A DNA stretch of 64,000 bases from Bacillota bacterium (GTDB lineage: Bacteria > Bacillota > Negativicutes > Sporomusales > CTSoil-080). Below are positions 1 through 64,000 of the stretch, in pieces. The notes under the pieces are model-generated. The model ran no database searches. It saw only the letters and a list, made by a program, of their open reading frames with translations, and had not been told where the DNA came from. Position 1 is the stretch's first letter. Each line of letters begins with the position of its first letter. The position numbers and the translations under genes are program-made. The stretch covers positions 62,001-126,000 of the forward strand of contig JAGGAC010000003.1 of assembly GCA_017889635.1 (NCBI GenBank), read 5' to 3'.

Positions 1-810
1 ATGGTGACACATTATAAGGTACTTTTGGCTCTCCTGATTATTGGACATGTATTAGTTGATTTTGTTTTGCAAGGGGAGTGCATGTCCCGCGAAAAGGGAG
101 TTCGAAAAATAGTCCTATTGAAGCATATTTTGCAGCTATTTTTAGTCAGTGGTGTATTAGCATGGCCTTATTTCGGTCAAAAATTAGATTTGTGGGGAAT
201 GCTGTTAGCTTTAACGCTTTTTCACGGGTGCCTTGATCGCGTAAAGACCTGGTATGAAAGTAATAATACTAACCGTCAGTTAGAAGCATTCATAGTTGAT
301 CAGTTTATACATATTGCATCAATTATTGTTTGTTTTATTCCTTTAATAAAAGATATACAGCCAACTGCTTCGGCCTTAGTTGTTTGGGAGTTTTTAGCTG
401 GTTCGTACCCCGCATTGCGGGATATTACAAGTGATAAAGCTTATGTTTTTATCGTTGCCGCTGCTATCTATATATTTAATGTAAAAGGGGCAACTGTTGT
501 TACTCGGCTTGTTCTGAAAAAGTATGATTTTCGCAGAATTGACAATTTGGCGAAAGACGAATGTATTGCTAAAACAGAAAGTAACGGCATCAGAAACCCA
601 GGAGAAGCGATTGGGAATCTGGAGCGTATTTTAGTTTTGACGCTACTTTTAGAAAAAAACTATGCTACGATAGGTTTGGTGATTGCAGCGAAGACAATAG
701 CAAGATATAAAAAACTTGAAGAAAAGGATTTTGCGGAATATTTTCTTGTTGGAACATTGATAAGTATTTTGATAGCAGTACTTTCCGGTGTTACGATATC
801 GGCGTTGTGA
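1..810 (+). CDS. DUF3307-type integral membrane protein
   Basis: A 269-residue polytopic membrane protein. The N-terminus carries a membrane segment with a His and an Asp embedded in it (H16 and D20, pattern HxxxDF.LQ), which is the hallmark of the DUF3307 family. A second conserved-looking block with H and D (LFHGCLDRVK) lies near residue 80. Hydrophobic stretches are near residues 5-22, 45-62, 95-115, 150-165, 210-230 and 245-268. The function of the family is not established. The ATG is the first base of the window, so no ribosome site can be inspected and the true start could lie upstream. A terminator follows directly. Confidence 0.7.
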   Translation: MVTHYKVLLALLIIGHVLVDFVLQGECMSREKGVRKIVLLKHILQLFLVSGVLAWPYFGQKLDLWGMLLALTLFHGCLDRVKTWYESNNTNRQLEAFIVDQFIHIASIIVCFIPLIKDIQPTASALVVWEFLAGSYPALRDITSDKAYVFIVAAAIYIFNVKGATVVTRLVLKKYDFRRIDNLAKDECIAKTESNGIRNPGEAIGNLERILVLTLLLEKNYATIGLVIAAKTIARYKKLEEKDFAEYFLVGTLISILIAVLSGVTISAL

Positions 811-844
811 AAAAAAGGAACATGTTAGAGCGTAATTACTTTGG

Positions 845-869
845 ACCGCATCAGCGGTTTTTTTTTTTT
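845..869 (+). terminator. Rho-independent terminator after the DUF3307 gene
   Basis: A short stem (ACCGC / GCGGT, loop ATCA) is followed by eleven T. It ends the first gene and lies inside the open frame that extends upstream of the next gene. That supports a start for the next gene downstream of it. Confidence 0.7.
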
Positions 870-905
870 ATCCATGGAAATACTACTGTAGTGGGAGGAA
901 TGCCT

Positions 906-1205
906 ATGGAGCAGGAGGCCAAACAGGCTGAGTTTATTACTGTTCAGATGGAAAAACTAGTCCGGCATTTGGAGTCGCTCAGAATTGCCGATTATATGGA
1001 ACTGTTACAGCGACCAAGCAGGCTTATTTTTGTAAACCTGGTTGCCGGTATTGCCAGGGGGCTTGGTATTGCCCTTGGAGCTACTTTGGTTTTTGCTTTG
1101 GTTATAGAGCTTTTACGGCGACTTATTTTATTAAACATTCCCGGGATTGGAGCATTTATTGCCGAGGTTATACGGATTGTGGAAGCGAGAAACGGAAGTT
1201 TTTAA
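906..1205 (+). CDS. Small DUF5665-like membrane protein
   Basis: A 99-residue protein with a charged N-terminal half and a C-terminal half rich in hydrophobic residues (about residues 45-75), resembling the DUF5665 family of Firmicutes. Function unknown. The frame stays open upstream to 807, but that part runs through a terminator. The ATG at 906 has GGAGG seven bases ahead and is preferred over the ATG at 900. The nitroreductase gene follows after 13 bases, with its ribosome site overlapping this gene's stop, so the two are probably co-transcribed. Confidence 0.6.
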   Translation: MEQEAKQAEFITVQMEKLVRHLESLRIADYMELLQRPSRLIFVNLVAGIARGLGIALGATLVFALVIELLRRLILLNIPGIGAFIAEVIRIVEARNGSF

Positions 1206-1218
1206 GGAGGATTTAAAA

Positions 1219-1746
1219 ATGACTAAGGATGTATTTGACGCTATGCGGGAAGTTCATAGTGTCAGAAGCTTTAAAAATGAACAAGTTCCGGAACCGACTT
1301 TGACCAGGATTATGGAGGCCGCATGTTGGGCACCTAGCGCTGGAAATTTGCAGCCTTGGTATTTTTATGTGGTGACAAACGAGGAACTAAAGGGAAAAAT
1401 TGCAGACGTTTGCTTTGAACAGCAACAAGTTAGTGAGGCACCGACTATTGTGGTAGTATTGGCTGATCCTGCCAGATCAAACGAACGGTACGGCGAACGC
1501 GGCGCCCAACTATATTGTCTACAGGACACTGCAGCGGCTACTAATAATATACTACTGGCCGCTGATGGTTTGGGGCTTGACACTTGTTGGGTTGGTGCGT
1601 TCGATGAAGTTGCGGTGCAACGGTTGATTGAAGCGCCGCCACGGCTTAGGGCGGTAGCTATTGTATGTCTTGGCTATGGTAATGAAAGAGATAGGCATGT
1701 TAAAGAACGACTGAGAGTGGCTGAGGTTGTTAAGATAATTCACTAG
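1219..1746 (+). CDS. Nitroreductase-family FMN oxidoreductase
   Basis: A 175-residue flavoprotein of the nitroreductase family, reducing nitro compounds or quinone-like acceptors with NAD(P)H. Visible family marks are the N-terminal R-S (SVRSF, FMN phosphate contact), the APSAGNLQPW block near residue 35, and the C-terminal AIVCLGYG segment. The length is on the short side, typical of the compact Firmicute/Clostridial subgroup. The start is fixed by AAGGAGG just upstream of the ATG at 1219; the frame is open for 72 further bases upstream without a better site. Substrate cannot be read from sequence. Confidence 0.8.
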   Translation: MTKDVFDAMREVHSVRSFKNEQVPEPTLTRIMEAACWAPSAGNLQPWYFYVVTNEELKGKIADVCFEQQQVSEAPTIVVVLADPARSNERYGERGAQLYCLQDTAAATNNILLAADGLGLDTCWVGAFDEVAVQRLIEAPPRLRAVAIVCLGYGNERDRHVKERLRVAEVVKIIH

Positions 1747-1874
1747 CAAGCCGATAATACGAGAAGTTAAATGAATTTTTGTAATCCTGGAAGGAGTTTT
1801 GGCCATTAAGGTAAAATTTTAAATATAATAAGGTCGATTTTTGACCAAACGTAAGGAGACGGAGGTCGAATTTA

Positions 1875-2582
1875 TTGACCAAACTAACTGCAAAAACGAT
1901 ACTAGCAATTAAATTTGGCGTTTTGGCAGTGGCGACTTTAGTCTATTTTTATCTTCCAGGTTTACGGGAGTTTATTTTTACAAGTCTTAGTTATTTACAT
2001 AATCATAACTTTGAGCAGGTGCGATACTTTATTCTTGCTTACGGGGTGTGGGCGCCGCTAATCAGCATTGCTCTAATGGTAATTCAATCTTTGGTACCCT
2101 TTGTACCTGGAATGGCTGTTACGATCGCCAATGCATGGATTTTTGGTTGGCATTTGGGGGCGGTTTATTCCTGGATCGGAGCACTCTTAGGGGCGGTTTT
2201 GGATTTTGGTATTGCACGGTGGTATGGTCGGCCGGCGGTAGAAAGATTGGTTAATTGTACTTCGCTTGATAAAACCGATGCTTTTTTAGAACGACATGGT
2301 GTTTTTGCTGTATTCATAACTAGATTGATGCCGGTAGTTCCGTTTAAATTAATTAGCTATGGCGCTGGGCTTTCAATTATGTCTTTTTGGCAATATACTT
2401 GGGCTACTGCGGTCGGACAAACACCGGCAATAATTTTGTATTCGATTCTAGGACAATATATCACTACCAGCCTGCGATTGTTGGTTGCTATTACTACTTC
2501 ATTGATGTTATTAGCTGCTCTAGTATACTATTATCGTAAAGAAATTAAGCTATGGTTGTTTTTTCGTAAAAAGAGGGAGTAA
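1875..2582 (+). CDS. TVP38/TMEM64 (DedA-like, VTT domain) membrane protein
   Basis: A 235-residue integral membrane protein of the TVP38/TMEM64 family (SNARE-associated Golgi / VTT domain). Features include a long N-terminal membrane segment, a re-entrant glycine-rich region (ALLGAVLDFGIARWYGR, about residues 102-118) and the typical RLMPVVPFKLISYGAGLS block near residue 155, followed by two C-terminal membrane segments. Family members are implicated in lipid scrambling and membrane homeostasis; the exact role is unknown. Start is a TTG with GGAGGT eight bases upstream. It stands alone between a 128-base gap and the ferredoxin promoter. Confidence 0.8.
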   Translation: MTKLTAKTILAIKFGVLAVATLVYFYLPGLREFIFTSLSYLHNHNFEQVRYFILAYGVWAPLISIALMVIQSLVPFVPGMAVTIANAWIFGWHLGAVYSWIGALLGAVLDFGIARWYGRPAVERLVNCTSLDKTDAFLERHGVFAVFITRLMPVVPFKLISYGAGLSIMSFWQYTWATAVGQTPAIILYSILGQYITTSLRLLVAITTSLMLLAALVYYYRKEIKLWLFFRKKRE

Positions 2583-2606
2583 AGTATGTTTTTTTTTCCC
2601 AACGTT

Positions 2607-2615
2607 TGGTATAAT
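2607..2615 (+). promoter_or_regulatory. Extended -10 promoter of the ferredoxin gene
   Basis: TGGTATAAT is a perfect extended -10 element (TGn plus TATAAT at 2610-2615). No good -35 is visible, as expected for extended -10 promoters. Transcription would start near 2622, leaving a leader of about 25 bases with GGAGGTGA. Confidence 0.6.
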
Positions 2616-2647
2616 ACATTTTAGTAATGCGTGGAGGTGAGAAACTA

Positions 2648-2815
2648 ATGTATGTAATCAGCAGTGAATGTGTGAAATGCGGTGCTTGTGCTTCAGTATG
2701 TCCGGTAGGTGCTATTTCCGAAGGCGATGCTCAATACGTCATCAGTGAAGAGTGTATTGATTGTGGTTCTTGCGCAGAAACTTGTCCGGTAGGTGCTATC
2801 AGCGCTGGGCAATAA
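2648..2815 (+). CDS. Ferredoxin, 2[4Fe-4S]
   Basis: A 55-residue clostridial-type ferredoxin that carries electrons in the cytoplasm. It shows two CxxCxxCxxxCP motifs (C9-C12-C15-C19 and C38-C41-C44-C48), which bind two [4Fe-4S] clusters, in two near-repeat halves each ending CPVGAIS. Start chosen at the ATG at 2648 behind GGAGGTGA rather than the ATG at 2627, which lies upstream of the ribosome site. The gene is monocistronic, with its own promoter and terminator. Confidence 0.92.
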   Translation: MYVISSECVKCGACASVCPVGAISEGDAQYVISEECIDCGSCAETCPVGAISAGQ

Positions 2816-2828
2816 GCCATAGTGATGC

Positions 2829-2861
2829 GAAGCGTAGCTTATGCTACGCTTCTTTACGTTT
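2829..2861 (+). terminator. Terminator of the ferredoxin gene
   Basis: A perfect 10-bp stem (GAAGCGTAGC / GCTACGCTTC) with loop TTAT, followed by a T-rich tail interrupted by ACG. Confidence 0.75.
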
Positions 2862-2961
2862 GGCTATAAATTGGATAATATATATATATATATTAAATAT
2901 TAACCGTGAAGCAGAATTGGTGTTGTGCCGGGCTGGTTGATCGGATAGGGGAGAAGTGTTT

Positions 2962-3407
2962 GTGCCTATAATATTAGCAGTAGTGGTAGTTATTCTTGAT
3001 CAGGCAGCAAAATATTTTGTTCAGTCGAACATGCTTATTGGGATGAGTATTCCTGTCATTAATAACATATTTCATCTTACCTACATTTTAAATCCTGGAG
3101 CAGCGTTTGGCATTTTTGAACACCAAACGCTAGTTTTCATTATTATTGCGGTGGGATTATTTATTGCTGCTATATACTATTATCCACGTATACCTGCTGG
3201 ATACCGACTGCTTCGCGTTGGTGTAGGTTTGCTTATGGGTGGAGCCGCAGGTAACTTAATTGATCGAATAAAAACCGGATTTGTGGTGGATTATCTTGAC
3301 TTTCGTGTGTGGCCTGTGTTTAATATTGCTGATATCGCCATAGTAGCGGGAGTTAGTTTAATTATATATATATTGTTGTATAAGCCAGATAAAAGGGATG
3401 AACAGTT

Positions 3408-3411
<4 letters not shown>
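2962..3411 (+). CDS. lspA: Lipoprotein signal peptidase (signal peptidase II)
   Basis: A 149-residue polytopic membrane aspartic protease that removes signal peptides from diacylglyceryl-modified prolipoproteins. Four hydrophobic segments are visible, with the family signatures NPGAAFG, GNLIDR (catalytic D101) and FNIADIAI (catalytic D124). GTG at 2962 is preferred over the GTG at 2956 because AGGGGAG sits eight bases from the former but only two from the latter. It overlaps rluD by four bases (GTGA). It would serve lipoproteins such as the ApbE homologue further along the window. Confidence 0.9.
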
Positions 3412-4921
<1,510 letters not shown>

Positions 4922-4923
<2 letters not shown>

Positions 4924-6679
4924 ATTTATCCAGTAAAGTTTGAACTAGTTCCTTGGTTGGAGTTACATAAATAGTTTTTTGGTGATCGTAAATTACAAAC
5001 CCAGGTTTTGCGCCTGCCGGCTTTTTTACATAGCGACGTCGGGTGCAGTCCACTGGTACATTGGATGATTGACGTGCCTTGCTGAAATAAGCGGCAAGCG
5101 TTGCGGCTAGAGTGAGATTGGCTGGTGAAGGGTCTGCATTGTCTGAACGTAAAATGACGTGAGAACCAGGAATGTCTTTGGTATGAAACCATAGATCGTT
5201 AGAGCGAGCTTGTTTAAAAGTAACCAGATCGTTCTGACGATTGTTTTTACCGATTAATATTGATAAGCCGTCAGGAGTAGTTGCTGATAGTGGGGCACCT
5301 AACGGAGCAGGACGACGTTTGCCAGTTATCTTGATATATCCCGCTTCGGCTAATTCCAGACGAATTTCGTTGATTTCTGCTAAACTGACGGCATGATCGA
5401 GGGCGACCAGAATACTGTCAAGGTAATTAATTTCGCTCTGACATTCTTGAATCTGGATGGTTAAGGAGTGTTGGGCGCGTTTGAGTTTGTTGTATTTTGT
5501 GTAATAATGCTGGGCATTTTGGAGGGGGGTTAGTTTGGGATCAAGGGGAATGGTTGTTCGTGCAATTTCGGGATCGGTGGCATAAAGATCAGGTAATATA
5601 ACTTCTGGTGTTTTCGGTTCGACAACGTAAAGATGGGCCATAAGAATATCGGCATTGCGGCGAAAGCTATCTGCTTCTTCGGCATCGATAAGTTCTTGGG
5701 ATAAGGTGCCATCTTTCCGCTTTAAACGCGAGATTTCTCCGGATACTAATTTAATAAGCAACGTTTTTTCAGGATTATCCTGGCGACCTTTAAAACTAGC
5801 CGCGAATTCTATTAATTCGCTCATTGTGGAAAAATGACGTGATTGTCCACTTAGATGTTCCAAGGAAAATGCTGCCAGGCCTTGAATACGGCTGCCATCT
5901 TCAGCTACTACGATTGTGGGTTGAGTTTCACCTCGCTTAAAAGGGATAATGATTTTTGCAATAGCTTCTTCCAATACAGTGAGATCCGCTATATCTAAAA
6001 CTTTAATAGAAATGTCTGGCGGTAGGCCGGAGCGCCAGACTACTTCATGGGCAGTTACGGGACCTATTCCAACTGTGAGTTGAACAATAGCTTTACTAAG
6101 GGTGATGTCTGCTGGCGATTCTTTAAGCAATGTGCTTAAAATCTTAGCTGCTGACTCTGTGGCAAATAGGTTAACCCCAGATTGAGGCGGCGGAGGTAGA
6201 AATTGCCGGCCTGGCAGCACTTGGCGAAATCGACTCATGCCAGGACCTACGCGTCTGATTGCATCAGTAATTACTCCATCTTGGGTTAGAATGATGTTAC
6301 TATGTTTGCCCATTAGTTCGATTATGAGTTCTTTTGTGACGATAAGGCCATGTTCCGCGCGTACGTCAATGTAAATCGATACAGTCCTGTCAAGGTTATG
6401 TTGGCATATTCTAGCAATGCGGCCGTCCTCTAAGTGTTTTCTTAGCAGCATGGCAAATACCGGTGGCACAGGCGGATTTTCCGGGACTGCTTGAGCCAAA
6501 TGGAGACGGGGGTTTTCTGGGTTGGCGGAGATAAGGAGGGGACGAGTTATGCCAGGTTGGCGAAGCCAGATTATGATCGTGTATTTATCGGGTTGAAAGA
6601 TTTTATCGACACGTCCACCGGTTAGGGTGCTGTCAAGCTCGTTAACCAGCGGCGCTAGAGATAGTCCATCTAGGTTCAT
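4922..6679 (-). CDS. rqcH: RqcH / NFACT ribosome-associated quality control protein
   Basis: A 585-residue protein of the NFACT family (Rqc2/RqcH; older name fibronectin-binding protein FbpA). In Bacillota it binds stalled 50S subunits and recruits tRNA-Ala to add alanine tails that mark nascent chains for degradation. Seen in order: NFACT-N domain with the D97-R98 pair known to be needed for tailing, a helical and coiled-coil middle (about 270-440), and the NFACT-R domain with NDLWFHTKDIPGSHVILR near residue 500. AGGAGG lies just ahead of the ATG. It is transcribed divergently from the ATPase gene and converges on pyrR. Confidence 0.9.
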
Positions 6680-6751
6680 TATAGCCTCCTAGGCAATTTT
6701 TGCCATCAGTATACCACTTCCCGGCACGTCTGGTCAAATGAGGTCTAATTG

Positions 6752-9441
6752 ATGGCAGCCAGGAATAACATGGATAACGAGAACATGTTAGCGAGGTGGT
6801 CCAAGGTGGAAAAGTGGTATGCTCGAACGGTGGAAGAAACGTTGAATTTTTGGCGTACAGATGAACATGAAGGATTAAGCTCAAGTGACGTAAAGGAGCG
6901 ATTGGACAGGTTTGGTTATAACGAAATGATCGGGAAAACAGAAGTCGCTTGGTGGAAGCGGCTTTTGGCACAATTTCAGGATTTTATGGTTGTTGTTTTA
7001 CTTGTTGCTACTTTGATTTCTGGATTACTGGGCGAGTACGCCGATGCGGTGACAATATTGGCGATAGTGCTTGTAAACGCAATATTGGGATTTTTTCAGG
7101 AATATCGTGCTGAGCGATCTATGGAAGCACTTTGCAAACTGACTGCACCAAGTGCCAGAGTAGTAAGGAATGGAGTTGCGCAGCATATACCTGCGCGGGA
7201 ACTAGTACCAGGTGATGTGCTTATGTTGGAGGCTGGTGATATTATTGCAGCTGATGGTAGGCTTATTACAGCTGTTAATCTGGAAACTGAGGAGTCGGCT
7301 CTTACTGGGGAGTCATTACCGGTAAGAAAATTGGCGGAAAAAATATATTCAGAAGATATTACTCTTGGTGATCGGAAAAATATGGTTTATGCCGGAACGA
7401 TTATTACTAGAGGGCGAGGGAAGGCCACAATTTGTGGTACTGGTATGGAGACTGAAGTGGGACGGATTTACGGCATGATTCAAGCAGTCCGCCATGAAGA
7501 TACACCGTTGCAGCGAAGGTTGGACGTTCTTGGCAAGTGGCTGGTCTGGGGGTGTTTAGCGATCTGTCTCATTGTTGTGTTTACTGGCGTAGCAAAGGGT
7601 GAACCGATATTTTTAATGTGTATGGCAGGAATAAGTTTAGCTGTAGCAGCTATTCCAGAAGGTTTGCCAGCTATTGTTACTATAGCCTTAGCTTTAGGCG
7701 TTCAACGGATGATAAAAGAGAACGCCATTGTACGCAAATTGCCAGCTGTTGAAACGTTAGGTTGCACTACGGTTATTTGTTCTGATAAAACAGGCACTTT
7801 GACTCAAAACGAAATGACGGTACGAAAAATATATACTAATAATGATTTTTATGATGTAAGCGGTGTTGGTTACGAATTAAAAGGTGAAATTTCCCTAAAT
7901 AAGAAGGATTTTGATAACAAAAGAGATAAATCTCTAATAAGATGCCTTGAAATCGCCAGCTTGTGTAATAACAGCGTGTTAAAACATAACAATGTTGGTA
8001 TTACCGGGATTTGGCGCAAGAAAGCCAACCGGGTCTGGTCGGTAGAGGGTGATCCTACTGAAGGTGCCCTGGTTGTAGCTGCTGGAAAGGCCGGTATTTG
8101 GCGGGAAGATATTGAAAAAACTCGACGTCGCTTAACAGAAATCCCATTTGAGGCTCAACGGCGGCGTATGTCGGTGGTTTATGAGGATAATGGCAGTAAG
8201 GCTACGCTATATACTAAGGGTGCACCAGATACTATCTTAGAGTTGTGCCGCTATTATTATGACGGTACAAGGGAAATGCCGCTGACGCCAGGGATAATCG
8301 AACGTATTAACTTAGCTAATGATCGGCTTACTCAAGATGCTCTCAGGGTGTTGGCAATGGCTTATCGCCGTCTTGAACCGGCAGAGATGGCCAATATTAA
8401 TGAAAGTTGTGAACACGAACTGGTTTTTAATGGTCTGGTAGGAATGATCGATCCACCGCGCCAAGAAGCTCGGCAGGCGATTGTTATTTGCCGACAGGCC
8501 GGAATCAAAACGATAATGATTACTGGCGATCATCGCAACACAGCCATAGCTATTGCTTCCGAGCTTAGGCTATTCAATGCTGACATAGATAAGGCGTTAA
8601 CCGGCTCGGAACTGGACGCGTTAAGCGACAAGGATCTGGCGGCTGCGGTTGATCAAGTAAGCGTTTATGCCAGAGTATCGCCAGCTCATAAGCTTAGAAT
8701 TGTAAAGGCGCTAAAAGGAAAAGGCCATATTGTAGCCATGACCGGCGACGGAGTGTGGCGGCGGTAGAAGTCGGACGTGGTATTTATGATAATATCCGCA
8801 AATTTATTAGATATCTATTGTCCGGCAATTTCGGTGAAGTGTTGACAATGTTTGTGGCATCTTTGGCAGGGTTGCCATTGCCGCTGTTACCAGTTCAGAT
8901 ACTTTGGGTTAATCTGGTTACTGATGGCTTCCCAGCAATGGCCTTAGGCGTTGATCCTCGGGAGCCGGAGGTTATGAACCGACCGCCACGGAATCCTGCG
9001 GAAAGCATATTTTCACGTGGACTTAGCAGAAAGATTATTTATAGGGGATTTCAAATCGGTTTAAGCACTGTACTGGTTTTTGCACTAGCTTATTACAGTA
9101 GGGGAGATTTGGCTGTTGCGAGGACGATGGCATTATCCACGCTTGTGTTTTGCCAGTTGTTTCATGTTTATGATTGCCGCTCAGAAACAAAGACTATTTT
9201 CGAAGTTGGCTTTTTGGGCAACAAGTATCTGGTTTTGGCTACGGTTTGTTCGGCCTTAATGCAGTTGGCGGTAATTTATGTACCGTTTTTGCGCAGTATC
9301 TTTGGCACCGCTCCACTTACGCCTTTTGATTGGCTGACAGTGCTTGTTGTTTCAGGCTGGACGGTTATACTTGGGGCAATTAGACATTTATTTATGCGGC
9401 CTGCGGTGCGCTCTGTTGGAACAGGGTATAATAGGTATTAG
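6752..9441 (+). pseudogene. Cation-transporting P-type ATPase (Ca2+ type), disrupted by internal deletion
   Basis: Reads as a P2-type (PMCA/SERCA-like) ATPase in two frames. The first part (6752-8767) has the N-terminal cation ATPase domain, membrane segments, TGES, PEGLPAIVTIALALG, the phosphorylation site DKTGT (D345) and the nucleotide domain. It stops right after MTGDGV with a tag at 8765. The second part (about 8755-9441) resumes in another frame with AAVEVGRGIYDNIRKF and the C-terminal membrane domain. The block that normally joins them, starting with NDAPAL and covering about 39 residues, is absent. By comparison with the family roughly 118 bases are missing, shifting frame. The Mg2+-binding ND pair is lost, so no active pump is expected. 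An assembly error is the main alternative. Start ATG 6752 has GAGGT seven bases ahead. Confidence 0.85.
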
Positions 9442-9507
9442 GTTATAATAGCTCAATTGCTGAAGCAATTAAGGTTTTAGCGGTGTCACAACAATGGAGG
9501 GATTAGA

Positions 9508-10347
9508 GTGCAGTTCAGTAAATGGCAGGGTTTAGGCAATGATTTTGTAATTGTTAACGGTTTTAAGGATAAGGTAACAGACTATCGGACTGCCGCTATC
9601 GAGGTTTGCGATCGTCACTTTGGGATAGGGGCTGATGGACTAGTATTTGTACTGCCGTCAGAAACGGCGGATTTTAAGATGCGGATTTTTAATTCTGACG
9701 GCAGTGAAGCGGAAATGTGCGGCAATGTTACACGGTGTGTGGCGCGCTACGTTTATGAAAACGGTTTGACTGATAAAACTAAGATTACGTTGGAAACACT
9801 GGCTGGTCCAATACGGCCTGAGCTAATATTTGACGAAGGACGGGTAACTGATGTACGGGTGGATATGGGGCTTCCACGTCTAAAGCGTGCCGACATTCCG
9901 ATGACCGGAAATGGCGATCTCGAAGCTATCAATGAGCCGGTTATAGTTGATGGGCATACATACTATGGCACAGCGGTATCGATGGGCAATCCTCATTTTG
10001 TAATTTTTGTCGATGACATTAACGCTGTGGATTTGCCGCTTGTTGGTCCGAAACTCGAGACTTTCCCAGCTTTTCCTCGAAAAACCAATGTTGAGTTTGT
10101 ACAAGTGATTACAGATAAAGAGCTTAAGATGAGAGTTTGGGAACGCGGCGCAGGGATAACACTGGCCTGTGGTACTGGGGCATGTGCAACTCTTACTGCT
10201 GCGGTTTTAAATGGAAAGACTGGCCGAAAGGCCACCGTTCACTTGGATGGCGGTGATCTTTCTATTGAATGGTCAACAGATGATCATATTTATATGTCAG
10301 GTCCAGCGACTGAGGTTTTCCGGGGCGAATATTTGCTAAAACTATAA
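9508..10347 (+). CDS. dapF: Diaminopimelate epimerase
   Basis: A 279-residue PLP-independent racemase that interconverts LL- and meso-diaminopimelate for peptidoglycan and lysine. The two catalytic cysteines are visible: C71 in EMCGNVTRC and C221 in LACGTGAC, with the duplicated-fold halves around them. GTG start with GGAGG seven bases upstream. Followed 36 bases later by dapL, whose product supplies the LL-isomer, so the two form a pathway operon. Confidence 0.95.
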
Positions 10348-10383
10348 TTGACATAAATTATTTAGTTTGAAGGGAGTTATATT

Positions 10384-11619
10384 ATGGCACTAATCAATGA
10401 GAATTATTTAAAGCTTCCAGGAAGTTATCTCTTTACTGAAATAGCTAGGAGAGTAACCGCGTATAAGGAACAAAATAAAACGGCAAATATTATTAGACTT
10501 GGAATTGGCGATGTGACAAGGCCTTTGCCAGCAGCTGTTATCGAGGCTATGCATAAAGCGGTAGATGAAATGGCTCAGGCTGAAACTTTTCGGGGCTACG
10601 GTCCAGAACAAGGTTACGAGTTTCTGATCAAGGCTATAATTGAGAAAGACTATGCTCCGCGCGGCATAATATTGAATGAAGATGAAGTTTTTATCAGTGA
10701 CGGTTCAAAAAGCGATGTCGGTAACATTCAAGAGATTTTTGGCTGCGATAATACGGTGGCGATTACTGATCCTGTGTACCCAGTCTATCTCGATACTAAT
10801 GTAATGGCTGGGCGTTCTGGGGAACTGGGCGCTGATGGCAAGTTTCCCGGAATTGTTTATTTACCATGTACTGCTGAAAATGACTTTAAACCAGCATTGC
10901 CAGAAACAAAGGTTGACCTTATTTACTTATGTTGTCCGAATAACCCAACTGGTACGGCGCTTCCAAAAGCCGAATTAAAGAAATGGGTTGATTATGCCAA
11001 AAAGAATGGTTCGGTTATTTTGTTTGATGCCGCTTATGAGGCATATATCCGTGAACCGGAAATACCGCACAGCATTTATGAAGTTGAGGGAGCTAAGGAC
11101 GTTGCTATTGAATTTAGATCTTTTTCCAAGCTTGCCGGTTTTACGGGTACGCGTTGCGCTTATACTGTTGTCCCTAAGTCAGTTATGGCTATAACTAAAG
11201 GCGGTAAGAGCTATCCGTTGAATCAATTGTGGAACAGGCGCCAAAATACCAAGTTTAATGGCGCTCCATACATCATCCAGCGGGGTGCGGAAGCTGTGTA
11301 TTCAGCTGCCGGTAAAGAGCAGGTTAATGCTTTGGTAGAGTATTATATGACTAACGCTAAAATTATCCGTGAGGGTTTAGCGAGCATCGGTCTTGAGGTA
11401 TATGGCGGAGTTAATGCGCCATATATCTGGCTGAAGACTCCCAATAACATGGATTCATGGGCCTTCTTTGATAAACTTTTAACCGAAGTTAATATTGTAG
11501 GTACGCCTGGAACAGGTTTTGGACCATCGGGAGCTGGGTACTTCCGGTTGACTGCTTTTGGTAACAGGGAAAATACTGAAGAAGCTATTACTAGAATCAA
11601 GACGAAACTTAGTTTGTAA
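10384..11619 (+). CDS. dapL: LL-diaminopimelate aminotransferase
   Basis: A 411-residue PLP-dependent class I/II aminotransferase converting tetrahydrodipicolinate directly to LL-diaminopimelate, bypassing the succinyl/acetyl steps. The Schiff-base lysine is K249 in [12 protein letters not shown]. The block [10 protein letters not shown] and the C-terminal [15 protein letters not shown] are typical of DapL. Length matches the family (about 410). Ribosome site AGGGAG precedes the ATG. Presence of dapL next to dapF indicates the aminotransferase variant of lysine synthesis. Confidence 0.95.
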
Positions 11620-11625
11620 GAATTA

Positions 11626-11668
11626 TTCAGAGGGGACCCAAGAACTTTTTTGGGACAACCCCTCTGAA
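11626..11668. repeat. Hairpin-forming inverted repeat after dapL
   Basis: A 10-bp inverted repeat (TTCAGAGGGG / CCCCTCTGAA) encloses a second small stem (CCCAA / TTGGG) around a T6 run. On the + strand it is followed by A, not T, so it is not a standard terminator. It could act as a processing or attenuation structure for the downstream gene. Confidence 0.5.
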
Positions 11669-11742
11669 AAAATACAAAACAATGGAAAATATTATCAGAA
11701 TTAGAATATACATACTCCTAGAGATTACTAGGGGGTGTTACA

Positions 11743-12336
11743 ATGCGAATTTTTTTGCTGGTGATATTTTTCATGGCTATGTCAGTCAAGCCGGTTTCGG
11801 CGATTTTGCCGGTAACACCGGAAAATATTGCGGCGGCTCAGGAGTATGGGCGTCAAAAATCGCTGCTGGCTTTGCCGGAGTTTTTTCATTCTTGGATGGT
11901 TTATGAAGAAACAGCGGCCAGATTAAACGATACAACAGAATGGGCTTGTTTATATACTCCGTTTTTATTGGTGGCGTCCGATGCTAGGGATAAGACGCTT
12001 AAAAGGCAATTTGTAGGGATTAGTGACGGTAAAGTTGTGCTTGAACAATATAATAGATATTTAGTCTTCGGGGTAAGGCTCTTTGGTTCCGGCTTCGGTT
12101 TTGCTGATGGCGTGGAAGCCGCTCTTAAGCAGGGAGAAAAGAAGGTGTCGGCGCTTGCTGTTTATTCTGTAACTCAGAATGACGGGGTGCTAACGACGAA
12201 CGATGGAGTTTCCGTCAAGCTATATATTTATATTGCTAAGGATGCGATTGATGTGACAAAACCTGCAGTTTTAGAACTTGTAACAAAGACCGGCCGTGAG
12301 AGCAAATTCTTTTTCAACTTGTCGATGTTTAAATGA
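11743..12336 (+). CDS. Exported protein of unknown function
   Basis: A 197-residue protein with a clear Sec signal peptide (hydrophobic residues 3-14, AxA-like cleavage near VSAI at 18-21). The mature part is mostly soluble, with alternating strands and a glycine/phenylalanine-rich turn (LFGSGFGFADG). No catalytic motif is recognised and no family could be named. GGGGTG lies upstream of the ATG. It sits alone between a hairpin and a strong terminator, so it is a separate transcription unit or an extension of dapF-dapL. Confidence 0.65.
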   Translation: MRIFLLVIFFMAMSVKPVSAILPVTPENIAAAQEYGRQKSLLALPEFFHSWMVYEETAARLNDTTEWACLYTPFLLVASDARDKTLKRQFVGISDGKVVLEQYNRYLVFGVRLFGSGFGFADGVEAALKQGEKKVSALAVYSVTQNDGVLTTNDGVSVKLYIYIAKDAIDVTKPAVLELVTKTGRESKFFFNLSMFK

Positions 12337-12339
12337 TTT

Positions 12340-12369
12340 AGAGGGGTACCCCTCTTTTTTATTTTTTTG
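12340..12369 (+). terminator. Terminator of the exported protein gene
   Basis: The palindrome AGAGGGGTACCCCTCT is followed at once by TTTTTTATTTTTTT. Confidence 0.85.
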
Positions 12370-12479
12370 GCGAAAAAAGGAATTAGGGGGAGTAAGGAAG
12401 AAGTATTTTTAAAAAACGGGGATTAAGGATGATTTTTCCTTGGAATAATAACCTAAGCTAAGGAAGGAGCTATTTTATT

Positions 12480-13364
12480 GTGCTAAAAAGCATGACGGGG
12501 TTTGGACGAGGTGAATATTTAGACGCCGAACAACGCTTTATTGTGGAGATCAAAGCCGTAAATAATCGGTACAATGAAATCGTTATCCGCATGCCGAAAG
12601 TTCTAGCTTCATTAGAAGATAAAATTCGTCGGACAGTTGCCAATGTTTTGGCACGTGGCCGTATCGATGTTTATATTACGATTGATGACTTTGGGCAAAA
12701 GAAGCGAATGGTAAGGGTTGACAAAGAGTTGGCAATCGCTTACCATAAAGCAATGAAAGAACTAGGGGAATTGTTAGAACTTCCGGCTGGCGAGCCTGTT
12801 TCCATGATCGCTCGATACCCGGATGTTTTTAAGGTGGAGGAATTGTCTGAAGATGTTGCTTTGGTATGGCCGAAACTTTTGGAAGCCACTAAGGCGGCGT
12901 TAAGTAATTTGATGGACATGCGGCTTGCTGAAGGCACTAATATTCAAAAGGATTTGCTTGGCAGAATTGATTCGTTAACTAAGCATATTCAGTTTATTGA
13001 GGAGCGTGCCCCGAAAATTGCTGAGGAATACCAGGAAAAGCTTTTGGGGCGGATGCGAGATGTTTTAGCTGCTGTTTCTGCGCAACCGGACGAAGTTCGG
13101 TTGCTTCAGGAAGCGGCCCTTTATGCCGATAGGATTAGTATTACTGAAGAACTGGTTCGTCTGAATAGCCATTTAATGCAACTAAGGAATACTTTGCTAT
13201 CTGATGCCGCTGTAGGTCGGAAGTTGGATTTTATTATTCAGGAAGTTAATCGGGAGACCAATACAATTGGGTCTAAGATTAATGATTTTTCGGTGGCAAA
13301 TGTAGTAGTAGAGATTAAAAGTGAAATCGAGAAGATCAGAGAGCAAATCCAGAACATAGAGTAA
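12480..13364 (+). CDS. YicC/YloC-family endoribonuclease
   Basis: A 294-residue protein of the YicC/YloC family, recently recognised as endoribonucleases. The N-terminal signature MTGFGRGE is at residues 5-12, and the C-terminal DUF1732 domain holds the conserved R/E-rich blocks (EVNRETNTIGSK, about 256-267). It heads the conserved series yicC-remA-gmk-rpoZ-coaBC. The start is GTG at 12480 with AGGAAGGAG about ten bases upstream; alternative starts are no better. Confidence 0.88.
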   Translation: MLKSMTGFGRGEYLDAEQRFIVEIKAVNNRYNEIVIRMPKVLASLEDKIRRTVANVLARGRIDVYITIDDFGQKKRMVRVDKELAIAYHKAMKELGELLELPAGEPVSMIARYPDVFKVEELSEDVALVWPKLLEATKAALSNLMDMRLAEGTNIQKDLLGRIDSLTKHIQFIEERAPKIAEEYQEKLLGRMRDVLAAVSAQPDEVRLLQEAALYADRISITEELVRLNSHLMQLRNTLLSDAAVGRKLDFIIQEVNRETNTIGSKINDFSVANVVVEIKSEIEKIREQIQNIE

Positions 13365-13416
13365 TATATGGGAGTTTATGCGCTAGAAGCTAATTTGACA
13401 GTTGGGAGGAATGCGT

Positions 13417-13683
13417 ATGGATATTAAGCTTATTAATATCGGCTTTGGAAACATTGTTTCCGCTAATAGGATTATTGCTATCGTTAGCCCTGAATCGGCA
13501 CCAATTAAGAGGATTATTCAAGAGGCTCGTGATCGAGGAATGCTAATTGACGCAACTTATGGACGGAGAACTCGCGCGGTTATTATTGCTGATAGCGATC
13601 ATGTAATTTTATCCGCAGTACAGCCGGAAACGGTTGCTCACCGTTTGGTTAGTAAAGATGTAGGCGATGAACCTGCTGAGTAG
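13417..13683 (+). CDS. remA: RemA/DUF370 DNA-binding regulator
   Basis: An 88-residue DUF370 protein homologous to B. subtilis RemA (YlzA), a DNA-binding activator of biofilm matrix and osmoprotection genes that assembles into oligomeric arcs. The family core [19 protein letters not shown] and the basic YGRRTRAV segment are present. ATG at 13417 is seven bases from GGGAGG; the earlier ATG at 13411 is too close to it. Lies between yicC and gmk as in most Firmicutes, where it may not regulate matrix genes. Confidence 0.9.
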
Positions 13684-13702
13684 TCGAAAGGGGAACTAAG
13701 TT

Positions 13703-14308
13703 ATGGCGCGGCCAGGCATCCTAATTGTACTTTCAGGTCCGTCAGGGACCGGAAAAGGTACAATATGCAAGGAATTGCTACAAAATTATTCTAACATTAA
13801 TTATTCAATTTCAACTACAACTCGTTCGCCCCGCGCCGGAGAAGTTAATGGGGTTAATTACTGGTTTATTGCCCAAGAAGAGTTTCAGTCAATGGTTAAA
13901 AATGACGAACTGTTGGAATGGGCCGAAGTTTATGGCAATTATTACGGAACGCCCCGGCGATATGTTGCAGATCTTTTAGATAGCGGAAAAGATGTTGTTT
14001 TGGAGATTGATACACAGGGAGCTATGCAAGTAAAAGCAAAGTTTCCTCAGGGAGTATTTATTTATATAGTACCGCCGTCAATTGACGAACTGGCAAATCG
14101 TATATATAAGCGCGGTTCGGATAGTCCTGAGGCTATTGAAAAGAGGTTGGGGTGTGTACGTAATGAGTTAACTTGTGCTTATCGCTATAACTATATTGTG
14201 GTCAACGATCAGATTGCTGAGGCTACAGCAAAAATTTCGGCAATTATTAATGCTGAAAAATGCCGAGTTGACCGTAATACAGACCTTATTGACGTTATGG
14301 GTAAATAA
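13703..14308 (+). CDS. gmk: Guanylate kinase
   Basis: A 201-residue enzyme phosphorylating GMP/dGMP to GDP/dGDP. The P-loop GPSGTGKG is at residues 12-19, and the GMP-binding stretch (TTRSPRAGEVNGVNYWF) at about 40-56. Length is standard. It precedes rpoZ by 31 bases, linking nucleotide supply and RNA polymerase assembly as in other bacteria. Confidence 0.95.
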   Translation: MARPGILIVLSGPSGTGKGTICKELLQNYSNINYSISTTTRSPRAGEVNGVNYWFIAQEEFQSMVKNDELLEWAEVYGNYYGTPRRYVADLLDSGKDVVLEIDTQGAMQVKAKFPQGVFIYIVPPSIDELANRIYKRGSDSPEAIEKRLGCVRNELTCAYRYNYIVVNDQIAEATAKISAIINAEKCRVDRNTDLIDVMGK

Positions 14309-14339
14309 AAAACCTAGACTGATTAAGAGGAGGACGCGT

Positions 14340-14546
14340 ATGATTCATCCGTCTTTGGATGTTTTGGTAAAGAAGGTTGACTGCAAATATACGCTTGTTG
14401 TGCTTGCAGCCAAACGGGCGCGGGAAATTATGGACGGTGATGCTTCAGTGGTTGTATGTAAATCCAATAAACCGGTTACTGTGGCATTAGAGGAAGTGGC
14501 GCAAGGTAGGATTGTTTACGAACGAACGAAGACTGGCATAAAATAG
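14340..14546 (+). CDS. rpoZ: RNA polymerase omega subunit
   Basis: A 68-residue omega subunit that stabilises the beta-prime subunit. The motif TLVVLAAKRAREIMDG is typical of the Firmicute protein. Start ATG at 14340 has AGGAGG upstream; the frame is open further upstream inside gmk but without a ribosome site. It sits between gmk and coaBC as usual. Confidence 0.93.
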   Translation: MIHPSLDVLVKKVDCKYTLVVLAAKRAREIMDGDASVVVCKSNKPVTVALEEVAQGRIVYERTKTGIK

Positions 14547-14561
14547 AGGAGAGACTCAATA

Positions 14562-15764
14562 ATGCTTACCGGGAAAAAGGTCGTTGTCGGAATATCCGGT
14601 GGTATTGCCGCTTATAAAGCAGTGGAAATTGTCAGTCGCCTGAAAAAGGCAGGAGCAGAAGTCCGGGTCGTTATGACCCGGGCAGCAACTCAGTTTGTTA
14701 CCCCACTGACTTTTAGGGAAATTAGTGGTAATCCGGTTGTTTGTGATATGTGGCAAGAACCAAAAGAATGGAATGTAGAGCATATCGCATTGGCAAACTG
14801 GGCTGATGTATTTTTAATTGCACCTGCTACCGCTAACATCATCGGTAAAATTGCTTCAGGTATTGCTGATGAATTCCTTTCTACTACCGTTATGGCTACA
14901 AAGGCGATGGTTATGTTAGCACCGGCAATGAATAGCAATATGTATATTAATCCGATTGTTACTGATAATTTATTGCGCTTGTCTAAAATTGGCTACCAAA
15001 TTATTCCTCCTGACTCTGGTATGTTGGCTTGTGGAGTTGAGGGACCTGGACGTCTGCCAGAGCCGGAGACAATTGTGAATACGCTTGTAAGAATATTAAC
15101 TAGAGGCTCTGATTTAGCCGGAAAAAAGGTGCTGGTTACTGCCGCTGGAACCAGGGAACCACTTGATCCGGTGCGGTATATTGGCAATCGCTCAAGTGGC
15201 AAAATGGGTTATGCTTTGGCTAGCGCTGCAGCAAACCGCGGTGCTGATGTTGTTATGGTATCGGGACCGTCTAATTTGCCGCCGCCACCAGGGGTGGTTG
15301 TAAAAAAAGTTGAAACTGCGGCTGAGATGCGTCAAGCGGTACTTGATGAGTTTGGTAACGCTGACCTTGTTATAAAGGCGGCAGCGGTCGCTGACTACCG
15401 GCCAAGTATTGTTAGCAAACAAAAAATAAAGAAAACTGACGGAAAAATAACGTTGGTGCTGGAGAAAAATCCGGATATTCTTGCAGAGCTTGGAGAACGC
15501 AAGGTTAAACAAATTCTGGTGGGTTTTGCCGCTGAGACCGAGGATTTATTAACTCATGCCACAGAAAAGTTAAACAGGAAAAATTTGGACATGATTGTGG
15601 CTAATGATGTTACTTTACCTGGAGCTGGTTTTGATTCCGATACAAACATTGTGAGAGTATTGTATCAAGACGGCCGAATTGAAGAATTGCCACAAATGTC
15701 TAAAGATAGTTTGGCTGGGCAGTTACTTGATAGAATCACGGCACTTATGACAAATAGCAATTGA
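14562..15764 (+). CDS. coaBC: Phosphopantothenoylcysteine decarboxylase / phosphopantothenate-cysteine ligase
   Basis: A 400-residue bifunctional coenzyme A enzyme. The N-terminal flavin decarboxylase domain (about 1-185) shows ISGGIAAYK, an active-site H (VEHIAL), APAMN at about 125 and the lid cysteine in GMLACGVEG. The C-terminal ligase domain (about 186-400) shows TAAGTREPLDPVRYIGNRSSGKMG cut here into its parts: TAAGTREPLD and RSSGKMG. It converts 4-phosphopantothenate and cysteine to 4-phosphopantetheine. Its stop codon overlaps the -35 box of the metK leader promoter. Confidence 0.95.
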   Translation: MLTGKKVVVGISGGIAAYKAVEIVSRLKKAGAEVRVVMTRAATQFVTPLTFREISGNPVVCDMWQEPKEWNVEHIALANWADVFLIAPATANIIGKIASGIADEFLSTTVMATKAMVMLAPAMNSNMYINPIVTDNLLRLSKIGYQIIPPDSGMLACGVEGPGRLPEPETIVNTLVRILTRGSDLAGKKVLVTAAGTREPLDPVRYIGNRSSGKMGYALASAAANRGADVVMVSGPSNLPPPPGVVVKKVETAAEMRQAVLDEFGNADLVIKAAAVADYRPSIVSKQKIKKTDGKITLVLEKNPDILAELGERKVKQILVGFAAETEDLLTHATEKLNRKNLDMIVANDVTLPGAGFDSDTNIVRVLYQDGRIEELPQMSKDSLAGQLLDRITALMTNSN

Positions 15765-15789
15765 TTTTTTCAGCTATATCAAGTAAAAT
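15761..15789 (+). promoter_or_regulatory. Promoter of the metK riboswitch leader
   Basis: TTGATT (15761-15766), 17-base spacer, TAAAAT (15784-15789). The -35 overlaps the coaBC stop codon. Predicted transcription start is near 15796, just ahead of the riboswitch. Confidence 0.65.
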
Positions 15790-15812
15790 ATTTACGTTGA
15801 AATTGAATAAGC

Positions 15813-15952
15813 TAAGCTCATCAAGAGTTGGTGGAGGGAATGGCCCAATGAAGCCGCGGCAACCATCCGGCGCAAAATCGGAAACGGTGCCAAATCCTGC
15901 GATTTAATCGCAAGATGGGAGAACTTTATTCCCTCCCGTTGGGAGTTTTTTT
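15813..15952 (+). ncRNA. SAM-I (S-box) riboswitch with terminator, upstream of metK
   Basis: The S-box core is clear: CTCATCAAGAG at the 5' side of P1, GGTGGAGGGA, GGCCC-A-TGAAGCC, GCGGCAACC, a GGTGCCAAATCCTGC-type 3' segment, and GATGGGAG closing P1 (CTCATC pairs with GATGGG). An intrinsic terminator follows (CTCCC, loop GTT, GGGAG, then seven T). With high S-adenosylmethionine the aptamer forms and transcription stops before metK, the SAM synthase gene, giving end-product control. Confidence 0.95.
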
Positions 15953-16050
15953 ATTGTTTCTAGATAAAACAGTAACTACTGAGTTGGATTACTTAACCTA
16001 AATTAGTTTGCTAATGTTACTTTATTTTAATTTACATAGGAGGTTGTATT

Positions 16051-17241
16051 ATGGAAAAAATGCGTAAGTTGTTTACGTCCGAATCGGTCACTGAAGGCCA
16101 TCCGGACAAAATTGCGGATCAAATTTCCGACAGTGTCCTTGATGCCATTATCGCACAAGATCCTATGGCACGTGTGGCCTGTGAAACTCTTGTTACCACA
16201 GGCTTGGTTCATGTAGTTGGAGAAATTACTACTAATTGTTATGTTGAAATTCCTAAAATAGTTCGCGAGACAATAAAAGAAATAGGTTATACTCGCGCTA
16301 AATTTGGCTTTGATGGTGAAACTTGCGGAATATTGGTATCAATTGATGAACAGTCGCCTGACATTGCTATGGGTGTTGACAAGGCTTTGGAAGCTAAAAA
16401 AGGCGAAATGGACGAAATTGATGCCATTGGCGCTGGTGATCAGGGGATGATGTTTGGTTATGCTACTAACGAAACACCGGAATATATGCCGCTTCCTATT
16501 TCATTGGCCCACAGACTGGCGCGACAGCTCGCTGAGGTGCGTAAGGATAATACCATACCTTACCTTAGACCAGATGGAAAAACTCAAGTAACAGTGGAGT
16601 ATGAAGGCGATAAGCCAATCCGTATTGATGCTATTGTTATTTCTACGCAACACGGGCCAGAGGTGGCGTTAAGTGACATCGAGCGCGACATTTTAGAAAA
16701 TGTAATTAAGCCAATTGTACCGGCCGAACTTTTAGATGCTGAAACCAAGTATTATATTAATCCTACTGGGCGTTTTGTTGTTGGTGGCCCACAAGGCGAT
16801 GCTGGTTTGACTGGAAGAAAGATTATTGTTGATACTTATGGTGGAATGGCTCGTCATGGTGGCGGTGCATTTTCGGGCAAGGATCCTACAAAGGTTGACC
16901 GTTCTGGAGCTTATGCAGCTCGCTATGTTGCAAAAAACGTTGTGGCAGCTGGCCTTGCTGACAAATGTGAGGTTCAATTGGCGTATGCCATTGGTGTAGC
17001 TCACCCGGTATCGGTGCTTGTTGAGACTTTTGGCACCGCTAAAGTAGATGAGGCGTTAATTTCCAAGTTGGTGCTGGAGCATTTTGATCTTCGGCCGGCC
17101 GGGATTATAAAAATGCTTGATTTGAGGCGTCCAATTTATCGTCAGACTGCAGCATATGGTCATTTTGGACGCAACGATGCTGATTTGCCTTGGGAACGTA
17201 TTGACAAAGCAAAAACTCTTCGCAGCGCGGCTAATATATAA
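16051..17241 (+). CDS. metK: S-adenosylmethionine synthase
   Basis: A 396-residue cytoplasmic enzyme making S-adenosylmethionine from methionine and ATP. Family signatures [12 protein letters not shown] (about residue 130) and [16 protein letters not shown] (about 270-285) are intact, as is the N-terminal [13 protein letters not shown] with the ATP-binding His. AGGAGG precedes the ATG. It is controlled by the S-box leader immediately upstream. Confidence 0.96.
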
Positions 17242-17306
17242 TGAATTAAGCTGGTTATGGTCATACTAATCCTGCGGAGCAAACTAAAGAAAGGGGTTGG
17301 TAGAAC

Positions 17307-17534
17307 ATGGGCATAGCCGGTGACAGTAAGACCACGGTGTACAATGTTGGCGGACTGAAGGGTGATCATTGCCGCGACCGTATTAAACATACTTTGGATC
17401 ATCTTGAGGGTGTATTTGCCACCAGTGTGAATGTTGTCAGTAAAACGGTAAAAGTGTCCTATGATCCGGCCGTAATTTCTGATGGTTATATCGAAGAGAC
17501 CCTACAAACGTTGGGTTATTCGATTCAGGGTTAG
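17307..17534 (+). CDS. HMA-domain (CopZ-like) protein lacking the first metal-binding Cys
   Basis: A 75-residue protein with the ferredoxin-like heavy-metal-associated fold seen in copper chaperones. The normal GMxCxxC site reads GLKGDHC (residues 16-22): the second Cys (C22) remains, but glycine 19 replaces the first. The rest (VEGV-like LEGVFATSVNVVSKTVKVSYDP, C-terminal IEETLQTLGY) fits the fold. With a single Cys it is unlikely to chaperone Cu(I) in the usual way. AAGGGG lies ahead of the ATG. A 45-codon gene starts four bases after its stop. Confidence 0.75.
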   Translation: MGIAGDSKTTVYNVGGLKGDHCRDRIKHTLDHLEGVFATSVNVVSKTVKVSYDPAVISDGYIEETLQTLGYSIQG

Positions 17535-17538
17535 AGAG

Positions 17539-17676
17539 ATGAGTATGCGACTTCGCTTTTCTCCGTTGGGCATGCGCCGCGTCCAGCGGTTTCAAAATGG
17601 TCGGTTGGATTACCATAAATGGGAAATGGTGAAATTCGATCCTGAATATGAGTTTAGCAGGGATTATTTGGTGTAA
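17539..17676 (+). CDS. Small basic protein of 45 residues, unknown
   Basis: ATG at 17539 starts four bases after the HMA gene's stop, and the frame ends just ahead of a terminator at 17700, so the two are probably coupled. The product is rich in arginine at the N-terminus (MRLRFSPLGMRRVQRF) and aromatic/acidic later (HKWEMVKFDPEYEF). AGAGAG is a weak ribosome site, as expected for coupling. No family recognised. Confidence 0.5.
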   Translation: MSMRLRFSPLGMRRVQRFQNGRLDYHKWEMVKFDPEYEFSRDYLV

Positions 17677-17699
17677 AAACGAATATGAAGAGCAAGCGA

Positions 17700-17727
17700 A
17701 AGGGACTTGGCTAAGTCCCTTTTCTTT
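17700..17727 (+). terminator. Terminator ahead of priA
   Basis: A perfect 9-bp stem (AAGGGACTT / AAGTCCCTT), loop GGCT, tail TTCTTT. It lies within the long open frame upstream of priA and shows that priA starts downstream. Confidence 0.85.
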
Positions 17728-17755
17728 GTACTTTATAAATGGTGGGTATAATATT

Positions 17756-20158
17756 ATGAAGCGTACTGCGGAAGTTATCATTAATCTGCCGACAAGAAAA
17801 ATAACTAATACGTTCACCTACCTTGTGCCGGACGAAATAGAAGATTTGGCAGCAGGGTGGCGGGTACTTGTTCCCTTCGGCAGCCGCAAGACCGAGGGGT
17901 TTATTGTCAGTGTTAGTGAAGGTGATGGCTGCGAACTAAAATCAATTATAAGTGTTATTGATGATGGGCCTTGGTTTACGCCACATATGCTTACGGTTGC
18001 TACCTGGTTGAGCGAGTTTTACCTATGCACTCGAGCTGAAGCAATGCGATTATTTATACCTGGTAAAGCGGGCATCAAAACTACGACTGCATACCAGGCG
18101 ATCACAGGAACAGAGGCGGAAACTAAACTTGCACAGCGAACTGAAATTGAGCGCAAAATATACGAATATCTTGCAGCAAAAGGCCCAAAATCCGCGTCGC
18201 AACTTAAACGCCTATTTGGAAGTGATACTCAGAAGATACTTAGACGTCTTGGCACAGCAGGGCTTGTGACGACTGAGTCGTCGGTTCGCCGTACCGCCAA
18301 AGCTCAATATCAAACTTATTGGTATTTGGCTAAACCTAATGATGCAGATAGTCTGGACGAGAAACTAAAAAATAAACCAGCCCAAAGAAGACTAATAGCA
18401 GCGCTTAGTCGCGCCCAGCAGATGAATGCAAGTGACTTAAAACAGTTGAATATCAGCCGAGACACGGTAAAAACGTTACTCGAAGCTGGAATTATTGTCG
18501 CCGGACAGACCAGATTAGTACGTGATAGCTACAGCCAATCCGCCAATCAACCCTCTCATTTCTTACTTACTACTACGCAAAGAGCTGTTTTGGATCAGAT
18601 TATACCAACTGTTAACCAGCGAAAATTTTGTCCGTTTTTACTTCATGGAATTACTGGGAGCGGAAAAACTCAGATTTATATTGAGGCCGCAGCTATAACC
18701 CGGCAAATTGGGCGGCAGGTTGTGGTATTGGTTCCCGAAATTGCTCTTACTGGCCAAATTGTTGATAGGTTTAAACGGCGTTTTGGCGATGATGTCGTGG
18801 TTTTACACAGCAAACTGTCGGTAGGAGAACGGTTTGATACTTGGCAACGACTGCAGTCTGGAACGGCGGGGATTGTTATTGGTGCCCGCTCGGCAATTTT
18901 TGCACCGGTCAATGATCCAGGTTTGTTTATTCTTGACGAGGAACATGAGTTTACTTATAAACAGGAAGAGTCACCACATTACCATGCTCGTGATGTTGCA
19001 CTAAAAAGGGCTGAACTGGCGGGCGCTCCAGTGGTGTTTGGTAGTGCTACACCGGCGGTTGAGACTTACTATAATGCTCTAAACAGTAAATATAAACTGC
19101 TTTCGTTGCCAGAACGGGTTGATGGGGCGGTCTTACCTGATGTTACTGTTGTCGATATGCGTGAGGAGCTTAAAAATGGTAAACGCAGTGTTATTTCAGA
19201 GCCACTTCAGCATCTTTTAGCGTCAACCCTTGCACGGGGCGAGCAAGCTATAATTCTCTTGAATAGGCGAGGTTACTCAACATTTGTGCTTTGTCGCGAA
19301 TGTGGTTATGTTATGACCTGTAGTCGTTGCGCGGTGTCGTTGGTATATCATACTACAGGGTCTGTTCTTCGATGCCATTATTGTCAAGCCCGGGAGGCGA
19401 CTCCAGATGTTTGCCCGTCCTGTGGCAGCCGCTATATACGTTATTTTGGTACCGGTACGCAGAAGGTTGAGGAAGAACTGATACAGCTTTTGCCAGGAGC
19501 GCGCATTATAAGGATGGATCAGGATACCACAAGTGGCAAGGCCGCCTATGATCGGATTCTAACAGCCTTTGCCGCTGGGGAATATGACATCCTGCTTGGA
19601 ACCCAGATGGTAGCAAAGGGACATGATATAAAAAATGTTACAGCTGTAGGGATAATTTCTGCCGATACAGCGCTTAATCTACCTGACTTTCGTGCCGCAG
19701 AGAAGTCTTTTGCTCTTCTGACTCAGGCGGCAGGTCGGGCTGGTCGTGGAGAACTCCCGGGGCGGGTGGTAGTACAGACGTATAATCCTGATCACTATGC
19801 AATTACGGCTGGTGCAAAGCATGATTACGCTGCTTTTTACGAGCATGAAATAGAACTTCGGCGCGAGCTTGGTTATCCTCCGTATACTAGGTTAATAAAG
19901 TTTACTGTTCAGGGGCAGGATGAAATTAAGGCTCGGCGTCTGGCTGAGGATATTGCTGCTACGCTGAGAAAGCTGCAATTTGACTGGGCGGTTATTGGGC
20001 CATTTCCAGCTCCGGTGGCGAAAATTAGCAATGTTTATCGAATGCATATTTTGTTGAAAGTTTCTGATATTTTGGGTGCTGGGACGGCTATCAGGGCGGC
20101 TGGTTTGGAGTTCAATGGAGAAGTCGCTATTGATGTTGATCCAATGAATGTATTGTAG
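17756..20158 (+). CDS. priA: Primosomal protein N' (replication restart helicase)
   Basis: An 800-residue 3'-5' helicase that rebuilds the replisome at stalled forks. The N-terminal DNA-binding domain is followed by Walker A GITGSGKT near residue 298, the DEEH box at about 394, eight zinc-binding cysteines in pairs (CRECGYVMTCSRC, CHYCQ, CPSCGS, about 513-560) and the helicase C domain ending QAAGRAGRG. The ATG at 17756 follows the terminator; GGTGGG serves as ribosome site. TATAAT at 17747-17752 lies between, so a leaderless or very short transcript is possible. def follows. Confidence 0.93.
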   Translation: MKRTAEVIINLPTRKITNTFTYLVPDEIEDLAAGWRVLVPFGSRKTEGFIVSVSEGDGCELKSIISVIDDGPWFTPHMLTVATWLSEFYLCTRAEAMRLFIPGKAGIKTTTAYQAITGTEAETKLAQRTEIERKIYEYLAAKGPKSASQLKRLFGSDTQKILRRLGTAGLVTTESSVRRTAKAQYQTYWYLAKPNDADSLDEKLKNKPAQRRLIAALSRAQQMNASDLKQLNISRDTVKTLLEAGIIVAGQTRLVRDSYSQSANQPSHFLLTTTQRAVLDQIIPTVNQRKFCPFLLHGITGSGKTQIYIEAAAITRQIGRQVVVLVPEIALTGQIVDRFKRRFGDDVVVLHSKLSVGERFDTWQRLQSGTAGIVIGARSAIFAPVNDPGLFILDEEHEFTYKQEESPHYHARDVALKRAELAGAPVVFGSATPAVETYYNALNSKYKLLSLPERVDGAVLPDVTVVDMREELKNGKRSVISEPLQHLLASTLARGEQAIILLNRRGYSTFVLCRECGYVMTCSRCAVSLVYHTTGSVLRCHYCQAREATPDVCPSCGSRYIRYFGTGTQKVEEELIQLLPGARIIRMDQDTTSGKAAYDRILTAFAAGEYDILLGTQMVAKGHDIKNVTAVGIISADTALNLPDFRAAEKSFALLTQAAGRAGRGELPGRVVVQTYNPDHYAITAGAKHDYAAFYEHEIELRRELGYPPYTRLIKFTVQGQDEIKARRLAEDIAATLRKLQFDWAVIGPFPAPVAKISNVYRMHILLKVSDILGAGTAIRAAGLEFNGEVAIDVDPMNVL

Positions 20159-20229
20159 TTATAGCGTGGGGTGAGAGGTGATTTTTCTGCCTTTTTATGC
20201 TAGAATGGGGAACAAAGGGAGGCTGTTTG

Positions 20230-20694
20230 ATGGCGGTTTTAAAAATTAGAAAAGCCGGGGACAAGGTGCTTAAGGAAATAGCAATACCAGTGACCAGAAT
20301 AGACAAACGGATTAGGCGCCTTCTGGATGATATGGGACAAACGATGTATGCGGCTGACGGCGTAGGGTTGGCTGCGCCGCAGGTTGGATTAGGTCTTAGG
20401 ATAGTGGTTATAGATGTCGGTGACGGTCTGATTGAACTTATCAACCCAGTCATAATTAAATCAGAAGGTGAGCGTGTTACAAAGCAAGAAGGGTGTCTTA
20501 GTATTCCCGGCGTTATTGGCGAGGTTGAGAGGTATGCTGAAGTAACTGTAGAGAGCCTTGACCGCAATGGTAAAAAAGTCAGGATTGCTGGCAAGAATCT
20601 TTTGGCGATAGCATTGCAGCACGAGATTGATCATTTGGAAGGCATATTATTTATTGATAGAGCAACGGCTTTATCCACACAGGTGCAGCGATGA
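20230..20694 (+). CDS. def: Peptide deformylase
   Basis: A 154-residue metalloenzyme that removes the formyl group from new N-terminal methionines. The three motifs are present: GVGLAAPQVG (44-53), EGCLSIPG with metal ligand C89, and HEIDHLEG with H131, E132 and H135. ATG at 20230 has GGGAGG upstream and is preferred over the ATG at 20197. Overlaps fmt by four bases; the pair form and remove formyl groups. Confidence 0.95.
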   Translation: MAVLKIRKAGDKVLKEIAIPVTRIDKRIRRLLDDMGQTMYAADGVGLAAPQVGLGLRIVVIDVGDGLIELINPVIIKSEGERVTKQEGCLSIPGVIGEVERYAEVTVESLDRNGKKVRIAGKNLLAIALQHEIDHLEGILFIDRATALSTQVQR

Positions 20695-21635
20695 GTGGGC
20701 TACGGGTAGTGTTTATGGGAACGCCGGATTTTGCAGTTCCTTGCCTGGATAGGCTGGTAAAAGACAACTGCGAAATATTGACTGTTGTGACCCAACCTGA
20801 TCGTCCTAAGGGGCGGGGCCGCAAACTAACTCCATCACCAGTGAAAGAAGCAGCTTTACGGTATGGTTTACCGGTATTGCAACCGGAAAAAATAAAGACA
20901 CCGGATTTTATAGATCAGATAGTGGCGCTAAAACCGGAGGCAATTGTTGTTGTTGCTTTTGGCCAGATCTTACCTCAGAGCCTGCTGAATGTACCCAAAC
21001 TTGGCTGCATTAATGTGCACGCGTCGATTTTACCCAAATATCGCGGCGCGGCACCGATTCATTGGGCGGTAATAAACGGTGAGCGTGTAACCGGTGTTAC
21101 CACCATGTATATGGATGCTGGTCTGGATACTGGTGACATGATTTTAAAAAAGGAAGTAAATATTTTACCTGATGATACTACCGGTGAACTATACGATAAA
21201 CTGGGGCTGCTTGGCGCAGATCTTTTATCTGATACACTCCGCTTGATGATACAGGGGGATGTTCCTAGGGAAAAACAAGATGGCAGTCAAGCTACATATG
21301 CCAGTATGATTACCAGGGAAACGGAGCAAATAGATTGGCATCAGTCGGCTGAAGCTGTGCACAACTTGGTACGAGGACTTAATCCTTGGCCGTCGGCATA
21401 CTGTCGACATGATGGCAAAATTCTTAAGATATGGCAGACTAGAGTTAAGGAAGAGTCGCAAACCATTGTAGGAACGCCGGGCCAGGTAGTTGCCGTTGGC
21501 GAGAATGGATGTATTGTTGCTACTGGTGCTGGTCTGGTTGAACTTCGACAAGTTCAACCAGAGAGTAAAAAACGTATGAGTGCTGTCGAATATGTACGGG
21601 GGTATGGTCTAAATGTCGGGGAAATACTGGGCTAA
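20691..21635 (+). CDS. fmt: Methionyl-tRNA formyltransferase
   Basis: A 314-residue enzyme formylating initiator Met-tRNA with 10-formyl-tetrahydrofolate. It shows the N-terminal MGTPDFAVPCL, the catalytic block NVHASILPKYRGAAPIHWA (about 108-126) and a C-terminal OB domain. It starts inside the def stop (ATGA). Confidence 0.95.
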   Translation: MSGLRVVFMGTPDFAVPCLDRLVKDNCEILTVVTQPDRPKGRGRKLTPSPVKEAALRYGLPVLQPEKIKTPDFIDQIVALKPEAIVVVAFGQILPQSLLNVPKLGCINVHASILPKYRGAAPIHWAVINGERVTGVTTMYMDAGLDTGDMILKKEVNILPDDTTGELYDKLGLLGADLLSDTLRLMIQGDVPREKQDGSQATYASMITRETEQIDWHQSAEAVHNLVRGLNPWPSAYCRHDGKILKIWQTRVKEESQTIVGTPGQVVAVGENGCIVATGAGLVELRQVQPESKKRMSAVEYVRGYGLNVGEILG

Positions 21636-21648
21636 AGGTGAAGCTTTA

Positions 21649-22407
21649 ATGGCAGCAGTGCCGCGGCCGAAAAAAAGACTGTTTTTAGCGCTAATTATGG
21701 TAAGTCTTTTGGTGGCAGGTTTGTCCTGTTATGGAATCTGGATGGTTAGTTTTCAGGGGTTGGCCAATATTAGTGTTCATTTGCCATTCTTACTTGGTAG
21801 TATATTGGTGATTGCATTGGTTGCAATAGCCATAGGATTTTTCGGGGTTATTACCGCAATATTGGGGTTTCCAGCGTCGCCAGTTTTCTTGGGGGTGGCT
21901 TGGTCTGCTATTAACATATTGTTTCCTCTGGCAATAAGGATTGGCAAAGTTTTTGATATTGAAAAGGAACGAGTGGAACGCTCATTTATTGAAGTAAGCA
22001 ATCATTTGGTTCGGCAGAAGCGGATCAAAGTAAAGCCTGGAAAGCTTTTAGTATTGACGCCACATTGTATTCAGCACGAATCCTGCCCGCATAAGATTAC
22101 TCGCGATACGGCTAACTGCAAGATGTGCGGTAAGTGCCCGGTGGGAGATTTATTACGTTTAGCTCAATTGTATGGAATTAATATTGCTGTAGTGACTGGT
22201 GGTACGCTGGCTCGGAAGGTGGTAAAGACGCTAAGACCAGAAGCGGTGTTGGCTATTGCCTGTGAACGAGACCTGACGAGCGGTATTCAAGATATATTCC
22301 CATTGCCTGCAGTCGGTATATTGAATCAAAGGCCTGAAGGGCCATGTTGTAATACCACGGTGGATGTGGCTCAGGTGGAAAAAGCGATAAAAGATTTTTT
22401 GCTTTGA
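21649..22407 (+). CDS. DUF116 cysteine-rich membrane-anchored protein
   Basis: A 252-residue DUF116 protein. Two membrane segments (about 10-33 and 45-85) are followed by a cytosolic domain with a cysteine cluster (CIQHESCPHK, NCKMCGKCPVGD) and two further Cys sets (IACERD, GPCCNTT). The Cys spacing suggests a metal or iron-sulfur site. Function unknown, but the gene is regularly found between fmt and rsmB in Negativicutes and Clostridia. ATG at 21649 with AAGGTGA is chosen over the ATG at 21613 inside fmt. Confidence 0.8.
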   Translation: MAAVPRPKKRLFLALIMVSLLVAGLSCYGIWMVSFQGLANISVHLPFLLGSILVIALVAIAIGFFGVITAILGFPASPVFLGVAWSAINILFPLAIRIGKVFDIEKERVERSFIEVSNHLVRQKRIKVKPGKLLVLTPHCIQHESCPHKITRDTANCKMCGKCPVGDLLRLAQLYGINIAVVTGGTLARKVVKTLRPEAVLAIACERDLTSGIQDIFPLPAVGILNQRPEGPCCNTTVDVAQVEKAIKDFLL

Positions 22408-22443
22408 CAAAGAATTTAGCTGATGATTGAAATAGGGAGGCAT

Positions 22444-23811
22444 ATGGCGACAAAGATGGATGCAAGAGAAATTGCGCTAAAGATTATCGCTGAGGTGGAA
22501 ACCGGAGGGGCATATGCTAATATTGCTCTGGCTCGTGAACTTGGACGGCGGCAGCTTTCTGACCAGGACCGCCGCTTTGTTACCGAGTTGGTTTACGGTA
22601 CTGTAAAAGCGGCAAACACAATTGATTGGATTCTTAGTCATTATAGTAATCGACCACTGAAAAAATTACCGGCGGTTATCCGGAACATTCTGCGTATGGG
22701 GATATACCAGGTGTTTTTTTTGTCTAGAGTTCCAGCTTCCGCGGCTTGTAATCAGGCGGTGGAACTTGCTAAAAAATATGGCCATGTCGGAACAGTGAAG
22801 TTTGTTAACGCTGTGCTTAGAAGTGCTGCTCGGAATATGGATAAAGCAGTATATCCGGATAAAGCTTCACAGCCGGTAGCGTATTTGGCACTTAAATACT
22901 TTCATCCTGAGTGGCTGGTGAAAAGATGGTTAAGCCGCCTGGGGATAGAGGAAACCGAGGCGTTATGCCAAATAAACAATGAAACGCCACCACTTTCTGT
23001 TCGCACCAATACTTTGAGAATTTCACGTCAAGAGTTGATGGATAAGCTTGCTGGCGAAGGAGTTATGGCTGAAGTGTCGGACTGGACGCCAGAAGGCATT
23101 GTTTGTCGTGAATACCCAGCGCTTAATGGACTCAATTCACTGAAGAATGGACTGTTGCAGGTGCAAGATGAAAGTTCTATGATGGTGGCCCATGTTTTAT
23201 CGCCACAGCCAGGCGAGTTTGTTATTGATGCCTGTGGCGCTCCTGGTGGGAAGAGTACTCATATTGCAGCTATTATGGGCAATCAAGGCCGTGTGCTGTC
23301 TGTGGATTTATATGACCATAAGTTGAAGATAATAGATGAAAATTCGACACGCTTAGGCATTAGTATAATTGAGACTAAAGAAATGGATGCTGTAAAACTG
23401 GACACACTTTATTTTGGACAGGCTGATCGGGTATTGGTGGACGCGCCGTGTTCGGGGTTGGGTGTGTTAAGACGTAAACCTGATGCACGGTGGCGAAAAG
23501 CTGAAACTCAACTTGAGGAATTACCAAAACTCCAAGCTGCTATTTTGGCCAGTGCCGCCAACTGTGTGAAACCGGGGGGAGTATTGGTTTATAGTACCTG
23601 TACTACTGAGCCTGAAGAAAATGAACAAGTAGTAAAAGGCTTTTTGGATACACGAAGTGATTTTATTTTAGAGGAAACGGGAGAATTTTTGCCGCAAAGA
23701 AGGCCTGGAGCATTTGTGCAGTTCTGGCCTCACCGTGATAGAGTGGACGGTTTTTTCATTGCTCGTATGGTAAAAAGGGCGGTAAGCGGGGGTGGCTGTG
23801 ATAAAAACTGA
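22444..23811 (+). CDS. rsmB: 16S rRNA m5C967 methyltransferase
   Basis: A roughly 455-residue enzyme methylating C967 of 16S rRNA. An N-terminal NusB-like RNA-binding domain (about 1-140) is followed by a SAM-dependent domain with DACGAPGGKSTH, VDAPCSGLGVLRRKPDARW (Cys of motif IV) and the catalytic YSTCT Cys. GGGAGG is only three bases from the ATG at 22444; the ATG at 22423 and the ATG at 22456 are alternatives. Its end overlaps rlmN by 20 bases. Confidence 0.9.
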   Translation: MATKMDAREIALKIIAEVETGGAYANIALARELGRRQLSDQDRRFVTELVYGTVKAANTIDWILSHYSNRPLKKLPAVIRNILRMGIYQVFFLSRVPASAACNQAVELAKKYGHVGTVKFVNAVLRSAARNMDKAVYPDKASQPVAYLALKYFHPEWLVKRWLSRLGIEETEALCQINNETPPLSVRTNTLRISRQELMDKLAGEGVMAEVSDWTPEGIVCREYPALNGLNSLKNGLLQVQDESSMMVAHVLSPQPGEFVIDACGAPGGKSTHIAAIMGNQGRVLSVDLYDHKLKIIDENSTRLGISIIETKEMDAVKLDTLYFGQADRVLVDAPCSGLGVLRRKPDARWRKAETQLEELPKLQAAILASAANCVKPGGVLVYSTCTTEPEENEQVVKGFLDTRSDFILEETGEFLPQRRPGAFVQFWPHRDRVDGFFIARMVKRAVSGGGCDKN

Positions 23812-24850
23812 TTTATGCGGTATGTTTGCTGATGAGATCGCCGCTGTCGTGGCTTCTTATGGTTTGGAAAGATACCGCGGCCGCCAAATTGCTGAGTGGA
23901 TTTACCGACGGGGGGCCGCAGACTTTGGGGTAATGACCAGTCTGCCAAAAGATAAACGGGAGCTTTTGAACAGACATTTTGGTATTGGCGCAGTCAAAGT
24001 GCAGGCAGAGCAGCATGCTGCTGATGGCAGCACAAGTAAATTTTTGTTGGCTTTAAGTGACGGTTTGGCAGTGGAAACGGTACTTATGCGTCACCGCTAT
24101 GGCAACAGTGTATGTGTTTCTACTCAGGTAGGATGTGGTATGGGGTGCATTTTTTGTGCTTCAACAATTAATGGGGTTATTCGTAATTTGACTGGAGGTG
24201 AAATTCTGTCTCAGGTGCTCTATATCAACCAGTTTCTAAGACAATTTGATGCTGCTGTTGATTCGGTGGTGATTATGGGCTCTGGTGAACCTTTAGCCAA
24301 TTATGATAATGTTCTCCGGTTTATCAAGTTGTGCCACCAGGAATACTGTTTAAATATGAGTTATCGCAGCTTTACCTTGTCGACCGCAGGATTGGTGCCG
24401 GGAATTGATCGGCTGGCGTCAGAAGGGCTGCCTGTGACACTTGCGATTTCGCTCCATGCTCCTAATAACGTTGAACGGTCGCGATTGATGCCAATTAACG
24501 AAAAGTATCCGCTGGAAGAGCTGCTTGCGGCCGCTGATCGCTACGCAAGTGTAACCGGGCGGCGTGTAACCTATGAGTATACTTTAATCTCAGAAATAAA
24601 CGATTTTGACCGCCATGCTAGACAATTAGTTGGCCTCATGAAAAGACGCCTAGCCAATGTTAACCTTATTCCTGTAAACCCAGTCTCTGAAAGCGGCTTG
24701 CTTAGGCCAGATAAAGTCAAAGTTGACCGATTTCTTGAAATTCTTCACAATGGAGGGATTAACGCAACTGTGCGCCGGGAAATGGGAACGGATATACGCG
24801 CAGCTTGTGGTCAGCTTCGCCATAAAGTAATCTCAGATAGTAGAAACTAG
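23792..24850 (+). CDS. rlmN: Dual-specificity 23S rRNA / tRNA adenine C2-methyltransferase
   Basis: A 352-residue radical SAM enzyme making 2-methyladenosine in 23S rRNA (A2503) and some tRNAs. The cluster motif CxxxCxxC is at C115, C119 and C122, and the C-terminal catalytic Cys is in IRAACGQL. The start is a GTG at 23792 inside rsmB; a second GTG at 23798 is possible. It ends the priA-rlmN housekeeping run; an accessory segment begins directly after. Confidence 0.93.
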   Translation: MAVIKTDLCGMFADEIAAVVASYGLERYRGRQIAEWIYRRGAADFGVMTSLPKDKRELLNRHFGIGAVKVQAEQHAADGSTSKFLLALSDGLAVETVLMRHRYGNSVCVSTQVGCGMGCIFCASTINGVIRNLTGGEILSQVLYINQFLRQFDAAVDSVVIMGSGEPLANYDNVLRFIKLCHQEYCLNMSYRSFTLSTAGLVPGIDRLASEGLPVTLAISLHAPNNVERSRLMPINEKYPLEELLAAADRYASVTGRRVTYEYTLISEINDFDRHARQLVGLMKRRLANVNLIPVNPVSESGLLRPDKVKVDRFLEILHNGGINATVRREMGTDIRAACGQLRHKVISDSRN

Positions 24851-24877
24851 GTTTTAGACTATCTGAGTATATTGGTA

Positions 24878-24907
24878 TTGACATATAGGGTGTGGATGGT
24901 GTACTAT
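24878..24907 (+). promoter_or_regulatory. Promoter of the MFS-marR operon
   Basis: A consensus TTGACA (24878-24883), an 18-base spacer and TACTAT (24902-24907). The first MarR operator starts eleven bases after the -10, so a bound repressor would cover the transcription start. Confidence 0.7.
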
Positions 24908-24917
24908 TAACAAATAG

Positions 24918-24929
24918 TTAACTAGTTAA
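24918..24929. promoter_or_regulatory. MarR operator copy 1
   Basis: A perfect palindrome TTAACTAGTTAA lying over the predicted transcription start of the MFS gene. The same 12-mer recurs at 24946 and 26869. Its left flank ATAG matches copy 3. Confidence 0.7.
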
Positions 24930-24938
24930 TAATTAGCT

Positions 24939-24964
24939 GAAATAATTAACTAGTTAATTATTTC
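24939..24964. promoter_or_regulatory. MarR operator copy 2, extended 26-bp palindrome
   Basis: A perfect 26-bp palindrome centred between 24951 and 24952, with the core TTAACTAGTTAA at 24946-24957. It lies 28 bases from copy 1. Two dyads this close fit cooperative binding of MarR dimers. Confidence 0.7.
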
Positions 24965-25079
24965 TTTATTTACTAGTTGGAATGCAATAAACAAATCTAT
25001 TCGAGTAGTAACAAAGTTTTGGTTGTTTAAATGCAAAGAAAAAGCACTTTTATTAAAAGAAGAAAAGAGGAGATATAAG

Positions 25080-26288
25080 GTGAACGTTCGATTATGGACC
25101 AAAAATTTTATTTTGTTGCTTTGTTCCAATGCATTAATGTTTGGTGGTTTTCATATTCTGTTGCCGACACTCCCGCTTTATGCGGCTTATAATGGGGCTA
25201 ACGGAACAGAAATAGGAGTTATAACCGGCATTTTTGGGTTTTCAGCAATTTTTATTCGTTTTTTTACCGATTTCGGAATAAAAAAACTGGGAAAAAAGAA
25301 TTGTTTGTTTCTTGGCTTAGCGCTTAACATTATTTGTACAGCAGGCTATGCAATATTTACTTCGGTTGACGGAATGATTGCAACCCGGATTATTCATGGT
25401 TTTGGCTTTGGGATGACTACTACTTTTTACGCTGCAATTGCATCTGATATTGTACCGTATACCCGCAGAGGTGAGGGTATGGGATATTTCGGATTGGGAA
25501 GTACGGTAGCAATGGCTTTAGCACCTGCTGCCGGAGTATGGCTGGTAAAAGATTATGGTTTTGTTGCCATGTTTGTGGTTGCGGCAATTGGTACAGCTAT
25601 TGCATTGATTGGAACAATGCTTTGTTCTGTACCGCGGGAGGTTGTTGTCCTCGAAACTGCACAGGAAAAAACGAGTTTGCTTTCAAAGCTTTTTGAAACA
25701 GGAACAGGTTTCCCTGCGTTTCTGACAATACTGTTTGGCCTTGGGTACGGCAGTGTGAATACCTTTGTAGCAATGCTGGCGCAAGAGGCGCATATTCCGG
25801 ATGCTGGTTACTTCTTCATTGTTGGAACATTATGTGTTTTCTTATCACGCCCATTAGGCGGAAAGATTTTTGATAGTAAAGGCCCGGCATGGATAATCTT
25901 ACCTGGAGCAATTTTATTACTTGCTGGATTAGTGCTGCTTACCAAAACTACGTCGCTTATAATGCTACTTGGGGTATCGGTATTATATGGCTTCGGTGGA
26001 GGCTTTCTGTTACCGTCGCTCTTAACTTGGATGCTGAATTTAGTGCAGTCTAACCGCCGGAGTGGTGCTAGCGCGACTTTTTATAATATGCTGGATGTGG
26101 GAACAAGTGCGGGAGCCATTTTACTTGGATCTTTAGCCGAGAAAACCGGCTTTGTCAATATGTACATATATTCGGCAGCCGCAATGGGCATTTTCCTGTT
26201 CGCTTTTATTATATATGTATTGCTATATGGAAACACCGGAAAGGTTCAACAGGAAGAAGAGTTGGAACTTGCTCATGATATTAAATAA
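25080..26288 (+). CDS. Major facilitator superfamily transporter
   Basis: A 402-residue, 12-segment MFS permease, probably a drug or metabolite exporter. The N-terminal half shows a cytoplasmic loop after the second segment (FTDFGIKKLGKKN) and an R-x-x-H-G-F-G-F-G motif in segment 4 (TRIIHGFGFGM). The two halves are separated by a loop near residue 200. GTG at 25080 has GAGGAGA upstream; the longer frame to 25023 runs through A-rich leader. Followed 45 bases later by a MarR gene, a common self-regulated export unit. Substrate unknown. Confidence 0.85.
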   Translation: MNVRLWTKNFILLLCSNALMFGGFHILLPTLPLYAAYNGANGTEIGVITGIFGFSAIFIRFFTDFGIKKLGKKNCLFLGLALNIICTAGYAIFTSVDGMIATRIIHGFGFGMTTTFYAAIASDIVPYTRRGEGMGYFGLGSTVAMALAPAAGVWLVKDYGFVAMFVVAAIGTAIALIGTMLCSVPREVVVLETAQEKTSLLSKLFETGTGFPAFLTILFGLGYGSVNTFVAMLAQEAHIPDAGYFFIVGTLCVFLSRPLGGKIFDSKGPAWIILPGAILLLAGLVLLTKTTSLIMLLGVSVLYGFGGGFLLPSLLTWMLNLVQSNRRSGASATFYNMLDVGTSAGAILLGSLAEKTGFVNMYIYSAAAMGIFLFAFIIYVLLYGNTGKVQQEEELELAHDIK

Positions 26289-26333
26289 TGGTGTTATAAA
26301 TTAGTCATTTAAACTAATCTTGGAGGAGGAAAG

Positions 26334-26810
26334 ATGGATAACCCGCGCCTTTACCCAATTGGTGATATTCTTCATAATACTGATATAAACTTTTCAAATT
26401 TGCTTTCTGCCAGGTTTAAGGAATTTGATGTTACTCCGGAACAATGGCTTTTACTTCATTCTTTATCAGCAAATGATGGGATAAATCAGAAAGAACTTTC
26501 GGCACGAGTGGGAAAAAATCAGACTATTGTTACGCGAATGTTGGATATCTTAGAACGCAAAGGCTGTGTTGAGCGAAAACCAGCTCCTGCAGACAGACGG
26601 GCCTTTCTAGTATGTATAACGGATAAAGGCTTAGAACTACAGAAACAATTACTGGCTGTAGAAGAGAAAACGGTGAAAGCCGTGTTGAAAGATATTTTAC
26701 CGGAGAAACTTGACACCTTTATTCAGATTTGCAACAAGATTAATGAAAGTACTGAGGGGATTATAAGAGAATTTAAAAACCATAAAGTGTCCTGCCCCAG
26801 ATTTGAATAA
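26334..26810 (+). CDS. MarR-family transcriptional regulator (operon repressor)
   Basis: A 158-residue winged-helix MarR protein. The recognition region GINQKELSARVGKNQTIVTRMLDILERKG (seen as INQKELSARVG and TRMLDILERKG) and the wing RKPAPADRRAFLVCIT are clear. It likely represses its own operon by binding the TTAACTAGTTAA palindromes upstream of the MFS gene and downstream of its own terminator; this is inferred from location and symmetry. A Cys (VLVCI and the final SCPRF) may sense redox or ligand. TTGGAGGAGG precedes the ATG. Confidence 0.88.
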   Translation: MDNPRLYPIGDILHNTDINFSNLLSARFKEFDVTPEQWLLLHSLSANDGINQKELSARVGKNQTIVTRMLDILERKGCVERKPAPADRRAFLVCITDKGLELQKQLLAVEEKTVKAVLKDILPEKLDTFIQICNKINESTEGIIREFKNHKVSCPRFE

Positions 26811-26822
26811 TTACTTTTCTGT

Positions 26823-26862
26823 AGATAAAAAAAATATAACATTTGTTATATTTTTTTTATCT
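26823..26862. terminator. Terminator after the MFS-marR operon
   Basis: A perfect 18-bp A/T-rich inverted repeat (26823-26840 with 26845-26862), loop ATTT, with A8 and T8 runs inside the arms. It separates marR from operator copy 3 and the small ORF that follows. Confidence 0.75.
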
Positions 26863-26868
26863 GAATAG

Positions 26869-26880
26869 TTAACTAGTTAA
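26869..26880. promoter_or_regulatory. MarR operator copy 3
   Basis: An exact third copy of TTAACTAGTTAA with the same left flank (AATAG) as copy 1. A -10-like TATAAAAT follows at 26884-26891. It lies after the marR terminator and before a small membrane ORF, so that ORF is the likely third target. Confidence 0.65.
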
Positions 26881-26932
26881 TTATATAAAATAGGAGCTAA
26901 AGTTTAAATTTGTAACGAGGGAAGGTGAAGTT

Positions 26933-27130
26933 ATTCAGCTCACTTTTATTACTTCCTTTGTCCTTTGGCTAATTATTGCTGTATTGAGTTATCTTTTTTC
27001 TTCACCGTCATTGGATGAAAATGATAAAGAGCCGTTTCGCCAGATCAGCAGATCGGTTAAAAAGAGAGTAGGTTATTCGTTAATAATAGCCACTTTTATG
27101 CTAATAGGATTAGTAGCTATTGACAGATAG
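26933..27130 (+). CDS. Small two-segment membrane protein with apparent ATT start
   Basis: A 65-residue frame not opened by ATG, GTG or TTG. AAGGTGA lies four bases ahead of an in-frame ATT at 26933, and a stop precedes the frame. The product has two hydrophobic segments (about residues 3-23 and 48-63) joined by a charged loop (SSPSLDENDKEPFRQISRSVKKR) here cut as SLDENDKEPF and SVKKRVG. The hydrophobic/charged pattern looks protein-like. No family recognised. Operator copy 3 sits about 50 bases upstream, suggesting MarR control. Alternatives: a decayed gene, or a start in another frame. Confidence 0.45.
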   Translation: MQLTFITSFVLWLIIAVLSYLFSSPSLDENDKEPFRQISRSVKKRVGYSLIIATFMLIGLVAIDR

Positions 27131-27249
27131 TTGCTTATTGTAGAATTGTGAAAGTTACTCAGGAAAATTAAACTTGTATAAAATTCAAAATTCTTATATG
27201 ATAATCCAAACGCAGAAAAAATATTTTGTTTCAGATTTGGTCACGGTAA

Positions 27250-27278
27250 TTGTATTCTGGAGAATTGTCTGGTATAAC
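27250..27278 (+). promoter_or_regulatory. Promoter of the second marR gene with dyad in the spacer
   Basis: TTGTAT (27250-27255), 17-base spacer, TATAAC (27273-27278) with a TG extension at 27270-27271. The dyad ATTCTGGAGAAT (27254-27265) lies between the boxes, a plausible operator for the gene's own product. Confidence 0.55.
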
Positions 27279-27300
27279 TTAGACAAAGGGGGCGTTTGTC

Positions 27301-27783
27301 ATTGCTAATCCTGAAGAAATAATTGATCCGTATTGGGGGCAGATGGAAACAACCGACCGCGTAATGCATCAATTGTACCAAACTACTCGAATTATTTCTA
27401 AGAGTGTGAATAAAATGCTGGAATCACATGGCCTATTTAGTTCTGAATGGACAATTATCAAAGTAATTAAGGAACGAGGCTCAATGTCGCAAGCTACGTT
27501 AGCGAATTATTTAAATATTGAACCGGCGGCAATATCGAAAAGCTTGTTTAAGTTAGAGAAAAAAGGAATAGTTGAGCGACGGGCGGGAAGTGACAAACGG
27601 GAAAAAGCGGTATTTTTGACTGAAGCTGCTTTGCAGCAATACCCAATCTGGCAAGATGTTGTTGCTAGGAATCGAAAACAAGTGTTTAATGAGTTGTCTG
27701 CTGAGGACCAAAATCAATTATATATGTTGTTAAAGGCTATATTTAGAAGCGCCAAACATGAATCGCCTCCCGATGAAGAATGA
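27301..27783 (+). CDS. MarR-family transcriptional regulator, second copy
   Basis: A winged-helix MarR regulator: helix-turn-helix GSMSQATLANYLNIEPAAIS and wing VERRAGSDKREKAVFLT. Only the first ATG at 27343 is canonical, but its GGGGG is three bases away. The frame runs upstream to an ATT at 27301 with AAAGGGGGC seven bases ahead and a protein-like segment (NPEEIIDPYWGQ). That start gives 160 residues, the ATG start 146. It has no MFS partner; the next gene is an ABC protein 258 bases downstream. It is only distantly similar to the first MarR. Confidence 0.8.
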   Translation: MANPEEIIDPYWGQMETTDRVMHQLYQTTRIISKSVNKMLESHGLFSSEWTIIKVIKERGSMSQATLANYLNIEPAAISKSLFKLEKKGIVERRAGSDKREKAVFLTEAALQQYPIWQDVVARNRKQVFNELSAEDQNQLYMLLKAIFRSAKHESPPDEE

Positions 27784-27848
27784 CTAATATTACTGTGAGG
27801 ACGGTTTTATAGTCGTAAGAGCAAGTTGATTGCCTTGGATATAGCTTG

Positions 27849-27894
27849 ACCCAGGCTTTGATAGCATCCTGATGGAACTGCTAAAAACCTGGGT
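27849..27894. repeat. Hairpin upstream of the ABC transporter gene
   Basis: ACCCAGG (27849-27855) pairs with CCTGGGT (27888-27894), and inside it TAGCA with TGCTA. No T-tract follows, so it is not a plain terminator. The rest of the 258-base gap (27784-28041) shows no gene, only AAGAAAGGAG ahead of the ABC gene. Confidence 0.5.
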
Positions 27895-28041
27895 TAAATT
27901 ATATTTTCAAATATAAAGAGGTAATGGGCTGAGAAAGGAATTTGTAATATAAAGTCGAAATTATACTCTTTGTGCGATGGATGGGTTTGCAGTTCGATAA
28001 GTATTTCATTAACAGATACGTAAGAAAGGAGAGCAAACTAC

Positions 28042-29763
28042 ATGCAGAAACTTAATCTTAACTTTTTAAAGGGAACGTGGAAACTAACCAAGCTTTATTG
28101 GCAGTCGGAGGAAAAGTGGCGCTCGCTCGGACTGCTGGCGGTAATTGTAATTCTAACCCTCGGTAGTGTCTATCTATTGGTTTTGCTTAATGGCTGGCGA
28201 AATAACTTTTATACTGCGCTGCAGAATTATGACAAGGCCGGATTGATTAATGGCGTAGGCTATTTTATTGTAATAGCGTTTATCCATATTATTGTAGCTG
28301 TTTATAGACTGTATTTGAGTCAGCTTCTCGAACTCCGGTGGCGCAAGTGGCTGACCAGTTATTATTTAAAAAACTGGCTGAATAAACGAGCCTATTATTT
28401 GATGCAAATTACAAGTAACGGTGCTGATAATCCTGACCAGCGGATCAGCGAGGACTTAAAAGCATTTGTAACTTTAACCTTGGATTTATCACTTGGGACG
28501 CTCAAGGCGGCAGTGACTTTGATTTCCTTTATCTTTATTCTTTGGGAATTGTCTGGTGAGATGACGATTCCACTGGGACAAAATGAGTATGTTATTCCAG
28601 GATACTTGGTTTGGGTAACAATTATTTACGCAGTGGCGGGAAACTGGTTGACAGTAAAAATAGGTCGGCCACTGGTAAAGTTAAACTTTTTTCAACAGCG
28701 CTATGAGGCAGATTTCCGGTTTAGTTTGGTTCGGTTGCGGGAGAACAGCGAGAGTATTGCCTTTTACGGCGGTGAAACACAGGAAGGTGCAAACTTTGGC
28801 AGCCGGTTTAAGCTGGTCGTAGACAATTTCTTTGAAGTTATGAAGCGGCAGAAGAAACTTACCTGGTTTGTGTCCGGCTATGGTCAGACTGCAGTCATTG
28901 TACCGTTGGTACTAGCTTTGCCTAGCTACTTAAGCAAAAAGATAACACTAGGCGGGTTCCTGCAGATCAGCGAAGCTTTCGGTAATGTGCAGGACTCCCT
29001 GTCTTACTTTGTTGATAATTACTCGAAGTTGGCGGAATGGCAGGCTGTGGTAAGCCGTCTACTTGGTTTTGTCGAAAATGTCGATGTGGTCCAGAATTTG
29101 GCCGAGCAGCCTAATCTAGTGTCTGGCTATACAGCCGAACCGTCATTCAGTGCGGTAGGTCTCAATGTTTATCTGCCAACCGGGGAACAGCTAATAAACG
29201 ATTTTGAGCTTAAGTTAGCCCCCGGTGATTCGCTATTAGTAACCGGCCCATCAGGCTGCGGTAAAAGTACTTTGCTAAGGACGCTTGCTGGAATATGGCC
29301 GTTTGGAAATGGTAAGATTACCAGGCCAGAAAACTTTAAGGTGCTTTTTTTGCCCCAGAAGCCATATCTTCCGTTAGGTTCGTTGCGCGATATTTTGCTA
29401 TATCCCGGTGGCACAGAGGCAATAAATGATGAAAGAATTAAAAAGGTTATAATCCTTTGTAGACTTGAGGAACTTGCTGATAAGTTGGACATAGTGGAAA
29501 GCTGGTCCCATATTTTGTCGCTAGGAGAACAACAGCGGATTGCTTTTGCCAGGGCGATACTTCAGCAGCCTGACTGGCTATTTCTTGATGAAGCCACTTC
29601 GGCAATGGATGAGCCAATGGAACAGGCGTTGTACAGTCTTATAGGTCAAGAATTACAAAATACTGCGATAATAAGCGTTGGCCATCGAAGTACACTAATA
29701 AGCTATCATAAGCTCAAGCTAAACTTTACTGATGAAGGCCGCTGGTGTTTAATGACAAGTTGA
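28042..29763 (+). CDS. SbmA/BacA/YddA-type ABC transporter (fused permease-ATPase)
   Basis: A 573-residue half-transporter of the ABCD/YddA type. The N-terminal ABC_membrane_2 domain (about 1-330, six membrane segments, with the conserved RENSESIAFYGGE block near 233) is fused to an ATPase with Walker A GPSGCGKST (about 405), signature LSLGEQQR (about 492) and Walker B WLFLDEATS. Relatives import peptides or vitamin B12-like compounds, or act on very long chain lipids. This family is mainly proteobacterial and cyanobacterial, so its presence in a Firmicute is notable. GAAAGGAGAG precedes the ATG. Confidence 0.85.
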   Translation: MQKLNLNFLKGTWKLTKLYWQSEEKWRSLGLLAVIVILTLGSVYLLVLLNGWRNNFYTALQNYDKAGLINGVGYFIVIAFIHIIVAVYRLYLSQLLELRWRKWLTSYYLKNWLNKRAYYLMQITSNGADNPDQRISEDLKAFVTLTLDLSLGTLKAAVTLISFIFILWELSGEMTIPLGQNEYVIPGYLVWVTIIYAVAGNWLTVKIGRPLVKLNFFQQRYEADFRFSLVRLRENSESIAFYGGETQEGANFGSRFKLVVDNFFEVMKRQKKLTWFVSGYGQTAVIVPLVLALPSYLSKKITLGGFLQISEAFGNVQDSLSYFVDNYSKLAEWQAVVSRLLGFVENVDVVQNLAEQPNLVSGYTAEPSFSAVGLNVYLPTGEQLINDFELKLAPGDSLLVTGPSGCGKSTLLRTLAGIWPFGNGKITRPENFKVLFLPQKPYLPLGSLRDILLYPGGTEAINDERIKKVIILCRLEELADKLDIVESWSHILSLGEQQRIAFARAILQQPDWLFLDEATSAMDEPMEQALYSLIGQELQNTAIISVGHRSTLISYHKLKLNFTDEGRWCLMTS

Positions 29764-29861
29764 ACTTCATACTACATGAAATGATAGCTAAACTTATAGT
29801 GAACTCAAATAAAGTCTGATAGAATAGTGATTATATCAAATTGACGGAAAGAAGGCTGGCT

Positions 29862-30923
29862 GTGTTTGAGTTTTCCAATATAAAATTAGAGAAACTGGTA
29901 ATTCATAAAGCAGGCAACAAAATGAGGGAAGAGCCTTTGGCAATATCGCCTGGCTTATATGAGCTTGATGATGGCAACCTGGAAGAATTGCTGCTAAAGT
30001 ATTTCTTTTCTCCATTTAAAGAAAAAGTGTTGTATCGGCTGTTTCACGAAACTGATATCCATTTAAATGAGATATATAGTTATATAAGCGAGGCGTTTAT
30101 CAGGCCAGATACCTTTTATGATCAGTCGGTGAAGGTGGTAAAGCATTTATATGAAAAAGCCACTCATCCCAAGATTAGGGGCGGGGAATTTTATATGGCC
30201 TATTTCTCCGACGCGACTGTTGGCGATCAGAACGTCGCAGCAATCGGCATATTTAAAACCGAACGCAAGGAAAATTATTTAAAGATAGCCGAAAATCGAG
30301 GCGGTCTAGCTGTTTGGTCTGATACTGGCATTAACATTAAAAAGCTGGATAAGGGATGTATTATTTTTAATACGGAATCTATGCATGGTTACCGGGTTGC
30401 AGTGGTGGATAATGCCAGTGATAATGAAGCAGTCTACTGGAAAGATGATTTTCTACGGTTGGTTAATGTCGAGGATGAATATTTTCATACCCAGAATCAG
30501 TTAAATCTCTGTCGTGATTTTGCAGAAAATGTCTATGGACCATTGTATCAGGCTGATAAAAAAGACCAAGTTGTTTTCATGAATGAGGCAATTGCATACT
30601 TTGATGCCAATCAGGCATATAATGCTGAAGATTTCGCCAGAAGTGTGGTTAAAAAACCAGATCTGATCGAAGAATTCAAGGCTTATAAAGAGAGTTATGA
30701 ATCAAACCAAGGTCTTACTTCGCTCAAGGAGTTTGATATTTCGGGTCAGGCAGTTAAAATAATTAAACGTAAGTTTAAAAATTTAATAAAGCTTGATACT
30801 GATATTGAAATAAAACTCAAAGTTTCAAATTCTGAAAACAGCCAGGAAGATTTTATTGAACGCGGTTATGATGAAACTAAAGGTATGCATTTTTATAAGA
30901 TTTATTTTAATCATGAAGAATAA
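29862..30923 (+). CDS. YejK/NdpA-type nucleoid-associated protein
   Basis: A 353-residue protein of the 37-kDa nucleoid-associated family (YejK/NdpA). Marks include the N-terminal KLVIHKAGNK, the central GGEFYMAYFSD block and the conserved LKLDT-like C-terminal core (KLDTDIEIKLKV). Members bind DNA and, in E. coli, interact with topoisomerase IV; the biological role is loosely defined. GTG at 29862 (AAGG six bases ahead) is preferred over the TTG at 29841. In a Firmicute setting it may instead belong to an accessory or defence-like locus. Confidence 0.8.
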   Translation: MFEFSNIKLEKLVIHKAGNKMREEPLAISPGLYELDDGNLEELLLKYFFSPFKEKVLYRLFHETDIHLNEIYSYISEAFIRPDTFYDQSVKVVKHLYEKATHPKIRGGEFYMAYFSDATVGDQNVAAIGIFKTERKENYLKIAENRGGLAVWSDTGINIKKLDKGCIIFNTESMHGYRVAVVDNASDNEAVYWKDDFLRLVNVEDEYFHTQNQLNLCRDFAENVYGPLYQADKKDQVVFMNEAIAYFDANQAYNAEDFARSVVKKPDLIEEFKAYKESYESNQGLTSLKEFDISGQAVKIIKRKFKNLIKLDTDIEIKLKVSNSENSQEDFIERGYDETKGMHFYKIYFNHEE

Positions 30924-30967
30924 TTTAGCGTAAATAACAGAGCGCAGCAATACAAGGAGGAAGTAAA

Positions 30968-31279
30968 GTGGAGTTTAAAAATGTGACAGTAATTAAGAAA
31001 GCTAATGTTTATTTTGATGGACAAGTGACAAGCCGGACAGTGCTTTTTGACAATGGCGAAAAAAAGACGTTGGGAATTATGTTACCAGGAGAATATAGCT
31101 TTGGTACCGAAGCTGCGGAAATTATGGAAGTTTTAGCCGGAGAAGCTGATGTACTTCTGCCAGGACAGAGTGAGTGGAAGAAATATACTGCTGGTGAAAC
31201 TTTTTGTGTGCCAGCAAATTCAAAGTTTCAACTTAAAGTGCTGACGGTGCTTGACTATTGCTGCTCATATGATGGATAA
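30968..31279 (+). CDS. ppnP: Pyrimidine/purine nucleoside phosphorylase (DUF1255)
   Basis: A 103-residue single-domain cupin of the PpnP (YaiE) family, which phosphorolyses several nucleosides. Typical blocks are [31 protein letters not shown] and the C-terminal YCCSYD (the usual end is YxCxY). GTG start with AAGGAGGA. It converges on apbE across a shared terminator. Confidence 0.88.
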
Positions 31280-31308
31280 TGATAGCATTTAAACAATAAA
31301 TTGACTTA

Positions 31309-31352
31309 AAAAAGTCGACCAAGTTCCCACTAAGGGCCTTGGTCGACTTTTT
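31309..31352. terminator. Bidirectional terminator between ppnP and apbE
   Basis: A perfect 15-bp inverted repeat (31309-31323 with 31338-31352) with A5 and T5 ends and a 14-base loop. Confidence 0.88.
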
Positions 31353-31372
31353 GGAATTGATATAATTGAATA

Positions 31373-32404
31373 TTATTGTTGTGAGAGCTCAACTTTATCT
31401 TGTAGTCCTGGTGTAACAACAATTTTGTTATCAGTTGTTATAAAGATAGCTTCAACGCCAGGAAACCTTTGGAGTGCTGACATTCCTTTTTCTAAACCTA
31501 AAACCATGAAAGCTGAACTGGCAATATCGCCAACTGCGGCTATAGCTGAGTCGTTATAAATTAAAGTGACGCTGGCCAGCTCTGGTGCTTGTTTACCTGT
31601 TTTCGGGTCCAAAATGTGGGCATAACGAATGCCGTTTTTTATAAAGAATCGTTGATAATCGCCAGAAGTTTGGGAAATATTCCAGGAATCCATGGTAATT
31701 TTGGCGATAATATTGTCTGAATTTCGCGGGTCCTGTACGCCGATTCGCCAAGGTTTACCATCTGGTTTAGTTCCGATTATCTGAATATCACCACCAGCAT
31801 TAATTAATGCCGATTTTATCCCATGAGCCTTTAGTACCTCTGCGGCTTTATTAAGGGCGTAATCTTTGGCTACACCGCCTAAATCCAACTTCATTCCGTT
31901 TTGTTCTAGATAGATAGTTTCATTATCTTTATTTACCTGAATTTTACGGTAATCCACAAGTGGTAAAACTTTATCTATATCTTCTTTGGCTGGCACGAAA
32001 TCATCTTTGTGTCCGATCCCCCAAAGATCGCTGAGCGGACCAATGGAAATATCAAACGCGCCATCAGTCTTTTTGGATATATCGTTAGCGTAGGTGACCA
32101 TATTAATGAGATCGTGATCTACTGTGACAGGAGAAATGCCAGCCATTTGATTGATTTTCGACACCTGACTGTCGGGGTTAAAATGGTCGCTGATTTTTTG
32201 AATATGTCTGAATTCATCAAAGGCTGCTTTGACGGCAGTCTCGCAATCAGGACCAGAAGCAGTGATTTCAATAATTGTATCCATCAAGAATTGTGTTTCT
32301 TTATATGGTTTGGGTTGAAAAAATGCTGATGGAAAACAACCGGCTGTGAAAACAATAATGATCAGTAGTAGTGCGGCGTTAACTTTATAGTGTGGCAATC
32401 TCAT
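31373..32404 (-). CDS. apbE: FAD:protein FMN transferase, lipoprotein
   Basis: A 343-residue ApbE enzyme that attaches FMN to threonine of flavoproteins such as NqrC/RnfG, using FAD and Mg2+. The N-terminus has a lipoprotein signal peptide with lipobox FTAGC (Cys23), so it is anchored on the outer face of the membrane after LspA processing. The core shows MDTIIEIT, GAFDISIGPL, LDLGGVAKDYALNKA and NAGGDIQIIGTKPDG. AAGGAGG lies about 11 bases ahead of the ATG. No flavoprotein substrate gene is nearby. Confidence 0.92.
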   Translation of the reverse strand: MRLPHYKVNAALLLIIIVFTAGCFPSAFFQPKPYKETQFLMDTIIEITASGPDCETAVKAAFDEFRHIQKISDHFNPDSQVSKINQMAGISPVTVDHDLINMVTYANDISKKTDGAFDISIGPLSDLWGIGHKDDFVPAKEDIDKVLPLVDYRKIQVNKDNETIYLEQNGMKLDLGGVAKDYALNKAAEVLKAHGIKSALINAGGDIQIIGTKPDGKPWRIGVQDPRNSDNIIAKITMDSWNISQTSGDYQRFFIKNGIRYAHILDPKTGKQAPELASVTLIYNDSAIAAVGDIASSAFMVLGLEKGMSALQRFPGVEAIFITTDNKIVVTPGLQDKVELSQQ

Positions 32405-32808
32405 AGGGGATAATTCCTCCTTGATCTTAGGCTATGATAATTATTATACTTGATTTGTGGTTTAGGTGGAAACTTCTTTACCCAACATTATATCCCGGTT
32501 ATTGACAAAGAAAAGCGTGCATTTTATAATAAAAGAAATGTATATTAAGTACCAAGTGTTGTATCCGGATATAACTATTTTAAAGCTAATAAAAATTATG
32601 GCAAAGTCGCCATGAAATTGCAGTTTTTTTATTTTAAAACGCTGCTTTTTAGTGGTGTCTTTTTTATTTATATTTTATTATACTGAGGAAGTGGTACAAG
32701 GGTTTATTGCCAAGGTATGAATTTTTTGGAAATGTAACAGGATATTTTTGAAGTTTGTGTAATAAAAATATTTTGTTGTGTTATGATAATTATTAAGGGG
32801 TGAAAATT
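32405..32808 (+). promoter_or_regulatory. Gap and leader upstream of the glutamine synthetase gene
   Basis: No gene in this 404-base gap. It holds a perfect consensus promoter, TTGACA (32502-32507), 17 bases, TATAAT (32525-32530), giving a leader of about 270 bases. The leader contains a palindrome TATCCGGATA near 32562-32575, a small hairpin ATGGC / GCCAT (about 32597-32612) followed by a T7 run, and an A/T-rich rest. A second extended -10 (TGTTATGAT, -10 at 32782-32787) lies right at the gene. No known riboswitch class was recognised. Confidence 0.6.
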
Positions 32809-34716
32809 ATGTCAAAAGATTTGTTGTATTTTATTCCGGCGGGACTACATACTGAGGAACAATTAGTACATCTATTGATGAGCCGTCCCGAAATTAAGTT
32901 TGTGTCGCTGGTAGGTATCGATTTGGCGGGCAACGATACAGATGAGAAAATTCCTATTAATCTGTTCATAAAAAATGTTGAAAAATTCTTCCTTGGCGGG
33001 GCTGTTGAGACTGATGGATCATCCGTAGTGCTTACTGGTGTAGCAACCCTGAATAACGCTAAAGTTGACATGGTTGTTGATGCCAATGTTAATTGGTTTG
33101 TTGACTACAACTATGATAACATTGATGAAGTTACTGGTAGACCAGTAGGTACACTGCGCATTCCGGCTTTTCTTGTTCATAAAGGTGTTCGGGTCGATTC
33201 ACGGGCAATTTTGGCACAATCCATGGATTATGTGAAAAACGAAGTTTTAAGTCTATTAAAGAATACTCCTAAAGTTGCCGGATTGGAACATCTGAATGTT
33301 GCGGAAATTCAAGATGTTGTGTTTACTGTAGGCACAGAGTTGGAATTTTGGGTTAAAACTCCTGATGAAACAGCTGAAGTTGAAGAGTTATCTTCTACTC
33401 AGGTGATGCAGGAAAATTACTGGGCTCGTACCAGAGGCCAGGCTCGTACTGCACTTGAACAGGCAATTGATGCATTAAAAAGTTACGGCCTAGAACCTGA
33501 AATGGGTCATAAAGAGGTTGGCGGTTTAAAGGCAAAGATCGGCAATACAGGCAATTTAGCTCATGTTGTAGAGCAATTGGAAATTGACTGGCGTTTTACT
33601 ACTGCTATGCAGGCTGCTGACAATGAACTTCAAGCTCGGATACTAATCAAAGAAGTGTTCCGAGCAAATGGGTTCGAAGTTACTTTTAAAGCAAAGCCAA
33701 TCATTGGAGTAGCTGGCAGTGGAGAACATACTCATATCGGTATGGCAGTTAAACTTAAATCAGGTAAACTTGTTAATCTTTTTGCACCAACTGACCTCAA
33801 AAAAGATTTTCTTAGTGCTATTGGCTTTGGGGCAATTATGGGGCTGCTTAAGAATTATGAAGTTGTTAATCCTTTTATTTCGTCAACTAATGACGCGCTT
33901 AACCGTCTAAAACCAGGCTTTGAAGCGCCAGTTTGTATCGTAACTTCCCTGGGGCATAGTCCAGCGGTTGCGTCTCGTAACCGGACTATCCTTGCTGGCC
34001 TTGTTCGTGACACGGAAAATCCGCTGGCTACTAGGTTTGAAGTACGCGCTCCGAATCCGTTTACTAATACTTATGTTGCAGTATCAGCCATTTACCTGAC
34101 CATGCTTGACGGTATAAAGGCGGCTGTAACTTCAGGCAAAACAACCAAAGAACTTGAGGCTGAGTTGTCCAAGGAAGCTGGAAAACCTGGTTTCTATCTG
34201 GAAACTGGCCGCGCGTATCGCAGCGAACATGATGTATTTGAGGACTATACTGAGGAAGAACGTGACCGTATGTTTGGCAAACCACCAACAACGGTTTGGG
34301 AAAATATGCAGGGTATTGCCAATAATCCTGAAAAGGTAGCTGCTTTAACTGCTGGCAATGCCTTCCGGAAAGAACTGATCGATGCTTTTGTTGCTGGCGC
34401 TCAGCTTCGCTGGACTACTGAGCTTGTAAACCGCATTATTCCTGAAAACTGCGATTTAATAAAAGAGTGCAAACGCTTACATGATGCTGATGGTAATGAT
34501 CTTGATGAGCAAGCATGGGGAAAAGTAAATGACTTACGAGTATATCTGGCGAAAGATTCGCTTGCTACAAAAAGCTTGTTTACTCGTATTCGCGAGGCTG
34601 TTCAAGCCGGTGATTTTGCTACAGCTTCAGGGCTCCAGATAGAGATGTCCAATAAGATCGAAGAACTTAAAGCGCTTTACAATCTATACAAACGAAATAT
34701 AATTGAGGTTTGCTAA
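32809..34716 (+). CDS. Glutamine synthetase, long (about 635-residue) type
   Basis: A 635-residue glutamine synthetase family protein, ATP-dependent amidation of glutamate with ammonia. Active-site blocks seen: VGTELEFWV (Glu ligands), EMGHKEVGGLKAKIG, GVAGSGEHTHIGM (HxH of the ammonium/metal site) and the R/N-rich NRTILAGLVRD with ATRFEVRAPNPFTN. Length lies between the usual 450-residue GSI and the 700-residue GSIII; a C-terminal helical extension of about 130 residues follows the catalytic core. ATG at 32809 has AGGGGTG. An Lrp-family regulator follows. An Rv-type gamma-glutamyl ligase role is possible. Confidence 0.82.
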   Translation: MSKDLLYFIPAGLHTEEQLVHLLMSRPEIKFVSLVGIDLAGNDTDEKIPINLFIKNVEKFFLGGAVETDGSSVVLTGVATLNNAKVDMVVDANVNWFVDYNYDNIDEVTGRPVGTLRIPAFLVHKGVRVDSRAILAQSMDYVKNEVLSLLKNTPKVAGLEHLNVAEIQDVVFTVGTELEFWVKTPDETAEVEELSSTQVMQENYWARTRGQARTALEQAIDALKSYGLEPEMGHKEVGGLKAKIGNTGNLAHVVEQLEIDWRFTTAMQAADNELQARILIKEVFRANGFEVTFKAKPIIGVAGSGEHTHIGMAVKLKSGKLVNLFAPTDLKKDFLSAIGFGAIMGLLKNYEVVNPFISSTNDALNRLKPGFEAPVCIVTSLGHSPAVASRNRTILAGLVRDTENPLATRFEVRAPNPFTNTYVAVSAIYLTMLDGIKAAVTSGKTTKELEAELSKEAGKPGFYLETGRAYRSEHDVFEDYTEEERDRMFGKPPTTVWENMQGIANNPEKVAALTAGNAFRKELIDAFVAGAQLRWTTELVNRIIPENCDLIKECKRLHDADGNDLDEQAWGKVNDLRVYLAKDSLATKSLFTRIREAVQAGDFATASGLQIEMSNKIEELKALYNLYKRNIIEVC

Positions 34717-34717
34717 T

Positions 34718-34753
34718 AAAAAGCCTCTCGCCAATTTGGCGAGGGGCTTTTTT
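34718..34753 (+). terminator. Terminator of the glutamine synthetase gene
   Basis: Stem AAGCC-TCTCGCC / GGCGAG-GGGCTT, loop AATTT, then a T6 run. Confidence 0.88.
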
Positions 34754-34918
34754 ACAAAAAGATTGGAATTAGTATCTAAAGTTGTTTGGCAACCTTAAGT
34801 GTTTTGCGGCGACTATCGCCAATTTTTCTCTGCGATATATTTTTAATCATGCATATTACTTGAAATGATATATATATTAAGCTAAAATGATTATTGGAAA
34901 TATTTCATGAGGTGAATT

Positions 34919-35353
34919 ATGGATTATATTGATCGCAAGATTATGGATATTTTGCAGGATGATGGCCGCATTACGATGAAGGAGTTAGGCCAGCGGGTAG
35001 GTCTAACTAGTCCGGCGACGATTGAAAGGGTAAAAAAACTCGAAGAAGGCGGAATTATTGATGGCTATAAGGCTATTATCAATATGAAGTTTGCCGGTCT
35101 ACCGATCCGCGTGTTTATTCTGATTGCATCTGTTAACTCTAGTGTAGAGGATATTACTAAGTTCTCTAGGGAACACCGTAATATCGTGAGTTGTCACCGT
35201 GTCTCAGGCGGAGTATCTCATTTGTTAGAAGCGGTGTTACCTGACATGCAGGGATTGGAAAAACTCCTAGACGAATTAGTACCGTTAGGACAGGCAGAGC
35301 CGTTGGTTGTGCTTTCATCACCAGTAGAGCAAAAAGCCGTCTTATTGCCATAA
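34919..35353 (+). CDS. Lrp/AsnC-family transcriptional regulator
   Basis: A 144-residue feast/famine regulator: N-terminal helix-turn-helix (RITMKELGQRVGLTSPATIERVKKL, read here as RITMKELGQRVG and SPATIERVKKLE) and a C-terminal RAM (Lrp ligand-binding) domain. The position right after glutamine synthetase suggests control of nitrogen or amino-acid genes, but it has its own leader. AGGTGA precedes the ATG. Confidence 0.87.
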   Translation: MDYIDRKIMDILQDDGRITMKELGQRVGLTSPATIERVKKLEEGGIIDGYKAIINMKFAGLPIRVFILIASVNSSVEDITKFSREHRNIVSCHRVSGGVSHLLEAVLPDMQGLEKLLDELVPLGQAEPLVVLSSPVEQKAVLLP

Positions 35354-35369
35354 AAAAATGCCCGTATGA

Positions 35370-35424
35370 AGTAAAACCTCGATTGAAAGGCGAAAAGCCA
35401 GTCTGTCGAGGTTTTACTATTATA
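35370..35424 (+). terminator. Terminator of the Lrp-family gene
   Basis: A 13-bp stem (AGTAAAACCTCGA / TCGAGGTTTTACT) with a 23-base loop holding a small inner pairing, then an A/T tail. Confidence 0.7.
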
Positions 35425-35874
35425 ATTTTGACTCCTAGATTGAAAAATTTGCTGCCGTTGATTGGGCAGTATTTTTCGTAGAAGGCTTTTTTGAAATTGG
35501 TTATTTATCAGTGTGTTCAAATAATAGTATATTGGGAAAATTAAATGCGAAGTATTTATCGTTAACTTAGAAAAATAATGAATACAGGAAAATTATTACT
35601 GATTAGTTAATCCTTTATGTAGCGGAGGAGTATATAATTATTCTGAATGAAGCTACTTCAAGTAGTGCGGGTGAAATAGATGGGCAGGAATTTGATCTAA
35701 TGACAAGGAATTTAATACCAATTAACAGGTAAAGGTAATTATTGGGTTACAAAAGAGTAAGAGATGGCGTTCTTTGCTGGTTTGATGAACTCTAAGAAGT
35801 GCATCATGAAGTGGCTTTTCTGAATATATTTAAATGATATATGCCTGGACCTAATTAAAAAGGGGGGCAAAGGA
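35425..35874 (+). other. Long intergenic gap, no convincing gene
   Basis: About 450 A/T-rich bases. A good ribosome-site-like GCGGAGGAG at 35622-35630 precedes a 31-codon frame without a canonical start (35637-35732). Otherwise there are stop codons in all frames and no clear promoter or RNA structure. It may hold a decayed gene. Confidence 0.4.
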
Positions 35875-36141
35875 ATGGAAGCAAAACTTGTGTTGTATTA
35901 TCTGGAGTCCTGCCAGGAATGTCGGATTATTCGAGAAATGTTGGCTCAGTTAGGGTTGACATACGTATGTGTAAATGTTAATCCAGTAAAAACACAGCGT
36001 CAGGAAGTTTTTGAAATCACTGGTCAGTACTCAGTACCTGTTTTAATTGATGGGAAGACCGTTATGACATCTAAAGATAATATTTTAGAGTATTTAGTAG
36101 AGCATTATCCCCATAATACGGTTAGGCCGGTAAAATATTAG
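35875..36141 (+). CDS. Glutaredoxin / GST-N-type thioredoxin-fold protein
   Basis: An 88-residue thioredoxin-fold protein with redox motif CQEC (C14-C17) at the start of helix 1, the cis-proline block SVPVLIDG near residue 53 and a C-terminal helix (SKDNILEYL). It resembles glutaredoxins and GST N-terminal domains; the CxxC is unlike CPYC and suggests a glutathione-independent thiol-disulfide role. GGGGGGCAAAGG precedes the ATG. Genome neighbours give no specific role. Confidence 0.72.
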   Translation: MEAKLVLYYLESCQECRIIREMLAQLGLTYVCVNVNPVKTQRQEVFEITGQYSVPVLIDGKTVMTSKDNILEYLVEHYPHNTVRPVKY

Positions 36142-36193
36142 GAATGATTTAATCAGCAGAATGATTTTGAAAGCGGATGCTGCAAGATAATGC

Positions 36194-36221
36194 TTGATAT
36201 TTTTTGTTAATTTTGTACAAT
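36194..36221 (+). promoter_or_regulatory. Promoter of the small membrane protein gene at 36310
   Basis: TTGATA (36194-36199), 16-base spacer, TACAAT (36216-36221). Confidence 0.5.
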
Positions 36222-36309
36222 AAAAGTATAGAAGATATCGGCTTGCCCGGGAACGTTTTGCAATGTTTTCAAGGATTAAAGGCATTGCCGTATAGGGGAG
36301 GACGACCTG

Positions 36310-36441
36310 ATGACAAAAAGGAGCAGCAAGCGTAGCCGTAATAAGCGGGAGATCGAAAAAAACAACCAAACTGCGCTTGTAGTAGGCGGTATAGTTGCTG
36401 TAGTAATTTTATTACTTCTTATTTTGTCATTTCTTATGTGA
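36310..36441 (+). CDS. Small single-pass membrane protein (43 residues)
   Basis: ATG at 36310 behind GGGGAGGACG. A strongly basic N-terminus (TKRSSKRSRNKREIEK) precedes one membrane segment (about residues 23-42), so the N-terminus should stay in the cytoplasm. A promoter is visible upstream and a terminator directly follows. No family is recognised; a role as a small regulator or membrane-complex accessory is possible. Confidence 0.65.
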   Translation: MTKRSSKRSRNKREIEKNNQTALVVGGIVAVVILLLLILSFLM

Positions 36442-36447
36442 TTTACT

Positions 36448-36466
36448 GCGCCGCTTGGCGCTTTTT
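36448..36466 (+). terminator. Terminator of the 43-residue gene
   Basis: Stem GCGCC / GGCGC, loop GCTT, T5. Confidence 0.75.
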
Positions 36467-36555
36467 CCCTCATTAAGGCATTGGGGGATAGTATAAGGCG
36501 GTTATAAAATATTGGCTGGAAGAAATGGTGTTGGATGATGTTAGGGGGAGTTTGT

Positions 36556-37779
36556 TTGGATAAACAATGGATAATTGATACAATAGGGCAGTTTGCTAAA
36601 ATTGGCATAGGAGAAAAGGGGATTACAAGGTTAGCATTTAGTGATGAGGAGCAGCAAGCAAAAGAATATGCTACTAAACTTATGCAACAGGCTGGATTGG
36701 TTGTGCGAGTCGATGCTGCAGGTAATGTGATTGGACGTTTAGAGGGAACCGCTGAGGATGCCAAGGTGGTTTTAACTGGTTCACATTTGGATACGCCGCC
36801 AGATGGCGGCAGATATGATGGGGTAGTGGGCGTAGTTGGTGGATTAGCTGCAATAAAAGAGCTGATGGCACGAGGACCTTTAGATAACCATGTTGAATTG
36901 GTGGTTTTTAGTGCTGAGGAATCAAGTCGGTTTGGGTATGCCACTATTGGCAGTAAGGCAATGGTTGGTCTAGCTAATCCGGCTATGTGGAACAGGGCAA
37001 AGGATCAGGATGGCATGTCTTTAAATGAGGCAGCGGCTCGCCTGGGATTCAGTTTTGCAGACCTGAAGGATGCTATCCAGGATGCAGAAAAAATAAAAGC
37101 ATTTGTCGAGCTTCATATTGAAGGTGGACCGTTACTAGAGCGTACTCAACACAGTATCGGTATTGTTGAAGCTATTGCTGCTCCGACCAGGCTACGAATT
37201 GTTATCGACGGACAAGCAGCTCATTCTGGATCAACACCGATGGATGAGCGCCAGGATGCGTTAGTTAGTGCAGCAATGATTGTGCTTGCTGTCCAGGAGA
37301 TAGCTTTGGGACACCAGCATGAGGGTACAGTTGCTACAGTAGGGATTATGCGAGTGTTTCCTAATGCAATGAATGTTGTTCCAGGCCGAGTTGAATTAGG
37401 GGTTGATATTCGTGGGGTTAATCATTCTAGTGTGATTGATACTTTGCAAGATATCAAGGATGCAATCAGCACAATTGCCGATGGTCAGGAAACACCTGTT
37501 TCAATTGAGGTGCTTGTTTCAGAGAAACCAGTGGTACTAGATGATGATCTTGTTCTGACAGTTGAGGGCGTATGCCATGAGCTTGAGCTATCTTTTCTTC
37601 GAATGAACAGCGGTGCCGGACATGATACCATGAATATGGCAAGAATAGTTCCAGCGGGACTAATTTTTATTCCTTGCCACGAAGGGATTAGCCATAACAT
37701 TGACGAATATGCGGCTCCTGAAGATATTTTGAATGGCGTCGCAGTTTTGACTGAAACGCTGTATAAGCTAGCAAAGTAA
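36556..37779 (+). CDS. M20-family amidohydrolase (allantoate/N-carbamoyl amino acid hydrolase type)
   Basis: A 407-residue zinc hydrolase of the hydantoinase/carbamoylase (allantoate amidohydrolase) branch of M20. Metal and catalytic blocks: GSHLDTPPDGGRYDG (about 79), AEESSRFG (about 117), ELHIEGGPLLE (about 184), the dimerisation lid, and SGAGHDTMNMA with the late CHEGISHN His. It splits N-carbamoyl or ureido groups from amino acids or purine-breakdown products. A TTG start at 36556 with AGGGGGAG six bases ahead beats the ATG at 36535, whose upstream is weak. No other purine or hydantoin genes are adjacent. Confidence 0.87.
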   Translation: MDKQWIIDTIGQFAKIGIGEKGITRLAFSDEEQQAKEYATKLMQQAGLVVRVDAAGNVIGRLEGTAEDAKVVLTGSHLDTPPDGGRYDGVVGVVGGLAAIKELMARGPLDNHVELVVFSAEESSRFGYATIGSKAMVGLANPAMWNRAKDQDGMSLNEAAARLGFSFADLKDAIQDAEKIKAFVELHIEGGPLLERTQHSIGIVEAIAAPTRLRIVIDGQAAHSGSTPMDERQDALVSAAMIVLAVQEIALGHQHEGTVATVGIMRVFPNAMNVVPGRVELGVDIRGVNHSSVIDTLQDIKDAISTIADGQETPVSIEVLVSEKPVVLDDDLVLTVEGVCHELELSFLRMNSGAGHDTMNMARIVPAGLIFIPCHEGISHNIDEYAAPEDILNGVAVLTETLYKLAK

Positions 37780-37849
37780 CCAATTATATTGATGCTATAT
37801 TTCTGAAAGCTTTTAATTATATATGTTACTTATATGATAACGAAAAGTC

Positions 37850-37907
37850 AAAAAAACCTCTTCTGGGTAGTAGAACATTCAGAATGAGGTTTTTTTGTAA
37901 ATTGTGG
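37850..37907 (+). terminator. Terminator of the M20 hydrolase gene
   Basis: AAAAAACCTC(TTCTG) pairs with (CAGAA)T-GAGGTTTTTT across a 14-base loop; T7 ends it. Confidence 0.8.
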
Positions 37908-37954
37908 TTGTTCTGGTTTTTAGAGGTTGGCATTTGATAGGTAAATATTACAGC

Positions 37955-37983
37955 TTAATTTTATGTTAACTTAGTGGTACAAT
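37955..37983 (+). promoter_or_regulatory. Promoter of the 3D-domain gene
   Basis: TTAATT (37955-37960), 17-base spacer, extended -10 TGGTACAAT (TACAAT at 37978-37983). Confidence 0.55.
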
Positions 37984-38014
37984 TGGCTATAGCCTCAGGG
38001 AAAGGGGATAAAAA

Positions 38015-38761
38015 ATGAAAAAAATTGTCTTGATTACCATGTTGGCTATGGCTGCAAGCCTTTTTTCATCTTTGCAGATTTCTGTAGAAGCTTCTCCGCT
38101 TACTGATCAGGTTTTGGCTCGACTGGCAACCCAATATCCTTCTTCAGTAGCCGGACTTGACGCTTGGATTAAGCTGAAACAGAACTGGGATGGTGGAAAT
38201 AAGAGTTCGGTTATTGGCCAACTAGCTCAAACAGCCGCTGCAGTTGCAGGCCGCAACGATATCGCTAGTATTGCTGCTAAGTATTCAACTAATAGTAATA
38301 TTACAAATACAGTCCAATCAGCAGTACAGCAAGAGGTCGAAAAACGGATTGGCGACCAAGCTAAACAGTATAAAAATGCTCTAGATATTCTTGGCAGTTT
38401 GCTGAAAAGCGGTAAGCTTACACCGCCGTCAGTAATGAATAATAGTTCTTTAGACGGGGCGCCACGAAATTGGAAGAAAATGCTGGAGCTTACTTCAACT
38501 GCTTATGCGCCAGGTGTCAAAGATAATGGTAAGTGGAACAATCTCACGTATATTGGTACTAATGTTCGTAAAGGGGTTGCCGCAGTTGATCCCACGGTTA
38601 TTCCTATGGGAACCAAGTTGTGGATAGAAGGATACGGAGAAGCTATTGCTGAAGACCAGGGCAGTGCGATTAAGGGCAATCGCATTGATTTAGCCTTTAA
38701 TTCAAGGCAAGAGGCTCTTGATTATGGAATAAAAAATACTAAGGTTTATGTTCTTGAGTAA
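38015..38761 (+). CDS. Secreted 3D-domain protein (peptidoglycan-active family)
   Basis: A 248-residue protein with a Sec signal peptide (about 1-26, cleavage after VEASP-like). A helical Ala/Gln-rich middle is followed by a C-terminal 3D domain (about 165-248), named for its three aspartates: visible as STAYAPGVKDNGKW, VAAVDPTVIPMGTKLWIEGYG cut here to AVDPTVIPMG, AIAEDQGSAI and GNRIDLAF. This double-psi barrel is shared with MltA lytic transglycosylases and the YocH/Rpf-like cell-wall hydrolases. Likely acts on the cell wall. Own promoter, no partner. Confidence 0.88.
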   Translation: MKKIVLITMLAMAASLFSSLQISVEASPLTDQVLARLATQYPSSVAGLDAWIKLKQNWDGGNKSSVIGQLAQTAAAVAGRNDIASIAAKYSTNSNITNTVQSAVQQEVEKRIGDQAKQYKNALDILGSLLKSGKLTPPSVMNNSSLDGAPRNWKKMLELTSTAYAPGVKDNGKWNNLTYIGTNVRKGVAAVDPTVIPMGTKLWIEGYGEAIAEDQGSAIKGNRIDLAFNSRQEALDYGIKNTKVYVLE

Positions 38762-38771
38762 AAAGTATTAT

Positions 38772-38807
38772 TAGCGGACTAGAGCGGCATAAGGCCGCTA
38801 GCCGCTA
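38772..38807. repeat. Nested inverted repeat after the 3D-domain gene
   Basis: Outer TAGCGG / CCGCTA encloses AGCGGC / GCCGCT with loop ATAAG. No T-tract, so termination is uncertain. Confidence 0.5.
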
Positions 38808-38971
38808 CATATAGAGTTAACGATGACGATCGTGTAATAGGTGGGTAAAGTGTTTGTCGAACTTTTATTTCAAAAAAATTACACAAATGGAAGGAAATGA
38901 GAAATTATATACCGAATTATGTTGGCACAAGTCATTGGAAAATGAAAGTTGCGGTGGGGAGGAAGCCTCAT

Positions 38972-39094
38972 ATGAAATATGAGTTGTTTGACTGGGAAGG
39001 AATTATACCATGGATGATTACACTTGATGAAACATTTTTAGTTGACCCAAGGTATCTACAGGAATTTTTAGCGGTAATGAAAAATATTGAATGA
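38972..39094 (+). CDS. Small acidic protein of 40 residues (start uncertain), unknown
   Basis: ATG at 38972 has GGGGAGGAAG six bases ahead, the best ribosome site here. The frame also has an ATG at 38897 (65 residues), but its GGAAGG is only two bases from the codon. The product is aromatic and acidic (KYELFDWEGIIPWMITLDE). No family recognised. A long inverted repeat follows its end. Confidence 0.45.
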   Translation: MKYELFDWEGIIPWMITLDETFLVDPRYLQEFLAVMKNIE

Positions 39095-39141
39095 CTTCTG
39101 TCACCGATAGAATTTGAAAATCAATATATTTCTAGCGACAA

Positions 39142-39209
39142 TTGCATACAAAAACGGCATTTAAAATTTGCAAATTAGCAGAATTTTAAATGCCGTTTTT
39201 GGTATGCAA
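39142..39209. repeat. Very long inverted repeat
   Basis: Left arm 39142-39168 (27 bases, starts TTGCATAC, ends TTTAAAATT) and right arm 39182-39209 (28 bases) pair throughout with a single bulged G; the loop is 13 bases. It lies between converging genes. It is longer than usual terminators here, though it holds A5 and T5 runs and can end transcription both ways. Confidence 0.8.
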
Positions 39210-39219
39210 AATTAGTTTA

Positions 39220-39591
39220 TTACTCAAGTGTCGATGCAGACCATTCAGTGATGATCTTTTTCAAGATGTGGGGAGGTATACCGCTTTTTTTTATTTCTGG
39301 CAATAATACTAGATATGGTTTTATGTCAGCAGTTAGGAGCGTAGATGCCAATTCAGGTGGCAGATCGGGTACTTCGTTCGGCAGTAAAGCATCGGCAGTA
39401 TACCAGTATGATTCATGTATTCCATAATACGATGATAGCTTTTTGATAGTTTTTTTGTGGGGGCTGGTGGTTTTACCTAGGAGCAGTTCAGAGATGGTAG
39501 TTTGGCTTACACCAGATCGGCGGGCAGCTTCGCTTTCTGAGCCGTTATCATAGAGATCAATTAATTTTCTGAGTTTTTTGGATTGAAACAC
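39220..39591 (-). CDS. XRE-family (Cro/CI-type) regulator
   Basis: A 123-residue protein with an N-terminal helix-turn-helix (ESEAARRSGVSQTTISELLLGK, seen as EAARRSGVSQTTISELL) and a C-terminal region of unknown fold (about 70-123). GTG start with AGGAGG seven bases ahead. It reads away from the recombinase gene on the same strand, 211 bases downstream of it. Such regulators often control recombinase or toxin genes in small mobile modules. Confidence 0.75.
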   Translation of the reverse strand: MFQSKKLRKLIDLYDNGSESEAARRSGVSQTTISELLLGKTTSPHKKTIKKLSSYYGIHESYWYTADALLPNEVPDLPPELASTLLTADIKPYLVLLPEIKKSGIPPHILKKIITEWSASTLE

Positions 39592-39802
39592 AACATAACC
39601 TCCTGTTATAGAAAAACAGATCTAACGGAAATCACGGTTGCCTATTCTCCGTGTATAGAAGAAAATCCTTTAAAGTTTCGAAAAAATCAAAGAAATAATA
39701 AAATGTTAAAATATCGACAACTGCATTAACTGAAGAAACCCAGAAATGATGGCGAAGAAGACTTTCGAAAGAAGAGTTGCCCAGTGGTGCTTAGGGCACA
39801 GA

Positions 39803-40396
39803 TTAAAACTTGAGGCCTTTGAAAAGTTTAAGAGGATCCGTATCGACAAGTTGGGTGTAGATAAGAGTTTGACTTAGTGTAGCATGACCTAAGAGTTCCT
39901 TCAAAATAGATGTTGGAAAATTCTGGGACAATAGATTGACGGCAAAGCTGTGCCTCAATGTTTGCGGATGGGCACGGCCATCGTTTATGCCTGCTTTTAT
40001 ACAGGCTGTGGCTATCCAATTGTAGGCGGTTTTTCGGGAGATGGAGAATAGTTTGTCGGTAGCTACGAGATTATGTTTTTGTATCCAAGCTAAAGTTAGT
40101 CCGGAAAATTCTCCATTAAACGGTATGTAGCGGACATGCCCGTCTTTTCGTTTGAGGGTGAGTATGCGTATTGAGTGATCAACAAAATTGATGTCTCCAA
40201 CTTTAACTGCTAGAGCCTCGCTAACCCGGACGCCGGTTCGCCATAGAAATGTTGTTAAATAATAAGCGTTAGGGTCATCTGTTTTTAGACGGTGAGACAG
40301 TAGTTTCTTTATTTCGCTATAGGTGAAATACTTGGGCAGTTTTCGGCTACCGGAGCTTTCTCCGGGTGACCGGGCCTGGGGTAAAAACGGTGACAT
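39803..40396 (-). CDS. Short tyrosine recombinase (FimB-size, catalytic domain only)
   Basis: A 197-residue phage-integrase-family protein with catalytic domain but little or no N-terminal core-binding domain, the size of FimB/FimE inversion recombinases. Active-site residues: R57 (GVRVSEAL), lysine in LKRKDGH, box II QTLRH (Q145, R148), H171 in LGHATLSQ and nucleophile Y180. The HxxR histidine is replaced by Q145. AGGGAGGG precedes the ATG. It may invert or excise a DNA segment, or be a remnant of a mobile element. Confidence 0.8.
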   Translation of the reverse strand: MSPFLPQARSPGESSGSRKLPKYFTYSEIKKLLSHRLKTDDPNAYYLTTFLWRTGVRVSEALAVKVGDINFVDHSIRILTLKRKDGHVRYIPFNGEFSGLTLAWIQKHNLVATDKLFSISRKTAYNWIATACIKAGINDGRAHPQTLRHSFAVNLLSQNFPTSILKELLGHATLSQTLIYTQLVDTDPLKLFKGLKF

Positions 40397-40483
40397 TCGG
40401 AGTCCCTCCCTTAATGATGAGTAGTTTACTACCGTTAGTATGGTACCGAGGACATTGTTCTTGATATCTTAAACGACGTATTG

Positions 40484-40529
40484 TTGGAAAATCACTATTA
40501 CAATTATAATATTCGCCATAATTTTCCAA
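40484..40529. repeat. 9-bp inverted repeats bracketing a promoter-like region
   Basis: TTGGAAAAT (40484-40492) and ATTTTCCAA (40521-40529) flank 28 bases holding a -10-like sequence readable on both strands (TATAAT at 40505-40510 on +, overlapping ATTATA). It lies upstream of the recombinase gene. The 331-base gap 40397-40727 otherwise holds only the nikR promoter region. Confidence 0.4.
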
Positions 40530-40668
40530 AATCATGCAAGACAGAAGAGAAAATGTAAATTTTGTTTATATTTGTTATTTTATAGAAGAACCCATAAACG
40601 ATGATCACTTACAGCTTACTCTTAGGCTTGCTAGAATTAGATTTTGCACTTTTCATCTAAAAAACATT

Positions 40669-40715
40669 GTGCTACAATTTGATTTAAGTAACACGAAAAA
40701 AAATATTTGTAACAC
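40669..40715. promoter_or_regulatory. NikR-type operator and nikR promoter
   Basis: GTGCTAC (40669-40675), 12 bases, GTAACAC (40688-40694), then a second GTAACAC at 40709-40715. This resembles the GTGTTAC-N13/14-GTAACAC NikR site known from Geobacter. An extended -10 TGCTACAAT (TACAAT at 40673-40678) overlaps the first half, so a nickel-loaded NikR would block the gene's own transcription. Confidence 0.6.
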
Positions 40716-40727
40716 GAGAGGAAGCTA

Positions 40728-41177
40728 ATGACAGATAAAGATACTTTAATACGTTTTGGCGTTTCAATGAAACAGGATTTAGTTGAGCAGTTTGATAAAA
40801 TGATTACTGAACAGGGTTATTGTAACCGTTCGGAAGCTATTCGCGACTTAGTCCGAAAAGTGCTTATTGAACCGAAACGTCTTCCTGCGACAGAAGTTGT
40901 TGCCGGTACAATTGTTATTGTATACGATCACCATTTTGCCTCTTTGCCTACTTACCTCATGGAACTACAACATAATTTTCACCATGAAATTGTTTCTACG
41001 ATGCATGTGCATTTAAATCATCAGCAATGCCTTGAAATTATTGTGGTACGTGGTATCCTAAAAAAATTAACTGAATTGTGCCAACAGATTCAAGTTCAAA
41101 AAGGAGTATTTTATGCCGAATTATCAGTTACCCATGTTGACGAGTCGGAAAAAATTCACTCGCATGAGTGTAAATAA
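40728..41177 (+). CDS. nikR: Nickel-responsive regulator
   Basis: A 149-residue NikR: ribbon-helix-helix DNA-binding domain (about 1-48, RFGVSMKQDLVEQFD) and an ACT-like metal domain. The nickel ligands align as H82, H93, H95 and C101, with the spacing 11, 2, 6 of E. coli H76, H87, H89, C95. It represses nickel-uptake genes when Ni2+ is abundant. It lies 20 bases ahead of the ECF T-component gene, so the operon is self-regulated by the site above. Confidence 0.94.
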   Translation: MTDKDTLIRFGVSMKQDLVEQFDKMITEQGYCNRSEAIRDLVRKVLIEPKRLPATEVVAGTIVIVYDHHFASLPTYLMELQHNFHHEIVSTMHVHLNHQQCLEIIVVRGILKKLTELCQQIQVQKGVFYAELSVTHVDESEKIHSHECK

Positions 41178-41196
41178 GAAGGGAGGTTAATACAAA

Positions 41197-42159
41197 TTGC
41201 AGCAAATGACACAGGAAAAATTCCCGCAATGGCTGCAAGTGAAGAATGAGTTATTACTGCCTGAGTATAAAAGAACTTGGTTAAGCAATGATTATTTGGA
41301 AAAGATGCTCAATAAAATCAATAATGCTCTTGCAACTGATTCAGATTCGTTTAATACTGTGTGCAATCGCGCCATATTACAGCAAGTAGAGCCGCATACA
41401 AAGTTTATCGGATTATTGGTTTTGATTCTTTCGGCAGCTTTAACTAAAAACATGCTTTATCTGGTTGGATTAAATCTGGTAACTTTTGGGTTTGCCTTGC
41501 AGTCAGGTATTAGATGTAGCATATTTTTCTTACGTGTGTGGCTTCCGACGATTATGTTTGTTGGAATTACCGTTTTGCCAGGCATAATAAATTGGGTTAC
41601 TCCAGGCGAAGCTATGTGTATTGTTTACTCCGGAATAAATTGCAATATTGGTTCAACTATTTCGCTGCCCACTGATTTGACAATTACCAGACAAGGAGTA
41701 CAAGCGGCGTTTTTTGTCATATTTAGAAGTGCTGCTTCGCTGGGATTGGTTACCTTGCTTATAAAAACAACGCGCTGGTCAATACTAACAAAAATATTGG
41801 TTAAATTTGGTCTGCCAGCGACAATAGTAGCAGTTTTAGATTTAACTTATCGTTATATATTTCTTTTTATGATATTACTGCTGGAGTATCTAATGGGGCG
41901 TAAAAGCCGGCTAGTTGGGGCGGAATCACAGTCAGCAAAAATCGCCTGGATTGGGGAAACGATCGCTAGTTTTTTTAGGTTAGCAAGGGAATATAGTCAA
42001 GAAATTGATCAGGCAATGCAGTCACGTGGTTATAATGGTGAATATTATCCTGTGTCAAATATTAAGTTACGGCTAATCGATACCTGTTTTGGGCTTGTTG
42101 TTATATTGTTATGTTATTATGCCGCCGGAGGAAATAATGGCTGGATCTTTAGTATATGA
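41197..42159 (+). CDS. ECF transporter T component (CbiQ/NikQ-type)
   Basis: A 320-residue energy-coupling-factor transmembrane protein. A soluble N-terminus (1-70) precedes EPHTKFIGLLVLILSAALTKN and several membrane segments. The C-terminal coupling region shows SRGYNGEYY, matching the ARG signature that docks on the ATPase. It connects a substrate-specific S protein to the ATPases. Start TTG at 41197 (GGGAGG ten bases ahead); the ATG at 41206 is the alternative. Likely nickel or cobalt uptake from the nikR context, though its sequence does not fix the metal. Confidence 0.8.
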   Translation: MQQMTQEKFPQWLQVKNELLLPEYKRTWLSNDYLEKMLNKINNALATDSDSFNTVCNRAILQQVEPHTKFIGLLVLILSAALTKNMLYLVGLNLVTFGFALQSGIRCSIFFLRVWLPTIMFVGITVLPGIINWVTPGEAMCIVYSGINCNIGSTISLPTDLTITRQGVQAAFFVIFRSAASLGLVTLLIKTTRWSILTKILVKFGLPATIVAVLDLTYRYIFLFMILLLEYLMGRKSRLVGAESQSAKIAWIGETIASFFRLAREYSQEIDQAMQSRGYNGEYYPVSNIKLRLIDTCFGLVVILLCYYAAGGNNGWIFSI

Positions 42160-42898
42160 ATTAGAAAACGTTAGTTACAGTTATCAGCATAGCAAGCCAG
42201 CCTTAGAAGAGATTGATTTGAAGATAGCGCTGGCCGAAAGAGTTATGTTGCTTGGCCCTAATGGCTGTGGTAAGTCGACTTTACAAAAAATTTTAGCTGG
42301 ATTAATTTTTGCGGATTCCGGGAAGGTAACTGCCTTTGACCGGAAGATTACTTCCAAAGCCATGAGTGATAAACGGTTTGCTACAGCGCTTCGGCAGAAG
42401 ATCGGTTTTGTGTTTCAAAATTCTGATGTTCAGCTGTTTTGTACATCAGTGCTGGACGAAATAATGTTTGGTCCATTGACAATGGGATTAAGTTTTTCTG
42501 AGGCGAAAAAACGGGCTGAAGATTTAATCGACTATACAGGAATTGGATACTTAGCAAATTGTTCGCCTCATCATTTGAGTGGAGGGGAAAAAAAGAAAGT
42601 GGCAATTGCTGCGGTTGTTGCCACAAATCCGGAAGTATTGATTTTTGATGAACCGACTAACGGTCTTGATCCTAAGTCACAGCGCTGGATGATAGATACG
42701 ATTAATGAATTGAATAAGCAGGGTAAAACAATTATTCTCGCTACTCATTATCTTGAATTTGTTCCAGAATTAGCTGACCGAATTATTGTCTTAGGTGAGA
42801 ATCATAGGATTATTGCCAATGATTTGCCGGAAAGAATATTAAAGAATCGTAACATATTATTGGACGCCAATTTAATTGATCCAAGTTATAATAAATAA
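42137..42898 (+). CDS. ECF transporter ATPase (CbiO/NikO-type)
   Basis: A 253-residue ABC ATPase: Walker A GPNGCGKST (about 39-47), Q-loop FQNSDVQLF, signature LSGGEKKKVAIA, Walker B LIFDEPTNGLDP, switch His in ATHYLEF. It powers the T component with which it overlaps by 23 bases. ATG at 42137 has GGAGG. A terminator follows, and no S-component (CbiM/NikM) gene is present nearby. Confidence 0.88.
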   Translation: MAGSLVYELENVSYSYQHSKPALEEIDLKIALAERVMLLGPNGCGKSTLQKILAGLIFADSGKVTAFDRKITSKAMSDKRFATALRQKIGFVFQNSDVQLFCTSVLDEIMFGPLTMGLSFSEAKKRAEDLIDYTGIGYLANCSPHHLSGGEKKKVAIAAVVATNPEVLIFDEPTNGLDPKSQRWMIDTINELNKQGKTIILATHYLEFVPELADRIIVLGENHRIIANDLPERILKNRNILLDANLIDPSYNK

Positions 42899-42945
42899 TA
42901 GGCTGTGTGGCACATCTGTTATTATGTGTACCAACAGCCTATTTG
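42897..42945 (+). terminator. Terminator of the nikR-ECF operon
   Basis: AATAGGCTGT pairs with ACAGCCTATT, with inner TGG/CCA and CACAT/ATGTG pairings, then a short T-tract. It shows that the operon ends without an S-component gene. Confidence 0.75.
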
Positions 42946-43079
42946 CAACATATGAATATGGTTTTGAAACGCGTCCTCAAATCCAAGCCACTTCCTTAAG
43001 TCGAGTGCGTCGGCGATAGCATGAGTTTCACCAGAGAGTATTGCTGTTAATATGATATACCAGCAAAGGTGGTGAATGT

Positions 43080-44090
43080 ATGCGCAAGCTATTGCCAGCG
43101 GTTGCACTTGCTATGGTTCATATAGCTGGAGATAATCTGGGGATAGTTCCTGATTTTGCGGTTTATTATGGAAAAGATATGTATTGGATTATAGTGGTGG
43201 CGTATATAGTGCTAGGCTCGTTGGTTGCTGGAGTAGCAGCTTGGGTTGGCAGCCGGAGTGGAATTGAAATAGGGGTACTTGTACGGCGGATGTTTGGCTG
43301 CCGTGGAAAAAGACTATTAGCGATTGCGATTCTTGCGGTTTCTGTTCCCGCCAGCGCTGTGACAGGCGGATACTACGCCGGATTAGTTCTCGCGAGGTTG
43401 TCAGGAATACCATATTTATGGGCGGCAATTATTTGTTTAGGAGTAGTTTCAGTGCTAGCTTCAGGACGTTGGCAGGAATTCTTGAGAGTAGCAAACTATG
43501 GCTCTTTTTTGATGGTTCCAGGAGTATTGCTGTTGGCGGTAATAGTTTCGGATTATAGTCTAACATCAGTAGCGAAGCCAGTATTGTCTGATTGGCAGCT
43601 TGTACTAGCACTTTTTAGCTATAATGCTGGAGGTATGCGTCCTGCGGTTGTAGCTGAAGCAGCTGGATATTTAGCATTGAAAGGGTACAAACCAGTTGTT
43701 TTTGCAGTAGTGGCTAAAGTAGTGGAAGGCATTTTTACTATTGTTATTGTGTATTTAGCGCTTAATGTACCGGTTCAGGGACCGCTTGTTTTGGCCCAAA
43801 TAGCGACTTTCAATTTCGGTTGCGGGGCTTTTGTTTTTGAACTAGTTCTTCTGTGCGTGTTTATCATGGCAATGACTCCGGCAATGCTTGTAAATGCTAG
43901 GCAAATTGGGATTTTAACCGGTGCTGGATTTAGTACGTCTCTTTATATTGCGGTGTTTTTTGTATACTTAGCCAGCTTAGCACAATTACAAGTTATTTTA
44001 GTATTTATGGGCATATCAGGGTTATTTATGGTTGGATATCTAGGATATATAGCTTACCATTTACATAAATTGAACTTAAAAAAGTTATAA
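43080..44090 (+). CDS. Ten-segment membrane transporter-like protein, unknown
   Basis: A 336-residue polytopic membrane protein with about ten hydrophobic segments and little loop sequence. Gly-rich, polar membrane stretches (HIAGDNLGIVPDF, VTGGYYAGLVLARLSGIPYLW, FSYNAGGMRPAVVAEAAGY) resemble transporters of the APC fold such as the YkvI family. No substrate can be given. AAAGGTGGTGA precedes the ATG. It stands downstream of the nickel ECF terminator, so a nickel role is only positional speculation. Confidence 0.6.
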   Translation: MRKLLPAVALAMVHIAGDNLGIVPDFAVYYGKDMYWIIVVAYIVLGSLVAGVAAWVGSRSGIEIGVLVRRMFGCRGKRLLAIAILAVSVPASAVTGGYYAGLVLARLSGIPYLWAAIICLGVVSVLASGRWQEFLRVANYGSFLMVPGVLLLAVIVSDYSLTSVAKPVLSDWQLVLALFSYNAGGMRPAVVAEAAGYLALKGYKPVVFAVVAKVVEGIFTIVIVYLALNVPVQGPLVLAQIATFNFGCGAFVFELVLLCVFIMAMTPAMLVNARQIGILTGAGFSTSLYIAVFFVYLASLAQLQVILVFMGISGLFMVGYLGYIAYHLHKLNLKKL

Positions 44091-44128
44091 TTGAGATAAG
44101 GATTGATAAATGATGAGGAGCTAATAAT

Positions 44129-44602
44129 TTGTTTATGTTGCTGATTAAGATTGGTATTATTTTGATTATGCTGCTTGGTTTAAGTTTGACTTTAGCTCCG
44201 CGCTTTGCTGGTACGGTGATTATTTTATTTGGCGCTGTTTTGTATGAATTTATTACCGGATTTTCGACAATGATAATCTGGGTATGGGTATTACTCTTAG
44301 GGTTAACGGTATTAGCTGAGGGCGGAGGAAGAATGCTTAGAAATTATTTAACTAGACGTTCTCAGGCAGCGCGCAGTTTTTCAGCAAGTGCTACGGTTGG
44401 GCATATCGGCGGCGTTTTGGCAGCTAACGCGTTGCTTGGACCATTCTGGGGTGTTATACTTTGGGAACTTATTATCGGCAAAACTATGGTGCCACGCTGG
44501 GATTTTATCTACGCAGTTATAATCAGAATGGCAGCCGCGGCGACACTAAGGTTTATGTCTGGAGTGGTAATGATAGTTTTAGTTATAGGATGGTTGATGT
44601 GA
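44129..44602 (+). CDS. DUF456-family membrane protein
   Basis: A 157-residue membrane protein with five hydrophobic segments and the DUF456 pattern (LAPRFAGTVIILFGAVLYEF and the SATVGHIGGVLAANALLGPFWGVILW-type glycine-rich core, given here as ATVGHIGGVLA). Function unknown. A TTG start at 44129 has GAGGAG about ten bases ahead; the ATG at 44135 is possible. Only 38 bases follow the transporter gene, so the two may form one unit. Confidence 0.65.
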   Translation: MFMLLIKIGIILIMLLGLSLTLAPRFAGTVIILFGAVLYEFITGFSTMIIWVWVLLLGLTVLAEGGGRMLRNYLTRRSQAARSFSASATVGHIGGVLAANALLGPFWGVILWELIIGKTMVPRWDFIYAVIIRMAAAATLRFMSGVVMIVLVIGWLM

Positions 44603-44632
44603 AAATTAATAAGGTAGCTTAAGTTTGCTAGA

Positions 44633-44674
44633 GAAAACGACGAATGGCGTCAGAACGTTGCTTCGTCGTTTTTC
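44633..44674 (+). terminator. Terminator after the DUF456 gene
   Basis: A 12-bp stem, GAAAACGACGAA / TTCGTCGTTTTTC, with a 17-base loop and a T-tract within the right arm. Confidence 0.85.
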
Positions 44675-44826
44675 TTATGATGTACGAATACACAGTATCT
44701 TAAAACCAAATACACTATAATAAATTAGCGTACTTTTTCTTGGTCTTCCTATAAAACAAAAGGATTCTAAGCGTTAAGGCGAGAATATTCATTTAAATGA
44801 GTTGGATTTCCAATGGTGGTGAAATT

Positions 44827-45144
44827 ATGCTATATTTCGTGCTGGCGTTGGTCTTTATGTTAGTTGTTACGGTTTTCGCTGTTCAAAATGCGCTACCTGT
44901 AACGGTTGGCTTTTTGTACTGGAGTTTTGAAACGTCTTTGGTTATTGTAATATTATGCGCAGCTATTTTTGGTGCGTTGGCGGCGACTTCCATCTCTGTG
45001 CCCGTTCAGATACGTTTACGCTGGGAGTTAAGAAAGGCGAGACAACGTTCGGGAGAACTGGAGACACATAACTATATGTTGAAAAGCAAACTTGAGCTTT
45101 TAGATCCACAAGTTACAGCAAAGGATGGCGGGGCTAAAGATTAA
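44827..45144 (+). CDS. LapA-like (DUF1049) membrane protein
   Basis: A 105-residue protein with two N-terminal membrane segments (about 1-20 and 37-60) carrying the family signature VFAVQNALPVTVGF, followed by a basic coiled-coil tail (WELRKARQRSGELE). Relatives (LapA/YciS) assist lipopolysaccharide assembly in Gram-negatives; the role in Bacillota is not known. ATG at 44827 with GGTGGTGA is preferred over the ATG at 44797. Confidence 0.75.
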   Translation: MLYFVLALVFMLVVTVFAVQNALPVTVGFLYWSFETSLVIVILCAAIFGALAATSISVPVQIRLRWELRKARQRSGELETHNYMLKSKLELLDPQVTAKDGGAKD

Positions 45145-45187
45145 CGTTAGATTAGGATATAGCACAGGAGGATTGGTGTAAATAAAC

Positions 45188-47737
45188 ATGTTTAAACCAG
45201 CGAAATTATGGCGCTTTTTCACTGATCGTCCTGATTTAACGGAAACAATCAGTAAAGCGCTGGGCATTTCACCGATTGTGGCTAAGGTGATGGTTAATCG
45301 GGGGATTACTAGCCCAGCCGAAGCCAAAACTTTTTTGTTTGGCAGTTCTGAAGTGTTGGCAGATCCATGTCTTATGTCTGGAATGGACAGGGCGGTAGAA
45401 CGGATAAAATATGCTATTAGCGAACGGCAAAAAATTGTGATTTATGGCGATTATGATGTTGATGGTGTTACTGCTACTGCGCTTGTTTACCGAGTATTAT
45501 CGCGGTTAGGCGCAGTTGTTGATTACTATGTACCTGAACGACAAACCGAAGGATATGGTCTAAATAATGTGGCGCTGGAGAATATATATCAGTCAGGAAC
45601 ATGTTTAGTTGTTACTGTAGACTGTGGAATTAGTGCCTCTGCGGAGGTGGCTAATATGGCTGGTAGGCTGGATATCATCATTACTGATCATCACCAGCCA
45701 CCTGAAGTATTGCCATCCGCATTGGCCATTCTGAATCCCAAGCTGTCTGACGATGTTTATCCTGATAAGAATTTAGCTGGGGTCGGGGTGGCTTTTAAAC
45801 TTTGCCAGGCTTTGTGGCAAAGTATTAATGGAACTACTGAAGTGTTTATGGACTATCTTGATTTGGTGGCTGTAGGAACCATTGCCGACGTTGCGCCAAT
45901 TATTGGTGAAAATAGGATACTGGTTAAGCTTGGGTTAGATAAATTAGCGTTGTCACCGAACTTAGGATTGAAGGCACTCAGTTCGGTTTGTGGTCTGAAG
46001 CCTCCAGATATTGATGCTGGAAAAGTTGGTTTTGTTATTGGACCGCGTCTTAATGCCGCGGGAAGAGTAAGTCATGCTGCCATAGGCGTAGAACTTTTGA
46101 TTACTGAGGACATACAACAGGCGTCCGAAATTGCAACTGACCTTGAAAATGAAAATAGCTGTCGCCAGATGGTGGAGAAAGAGGTATTAGCTGAGGCTGA
46201 GGCCAAACTAGCTGCGATTGATCTAAAAAATGAAAAAGTGCTGGTGCTTGCTGAAGAGGGCTGGCATTCAGGCGTTATTGGTATTGTCGCTTCACGACTG
46301 GTTGAAAAGTTTTATCGTCCGGTAGTTATGATTAGTATTCAGGATGGTATTGGAAAAGGATCATGCCGTAGTATCCCAGGATTTAATATTTATCAGGCTT
46401 TAAAAGAGTGCGATGATCTTTTACTTCGTTACGGCGGTCATGCTCAAGCTGCAGGCCTCAGTGTGGACGAGTCTGCTATTGAGCTTTTGCGAGAGCGGCT
46501 TAATGGAGTTGCTGCTGATTGGTTAAGTGAAGAAGACTATCACCAAGTTATTAAGGTTGATGCCTGCGTTGCTTTAGCTGATATTAGTAGTGTTTTTTTG
46601 GAGCAGTTAGCCTGTCTTGAACCGCATGGAATTGGTAATCCTAGCCCGGTTTTTATGACTGAAGACCTTGCGGTAGCTGATGCCAAAGCAATAGGGCGCG
46701 AAGGCCGACATTTAAAGCTGCGGGTGAAAGGTGAACAGGTCGCTGTGGACGTTGTTGCATGGAATATGGGAGATCTAGCTGCTGAATTGGAAATAGGCGA
46801 TTGCGTCGATTTGGCTTTTTTACCGGAGTATAACGAATGGCAAGGGCGGCGAAAACTGCAGCTTAAAGCACGTGATATTTTGATGAAAAATAGCATGCCT
46901 AACCATGTGTCATTGATTGATGCGCGAGATGTTAGCAATAAAACGGCATATTGCATTGAGGTAATAAAGGCATCTAAACAGACGATTGTAGTGACGGACA
47001 GCCGTCGGCAAGCGGTACAGCTTAGTCGTGACCTGCGTTTGCTATTACCAGATGACCGGCGACAGATTTATTATTATCATGATTTAATGACCGATAATAT
47101 GAAAAAGAGGATTATTTCTCGCTGGCAAACCGGCGAATTTGGGATATTGATTTGGAGCGGTGAGGAAATCCCAGGTGGCGCTGCTGAATATATCTTATAT
47201 AATGTGCCATCGTCGCGTCATATATTTAACCGGCTTTGTGCTGGTTTTTTTCAAGGTCAGTGTCCGGTGAGAATGCACTTTTTATTTGGCGCAGCCAATG
47301 CAAAAGCTTTGACGTCCGAGCTTACCACTTTGTTTCCTGATAGGTTAGCAGTAGGTCGCGTATATCTGTTTTTAAAAGGAACAGTTCAGTGTGGGCAATC
47401 GCCATTTTTGACTGCTGAGAAAATAGCGGCAATAATTAGCGAACGCGGACAAGGAAAGTTGGCTCCAAGCGCTGTTGCCGCAGCACTAAAAATATTGGAG
47501 GAATTAGCGCTCCTTCGGAGAAATGAAACGGTTCTTAGCCAAAAAATTGAGCTGTTGCCGGAACCCAAGGAAAAACTTGATATAGAAGCTTCGCTAACTT
47601 ATCGTAAAGAAATGGTTGCTCGGAGGGAACGACAACAATTTGCTGAGGAAATGGCATATATGCCGCTAGAAAAGTTATGGCGGCAAGCTATTGAATTTAC
47701 AGGAGGGTTAAGCCATGGAATGGAAGAATTTGATTAG
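45188..47737 (+). CDS. recJ: Single-stranded-DNA-specific exonuclease RecJ
   Basis: An 849-residue DHH-family 5'-3' exonuclease acting in recombination and repair. The metal-binding motifs are present: YGDYDVDG (D88, D90, D92), TVDCG and DHH (D167-H169), plus the DHHA1 domain with [11 protein letters not shown] and the HAQAAG block. It is about 270 residues longer than E. coli RecJ; the extra C-terminal part (about 560-849) resembles a degenerate helicase-like segment ([16 protein letters not shown]), as in Firmicute RecJ. Overlaps apt by 23 bases. Confidence 0.93.
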
Positions 47738-48227
47738 AGTTGTTTACGATTTTCCTGAACCGGGCATCAGGTTTAAGGATATTACTACACTGTTGAAGAA
47801 CGGTCCTGCCTTTAGACAAGCTATTGATGTTTTGGTTAATAATTATAAAGATGAAGGAATCGACCTTGTTATTGGCCCAGAAGCCCGAGGTTTTGCTGTA
47901 GGAGCTCCTGTTGCCTACGCTCTTGGTGTTGGCTTTGTGCCGGTGCGTAAACCTGGTAAGCTACCTGCGGAAAAGCTTAGTTATGAGTATAGTCTTGAAT
48001 ATGGCAAAGATGCGCTGGAAATCCATACGGATGCTATTACTCCCGGACAGCGTGTGCTATTAGTAGATGATCTTTTGGCTACCGGTGGAACAACAAAAGC
48101 GGCTATCGAAATGGTGGAGAAGTTAGGCGGTAAAGTTGTTGGAACAGCATTTTTGATTGAACTTGGTTCTCTAAAAGGACGGGAACTAATTTCTGGCTAT
48201 CCAGTATTCTCTTTAGTACAGTATTAA
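47715..48227 (+). CDS. apt: Adenine phosphoribosyltransferase
   Basis: A 170-residue purine salvage enzyme making AMP from adenine and PRPP. PRPP motif [16 protein letters not shown] lies at about 118-133; the N-terminal [12 protein letters not shown] is typical. AGGAGGG within the recJ end serves as ribosome site. recJ-apt-relA is the classic Firmicute order. Confidence 0.95.
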
Positions 48228-48258
48228 TATTCAAGAGGTCCCGGCATGGAGGGTTAAG

Positions 48259-50469
48259 ATGAGCAGTGTAACTAAGAATAAAATGATGAAACTAATTAAC
48301 CAAATAAAAAATTATCAGCCTGACGCGCCGGTGGCAATAGTAGAAAGAGCATTTTATTATGCTGACACAGCTCATGAAGGCCAACGGAGGGTTTCTGGTG
48401 AGAAATATATTTCTCACCCTCTTGGAGTAGCCCAAATTCTGGCCGAGTTGCAACTCGATACTACGACCATTACTGCTTCACTCTTGCATGATGTCGTGGA
48501 AGATACTAAAGTATCAGCAGAAGATGTGGAGAAGGAGTTTGGCAAGGAAGTAGCCATGCTTGTGGACGGGGTTACTAAACTAAGCCGCATGGAATATAAA
48601 TCCAAGGAAGAGCAACAATTAGAGAATTATCGGAAGATGTTTCTGGCTATGGCCAAGGATATTAGGGTCGTTCTTATTAAATTGGCGGATCGGCTTCATA
48701 ATATGCGGACTTTGAAGTTTATGCCGCAGGAAAAACAGAAAGCAACTGCGCGGGAAACGTTGGAGATTTATGCGCCACTAGGGCATCGTCTAGGCATTTA
48801 TAATATTAAGTGGGAACTTGAAGACTTGGCGTTTCGTTATCTGGAGCCAGAAGCATACTATGATTTGGTGGAGCAGGTTCAGGAGAAACGCCGAGAGCGA
48901 GAAAACCTAATTGAAGAAGCGGTTAAAACACTACGCGAGCGTCTAGGCGCGGTTGGGATTAAGTCAGAAATCCAAGGACGGCCCAAAAACTTTTATAGTA
49001 TTTATAAAAAGATGAAGAAGGACGATAAAGATATTGGTGAAATATATGACTTGTCAGCAGTAAGGGTTATTGTTGATACGGTTAAAGACTGCTATGGGGC
49101 ATTAGGGATGGTTCATACCCTATGGAAGCCAATGCCGATGCGGTTTAAGGACTTTATTGCTATGCCAAAATCTAATATGTATCAATCTCTTCATACCACT
49201 GTCATTGGCCCAAATGGTCGACCACTGGAAATTCAGATCAGAACGTGGGATATGCACCGTACTTCAGAGTATGGTATAGCTGCACACTGGAAGTATAAAG
49301 AAGGTGTGGGTAAAGGCAATGATAAGAGCTACGATCAAAAACTTTCGTGGCTCAGACAGCTATTAGAGTGGCAACAGGACTTGCGCGATCCGCGGTCGTT
49401 TATGGAGACGCTTAGACTTGATGTTTTGACTGATGAGGTATTCGTTTTTACTCCACGAGGTGACGTCATTGATTTACCAGCAGGATCAGTGCCGGTAGAT
49501 TTTGCTTATCGCATTCATACTGATGTTGGACATCGTTGCGTAGGGGCTAGGGTTAACGGCAAAATAGTACCATTGGAATATAAATTAACCAACGGCGATA
49601 TCGTGGAAATAATAACTACCAAGCAAGGCAACGGTCCTAGTCGTGACTGGATAAATATCGCAGCTTCCTCAGACACTAAAAATAAAATTAGAGCTTGGTT
49701 TAAAAAAGAAAAACGCGAGGAAAACATTTCCAAAGGCCGGGAAATGATTGAGAAGGAAAGCAAGCGGCTGGGGTATGATTGGCACGAGCTTACAAAAGGT
49801 GATCGCCTAGTAGAAGTAGCTAAAAAACTAAACATTACTACCGAAGATGATCTTTTAGCTGCAATTGGCTATGGCGGCGTAACGTTACATGGTGTAATGA
49901 CTAAGCTTATTGAAGCCCATAAGCGGGAGCAACGATTAGCCAATCCTCAGGATCTTAAGTCGGTGTTAAATGATCTAAAGCCAAAGCGAGCCGCAAGCAA
50001 GGCAAGTCATGGCATTTTAGTCAAAGGTGAAACAGGAGTAATGGTTAGATTAGCCCGTTGCTGTAATCCAGTGCCAGGCGATGTTATTGTCGGTTATATT
50101 ACCCGCGGTCGGGGAGTATCAGTTCATCGAGCCGACTGCAGTAATATTCTTAATAACCGTGAGGAATTTGAACGGATGATAGAAGTAGAATGGGATATTA
50201 TAGGAACTAATTTGTATTACGTTCCTATTGAGATAAGTTGCGCTGACCGAGCGGGAGTACTTTCTGAAATATTGATGGTGGCCTCAGAGACTAAAAATAA
50301 CGTAAGCTCTTTGAAAGCTAACACTTTTAAAAATAAACTGGCGGTTATCAGCCTTAGCATTGAAGTCGGCAATTTGACTCAATTGGAACAAATCATGACC
50401 AAGATGCGCAAAGTAAAGGATGTATACAGTGTCCGGCGTACTTCTCCTTTGACTGGAGGTACAAACTAA
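48259..50469 (+). CDS. relA: Bifunctional (p)ppGpp synthetase/hydrolase (RSH)
   Basis: A 736-residue stringent-response enzyme. An HD hydrolase domain (HEGQRRVSGEKYISHP, LLHDVVEDTKV, about 34-85) is followed by the synthetase domain (EIYDLSAVRVIV near 258), TGS (about 390-450), a zinc/helical domain and the C-terminal ACT domain with a CCNPVPGD Cys pair. Both hydrolase and synthetase residues look intact, so it is a bifunctional Rel. Ends overlapping dtd by one base. Confidence 0.95.
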   Translation: MSSVTKNKMMKLINQIKNYQPDAPVAIVERAFYYADTAHEGQRRVSGEKYISHPLGVAQILAELQLDTTTITASLLHDVVEDTKVSAEDVEKEFGKEVAMLVDGVTKLSRMEYKSKEEQQLENYRKMFLAMAKDIRVVLIKLADRLHNMRTLKFMPQEKQKATARETLEIYAPLGHRLGIYNIKWELEDLAFRYLEPEAYYDLVEQVQEKRRERENLIEEAVKTLRERLGAVGIKSEIQGRPKNFYSIYKKMKKDDKDIGEIYDLSAVRVIVDTVKDCYGALGMVHTLWKPMPMRFKDFIAMPKSNMYQSLHTTVIGPNGRPLEIQIRTWDMHRTSEYGIAAHWKYKEGVGKGNDKSYDQKLSWLRQLLEWQQDLRDPRSFMETLRLDVLTDEVFVFTPRGDVIDLPAGSVPVDFAYRIHTDVGHRCVGARVNGKIVPLEYKLTNGDIVEIITTKQGNGPSRDWINIAASSDTKNKIRAWFKKEKREENISKGREMIEKESKRLGYDWHELTKGDRLVEVAKKLNITTEDDLLAAIGYGGVTLHGVMTKLIEAHKREQRLANPQDLKSVLNDLKPKRAASKASHGILVKGETGVMVRLARCCNPVPGDVIVGYITRGRGVSVHRADCSNILNNREEFERMIEVEWDIIGTNLYYVPIEISCADRAGVLSEILMVASETKNNVSSLKANTFKNKLAVISLSIEVGNLTQLEQIMTKMRKVKDVYSVRRTSPLTGGTN

Positions 50470-50918
50470 TGCGAGCTGTAGTTCAAAGAACAAAGACAGC
50501 CTCAGTTGCTGTAGATGGAGAAGTAATTGCTAATATAAGCCTTGGCTTAACAGTGCTTTTAGGTGTTGGCCAAGATGATAATGACCAGGATGCATGGTAT
50601 TTGGCAGAAAAGGTTGCTAAATTGCGCGTTTTTCCTGATATTGATGCTAAAATGAATTTATCACTTCTGGACATTAAGGGTGAACTATTGGTTATTTCTC
50701 AGTTTACTATTTATGGTGACTGCCGTAAGGGGCGGCGTCCCGGGTTTAGTAGTGCTGCTTCGCCTGAAAAAGCAATGAAGCTGTATGAGTTATTCATTCA
50801 ATATTGTAAAGAGATTGGAATAAAAACTTCAAGTGGCCGATTTCAGGCCGATATGACAGTAAACCTCGTTAATTATGGTCCAGTAACGTTGCTCTTAGAT
50901 AGTAAACGACAATTTTAA
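50469..50918 (+). CDS. dtd: D-aminoacyl-tRNA deacylase
   Basis: A 149-residue enzyme that removes D-amino acids from tRNA. Signatures: MRAVVQRTKTASV at the N-terminus, SQFTIYGDCRKGRRPGF (about 77-93, cut here as SQFTIYGD and KGRRPGF) and the C-terminal NYGPVTLLLDS of the dimer. Coupled to relA by the overlapping ATG. Confidence 0.93.
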   Translation: MRAVVQRTKTASVAVDGEVIANISLGLTVLLGVGQDDNDQDAWYLAEKVAKLRVFPDIDAKMNLSLLDIKGELLVISQFTIYGDCRKGRRPGFSSAASPEKAMKLYELFIQYCKEIGIKTSSGRFQADMTVNLVNYGPVTLLLDSKRQF

Positions 50919-50933
50919 AAAGGGGATGAATAA

Positions 50934-51557
50934 ATGAAAATAATTGATTTGCAAGTAGGATTTATTGGAACAAACTGTTATATCGTTTATGACGATGAAT
51001 CTAAATTAGCGGTGGTTATTGATCCAGGTGGAAGCGATCAAGAGATTTTGGCGATTATCAAGCGTGAGAACCTTAGTGTGAAGTATATTATTAATACCCA
51101 TGGTCATGTTGACCATATTACCGCTAATCTCCGGATAAAAGATGCCACTGCTGCGCCGATACTGATTCATGAGGCTGATGCTGAAATGCTTATTGATCCA
51201 AGGAGTAATATGTCAGCAATGATGGGCGGTATTGGTGCTAGCTGCGGTCCTGCCGACTATGTTTTAAAAGACGGTGATGCTATTGAGTTCGGTAACATTA
51301 AACTTAATGTAATTCATACACCGGGGCATACGCCGGGCGGGATTTGTTTACTTAGCGGTAATATTTTATTTAGCGGTGACACATTGTTTGAAATGTCTGT
51401 TGGCCGCAGTGACTTCCCTGGTGGTTCGCATAAAGAGCTTATTACCAGCATAAAAGATAAGTTAATGCTGCTTGCGGATGACACCAAGGTGTTACCAGGT
51501 CACGGAGCAGCTACAACAATTGGAGATGAACGAAAAATGAATCCCTTTATCCAATAA
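50934..51557 (+). CDS. MBL-fold metallohydrolase (GloB-like)
   Basis: A 207-residue zinc hydrolase with THGHVDH (H56, H58, D60, H61), the metal His in HTPGHTPGG (about 127), FSGDTLFE and PGHG. The structure is that of glyoxalase II-like thioesterases; the real substrate is unknown. It lies directly after dtd in most Firmicutes. Confidence 0.88.
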   Translation: MKIIDLQVGFIGTNCYIVYDDESKLAVVIDPGGSDQEILAIIKRENLSVKYIINTHGHVDHITANLRIKDATAAPILIHEADAEMLIDPRSNMSAMMGGIGASCGPADYVLKDGDAIEFGNIKLNVIHTPGHTPGGICLLSGNILFSGDTLFEMSVGRSDFPGGSHKELITSIKDKLMLLADDTKVLPGHGAATTIGDERKMNPFIQ

Positions 51558-51634
51558 AACTCAGGCTGGTACTAAAGGTCCAACTCTTTCGCATTCGTAA
51601 AGGATCGGCTACTATCCTGTTAGGGAGTGATAAA

Positions 51635-52666
51635 GTGGCCAAGTTTATTATATGGTTAAGGGTTGCAATTGTTATTGGCGGTCTGTATTTATTAAGCCAA
51701 ATGACGTCGGTTTATCTGCCGATTATTTTAGCAGTGGTTGCGGCGTTTATTTTGAATCCCTTGGTGAATATGCTTACTAGTGTCAGACTATGGCCATTTA
51801 ACCTCAACATATCTCGAGGTATGGCCTCCTTTTTAGCGATTATTGCGGCTGGGGTAGTATTTCTTCTAGTTGTGACATTGATTTTTGCGCCATTTATCCG
51901 TGAATTTAATTTATTTGTTGGTAGCTTACCTGAATTGGTTCAGAAAATGCAGGATTTCGCCGGAGTTGTGGAGTTAAAAACCAGTTCAGTTGATTTACCC
52001 GCCAATCTACGGAATTTGATTGATCAAAGTATGGCTGGTGTGGCCGCATATATAGCGGCGGTTGCTAAAACGGTGCTTAATGTTACACTAGGTTTAGCAA
52101 CGAAGATTGTTGAATTGGTTGTTGTCCCAGTATTAACATTTTACTTTCTCCGCGACTGGCGTGAATTAAGAGATTTTATTTTGGCTGCTCTGCCACATTC
52201 TAGCCGTGCTAACGGTAAAAAGATTGTGGAAGAGATGTCGCTGGTGATAAGCGGCTATATTCGCGGACAGGTGACACTAAGTGTCATTATTGGCGGGCTG
52301 GTCTTTAGTGGCATGTATTTTCTTAATGTCAATTATCCATTGGTGCTGGGGCTTTTAGCCACAATTACTGAAACAATCCCAATAATCGGGCCGATTATTG
52401 GAGCTGCGCCTGCTGTTTTCTTTGCGTATCTCATATCACCGGCGTTAGCGGTAAAGGTTATTGTATTTTATGTAATAATTCACCAGATGGAGAATCATAT
52501 TTTGGTGCCAAATGTTATGGGACATACCATTGATCTTCATCCGGTAACCGTAATTATCAGCCTACTTGTCGGCGGAGAGCTTTTGGGGATAGCGGGAATG
52601 ATTCTGGCGGTGCCAGTAGTGGCGCTTTTAAAGGTTTTTCTTAGACATATTTGGTTTCACGATTGA
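51635..52666 (+). CDS. AI-2E-family (PerM/YtvI-like) permease
   Basis: A 343-residue membrane protein of the AI-2E/PerM family with about eight segments; typical block PLVLGLLATITETIPIIGPIIGA. Some members move autoinducer-2 or help sodium/proton exchange; substrate not predictable. GTG start behind TAGGGAG. Followed 17 bases later by the Fur-family gene. Confidence 0.82.
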   Translation: MAKFIIWLRVAIVIGGLYLLSQMTSVYLPIILAVVAAFILNPLVNMLTSVRLWPFNLNISRGMASFLAIIAAGVVFLLVVTLIFAPFIREFNLFVGSLPELVQKMQDFAGVVELKTSSVDLPANLRNLIDQSMAGVAAYIAAVAKTVLNVTLGLATKIVELVVVPVLTFYFLRDWRELRDFILAALPHSSRANGKKIVEEMSLVISGYIRGQVTLSVIIGGLVFSGMYFLNVNYPLVLGLLATITETIPIIGPIIGAAPAVFFAYLISPALAVKVIVFYVIIHQMENHILVPNVMGHTIDLHPVTVIISLLVGGELLGIAGMILAVPVVALLKVFLRHIWFHD

Positions 52667-52683
52667 TGAGAGGGGGTGGGTTG

Positions 52684-53133
52684 ATGACCATCAATATGAA
52701 TGATTTAAAGCACATGTTTCGTGACCGGCAATACAAAATGACATCCCAGCGTCAAATTATCCTGCAGACCTTTCTTGATCACTCCGAACAACACCTGAGT
52801 GCTGAAGACATCTACGGGATTGTCCGCAAGGTAGCGCCTGAGCTAGGTTTGGCAACGGTTTACCGTACTCTTGAATTACTCAGTGATTTAGATGTTCTAC
52901 AAAAGATAGATTTTGGGGATGGGCGGCACCGTTACGAGATTAATGAAAATAGTTCCCCGCATCACCACCATCATCTTATTTGTCTGGCGTGTGGCAATGT
53001 TAGAGAATTCGAAGATGATTTGTTAGAGTCACTGGAAAATGCAGTGGCGCTAAAAAGCAATTTTACTATTATTGACCACCAATTGAAGTTCTATGGGTAT
53101 TGCGGGGAGTGTCGAGTAAAAAGTGAAGATTAG
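52684..53133 (+). CDS. fur: Fur-family metal-dependent regulator
   Basis: A 149-residue Fur/PerR/Zur protein: N-terminal winged helix (LGLATVYRTLELLSD), metal loop SPHHHHHLICLAC (residues about 92-104), and two structural zinc CxxC pairs (CLAC and CGEC). The exact metal (iron, zinc, peroxide sensing) cannot be told from this. ATG at 52684 has AGAGGGGGTG. Overlaps hemZ by 11 bases, suggesting a link to heme or iron balance. Confidence 0.88.
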   Translation: MTINMNDLKHMFRDRQYKMTSQRQIILQTFLDHSEQHLSAEDIYGIVRKVAPELGLATVYRTLELLSDLDVLQKIDFGDGRHRYEINENSSPHHHHHLICLACGNVREFEDDLLESLENAVALKSNFTIIDHQLKFYGYCGECRVKSED

Positions 53134-54619
53134 CGGATACAGGTCTTATGATGACGGCTTTGAAGATGTGGTAGCCGATATGATGGCCCTGTTCGAAATT
53201 CCGGCACTGGATGTTTCGATGGACATGTTGCCAGCCAATATCATTATTGTAAGTAGTAGGATAGTTGGCGGCGAACAGCCTTCGATTCTGTCAAAGTTAA
53301 GTTATACTGATGACAATGGTTATTTGATGGCTGTAGAAAGAATGAGTCCTAAAAGCCAACCAGGTGAACATTTTAAGTCTGCGATAAAGCGTCTGGTGAG
53401 GCTTAATCTTTTAGCGCTATTGAAGGAAGTAACCGGCAAAAATCCAGGACCATGGGGAATTATGCGTGGCGTTCGCCCAACAAAAATTGTTCACCGCCTG
53501 CTTGATGAAGGTCTAGATAATGATGAAGTTGTTCGACGGCTGGAGAATGACTACGCGATAGTTAGCAAGAAAGCTCGTCTCTTAACCGAGATAGCATATC
53601 GGCAGAGGCGTTTTTTGCTTTTGCCGGAAGAAAAAAAGCGGATTAGTGTTTATGTTGGAATACCTTATTGTCTGTCACGCTGTCTATATTGCTCATTTCC
53701 TTCAGCAGTTTTACCGTTAGATCAAAATGAGGTGGAGAATTTTTTAACTGCGCTTGAGGCCGATGTTAAATCTGCTTCAAAATGTATTAAAAAGTTTGGT
53801 TTGACTGTGGATTCACTGTATGTAGGTGGAGGTACTCCTACTAGTCTAGCGGAAGAAGATTTCGTGCGGATGCTGCATTTGGTTAGATCAGAGCTTGTAA
53901 GCACGTCTACTAGGGAATTTACTGTAGAGGCAGGTCGGCCGGACAGCACTAGTGATGACAAAATTCTTGTTATGCGCGAAGTTGGTGTTACAAGGGTAAG
54001 TGTTAATCCGCAGAGCATGCAGGAAAAAACTTTAAAACTTATTGGACGAAACCATAATGTCCGCGATATAATAGTCATGTTCAAAAAAATTCGTAAGATT
54101 GGTATACCTGTTATTAATATGGATATAATCGTCGGTTTACCGGGGGAGACGGTAGCTGATTTGGCACAAACTATGGAACAGATAGCAGCATTGGCTCCCG
54201 ACAACCTGACTGTACATACATTAGCTCTTAAACGCGGGTCGATTTTAAAAGAAAACGTCGGGTTCTTGGTATTATCAGAGAAGCAAATTGCGGCTGATAT
54301 GATGGCAATTGCCGAAAGCTATGCCATAAAGCTTGGCATGGTTCCTTATTATTTATACCGGCAAAAAAATATGGCCGGAAACTTAGAGAATATTGGCTAC
54401 GCTATTCCGGAAAAAGAATGTCTGTACAACATCCAGATGATTGAAGAACGTCAAACGATAATCGGAATCGGTCCAACAGCGGCAACCAAGGCTGTTGTTC
54501 CAGGAGATTATAAGCTTACAAGTATCTATAATCCCAAAGATATTCGCTCGTATATTGGTAATCTGAATAATTATCTGGAGCGGCGCGAAGCGCTCTTGGC
54601 AAAATTGTTTGAGTCCTGA
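53123..54619 (+). CDS. hemZ: Oxygen-independent coproporphyrinogen III oxidase-like radical SAM protein
   Basis: A 498-residue radical SAM protein of the HemZ type. The cluster motif CLSRCLYC (CxxxCxxC) is near residue 190, followed by YVGGGTPTS and the HemN-type C-terminal region (PYYLYRQKNMAGNLENIGYA, given here as PYYLYRQK). The N-terminal 170 residues are extra relative to HemN. It would act in heme biosynthesis, or use heme as a carrier; the true HemN role is not certain. GTG start inside the fur stop. Confidence 0.85.
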   Translation: MKISGYRSYDDGFEDVVADMMALFEIPALDVSMDMLPANIIIVSSRIVGGEQPSILSKLSYTDDNGYLMAVERMSPKSQPGEHFKSAIKRLVRLNLLALLKEVTGKNPGPWGIMRGVRPTKIVHRLLDEGLDNDEVVRRLENDYAIVSKKARLLTEIAYRQRRFLLLPEEKKRISVYVGIPYCLSRCLYCSFPSAVLPLDQNEVENFLTALEADVKSASKCIKKFGLTVDSLYVGGGTPTSLAEEDFVRMLHLVRSELVSTSTREFTVEAGRPDSTSDDKILVMREVGVTRVSVNPQSMQEKTLKLIGRNHNVRDIIVMFKKIRKIGIPVINMDIIVGLPGETVADLAQTMEQIAALAPDNLTVHTLALKRGSILKENVGFLVLSEKQIAADMMAIAESYAIKLGMVPYYLYRQKNMAGNLENIGYAIPEKECLYNIQMIEERQTIIGIGPTAATKAVVPGDYKLTSIYNPKDIRSYIGNLNNYLERREALLAKLFES

Positions 54620-54631
54620 GGAGGAGTAATA

Positions 54632-55921
54632 ATGGAAATCGGAGCCCCACGCGGCACAAAAGATATATTGCCTGCCAGTTCGCTGCACTGGCAGTATGTC
54701 GAAGCGATGGTGCGAGCTATTTGCCGCACTTACGCGTATCAAGAAATTCGTACTCCGGTGTTTGAGCATACTGAGCTTTTTCAGCGCGGCATTGGCGAAA
54801 CTACTGATATTGTATCTAAAGAAATGTATACGTTTACTGATCGTGGTGGACGTAGTGTGACGTTAAGACCGGAAAATACGGCAGCGGTTGTACGGGCTTA
54901 TTTGGAGAATAAACTATACAGTGCTCCTCAGCCGACTAAACTATTCTATGTCGGTCCAATGTTTCGTTATGATCGACCGCAAGCCGGCAGACTTAGGCAG
55001 TTTCATCAGTTTGGTGTAGAGGCTATCGGGGCTAAAGGGCCTGGCATTGATGCCGAGATAATTCTTTTGGCGCAGCAATTCTTTCATCGTTTAGGATTAA
55101 AGGATTTGAAGCTTTACATAAATTCGGTCGGCTGCCCTAAGTGCCGACCAGTTTACCGCACTCGCCTGCAGCAAGCCCTCAGGGACAAGCTGCCTGAGCT
55201 TTGTGATGACTGTCGGTCACGTTTCGACCGTAATCCAATGCGGATTCTTGATTGCAAAAATGAAAAATGTAATGAACTTTCCCAGGGAGTACCGGAAATG
55301 ACGGATTGCCTGTGTGAGGAATGCGCGACCCACCTGACGGAGTTAAAGTCGCTGTTGACTGCCGCCGGAGCTAAATACGAACTCAATCCCCGGCTGGTAC
55401 GCGGATTGGATTATTATACTAAAACTGCTTTTGAGATACAGTATCCACCGCTAGGCGCACAAAGCGCAGTGTGTGGTGGCGGCCGCTATGACGGTCTAAT
55501 AGAGGAAATTGGCGGCGATCAAACTCCCGGTATCGGTTTTGCTATCGGTTTGGAACGAGTACTCCTGGCTCTAGAAAAACAAGGCATATTAGCTGATACA
55601 AAAGAAAGTATTATTGTTTATATCGCTGTGGCGGATAAAAACTGTCAGCCGTTGGCGTTTAATATGCTCACCAAAATGCGCCAGGCAAAAATAGCATGTG
55701 ATATGGATTATCTTGACCGCAGCCTTAAGGCTCAGTTTAAACAAGCGAACCGTAATATGGCACGGTTTGTGGCTGTCATTGGCGAAGCGGAAGCAGCTCA
55801 AAATAAAGTTGCGGTAAAAGACATGCAGTCAGGCGAGCAGTTCTTAATGACTGCAGAAGATTTTATAGAAAAAATACTAGCGGAGATGGAGGACGATGGT
55901 TTACGATGGACTCAATGTTAG
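54632..55921 (+). CDS. hisS: Histidyl-tRNA synthetase
   Basis: A 429-residue class II tRNA synthetase: motif 1 near GAPRGTKDILP, motif 2 MFRYDRPQAGRLRQFHQFG, histidine loops (LVRGLDYYTKTAFE) and motif 3 GIGFAIGLERVLLAL, with a C-terminal anticodon domain. GAGGAG precedes the ATG. Precedes aspS as in most Firmicutes. Confidence 0.96.
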   Translation: MEIGAPRGTKDILPASSLHWQYVEAMVRAICRTYAYQEIRTPVFEHTELFQRGIGETTDIVSKEMYTFTDRGGRSVTLRPENTAAVVRAYLENKLYSAPQPTKLFYVGPMFRYDRPQAGRLRQFHQFGVEAIGAKGPGIDAEIILLAQQFFHRLGLKDLKLYINSVGCPKCRPVYRTRLQQALRDKLPELCDDCRSRFDRNPMRILDCKNEKCNELSQGVPEMTDCLCEECATHLTELKSLLTAAGAKYELNPRLVRGLDYYTKTAFEIQYPPLGAQSAVCGGGRYDGLIEEIGGDQTPGIGFAIGLERVLLALEKQGILADTKESIIVYIAVADKNCQPLAFNMLTKMRQAKIACDMDYLDRSLKAQFKQANRNMARFVAVIGEAEAAQNKVAVKDMQSGEQFLMTAEDFIEKILAEMEDDGLRWTQC

Positions 55922-57693
55922 GATTAAAACGCACCCATTCATGCGGTGATTTGAATAGCAAGCTGGATGGTCAAGAAGTAGTGTTGTGTGGCTGGGTATC
56001 ACGCCGCCGTGATCATGGGGGACTTATTTTCGTTGATCTAAGGGATCGCTCAGGTATGGTTCAAGTGGTTTTTTCGCCCGAAGTAGCTGAAACTGCATTT
56101 CGTAAAGCTGAAACAGTGAGGAATGAGTATGTGCTAGCGATACGAGGGACGGTTAAATTACGGGATAAAGATACTGTTAATGCTAATATGCCAACCGGAG
56201 AAATTGAGATTTCCGGTCAGGAGCTTAGAATTCTTAACGCCGCCAAGACACCACCATTTTATATCCAAGATGATATTGATGTGGATGAAACACTGCGGCT
56301 TAAATACCGTTATTTGGACCTACGACGCCCAGAAATGCAACGTAATATGATACTGCGTCACCGAGTGACAAAATTGATGCGGGACTTTTTCGATCGCAAC
56401 AATTTTATGGAAATAGAAACACCAATCTTAATTAAAAGTACTCCTGAAGGGGCTAGAGATTATTTAGTACCAAGTAGGGTTAATCCTGGCAAATTTTTTG
56501 CTTTACCTCAGTCACCACAGATTTACAAGCAAATCCTGATGGTTGCTGGTTTCGAACGGTATTTTCAGATTGCACGTTGTTTCCGGGATGAAGATCTCAG
56601 GGCTGATCGACAACCAGAGTTTACTCAGTTGGATATTGAGATATCTTTCATTGACCGCGAAGAAATGCTGACAATGATGGAAGAAATGATTGCTTACTTG
56701 TTTAAAGAGGCGATTGGTGTAGAGGTATCTACGCCGTTTATGCGACTGAGCTATGAAGATGCAATGAATAAATACGGCTCTGATAAACCTGACCTTCGAT
56801 TTGATATGGAACTTATTGATATTTCTGATGCTGTAAAAGGTTCTGAGTTTAAAGTTTTCGAATCAATGCTGAGTTCAGGTGGTCGGGTGAAAGCTATCAA
56901 GGTTCCCGGCTATTCTCATATTCCGCGTAAAGAACTTGACGGACTTGTAGAATATGTAAGCACATATGGCGGCAAGGGCCTGGCTTGGATGTGTTATACT
57001 CCGGACGGAATTAAGTCGCAAATCACGAAGTTCTTTTCTGGTGCTATCGTTGACAAAATTACTGTTGCTACGAATGCGGTTGAAGGCGACCTCTTGCTTA
57101 TAATGGCCGACCAACCGGAAGTAGTTAATCCGGCACTTGGCCAACTCAGACTGGAAATGGCCCGCCGCCTGAATATGATTGATTCCGCTAAGCTCACCTT
57201 TTTGTGGGTTGTCGATTTTCCTATGTTTGAATATGATACCGAAGAAAAGCGTTGGGTAGCTATGCACCATATGTTTACCTCCCCGCGTGATGAAGATGTC
57301 GAGTTTCTAGAAAATAATCCGGGGCAGATGCGGGCTAAAGCTTATGATATGGTGCTGAACGGTACTGAAATTGGCGGAGGCAGTATTAGAATCTACCAAC
57401 GTGAACTTCAAGAACGAATTTTTAAGGCAATTGGCTTTAGTACCGAGGAAGCAACTGAAAAGTTCGGCTATTTATTAGAAGCCTTTGATTATGGTACCCC
57501 ACCGCACGGCGGAATTGCTTTCGGTCTCGATCGACTACTGATGCTTATGGCTGGACGGTCATCAATTAGAGACGTTATTCCTTTTCCTAAGACGCAGAGT
57601 GCCACAGATCTAATGGCCCAGGCGCCTGGCTCTGTTTCTTCGCGGCAGCTCAAGGATTTGTCCATTAAGCTTGATGTATTGACAAAAAAATAA
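55906..57693 (+). CDS. aspS: Aspartyl-tRNA synthetase
   Basis: A 595-residue class II synthetase: N-terminal OB anticodon domain (GWVSRRRDHGGLIFVDLRD), bacterial insertion (GAD) domain around 290-420, and motif 3 GIAFGLDRLLMLMAG. Start ATG at 55906 is 13 bases from GGAGG; the ATG at 55915 is possible. Whether it is discriminating or accepts tRNA-Asn cannot be fixed by reading. Its 3' end leads into the 6S RNA gene. Confidence 0.95.
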   Translation: MDSMLGLKRTHSCGDLNSKLDGQEVVLCGWVSRRRDHGGLIFVDLRDRSGMVQVVFSPEVAETAFRKAETVRNEYVLAIRGTVKLRDKDTVNANMPTGEIEISGQELRILNAAKTPPFYIQDDIDVDETLRLKYRYLDLRRPEMQRNMILRHRVTKLMRDFFDRNNFMEIETPILIKSTPEGARDYLVPSRVNPGKFFALPQSPQIYKQILMVAGFERYFQIARCFRDEDLRADRQPEFTQLDIEISFIDREEMLTMMEEMIAYLFKEAIGVEVSTPFMRLSYEDAMNKYGSDKPDLRFDMELIDISDAVKGSEFKVFESMLSSGGRVKAIKVPGYSHIPRKELDGLVEYVSTYGGKGLAWMCYTPDGIKSQITKFFSGAIVDKITVATNAVEGDLLLIMADQPEVVNPALGQLRLEMARRLNMIDSAKLTFLWVVDFPMFEYDTEEKRWVAMHHMFTSPRDEDVEFLENNPGQMRAKAYDMVLNGTEIGGGSIRIYQRELQERIFKAIGFSTEEATEKFGYLLEAFDYGTPPHGGIAFGLDRLLMLMAGRSSIRDVIPFPKTQSATDLMAQAPGSVSSRQLKDLSIKLDVLTKK

Positions 57694-57815
57694 CAGGGCA
57701 TATTATGCATAGTGACGATAACTTGTACTTGTAATAAACTTCCATTATTCAGCTACTTGCAAATTGCCGTAAGGTTTGCTAAGATAAGTAACGAAATAGT
57801 CAGATAGTTTAACAA

Positions 57816-57997
57816 CTGTTTTGCCCTGCTGTGTGCGTAAAAGCCGATGTTTTGATCCAACACTTTTACAATGGGAGTCCGGGCTCTGAATGTAGCATGT
57901 AAGCCCTGTAAGTAGGGGACACATAAAGTATTCGGGAGGACACCCACCTGCCGAGGGCAGGTTCAAAACACGGTTAACGGCATGGTGGGGATAAAAC
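57816..57997 (+). ncRNA. ssrS: 6S RNA
   Basis: The site between aspS and rarA is where Firmicutes carry a 6S RNA gene (bsrA in B. subtilis). The sequence can fold into the long 6S hairpin: 5' TTTTGCCCTGCTGTG pairs with 3' GTGGGGATAAAA-type sequence, the apical stem GGGCT ... AGCCC (about 57884-57914), and a small hairpin CCTGCC-GAG-GGCAGG (57947-57962) in the 3' strand of the central bubble. 6S binds sigma-A RNA polymerase in stationary phase. A strong terminator follows. Confidence 0.78.
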
Positions 57998-58057
57998 TCC
58001 AACCAAATCAAGGTCTTTAGCAAATTGCTATAATCCTTGATTTGGTTGGAGTTTTTT
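57993..58057 (+). terminator. Terminator of the 6S RNA gene
   Basis: A perfect 21-bp inverted repeat (57993-58013 with 58035-58055), then six T on the + strand. Confidence 0.88.
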
Positions 58058-58208
58058 GGTTTAATTAATACTTGAAATCATTGATTGTTCATCTTTATTT
58101 CTTACTACCTTATAAACAATAGAAAAATTATATTTTTTGTTATAGTATGATACAATTATTGCTGTGCATTTATTATATGTATTCTATTAGAACAAAAGGG
58201 GCGGTAAT

Positions 58209-58565
58209 ATGGATAACGAGGATCTAATACTTAATAAGTTACTCAAAGAAATACAAAATACATTACAGGGAATACAGAACGAGATCCAAGTGATTAAAAA
58301 CCAAGGATTAAAAGCAGATATTTTAGAAATGAAAAACCAACTCCGAGAAAATACCGATCTAACTAAAAAGTTGGCGCAGCGAACAGATGAACTTTATGTA
58401 AAAATTGATGGATTATTCCATAACGCAATTACTAAAGATACATTAATAGAAACTGAAAACCATCTTGCTCAACGGATAGGAAGAGTATCTCGCGATATTA
58501 CCTATTTAGTACATAAAGCCGCAGATCATGATGAGGATATAATAGAATTACGCACAGCTAAATAG
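58209..58565 (+). CDS. Coiled-coil protein of unknown function
   Basis: A 118-residue, highly charged helical protein. Heptad-like leucine/isoleucine spacing runs through most of it (LLKEIQNTLQGIQNEIQVIK, then MKNQLRENTDLTKKLAQRTDEL). No membrane segment or signal peptide. Such proteins often dimerise as adaptor or scaffold proteins. AAAAGGGGCGG lies ahead of the ATG. It sits between 6S RNA and rarA, a spot where other Firmicutes have no equivalent, so it may be lineage-specific. Confidence 0.65.
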   Translation: MDNEDLILNKLLKEIQNTLQGIQNEIQVIKNQGLKADILEMKNQLRENTDLTKKLAQRTDELYVKIDGLFHNAITKDTLIETENHLAQRIGRVSRDITYLVHKAADHDEDIIELRTAK

Positions 58566-58568
58566 TGT

Positions 58569-58623
58569 CGCCTTAGGGCGTTTTGTTATTAGTAGGGCTC
58601 CGGCAATTTGCTGGAGCCTTTTT
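58569..58623 (+). terminator. Two tandem terminators after the coiled-coil gene
   Basis: First CGCC-TTAG-GGCG with T4 (58569-58584), then GGCTCC(GGCAA) / (TTGCT)GGAGCC with T5 (58596-58623). A partial copy of the second arm (CTGGAGTCTTTTTG) follows near 58641-58654. Confidence 0.75.
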
Positions 58624-58753
58624 GATCCAAGGGCGAATCTACGCTGGAGTCTTTTTGGGGGAGGAATCATTTTATAATTTACCGAAATATGTTATATAGC
58701 AGCAAGAAATACTGAGGTTTTTTTGATAATAAGCAGTATTGCAAGGAGGACTC

Positions 58754-58852
58754 ATGATGAGTTTATTAAATCAAGCCATAATAAATATAAATTTGCATTT
58801 GGAGTTTCGAAAAAGCTGGTGTAAGAGGGTGCTAATTTATGAGCTTATTTGA
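58754..58852 (+). CDS. Possible upstream ORF (leader peptide) overlapping rarA
   Basis: AAGGAGGA precedes ATG ATG at 58754/58757; the 32-codon frame ends at 58852, 14 bases past the rarA start, in another frame. Its ribosome site is better than rarA's own (GAGGGTG). Translation could set rarA expression by coupling. No family. Confidence 0.4.
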   Translation: MMSLLNQAIININLHLEFRKSWCKRVLIYELI

Positions 58853-60152
58853 TGATGATTCTAAAGTTAGTCCTGAGCCAAAACTACCGCTGGCGGTCCG
58901 GATGAGGCCGATAACTCTGGAGGAGTTCGTTGGGCAAGACGAGATTACCGGCAACGGTATGTTTCTCCGGCGGATGATTGAGGCTGATACTGTACCGTCA
59001 TCAATTTTATTTGGTCCGCCGGGAACAGGAAAAACTACATTGGCTCATATTATCGCTAGGGAAACGGATTCACATTTTGAACAAATAAATGCTGTTTCTG
59101 CCGGAGTGGCCGATATACGTAAGATTATTGACGGTGCCCGAACAAGATTGACGCTCCGGCGGCAACGGACTATTTTATTTATTGATGAAATTCACCGTTT
59201 TTCTAAGTCGCAACAGGATGTTCTTTTGCCATATGTGGAAAACGGTACAATTACGCTGATTGGCGCAACAACGGAAAATCCTTATTTTGAGGTTAATTCC
59301 CCTCTATTGTCGCGGGTTAGGGTGTTTCGGCTATTACCATTAGATGAGGCGGCGGTTATCGCCATTTTGGAACGGAGTCTCAAAGATGAGCAGCGTGGAC
59401 TGGGCAAGAACGGAATTATTTGCCCAAGAACGGTGCTGGAAATGATTGCTGCAATTGCAAATGGCGATGCCCGAGTTGCAATCAACCTACTGGAACAGGC
59501 AGCTTCGATGCTTAGCACTGAAGGACCTCAGGAGATTACTATGAAGCACATCGAGGCTATTGCCGGAGAGAGGCTGGTAGCTTATGATAAGCAGGGAGAC
59601 AATCATTATGATGTAACGTCAGCATTTATTAAGAGTATGCGTGGTTCTGACCCGGATGCAGCGCTTCATTATTTAGCCAGGATGTTGGTGGCAGGAGAGG
59701 ATGTAAAATTTATTGCTAGACGCATTGTAATATGCGCAGCGGAAGATGTCGGCAATGCCGATCCGGCAGCACTTACGGTCGCTATGGCGGCAGCTCAGGC
59801 GGTACAGTTTATCGGTATGCCGGAAGGACGGATTCCGTTGGCGCAGGCGGCGGTGTATATAGCGACTGCACCGAAGAGCAATGCTGCATATATGGCTATT
59901 GACCAGGCAATGGCTGACATCAGGAATAGGAAGAGTGGACAGGTGCCTGATCATCTACGGGACTCGCACTATAAAGGCGCGAAAGTATGGGGGTACGGCA
60001 AAAATTATCTGTATCCGCACAATTATGAAGGGGCCTATGTGACGCAACAGTATTTGCCGGATGAACTAAAAGATGTCAGGTATTACAAACCTACAGAGTA
60101 TGGTTTTGAAGCAACTATCGCTGAACGTTTACGACAAACAAAACGTAAATAA
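58839..60152 (+). CDS. rarA: Replication-associated recombination AAA+ ATPase RarA
   Basis: A 437-residue clamp-loader-like AAA+ protein (MgsA/WRNIP1) acting at stalled forks. Walker A GPPGTGKTTLA (about 66-76), Walker B FIDEIHRFS, sensor blocks and the MgsA C-terminal domain (RRIVICAAEDVGNADP). Placed after aspS/6S as in B. subtilis (yrvN). Confidence 0.93.
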   Translation: MSLFDDDSKVSPEPKLPLAVRMRPITLEEFVGQDEITGNGMFLRRMIEADTVPSSILFGPPGTGKTTLAHIIARETDSHFEQINAVSAGVADIRKIIDGARTRLTLRRQRTILFIDEIHRFSKSQQDVLLPYVENGTITLIGATTENPYFEVNSPLLSRVRVFRLLPLDEAAVIAILERSLKDEQRGLGKNGIICPRTVLEMIAAIANGDARVAINLLEQAASMLSTEGPQEITMKHIEAIAGERLVAYDKQGDNHYDVTSAFIKSMRGSDPDAALHYLARMLVAGEDVKFIARRIVICAAEDVGNADPAALTVAMAAAQAVQFIGMPEGRIPLAQAAVYIATAPKSNAAYMAIDQAMADIRNRKSGQVPDHLRDSHYKGAKVWGYGKNYLYPHNYEGAYVTQQYLPDELKDVRYYKPTEYGFEATIAERLRQTKRK

Positions 60153-60255
60153 TGGTAATAATTTCCAGGAAATAACAAATGTTTTTTAGCTGATAGAATA
60201 TTGAAAAGCAAGCATATTCCCGACAAAAAAAGTCAACAATAGTTTTGCGTTAGCT

Positions 60256-60284
60256 TTGACAAAAGAATAATCTTTTGCTATATT
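60256..60284 (+). promoter_or_regulatory. Promoter of the Rrf2-iscS-iscU-mnmA operon
   Basis: TTGACA (60256-60261), 17-base spacer, TATATT (60279-60284) with TGC extension. A strong promoter about 50 bases ahead of the Rrf2 gene; repressor binding just downstream would be expected. Confidence 0.7.
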
Positions 60285-60334
60285 TATATATAATAAAACC
60301 AATCAAATTACTCGGAAAAGCAGGAGTGGATGCC

Positions 60335-60763
60335 ATGAAATTATCAACCAAAGGACGCTATGGTGTGTCTGCAATGTTTGACTTGGCTCTTCATTATGGC
60401 CAAGGGCCTATATCACTCAAAAGTGTAGCCCAACGTCAAGGCATTTCAGAGCATTACCTTGAACAGTTGATGGGAACACTGCGTAAAGCCGGGTACGTTA
60501 AGAGTCTTCGCGGATCACAGGGTGGATATACATTAACGAAAGAGCCGGATAAGATTACTGTGGGAGAAATTGTCAGGATTATGGAGGGACCAATTGCTCC
60601 TGTGGACTGTCTGCTCGCAGCGCCTGAGGACAACGAATATTGTGGACGGGCGGGGACTTGCGTGACCCGTGGCGTTTGGGCCAAGGTTCGCGACAGTATT
60701 ACTGCCGTGGTTGATTCTATTACATTGGCCGATCTTTGTAATGAAGATAAACAAAAGGAGTGA
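60335..60763 (+). CDS. Rrf2-family regulator (IscR/CymR type)
   Basis: A 142-residue winged-helix Rrf2 protein: KLSTKGRYGVSAMFDLA at the N-terminus and recognition helix HYLEQLMGTLRKAGYV. Three cysteines C92, C103 and C109 sit where IscR binds its [2Fe-2S] cluster, but the spacing (11, 6) differs from E. coli IscR (C92, C98, C104). It may sense cluster status and repress the following isc genes; CymR-like cysteine control is the alternative. ATG at 60335 behind GGAGTGG. Confidence 0.82.
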   Translation: MKLSTKGRYGVSAMFDLALHYGQGPISLKSVAQRQGISEHYLEQLMGTLRKAGYVKSLRGSQGGYTLTKEPDKITVGEIVRIMEGPIAPVDCLLAAPEDNEYCGRAGTCVTRGVWAKVRDSITAVVDSITLADLCNEDKQKE

Positions 60764-60769
60764 CGATTA

Positions 60770-61978
60770 GTGAAACGTATTTATTTTGATCATTCAGCAA
60801 CAACCCCGGTTGATAAAAATGTGGCAACTTCGGTGCTGGAATATATGACTGATAAATTCGGCAATGCCTCCAGCATTCACAGCTTTGGCCGTGAAGCCCG
60901 CCGGGCGGTGGAGGAATCAAGAGAAAAGGTAGCAGCGCTCATTGGCGCTACGCCAAATGAAATTTTTTTTACTAGCGGTGGTACAGAAGGTGACAATCTT
61001 GCAATCAAGGGAGTAGCGTTCGCCAACCGTAAAAAAGGCAATCATATTATTACGTCAGCAATTGAGCATCATGCAGTGCTGCATACATGTGATTATTTGG
61101 AAAAGCACGGGTTTCAAATTACCTATCTTCCAGTGGACGAGTATGGCATGATTAGGCTGGAGGATTTGAAAAATGCTGTTACTGATAAGACAATTTTGAT
61201 TTCGATAATGTTTGCAAATAATGAAGTTGGAACCATTCAACCGGTAAAAGAAATTGGTGCGTTTGCTAAAGAACGGGGCATCTATTTTCATACTGACGCT
61301 GTACAGGCAGCTGGTAACTATCCGATTGATGTGAAAGCCGATAATATTGATCTTTTAACTATGTCTGGACATAAATTTTACGCTCCGAAAGGGATCGGCG
61401 CTTTGTATATCCGAAGGGGTGTTCGGATTGAATCAATTCAGCATGGCGGTGCTCATGAACGTAATCTCAGAGCTGGAACTGAGAATGTTCCAGGTATAGT
61501 CGGGCTAGGGTTAGCAAGTGAAATTGCGAAGAATGAAATGAATAATAGAGTAGAGCGAATCTCTAAGCTGCGGGATAAAATAATCAGTGAAGTATCGTCA
61601 AATATTCCCCACACTAAACTCAATGGTCATCCAAAATTGCGGCTGCCGGGAAATGTAAATTTCAGCTTTCTTTATCTGGAAGGCGAGTCTCTGCTTTTGA
61701 ATCTTGATATGAAAGGTATTGGGGCATCCAGCGGCTCGGCTTGTACTTCAGGATCACTAGACCCGTCACATGTGCTTTTGGCGATGGGCTTGACACACGA
61801 AGTTGCTCATGGTTCGCTCAGAATATCGTTAGGCCACGATAATACTGAAGAGGAAGTTGACTATTTTCTTGAGGTATTACCGGAAATTATTGATCGACTG
61901 CGGGCAATGTCGCCGCTCTATGGCGAAAGTGCTGAATTAAAGCCGGCTAATCCATGCAGTAACTGCCACGTTCACTAA
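60770..61978 (+). CDS. iscS: Cysteine desulfurase (NifS/IscS)
   Basis: A 402-residue PLP enzyme that takes sulfur from cysteine for Fe-S clusters and thiolated tRNA. PLP lysine K202 in SGHKFYAPKG, H101 in the EHHAV block, catalytic persulfide Cys C325 in SGSACTSG. GTG start with AAAGGAG. It feeds IscU and MnmA, which follow in the same operon. Confidence 0.95.
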   Translation: MKRIYFDHSATTPVDKNVATSVLEYMTDKFGNASSIHSFGREARRAVEESREKVAALIGATPNEIFFTSGGTEGDNLAIKGVAFANRKKGNHIITSAIEHHAVLHTCDYLEKHGFQITYLPVDEYGMIRLEDLKNAVTDKTILISIMFANNEVGTIQPVKEIGAFAKERGIYFHTDAVQAAGNYPIDVKADNIDLLTMSGHKFYAPKGIGALYIRRGVRIESIQHGGAHERNLRAGTENVPGIVGLGLASEIAKNEMNNRVERISKLRDKIISEVSSNIPHTKLNGHPKLRLPGNVNFSFLYLEGESLLLNLDMKGIGASSGSACTSGSLDPSHVLLAMGLTHEVAHGSLRISLGHDNTEEEVDYFLEVLPEIIDRLRAMSPLYGESAELKPANPCSNCHVH

Positions 61979-62002
61979 AATTATTGATGGGAGAGAGTAC
62001 AC

Positions 62003-62377
62003 ATGTATACCGAAAAAGTAATGGATCATTTTTCCAATCCGCGCAATGTGGGTGATATAAAAGATGCGGACGGTGTGGGCGAAGTTGGCAACGCCAAATG
62101 TGGTGATATTATGCGGATTTACTTAAAAGTTGATAATAACGATGTGATTACTGATGTTAAGTTTAAAACCTTTGGTTGTGGCGCTGCAATTGCTACCAGC
62201 AGTATGGTGACTGAAATGGTAAAAGGGAAAAAGCTTGATGAGGCGTTGGAAATTTCCAATCAGGCTGTAGCCGAAGCTTTGGGTGGGCTGCCACCTGCAA
62301 AGATGCATTGTTCTAATTTAGCTGCTGATGCTCTGCACGAAGCGATAAAAGATTATATCACAAAAAAGGGAAAGTGA
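62003..62377 (+). CDS. iscU: Iron-sulfur cluster scaffold IscU/NifU
   Basis: A 124-residue scaffold with the three cluster-binding cysteines C33 (KCGD), C59 (FGCG) and C103 (HCSN) plus the conserved D35. Builds [2Fe-2S] and [4Fe-4S] clusters from IscS sulfur. Stops overlapping the mnmA start. Confidence 0.94.
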   Translation: MYTEKVMDHFSNPRNVGDIKDADGVGEVGNAKCGDIMRIYLKVDNNDVITDVKFKTFGCGAAIATSSMVTEMVKGKKLDEALEISNQAVAEALGGLPPAKMHCSNLAADALHEAIKDYITKKGK

Positions 62378-63471
62378 GTGGTATGATGGTGAAGCCACGC
62401 GTGGTAGTAGCCATGAGCGGAGGGGTGGACAGTTCTTTAACTGCCGCCCTTCTTGTACGCCAAGGCTATGATGTTATTGGGGCAACAATGCAAATTTGGA
62501 ACAGTGAACGAGAAGATATTGATGAGCGAGGCTGTTGCTCTCTGTCAGCTGTAGGAGATGCCAGACGAGTTGCTGATAAGTTAGGCATTCCTTATTACGT
62601 ATTGAATTTTCGCGATATGTTTCAGAAGACTGTAGTTGACTACTTTATTCGCGAATACGCAGCTGGTCGGACGCCAAACCCCTGTATTGCTTGTAATCGC
62701 TATGTAAAGTTTGATGGTTTATTAAAAAAAGCTCAGGCTCTCGGAGCAGACTATGTAGCTACCGGGCACTACGCCAGGATAGATTTTGAGGAATGTAGCG
62801 GACGTTTTCTTCTTCGTAAAGGGATTGACGCTACAAAAGATCAGTCTTATGCCTTGTATAATTTAACCCAGGAAACCCTAAAATATTTTCTGATGCCTTT
62901 AGGGACCCTTACCAAAGTTGAGACACGACAAATGGCGAGAGAGCTTGATTTAGCAGTAGCCGAAAAGCCGGACAGTCAGGAAATTTGTTTTGTACCTGAT
63001 GATGATTATAAAAAATTTTTAGCAGAAAAAGCACCAAAAAGTTTAAAATCTGGCAACATTGTTGATACTAACGGTAATATTATAGGTCGGCATCAGGGGT
63101 TGCCATTATATACTGTAGGCCAGCGCAAGGGACTTGGATTGGCGGCCGGAAAACCACTGTATGTAGTGGAACTGGACGTAGAGCGCAATCAGATCATTGT
63201 CGGAAATAATGATGATGTTTTTGCCAGTGAACTCATTGCCGAGGATTTAAATTATATTGCATTTGATAATCTCAATAAGCCTATGAATGCATTGGTTAAA
63301 ATTCGCTATAACGCCAGTGAAGCTTTGGCAACAATTTCGCCTCTGGCTGATGGACAGGTTGGTGTCAAATTTTCTAAGCCTCAGAGAGCTATTACACCCG
63401 GCCAATCGGTGGTTTTTTATGACAATGATATTGTTCTCGGTGGCGGCACAATTAAGAAAGTTTTGCGTTAG
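62374..63471 (+). CDS. mnmA: tRNA 2-thiouridylase
   Basis: A 365-residue enzyme that makes 2-thiouridine at U34 using IscS-derived sulfur. N-type ATP site SGGVDSS near residue 15, catalytic Cys pair (CIACNRYVKF and SQEICFVPDD), C-terminal beta domain. GTG at 62374 overlaps the iscU stop; the ATG at 62383 or 62386 may be used instead. Confidence 0.93.
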   Translation: MSGMMVKPRVVVAMSGGVDSSLTAALLVRQGYDVIGATMQIWNSEREDIDERGCCSLSAVGDARRVADKLGIPYYVLNFRDMFQKTVVDYFIREYAAGRTPNPCIACNRYVKFDGLLKKAQALGADYVATGHYARIDFEECSGRFLLRKGIDATKDQSYALYNLTQETLKYFLMPLGTLTKVETRQMARELDLAVAEKPDSQEICFVPDDDYKKFLAEKAPKSLKSGNIVDTNGNIIGRHQGLPLYTVGQRKGLGLAAGKPLYVVELDVERNQIIVGNNDDVFASELIAEDLNYIAFDNLNKPMNALVKIRYNASEALATISPLADGQVGVKFSKPQRAITPGQSVVFYDNDIVLGGGTIKKVLR

Positions 63472-63550
63472 CGGAACAATAATGATAAGAGGATAAATAA
63501 AAGATTACTAATTCGGCAATACTAGTAGTACCATCTGTTTTGGAGGCCTT

Positions 63551-64000
63551 ATGCAGAAGCTGAGTGATGTTATCGGCTTGCCGGTCCTAGAAAAGACCAG
63601 CGGCTCACAGATAGGTGAAGTGCAGGAAGTGGTTCTGAACTATGCTAAAAAAGTTGTAACTGGTGTTATAGTCTCAGAAGCAACTTGGTTTAGCCATGAT
63701 CGTGGCATTCTATTTCAGGACTTCGTCAACTTCGGACAGTATGCAATTAATGTCCAGGACGGCAAAGTGGTGCAGGATTTTTCCAATGTGCTTAATTCGG
63801 TTGATATTTGCGGGTTTCAGACCATTGTCGGCAAGGAGCTTTATACTGCACAAGGTAATTACCTTGGAATTCTAGCTGACTTTGTATTTGACCCGTCAAC
63901 AGGAAATGTCAAGCTTTTGGAGCTATCTGATGGTGTGGTGACCGACTTTGTTTATGGTCGAATGGCCGTACCATTGACACCAGTTCTAGGCGTTATGGAA
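63551..64000 (+). CDS. PRC-barrel domain protein (partial, cut by window end)
   Basis: A frame open from the ATG at 63551 (GGAGG five bases ahead) to the last base, 150 codons, so the end is missing. It opens with a PRC-barrel signature (MQKLSDVIGLPVLEKTSGSQIGEVQEV) cut here as MQKLSDVIGLPVLE and GEVQEV, and a second barrel repeat near residue 100 (GKELYTAQGNYLGILADFVFDP). Similar to B. subtilis YrrD, which lies near mnmA. Function unclear. Confidence 0.75.
   Translation, partial: MQKLSDVIGLPVLEKTSGSQIGEVQEVVLNYAKKVVTGVIVSEATWFSHDRGILFQDFVNFGQYAINVQDGKVVQDFSNVLNSVDICGFQTIVGKELYTAQGNYLGILADFVFDPSTGNVKLLELSDGVVTDFVYGRMAVPLTPVLGVME

Follow-up and report, generated by a model that had tools for sequence, protein, structure and literature searches.

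At an MFS exporter locus of this Bacillota genome, three copies of the 12-base palindrome TTAACTAGTTAA are very probably the switch sites of an export-pump operon. They are predicted to be read by MarR2, a MarR-type regulator encoded at 27343, and not by MarR1, the regulator at 26334 that adjoins the exporter gene; this assignment to MarR2 is very probable at most. Judged by comparison with related genomes, the feature is a real, conserved case of regulation of an ordinary kind, for which the regulator is to be corrected from MarR1 to MarR2. What was computed for this explanation comprises the positions of the sites, their uniqueness in the genome, their conservation, their co-occurrence with MarR2-type genes and the promoter geometry. 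An earlier note on this DNA had proposed a MarR regulon around the MFS operon; the operator set itself is strongly supported by the site, its pairing and its placement at promoters across the class, and the choice of the MarR at 26334 as the reader is the part that is not supported.

The palindromic sites and their locus

Scanning of the whole window, the 64,000-nucleotide stretch of DNA analyzed here, recovers exact copies of TTAACTAGTTAA at 24918-24929, 24946-24957, and 26869-26880 and no fourth, and the second copy is enclosed by the 26-bp perfect palindrome GAAATAATTAACTAGTTAATTATTTC at 24939-24964, all as originally described. The genome-wide count proposed as a check gives the same three exact copies in the 4,536,269 bp of the organism's own genome, all at the MFS locus, which rules out copies scattered across the genome. 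The reversed pattern, used as a control, has 2 exact copies, and when one mismatch is allowed it has 55 sites versus 21 for TTAACTAGTTAA. Assuming about 2 expected copies per genome, simple arithmetic places the chance of three copies within 2 kb at about 1e-6. Outside the locus the genome has 18 sites with one mismatch, of which the 12 examined in context (with the neighboring genes checked for 3) yielded no convincing extra target, and full-text literature searches returned no report of the exact site. The same genome has another MFS gene with 63% identity to that of the window (C93:14500-22000); a divergent MarR2-like gene precedes it, and some 160 bp upstream of this regulator gene lies ATAACTAGTTAA, a site with one mismatch.

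The features of the locus are listed below; G001 is a CTSoil_081 metagenome-assembled genome (MAG) from the same family.

24878..24907, + strand: predicted promoter of the MFS operon, TTGACA-18-TACTAT; a like arrangement is found in G001 (TTGACA-18-TATATT) and in most relatives
24918..24929: predicted operator O1, TTAACTAGTTAA, starting 10 bp past the -10 box; kept in G001
24939..24964: predicted operator O2, TTAACTAGTTAA within the 26-bp perfect palindrome; kept in G001
25080..26288, + strand: DHA1-like MFS exporter gene; CntE, NorA, and other exporters of drugs or metallophores match it weakly
26334..26810, + strand: MarR1, the regulator named in the earlier note; present at the MFS locus in this genome and G001 alone
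26822..26863, + strand: A/U-rich hairpin (-18.3 kcal/mol, z -7.6) that probably terminates the MFS-MarR1 transcript
26869..26880: predicted operator O3, TTAACTAGTTAA, ahead of the small ORF and MarR2; its flanks fit an operator profile built without O3
26933..27130, + strand: small membrane-protein-like ORF of 65 codons between the two MarR genes, with ATT where the G001 homolog has ATG
27343..27783, + strand: MarR2, predicted repressor reading O1, O2, and O3

The first two copies thus lie at the start of the MFS operon, just past a promoter-like element, and the third follows the terminator-like hairpin and precedes ORFs at 26933 and 27343, in agreement with the original description. Both regulators contain the Pfam MarR domain (55.6 bits for MarR1 and 44.3 for MarR2, against a cut-off of 24.6), and an SbmA/BacA-like ABC transporter gene lies downstream of MarR2 at 28042. 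The small ORF has a homolog in G001 with 66% identity and a 53% identical paralog in the organism's own genome (G000:C125). Upstream of the MarR2 ATG (27301-27343), the window genome and G001 encode a conserved peptide, with silent changes in the DNA, that extends back to an ATT codon preceded by AGGGGG; this ATT may be a start codon in both.

Conservation of the predicted operator across the Negativicutes

In G001, MFS, MarR1, and MarR2 are contiguous and lie in a different neighborhood from that of the window. The paired sites are spaced 27 bp apart there versus 28 in the window genome and are nearly the longest stretches conserved between the two MFS leaders; the G001 locus has neither the third site nor the small ORF. 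When 380 genomes of the class (Negativicutes; lineage of relatives checked for Pectinatus) were scanned blind for the paired sites, 9 carriers were recovered versus 0 for the control. In all 9 the pair precedes an orthologous MFS gene (53-58% identical outside this family), after which comes a MarR2-type gene. Among the relatives named are Pectinatus, Propionispira, Mitsuokella, Selenomonas, Megasphaera, and Sporomusa. Eighteen carrier genomes have one to three exact copies of TTAACTAGTTAA each, with all but one copy at the MFS locus.

The promoter geometry is likewise shared: the distance from the -10 box to the start of the first operator is 9-19 bp in most loci, and a second operator often follows. 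Loci of the Sporomusa type, in which MarR2 is the leading gene, have tandem repeats of related TATACTAGTTAA boxes that start within the -10 region. The variants TTAACCGGTTAA, TTGACTAGTCAA, and TTGACATGTCAA also mark MarR2-type units.

Several further arrangements were seen in the course of this survey. One MarR2-MFS unit (L132) is fronted by seven boxes in a tandem array of the 15-bp unit CATATACTAGTCAAT, and in Lucifera butyrica (L143) a 54-bp perfect palindrome with three ACTAGT boxes lies upstream of a MarR2-type gene. Selenomonas relatives (L116 and L119-L123) display TTGACATGTCAA-like promoter boxes at MFS orthologs without a clear MarR2-type neighbor; no regulator of these boxes was found. 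Outside the class, Vibrio salinus (L184) encodes a 46% identical MFS homolog, perhaps the result of horizontal transfer.

The predicted regulator of the sites

The MFS gene is linked to a MarR2-type neighbor in many genomes of the class. Among 56 MarR2-type loci, 29 have the exact TTAACTAGTTAA ahead of the unit and 40 have TTRACNNGTYAA there; several others (L141, L245-L247, and L260) have no recognizable site. MarR2-type genes are also found beside dissimilar MFS genes (27-34% identity), where the operator is usually still present, which ties the site to the regulator and not to the pump. MarR1-type loci outside the MFS operon present the opposite picture, with the site in 0 of 14. At the MFS locus itself, the set of MFS orthologs has MarR1 in the window genome and G001 only, lying between MFS and MarR2. 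We assign the sites to MarR2 on these grounds: the operator marks MarR2-type units, MarR1-type units elsewhere lack it, and MarR1 is present at the MFS locus in just two genomes. Fisher tests give values of 2e-4 to 8e-7, which serve only as an indication, as the loci are related by descent and do not constitute independent evidence; on the comparative data, the stronger argument is the repeated pairing of the operator with MarR2 in different gene contexts. A rule by which a Lys-to-Arg change in the recognition helix would accompany a change from TTAAC to TTGAC in the box was considered and dropped, as it reflects one clade in the tree, with L249 fitting and L248 (Arg with TTAAC) breaking it; it is a hint only.

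The suggestion that MarR1 binds all three sites and thereby autoregulates the MFS-MarR1 operon has a natural appeal, in that MarR1 adjoins the MFS gene within the operon of this genome and of G001, and autoregulation by the nearest MarR is usual. It is nonetheless very unlikely: the site is kept with 27343-type MarR genes in dozens of genomes that have no 26334-type gene in the MFS operon, MarR1 homologs elsewhere lack it, including a paralog in the same genome that is 48% identical and has the same NQTIVTR helix, and the genome has no further copies of TTAACTAGTTAA. The comparison with relatives proposed in the earlier note thus confirms the site as a conserved element of the MFS promoter across the class but places it in the company of the MarR2-type regulator. 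That the paired sites might instead function at the RNA level, by forming a hairpin in the 5' leader, is scarcely credible. O1 and O2 can indeed pair as RNA (-18.7 kcal/mol, z -6.1), but any two palindromes of identical sequence would do likewise, many loci have a single site, and the tandem arrays of the Sporomusa type begin in the -10 region, which fits DNA binding.

A more specific comparison is with the zinc regulators AdcR and ZitR of Streptococcus and Lactococcus, members of the MarR superfamily whose operators, one or two per promoter, have the consensus TTAACYRGTTAA (PMC6372160). The window sites match this consensus, the recognition helices are alike (QAAVTK and PAAISK), and the MFS protein has a sub-threshold match of 75 bits to the CntE model, all of which could be taken to point to a zinc sensor of this kind with an exporter that handles a metal or metallophore. 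Yet MarR2 is only 19% identical to AdcR and is linked to an exporter and not to zinc uptake. It scores 22.9 bits against the NCBIfam AdcR model NF038251, whose cut-off is 175 (MarR1 is not listed). Furthermore, at the positions that we take to be the zinc ligands of AdcR, the TQEH histidine is a Trp in MarR2 and the histidine-rich EEHHHHHEH segment is absent. The family score and the metal-binding residues rule out membership in the AdcR/ZitR family, and the zinc-sensor reading as a whole is highly improbable; MarR2 is predicted to be a typical MarR repressor of an exporter.

Among the systems compared, the closest studied MarR-MFS arrangement is that of PchR (YvmB) of Bacillus subtilis, which has several GTTYMMYMGTAAAC boxes at its own promoter, is autoregulated, adjoins the MFS gene yvmA, and also controls the pulcherriminic acid genes (PMC4992311). 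Its box differs from TTAACTAGTTAA, which excludes membership in that group. The best solved-structure match of the MFS alignment is the multidrug exporter NorA (E 5e-13), but the relationship is distant and its substrate is not transferable.

The third site

The third site does precede another unit, the additional target suggested in the earlier note; the most fitting view of this target is that it is the gene of the actual regulator and not a separate member of the regulon. Equally good matches to the operator profile arise in 0.15% of random flanks, or 1.2% at 76% AT. An operator is common ahead of MarR2-type genes that head a unit of their own, as in the case of a standalone MarR2-type gene (62% identity; L254:1960-2460) with its own TTAACTAGTTAA. 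The small ORF was considered as the natural owner of O3 and set aside, its homologs elsewhere being without the site. Because of the fit of the flanks, the self-fronting operators and the siteless homologs of the small ORF, O3 probably serves the autoregulation of MarR2. In the same L254 region, another palindrome, which contains ACTAGT boxes, precedes a membrane-like ORF of 36 codons.

No promoter of the usual geometry is visible at O3, so that it might also act as a roadblock to read-through from the operon. That O3 is such a roadblock, or was left behind when a rearrangement separated MarR2 from the operon, and is not a promoter operator, is a possibility that we regard as doubtful. The arrangement in G001, with MarR2 contiguous with the operon and without a third site, is in line with it; the perfect core, the operator-like flanks, and the operators commonly found ahead of MarR2-type genes that open their own units argue against it.

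Proposed mechanism

We consider it highly likely that O1 and O2 are tandem MarR2 operators through which the MFS operon is repressed until a ligand releases the regulator, with O3 most likely keeping MarR2 under its own control. A MarR2 dimer on TTAACTAGTTAA just past the -10 box would block transcription of the exporter operon: with the first operator 9-19 bp past the -10 box, the bound dimer would cover the transcription start. A small ligand would free MarR2 from the DNA, so that the pump is made when needed. The geometry and the -10 arrays of the Sporomusa type support a DNA operator and repression at initiation; binding, repression, ligand release, and the role of O3 are what we infer from such data. 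The MFS operon of many relatives continues directly with MarR2, and the circuit would be autoregulated there. In the window genome, the terminator-like hairpin and the small membrane ORF part MarR2 from the operon, and O3 would front the new unit.

It is conceivable, though unlikely, that MarR2, widespread as the repressor of this exporter, also controls a MarR1 captured into the operon in this family, in a two-step MarR cascade, with MarR2 itself having moved to a separate autoregulated unit behind O3. In that case, inducing the pump would, by way of MarR1, also switch a second regulon.

Implications

These observations provide a predicted regulator-operator pair for an uncharacterized clade of MarR proteins in Negativicutes, including Selenomonas, Pectinatus, Mitsuokella, Megasphaera, Sporomusa, and others. 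They also indicate that, contrary to a common assumption in annotation, the nearest MarR gene need not be the one that reads an adjoining operator. An operator identical to that of the streptococcal zinc regulators is predicted to be read here by a MarR protein without their metal site, so that regulon predictions would be misled by the operator sequence alone.
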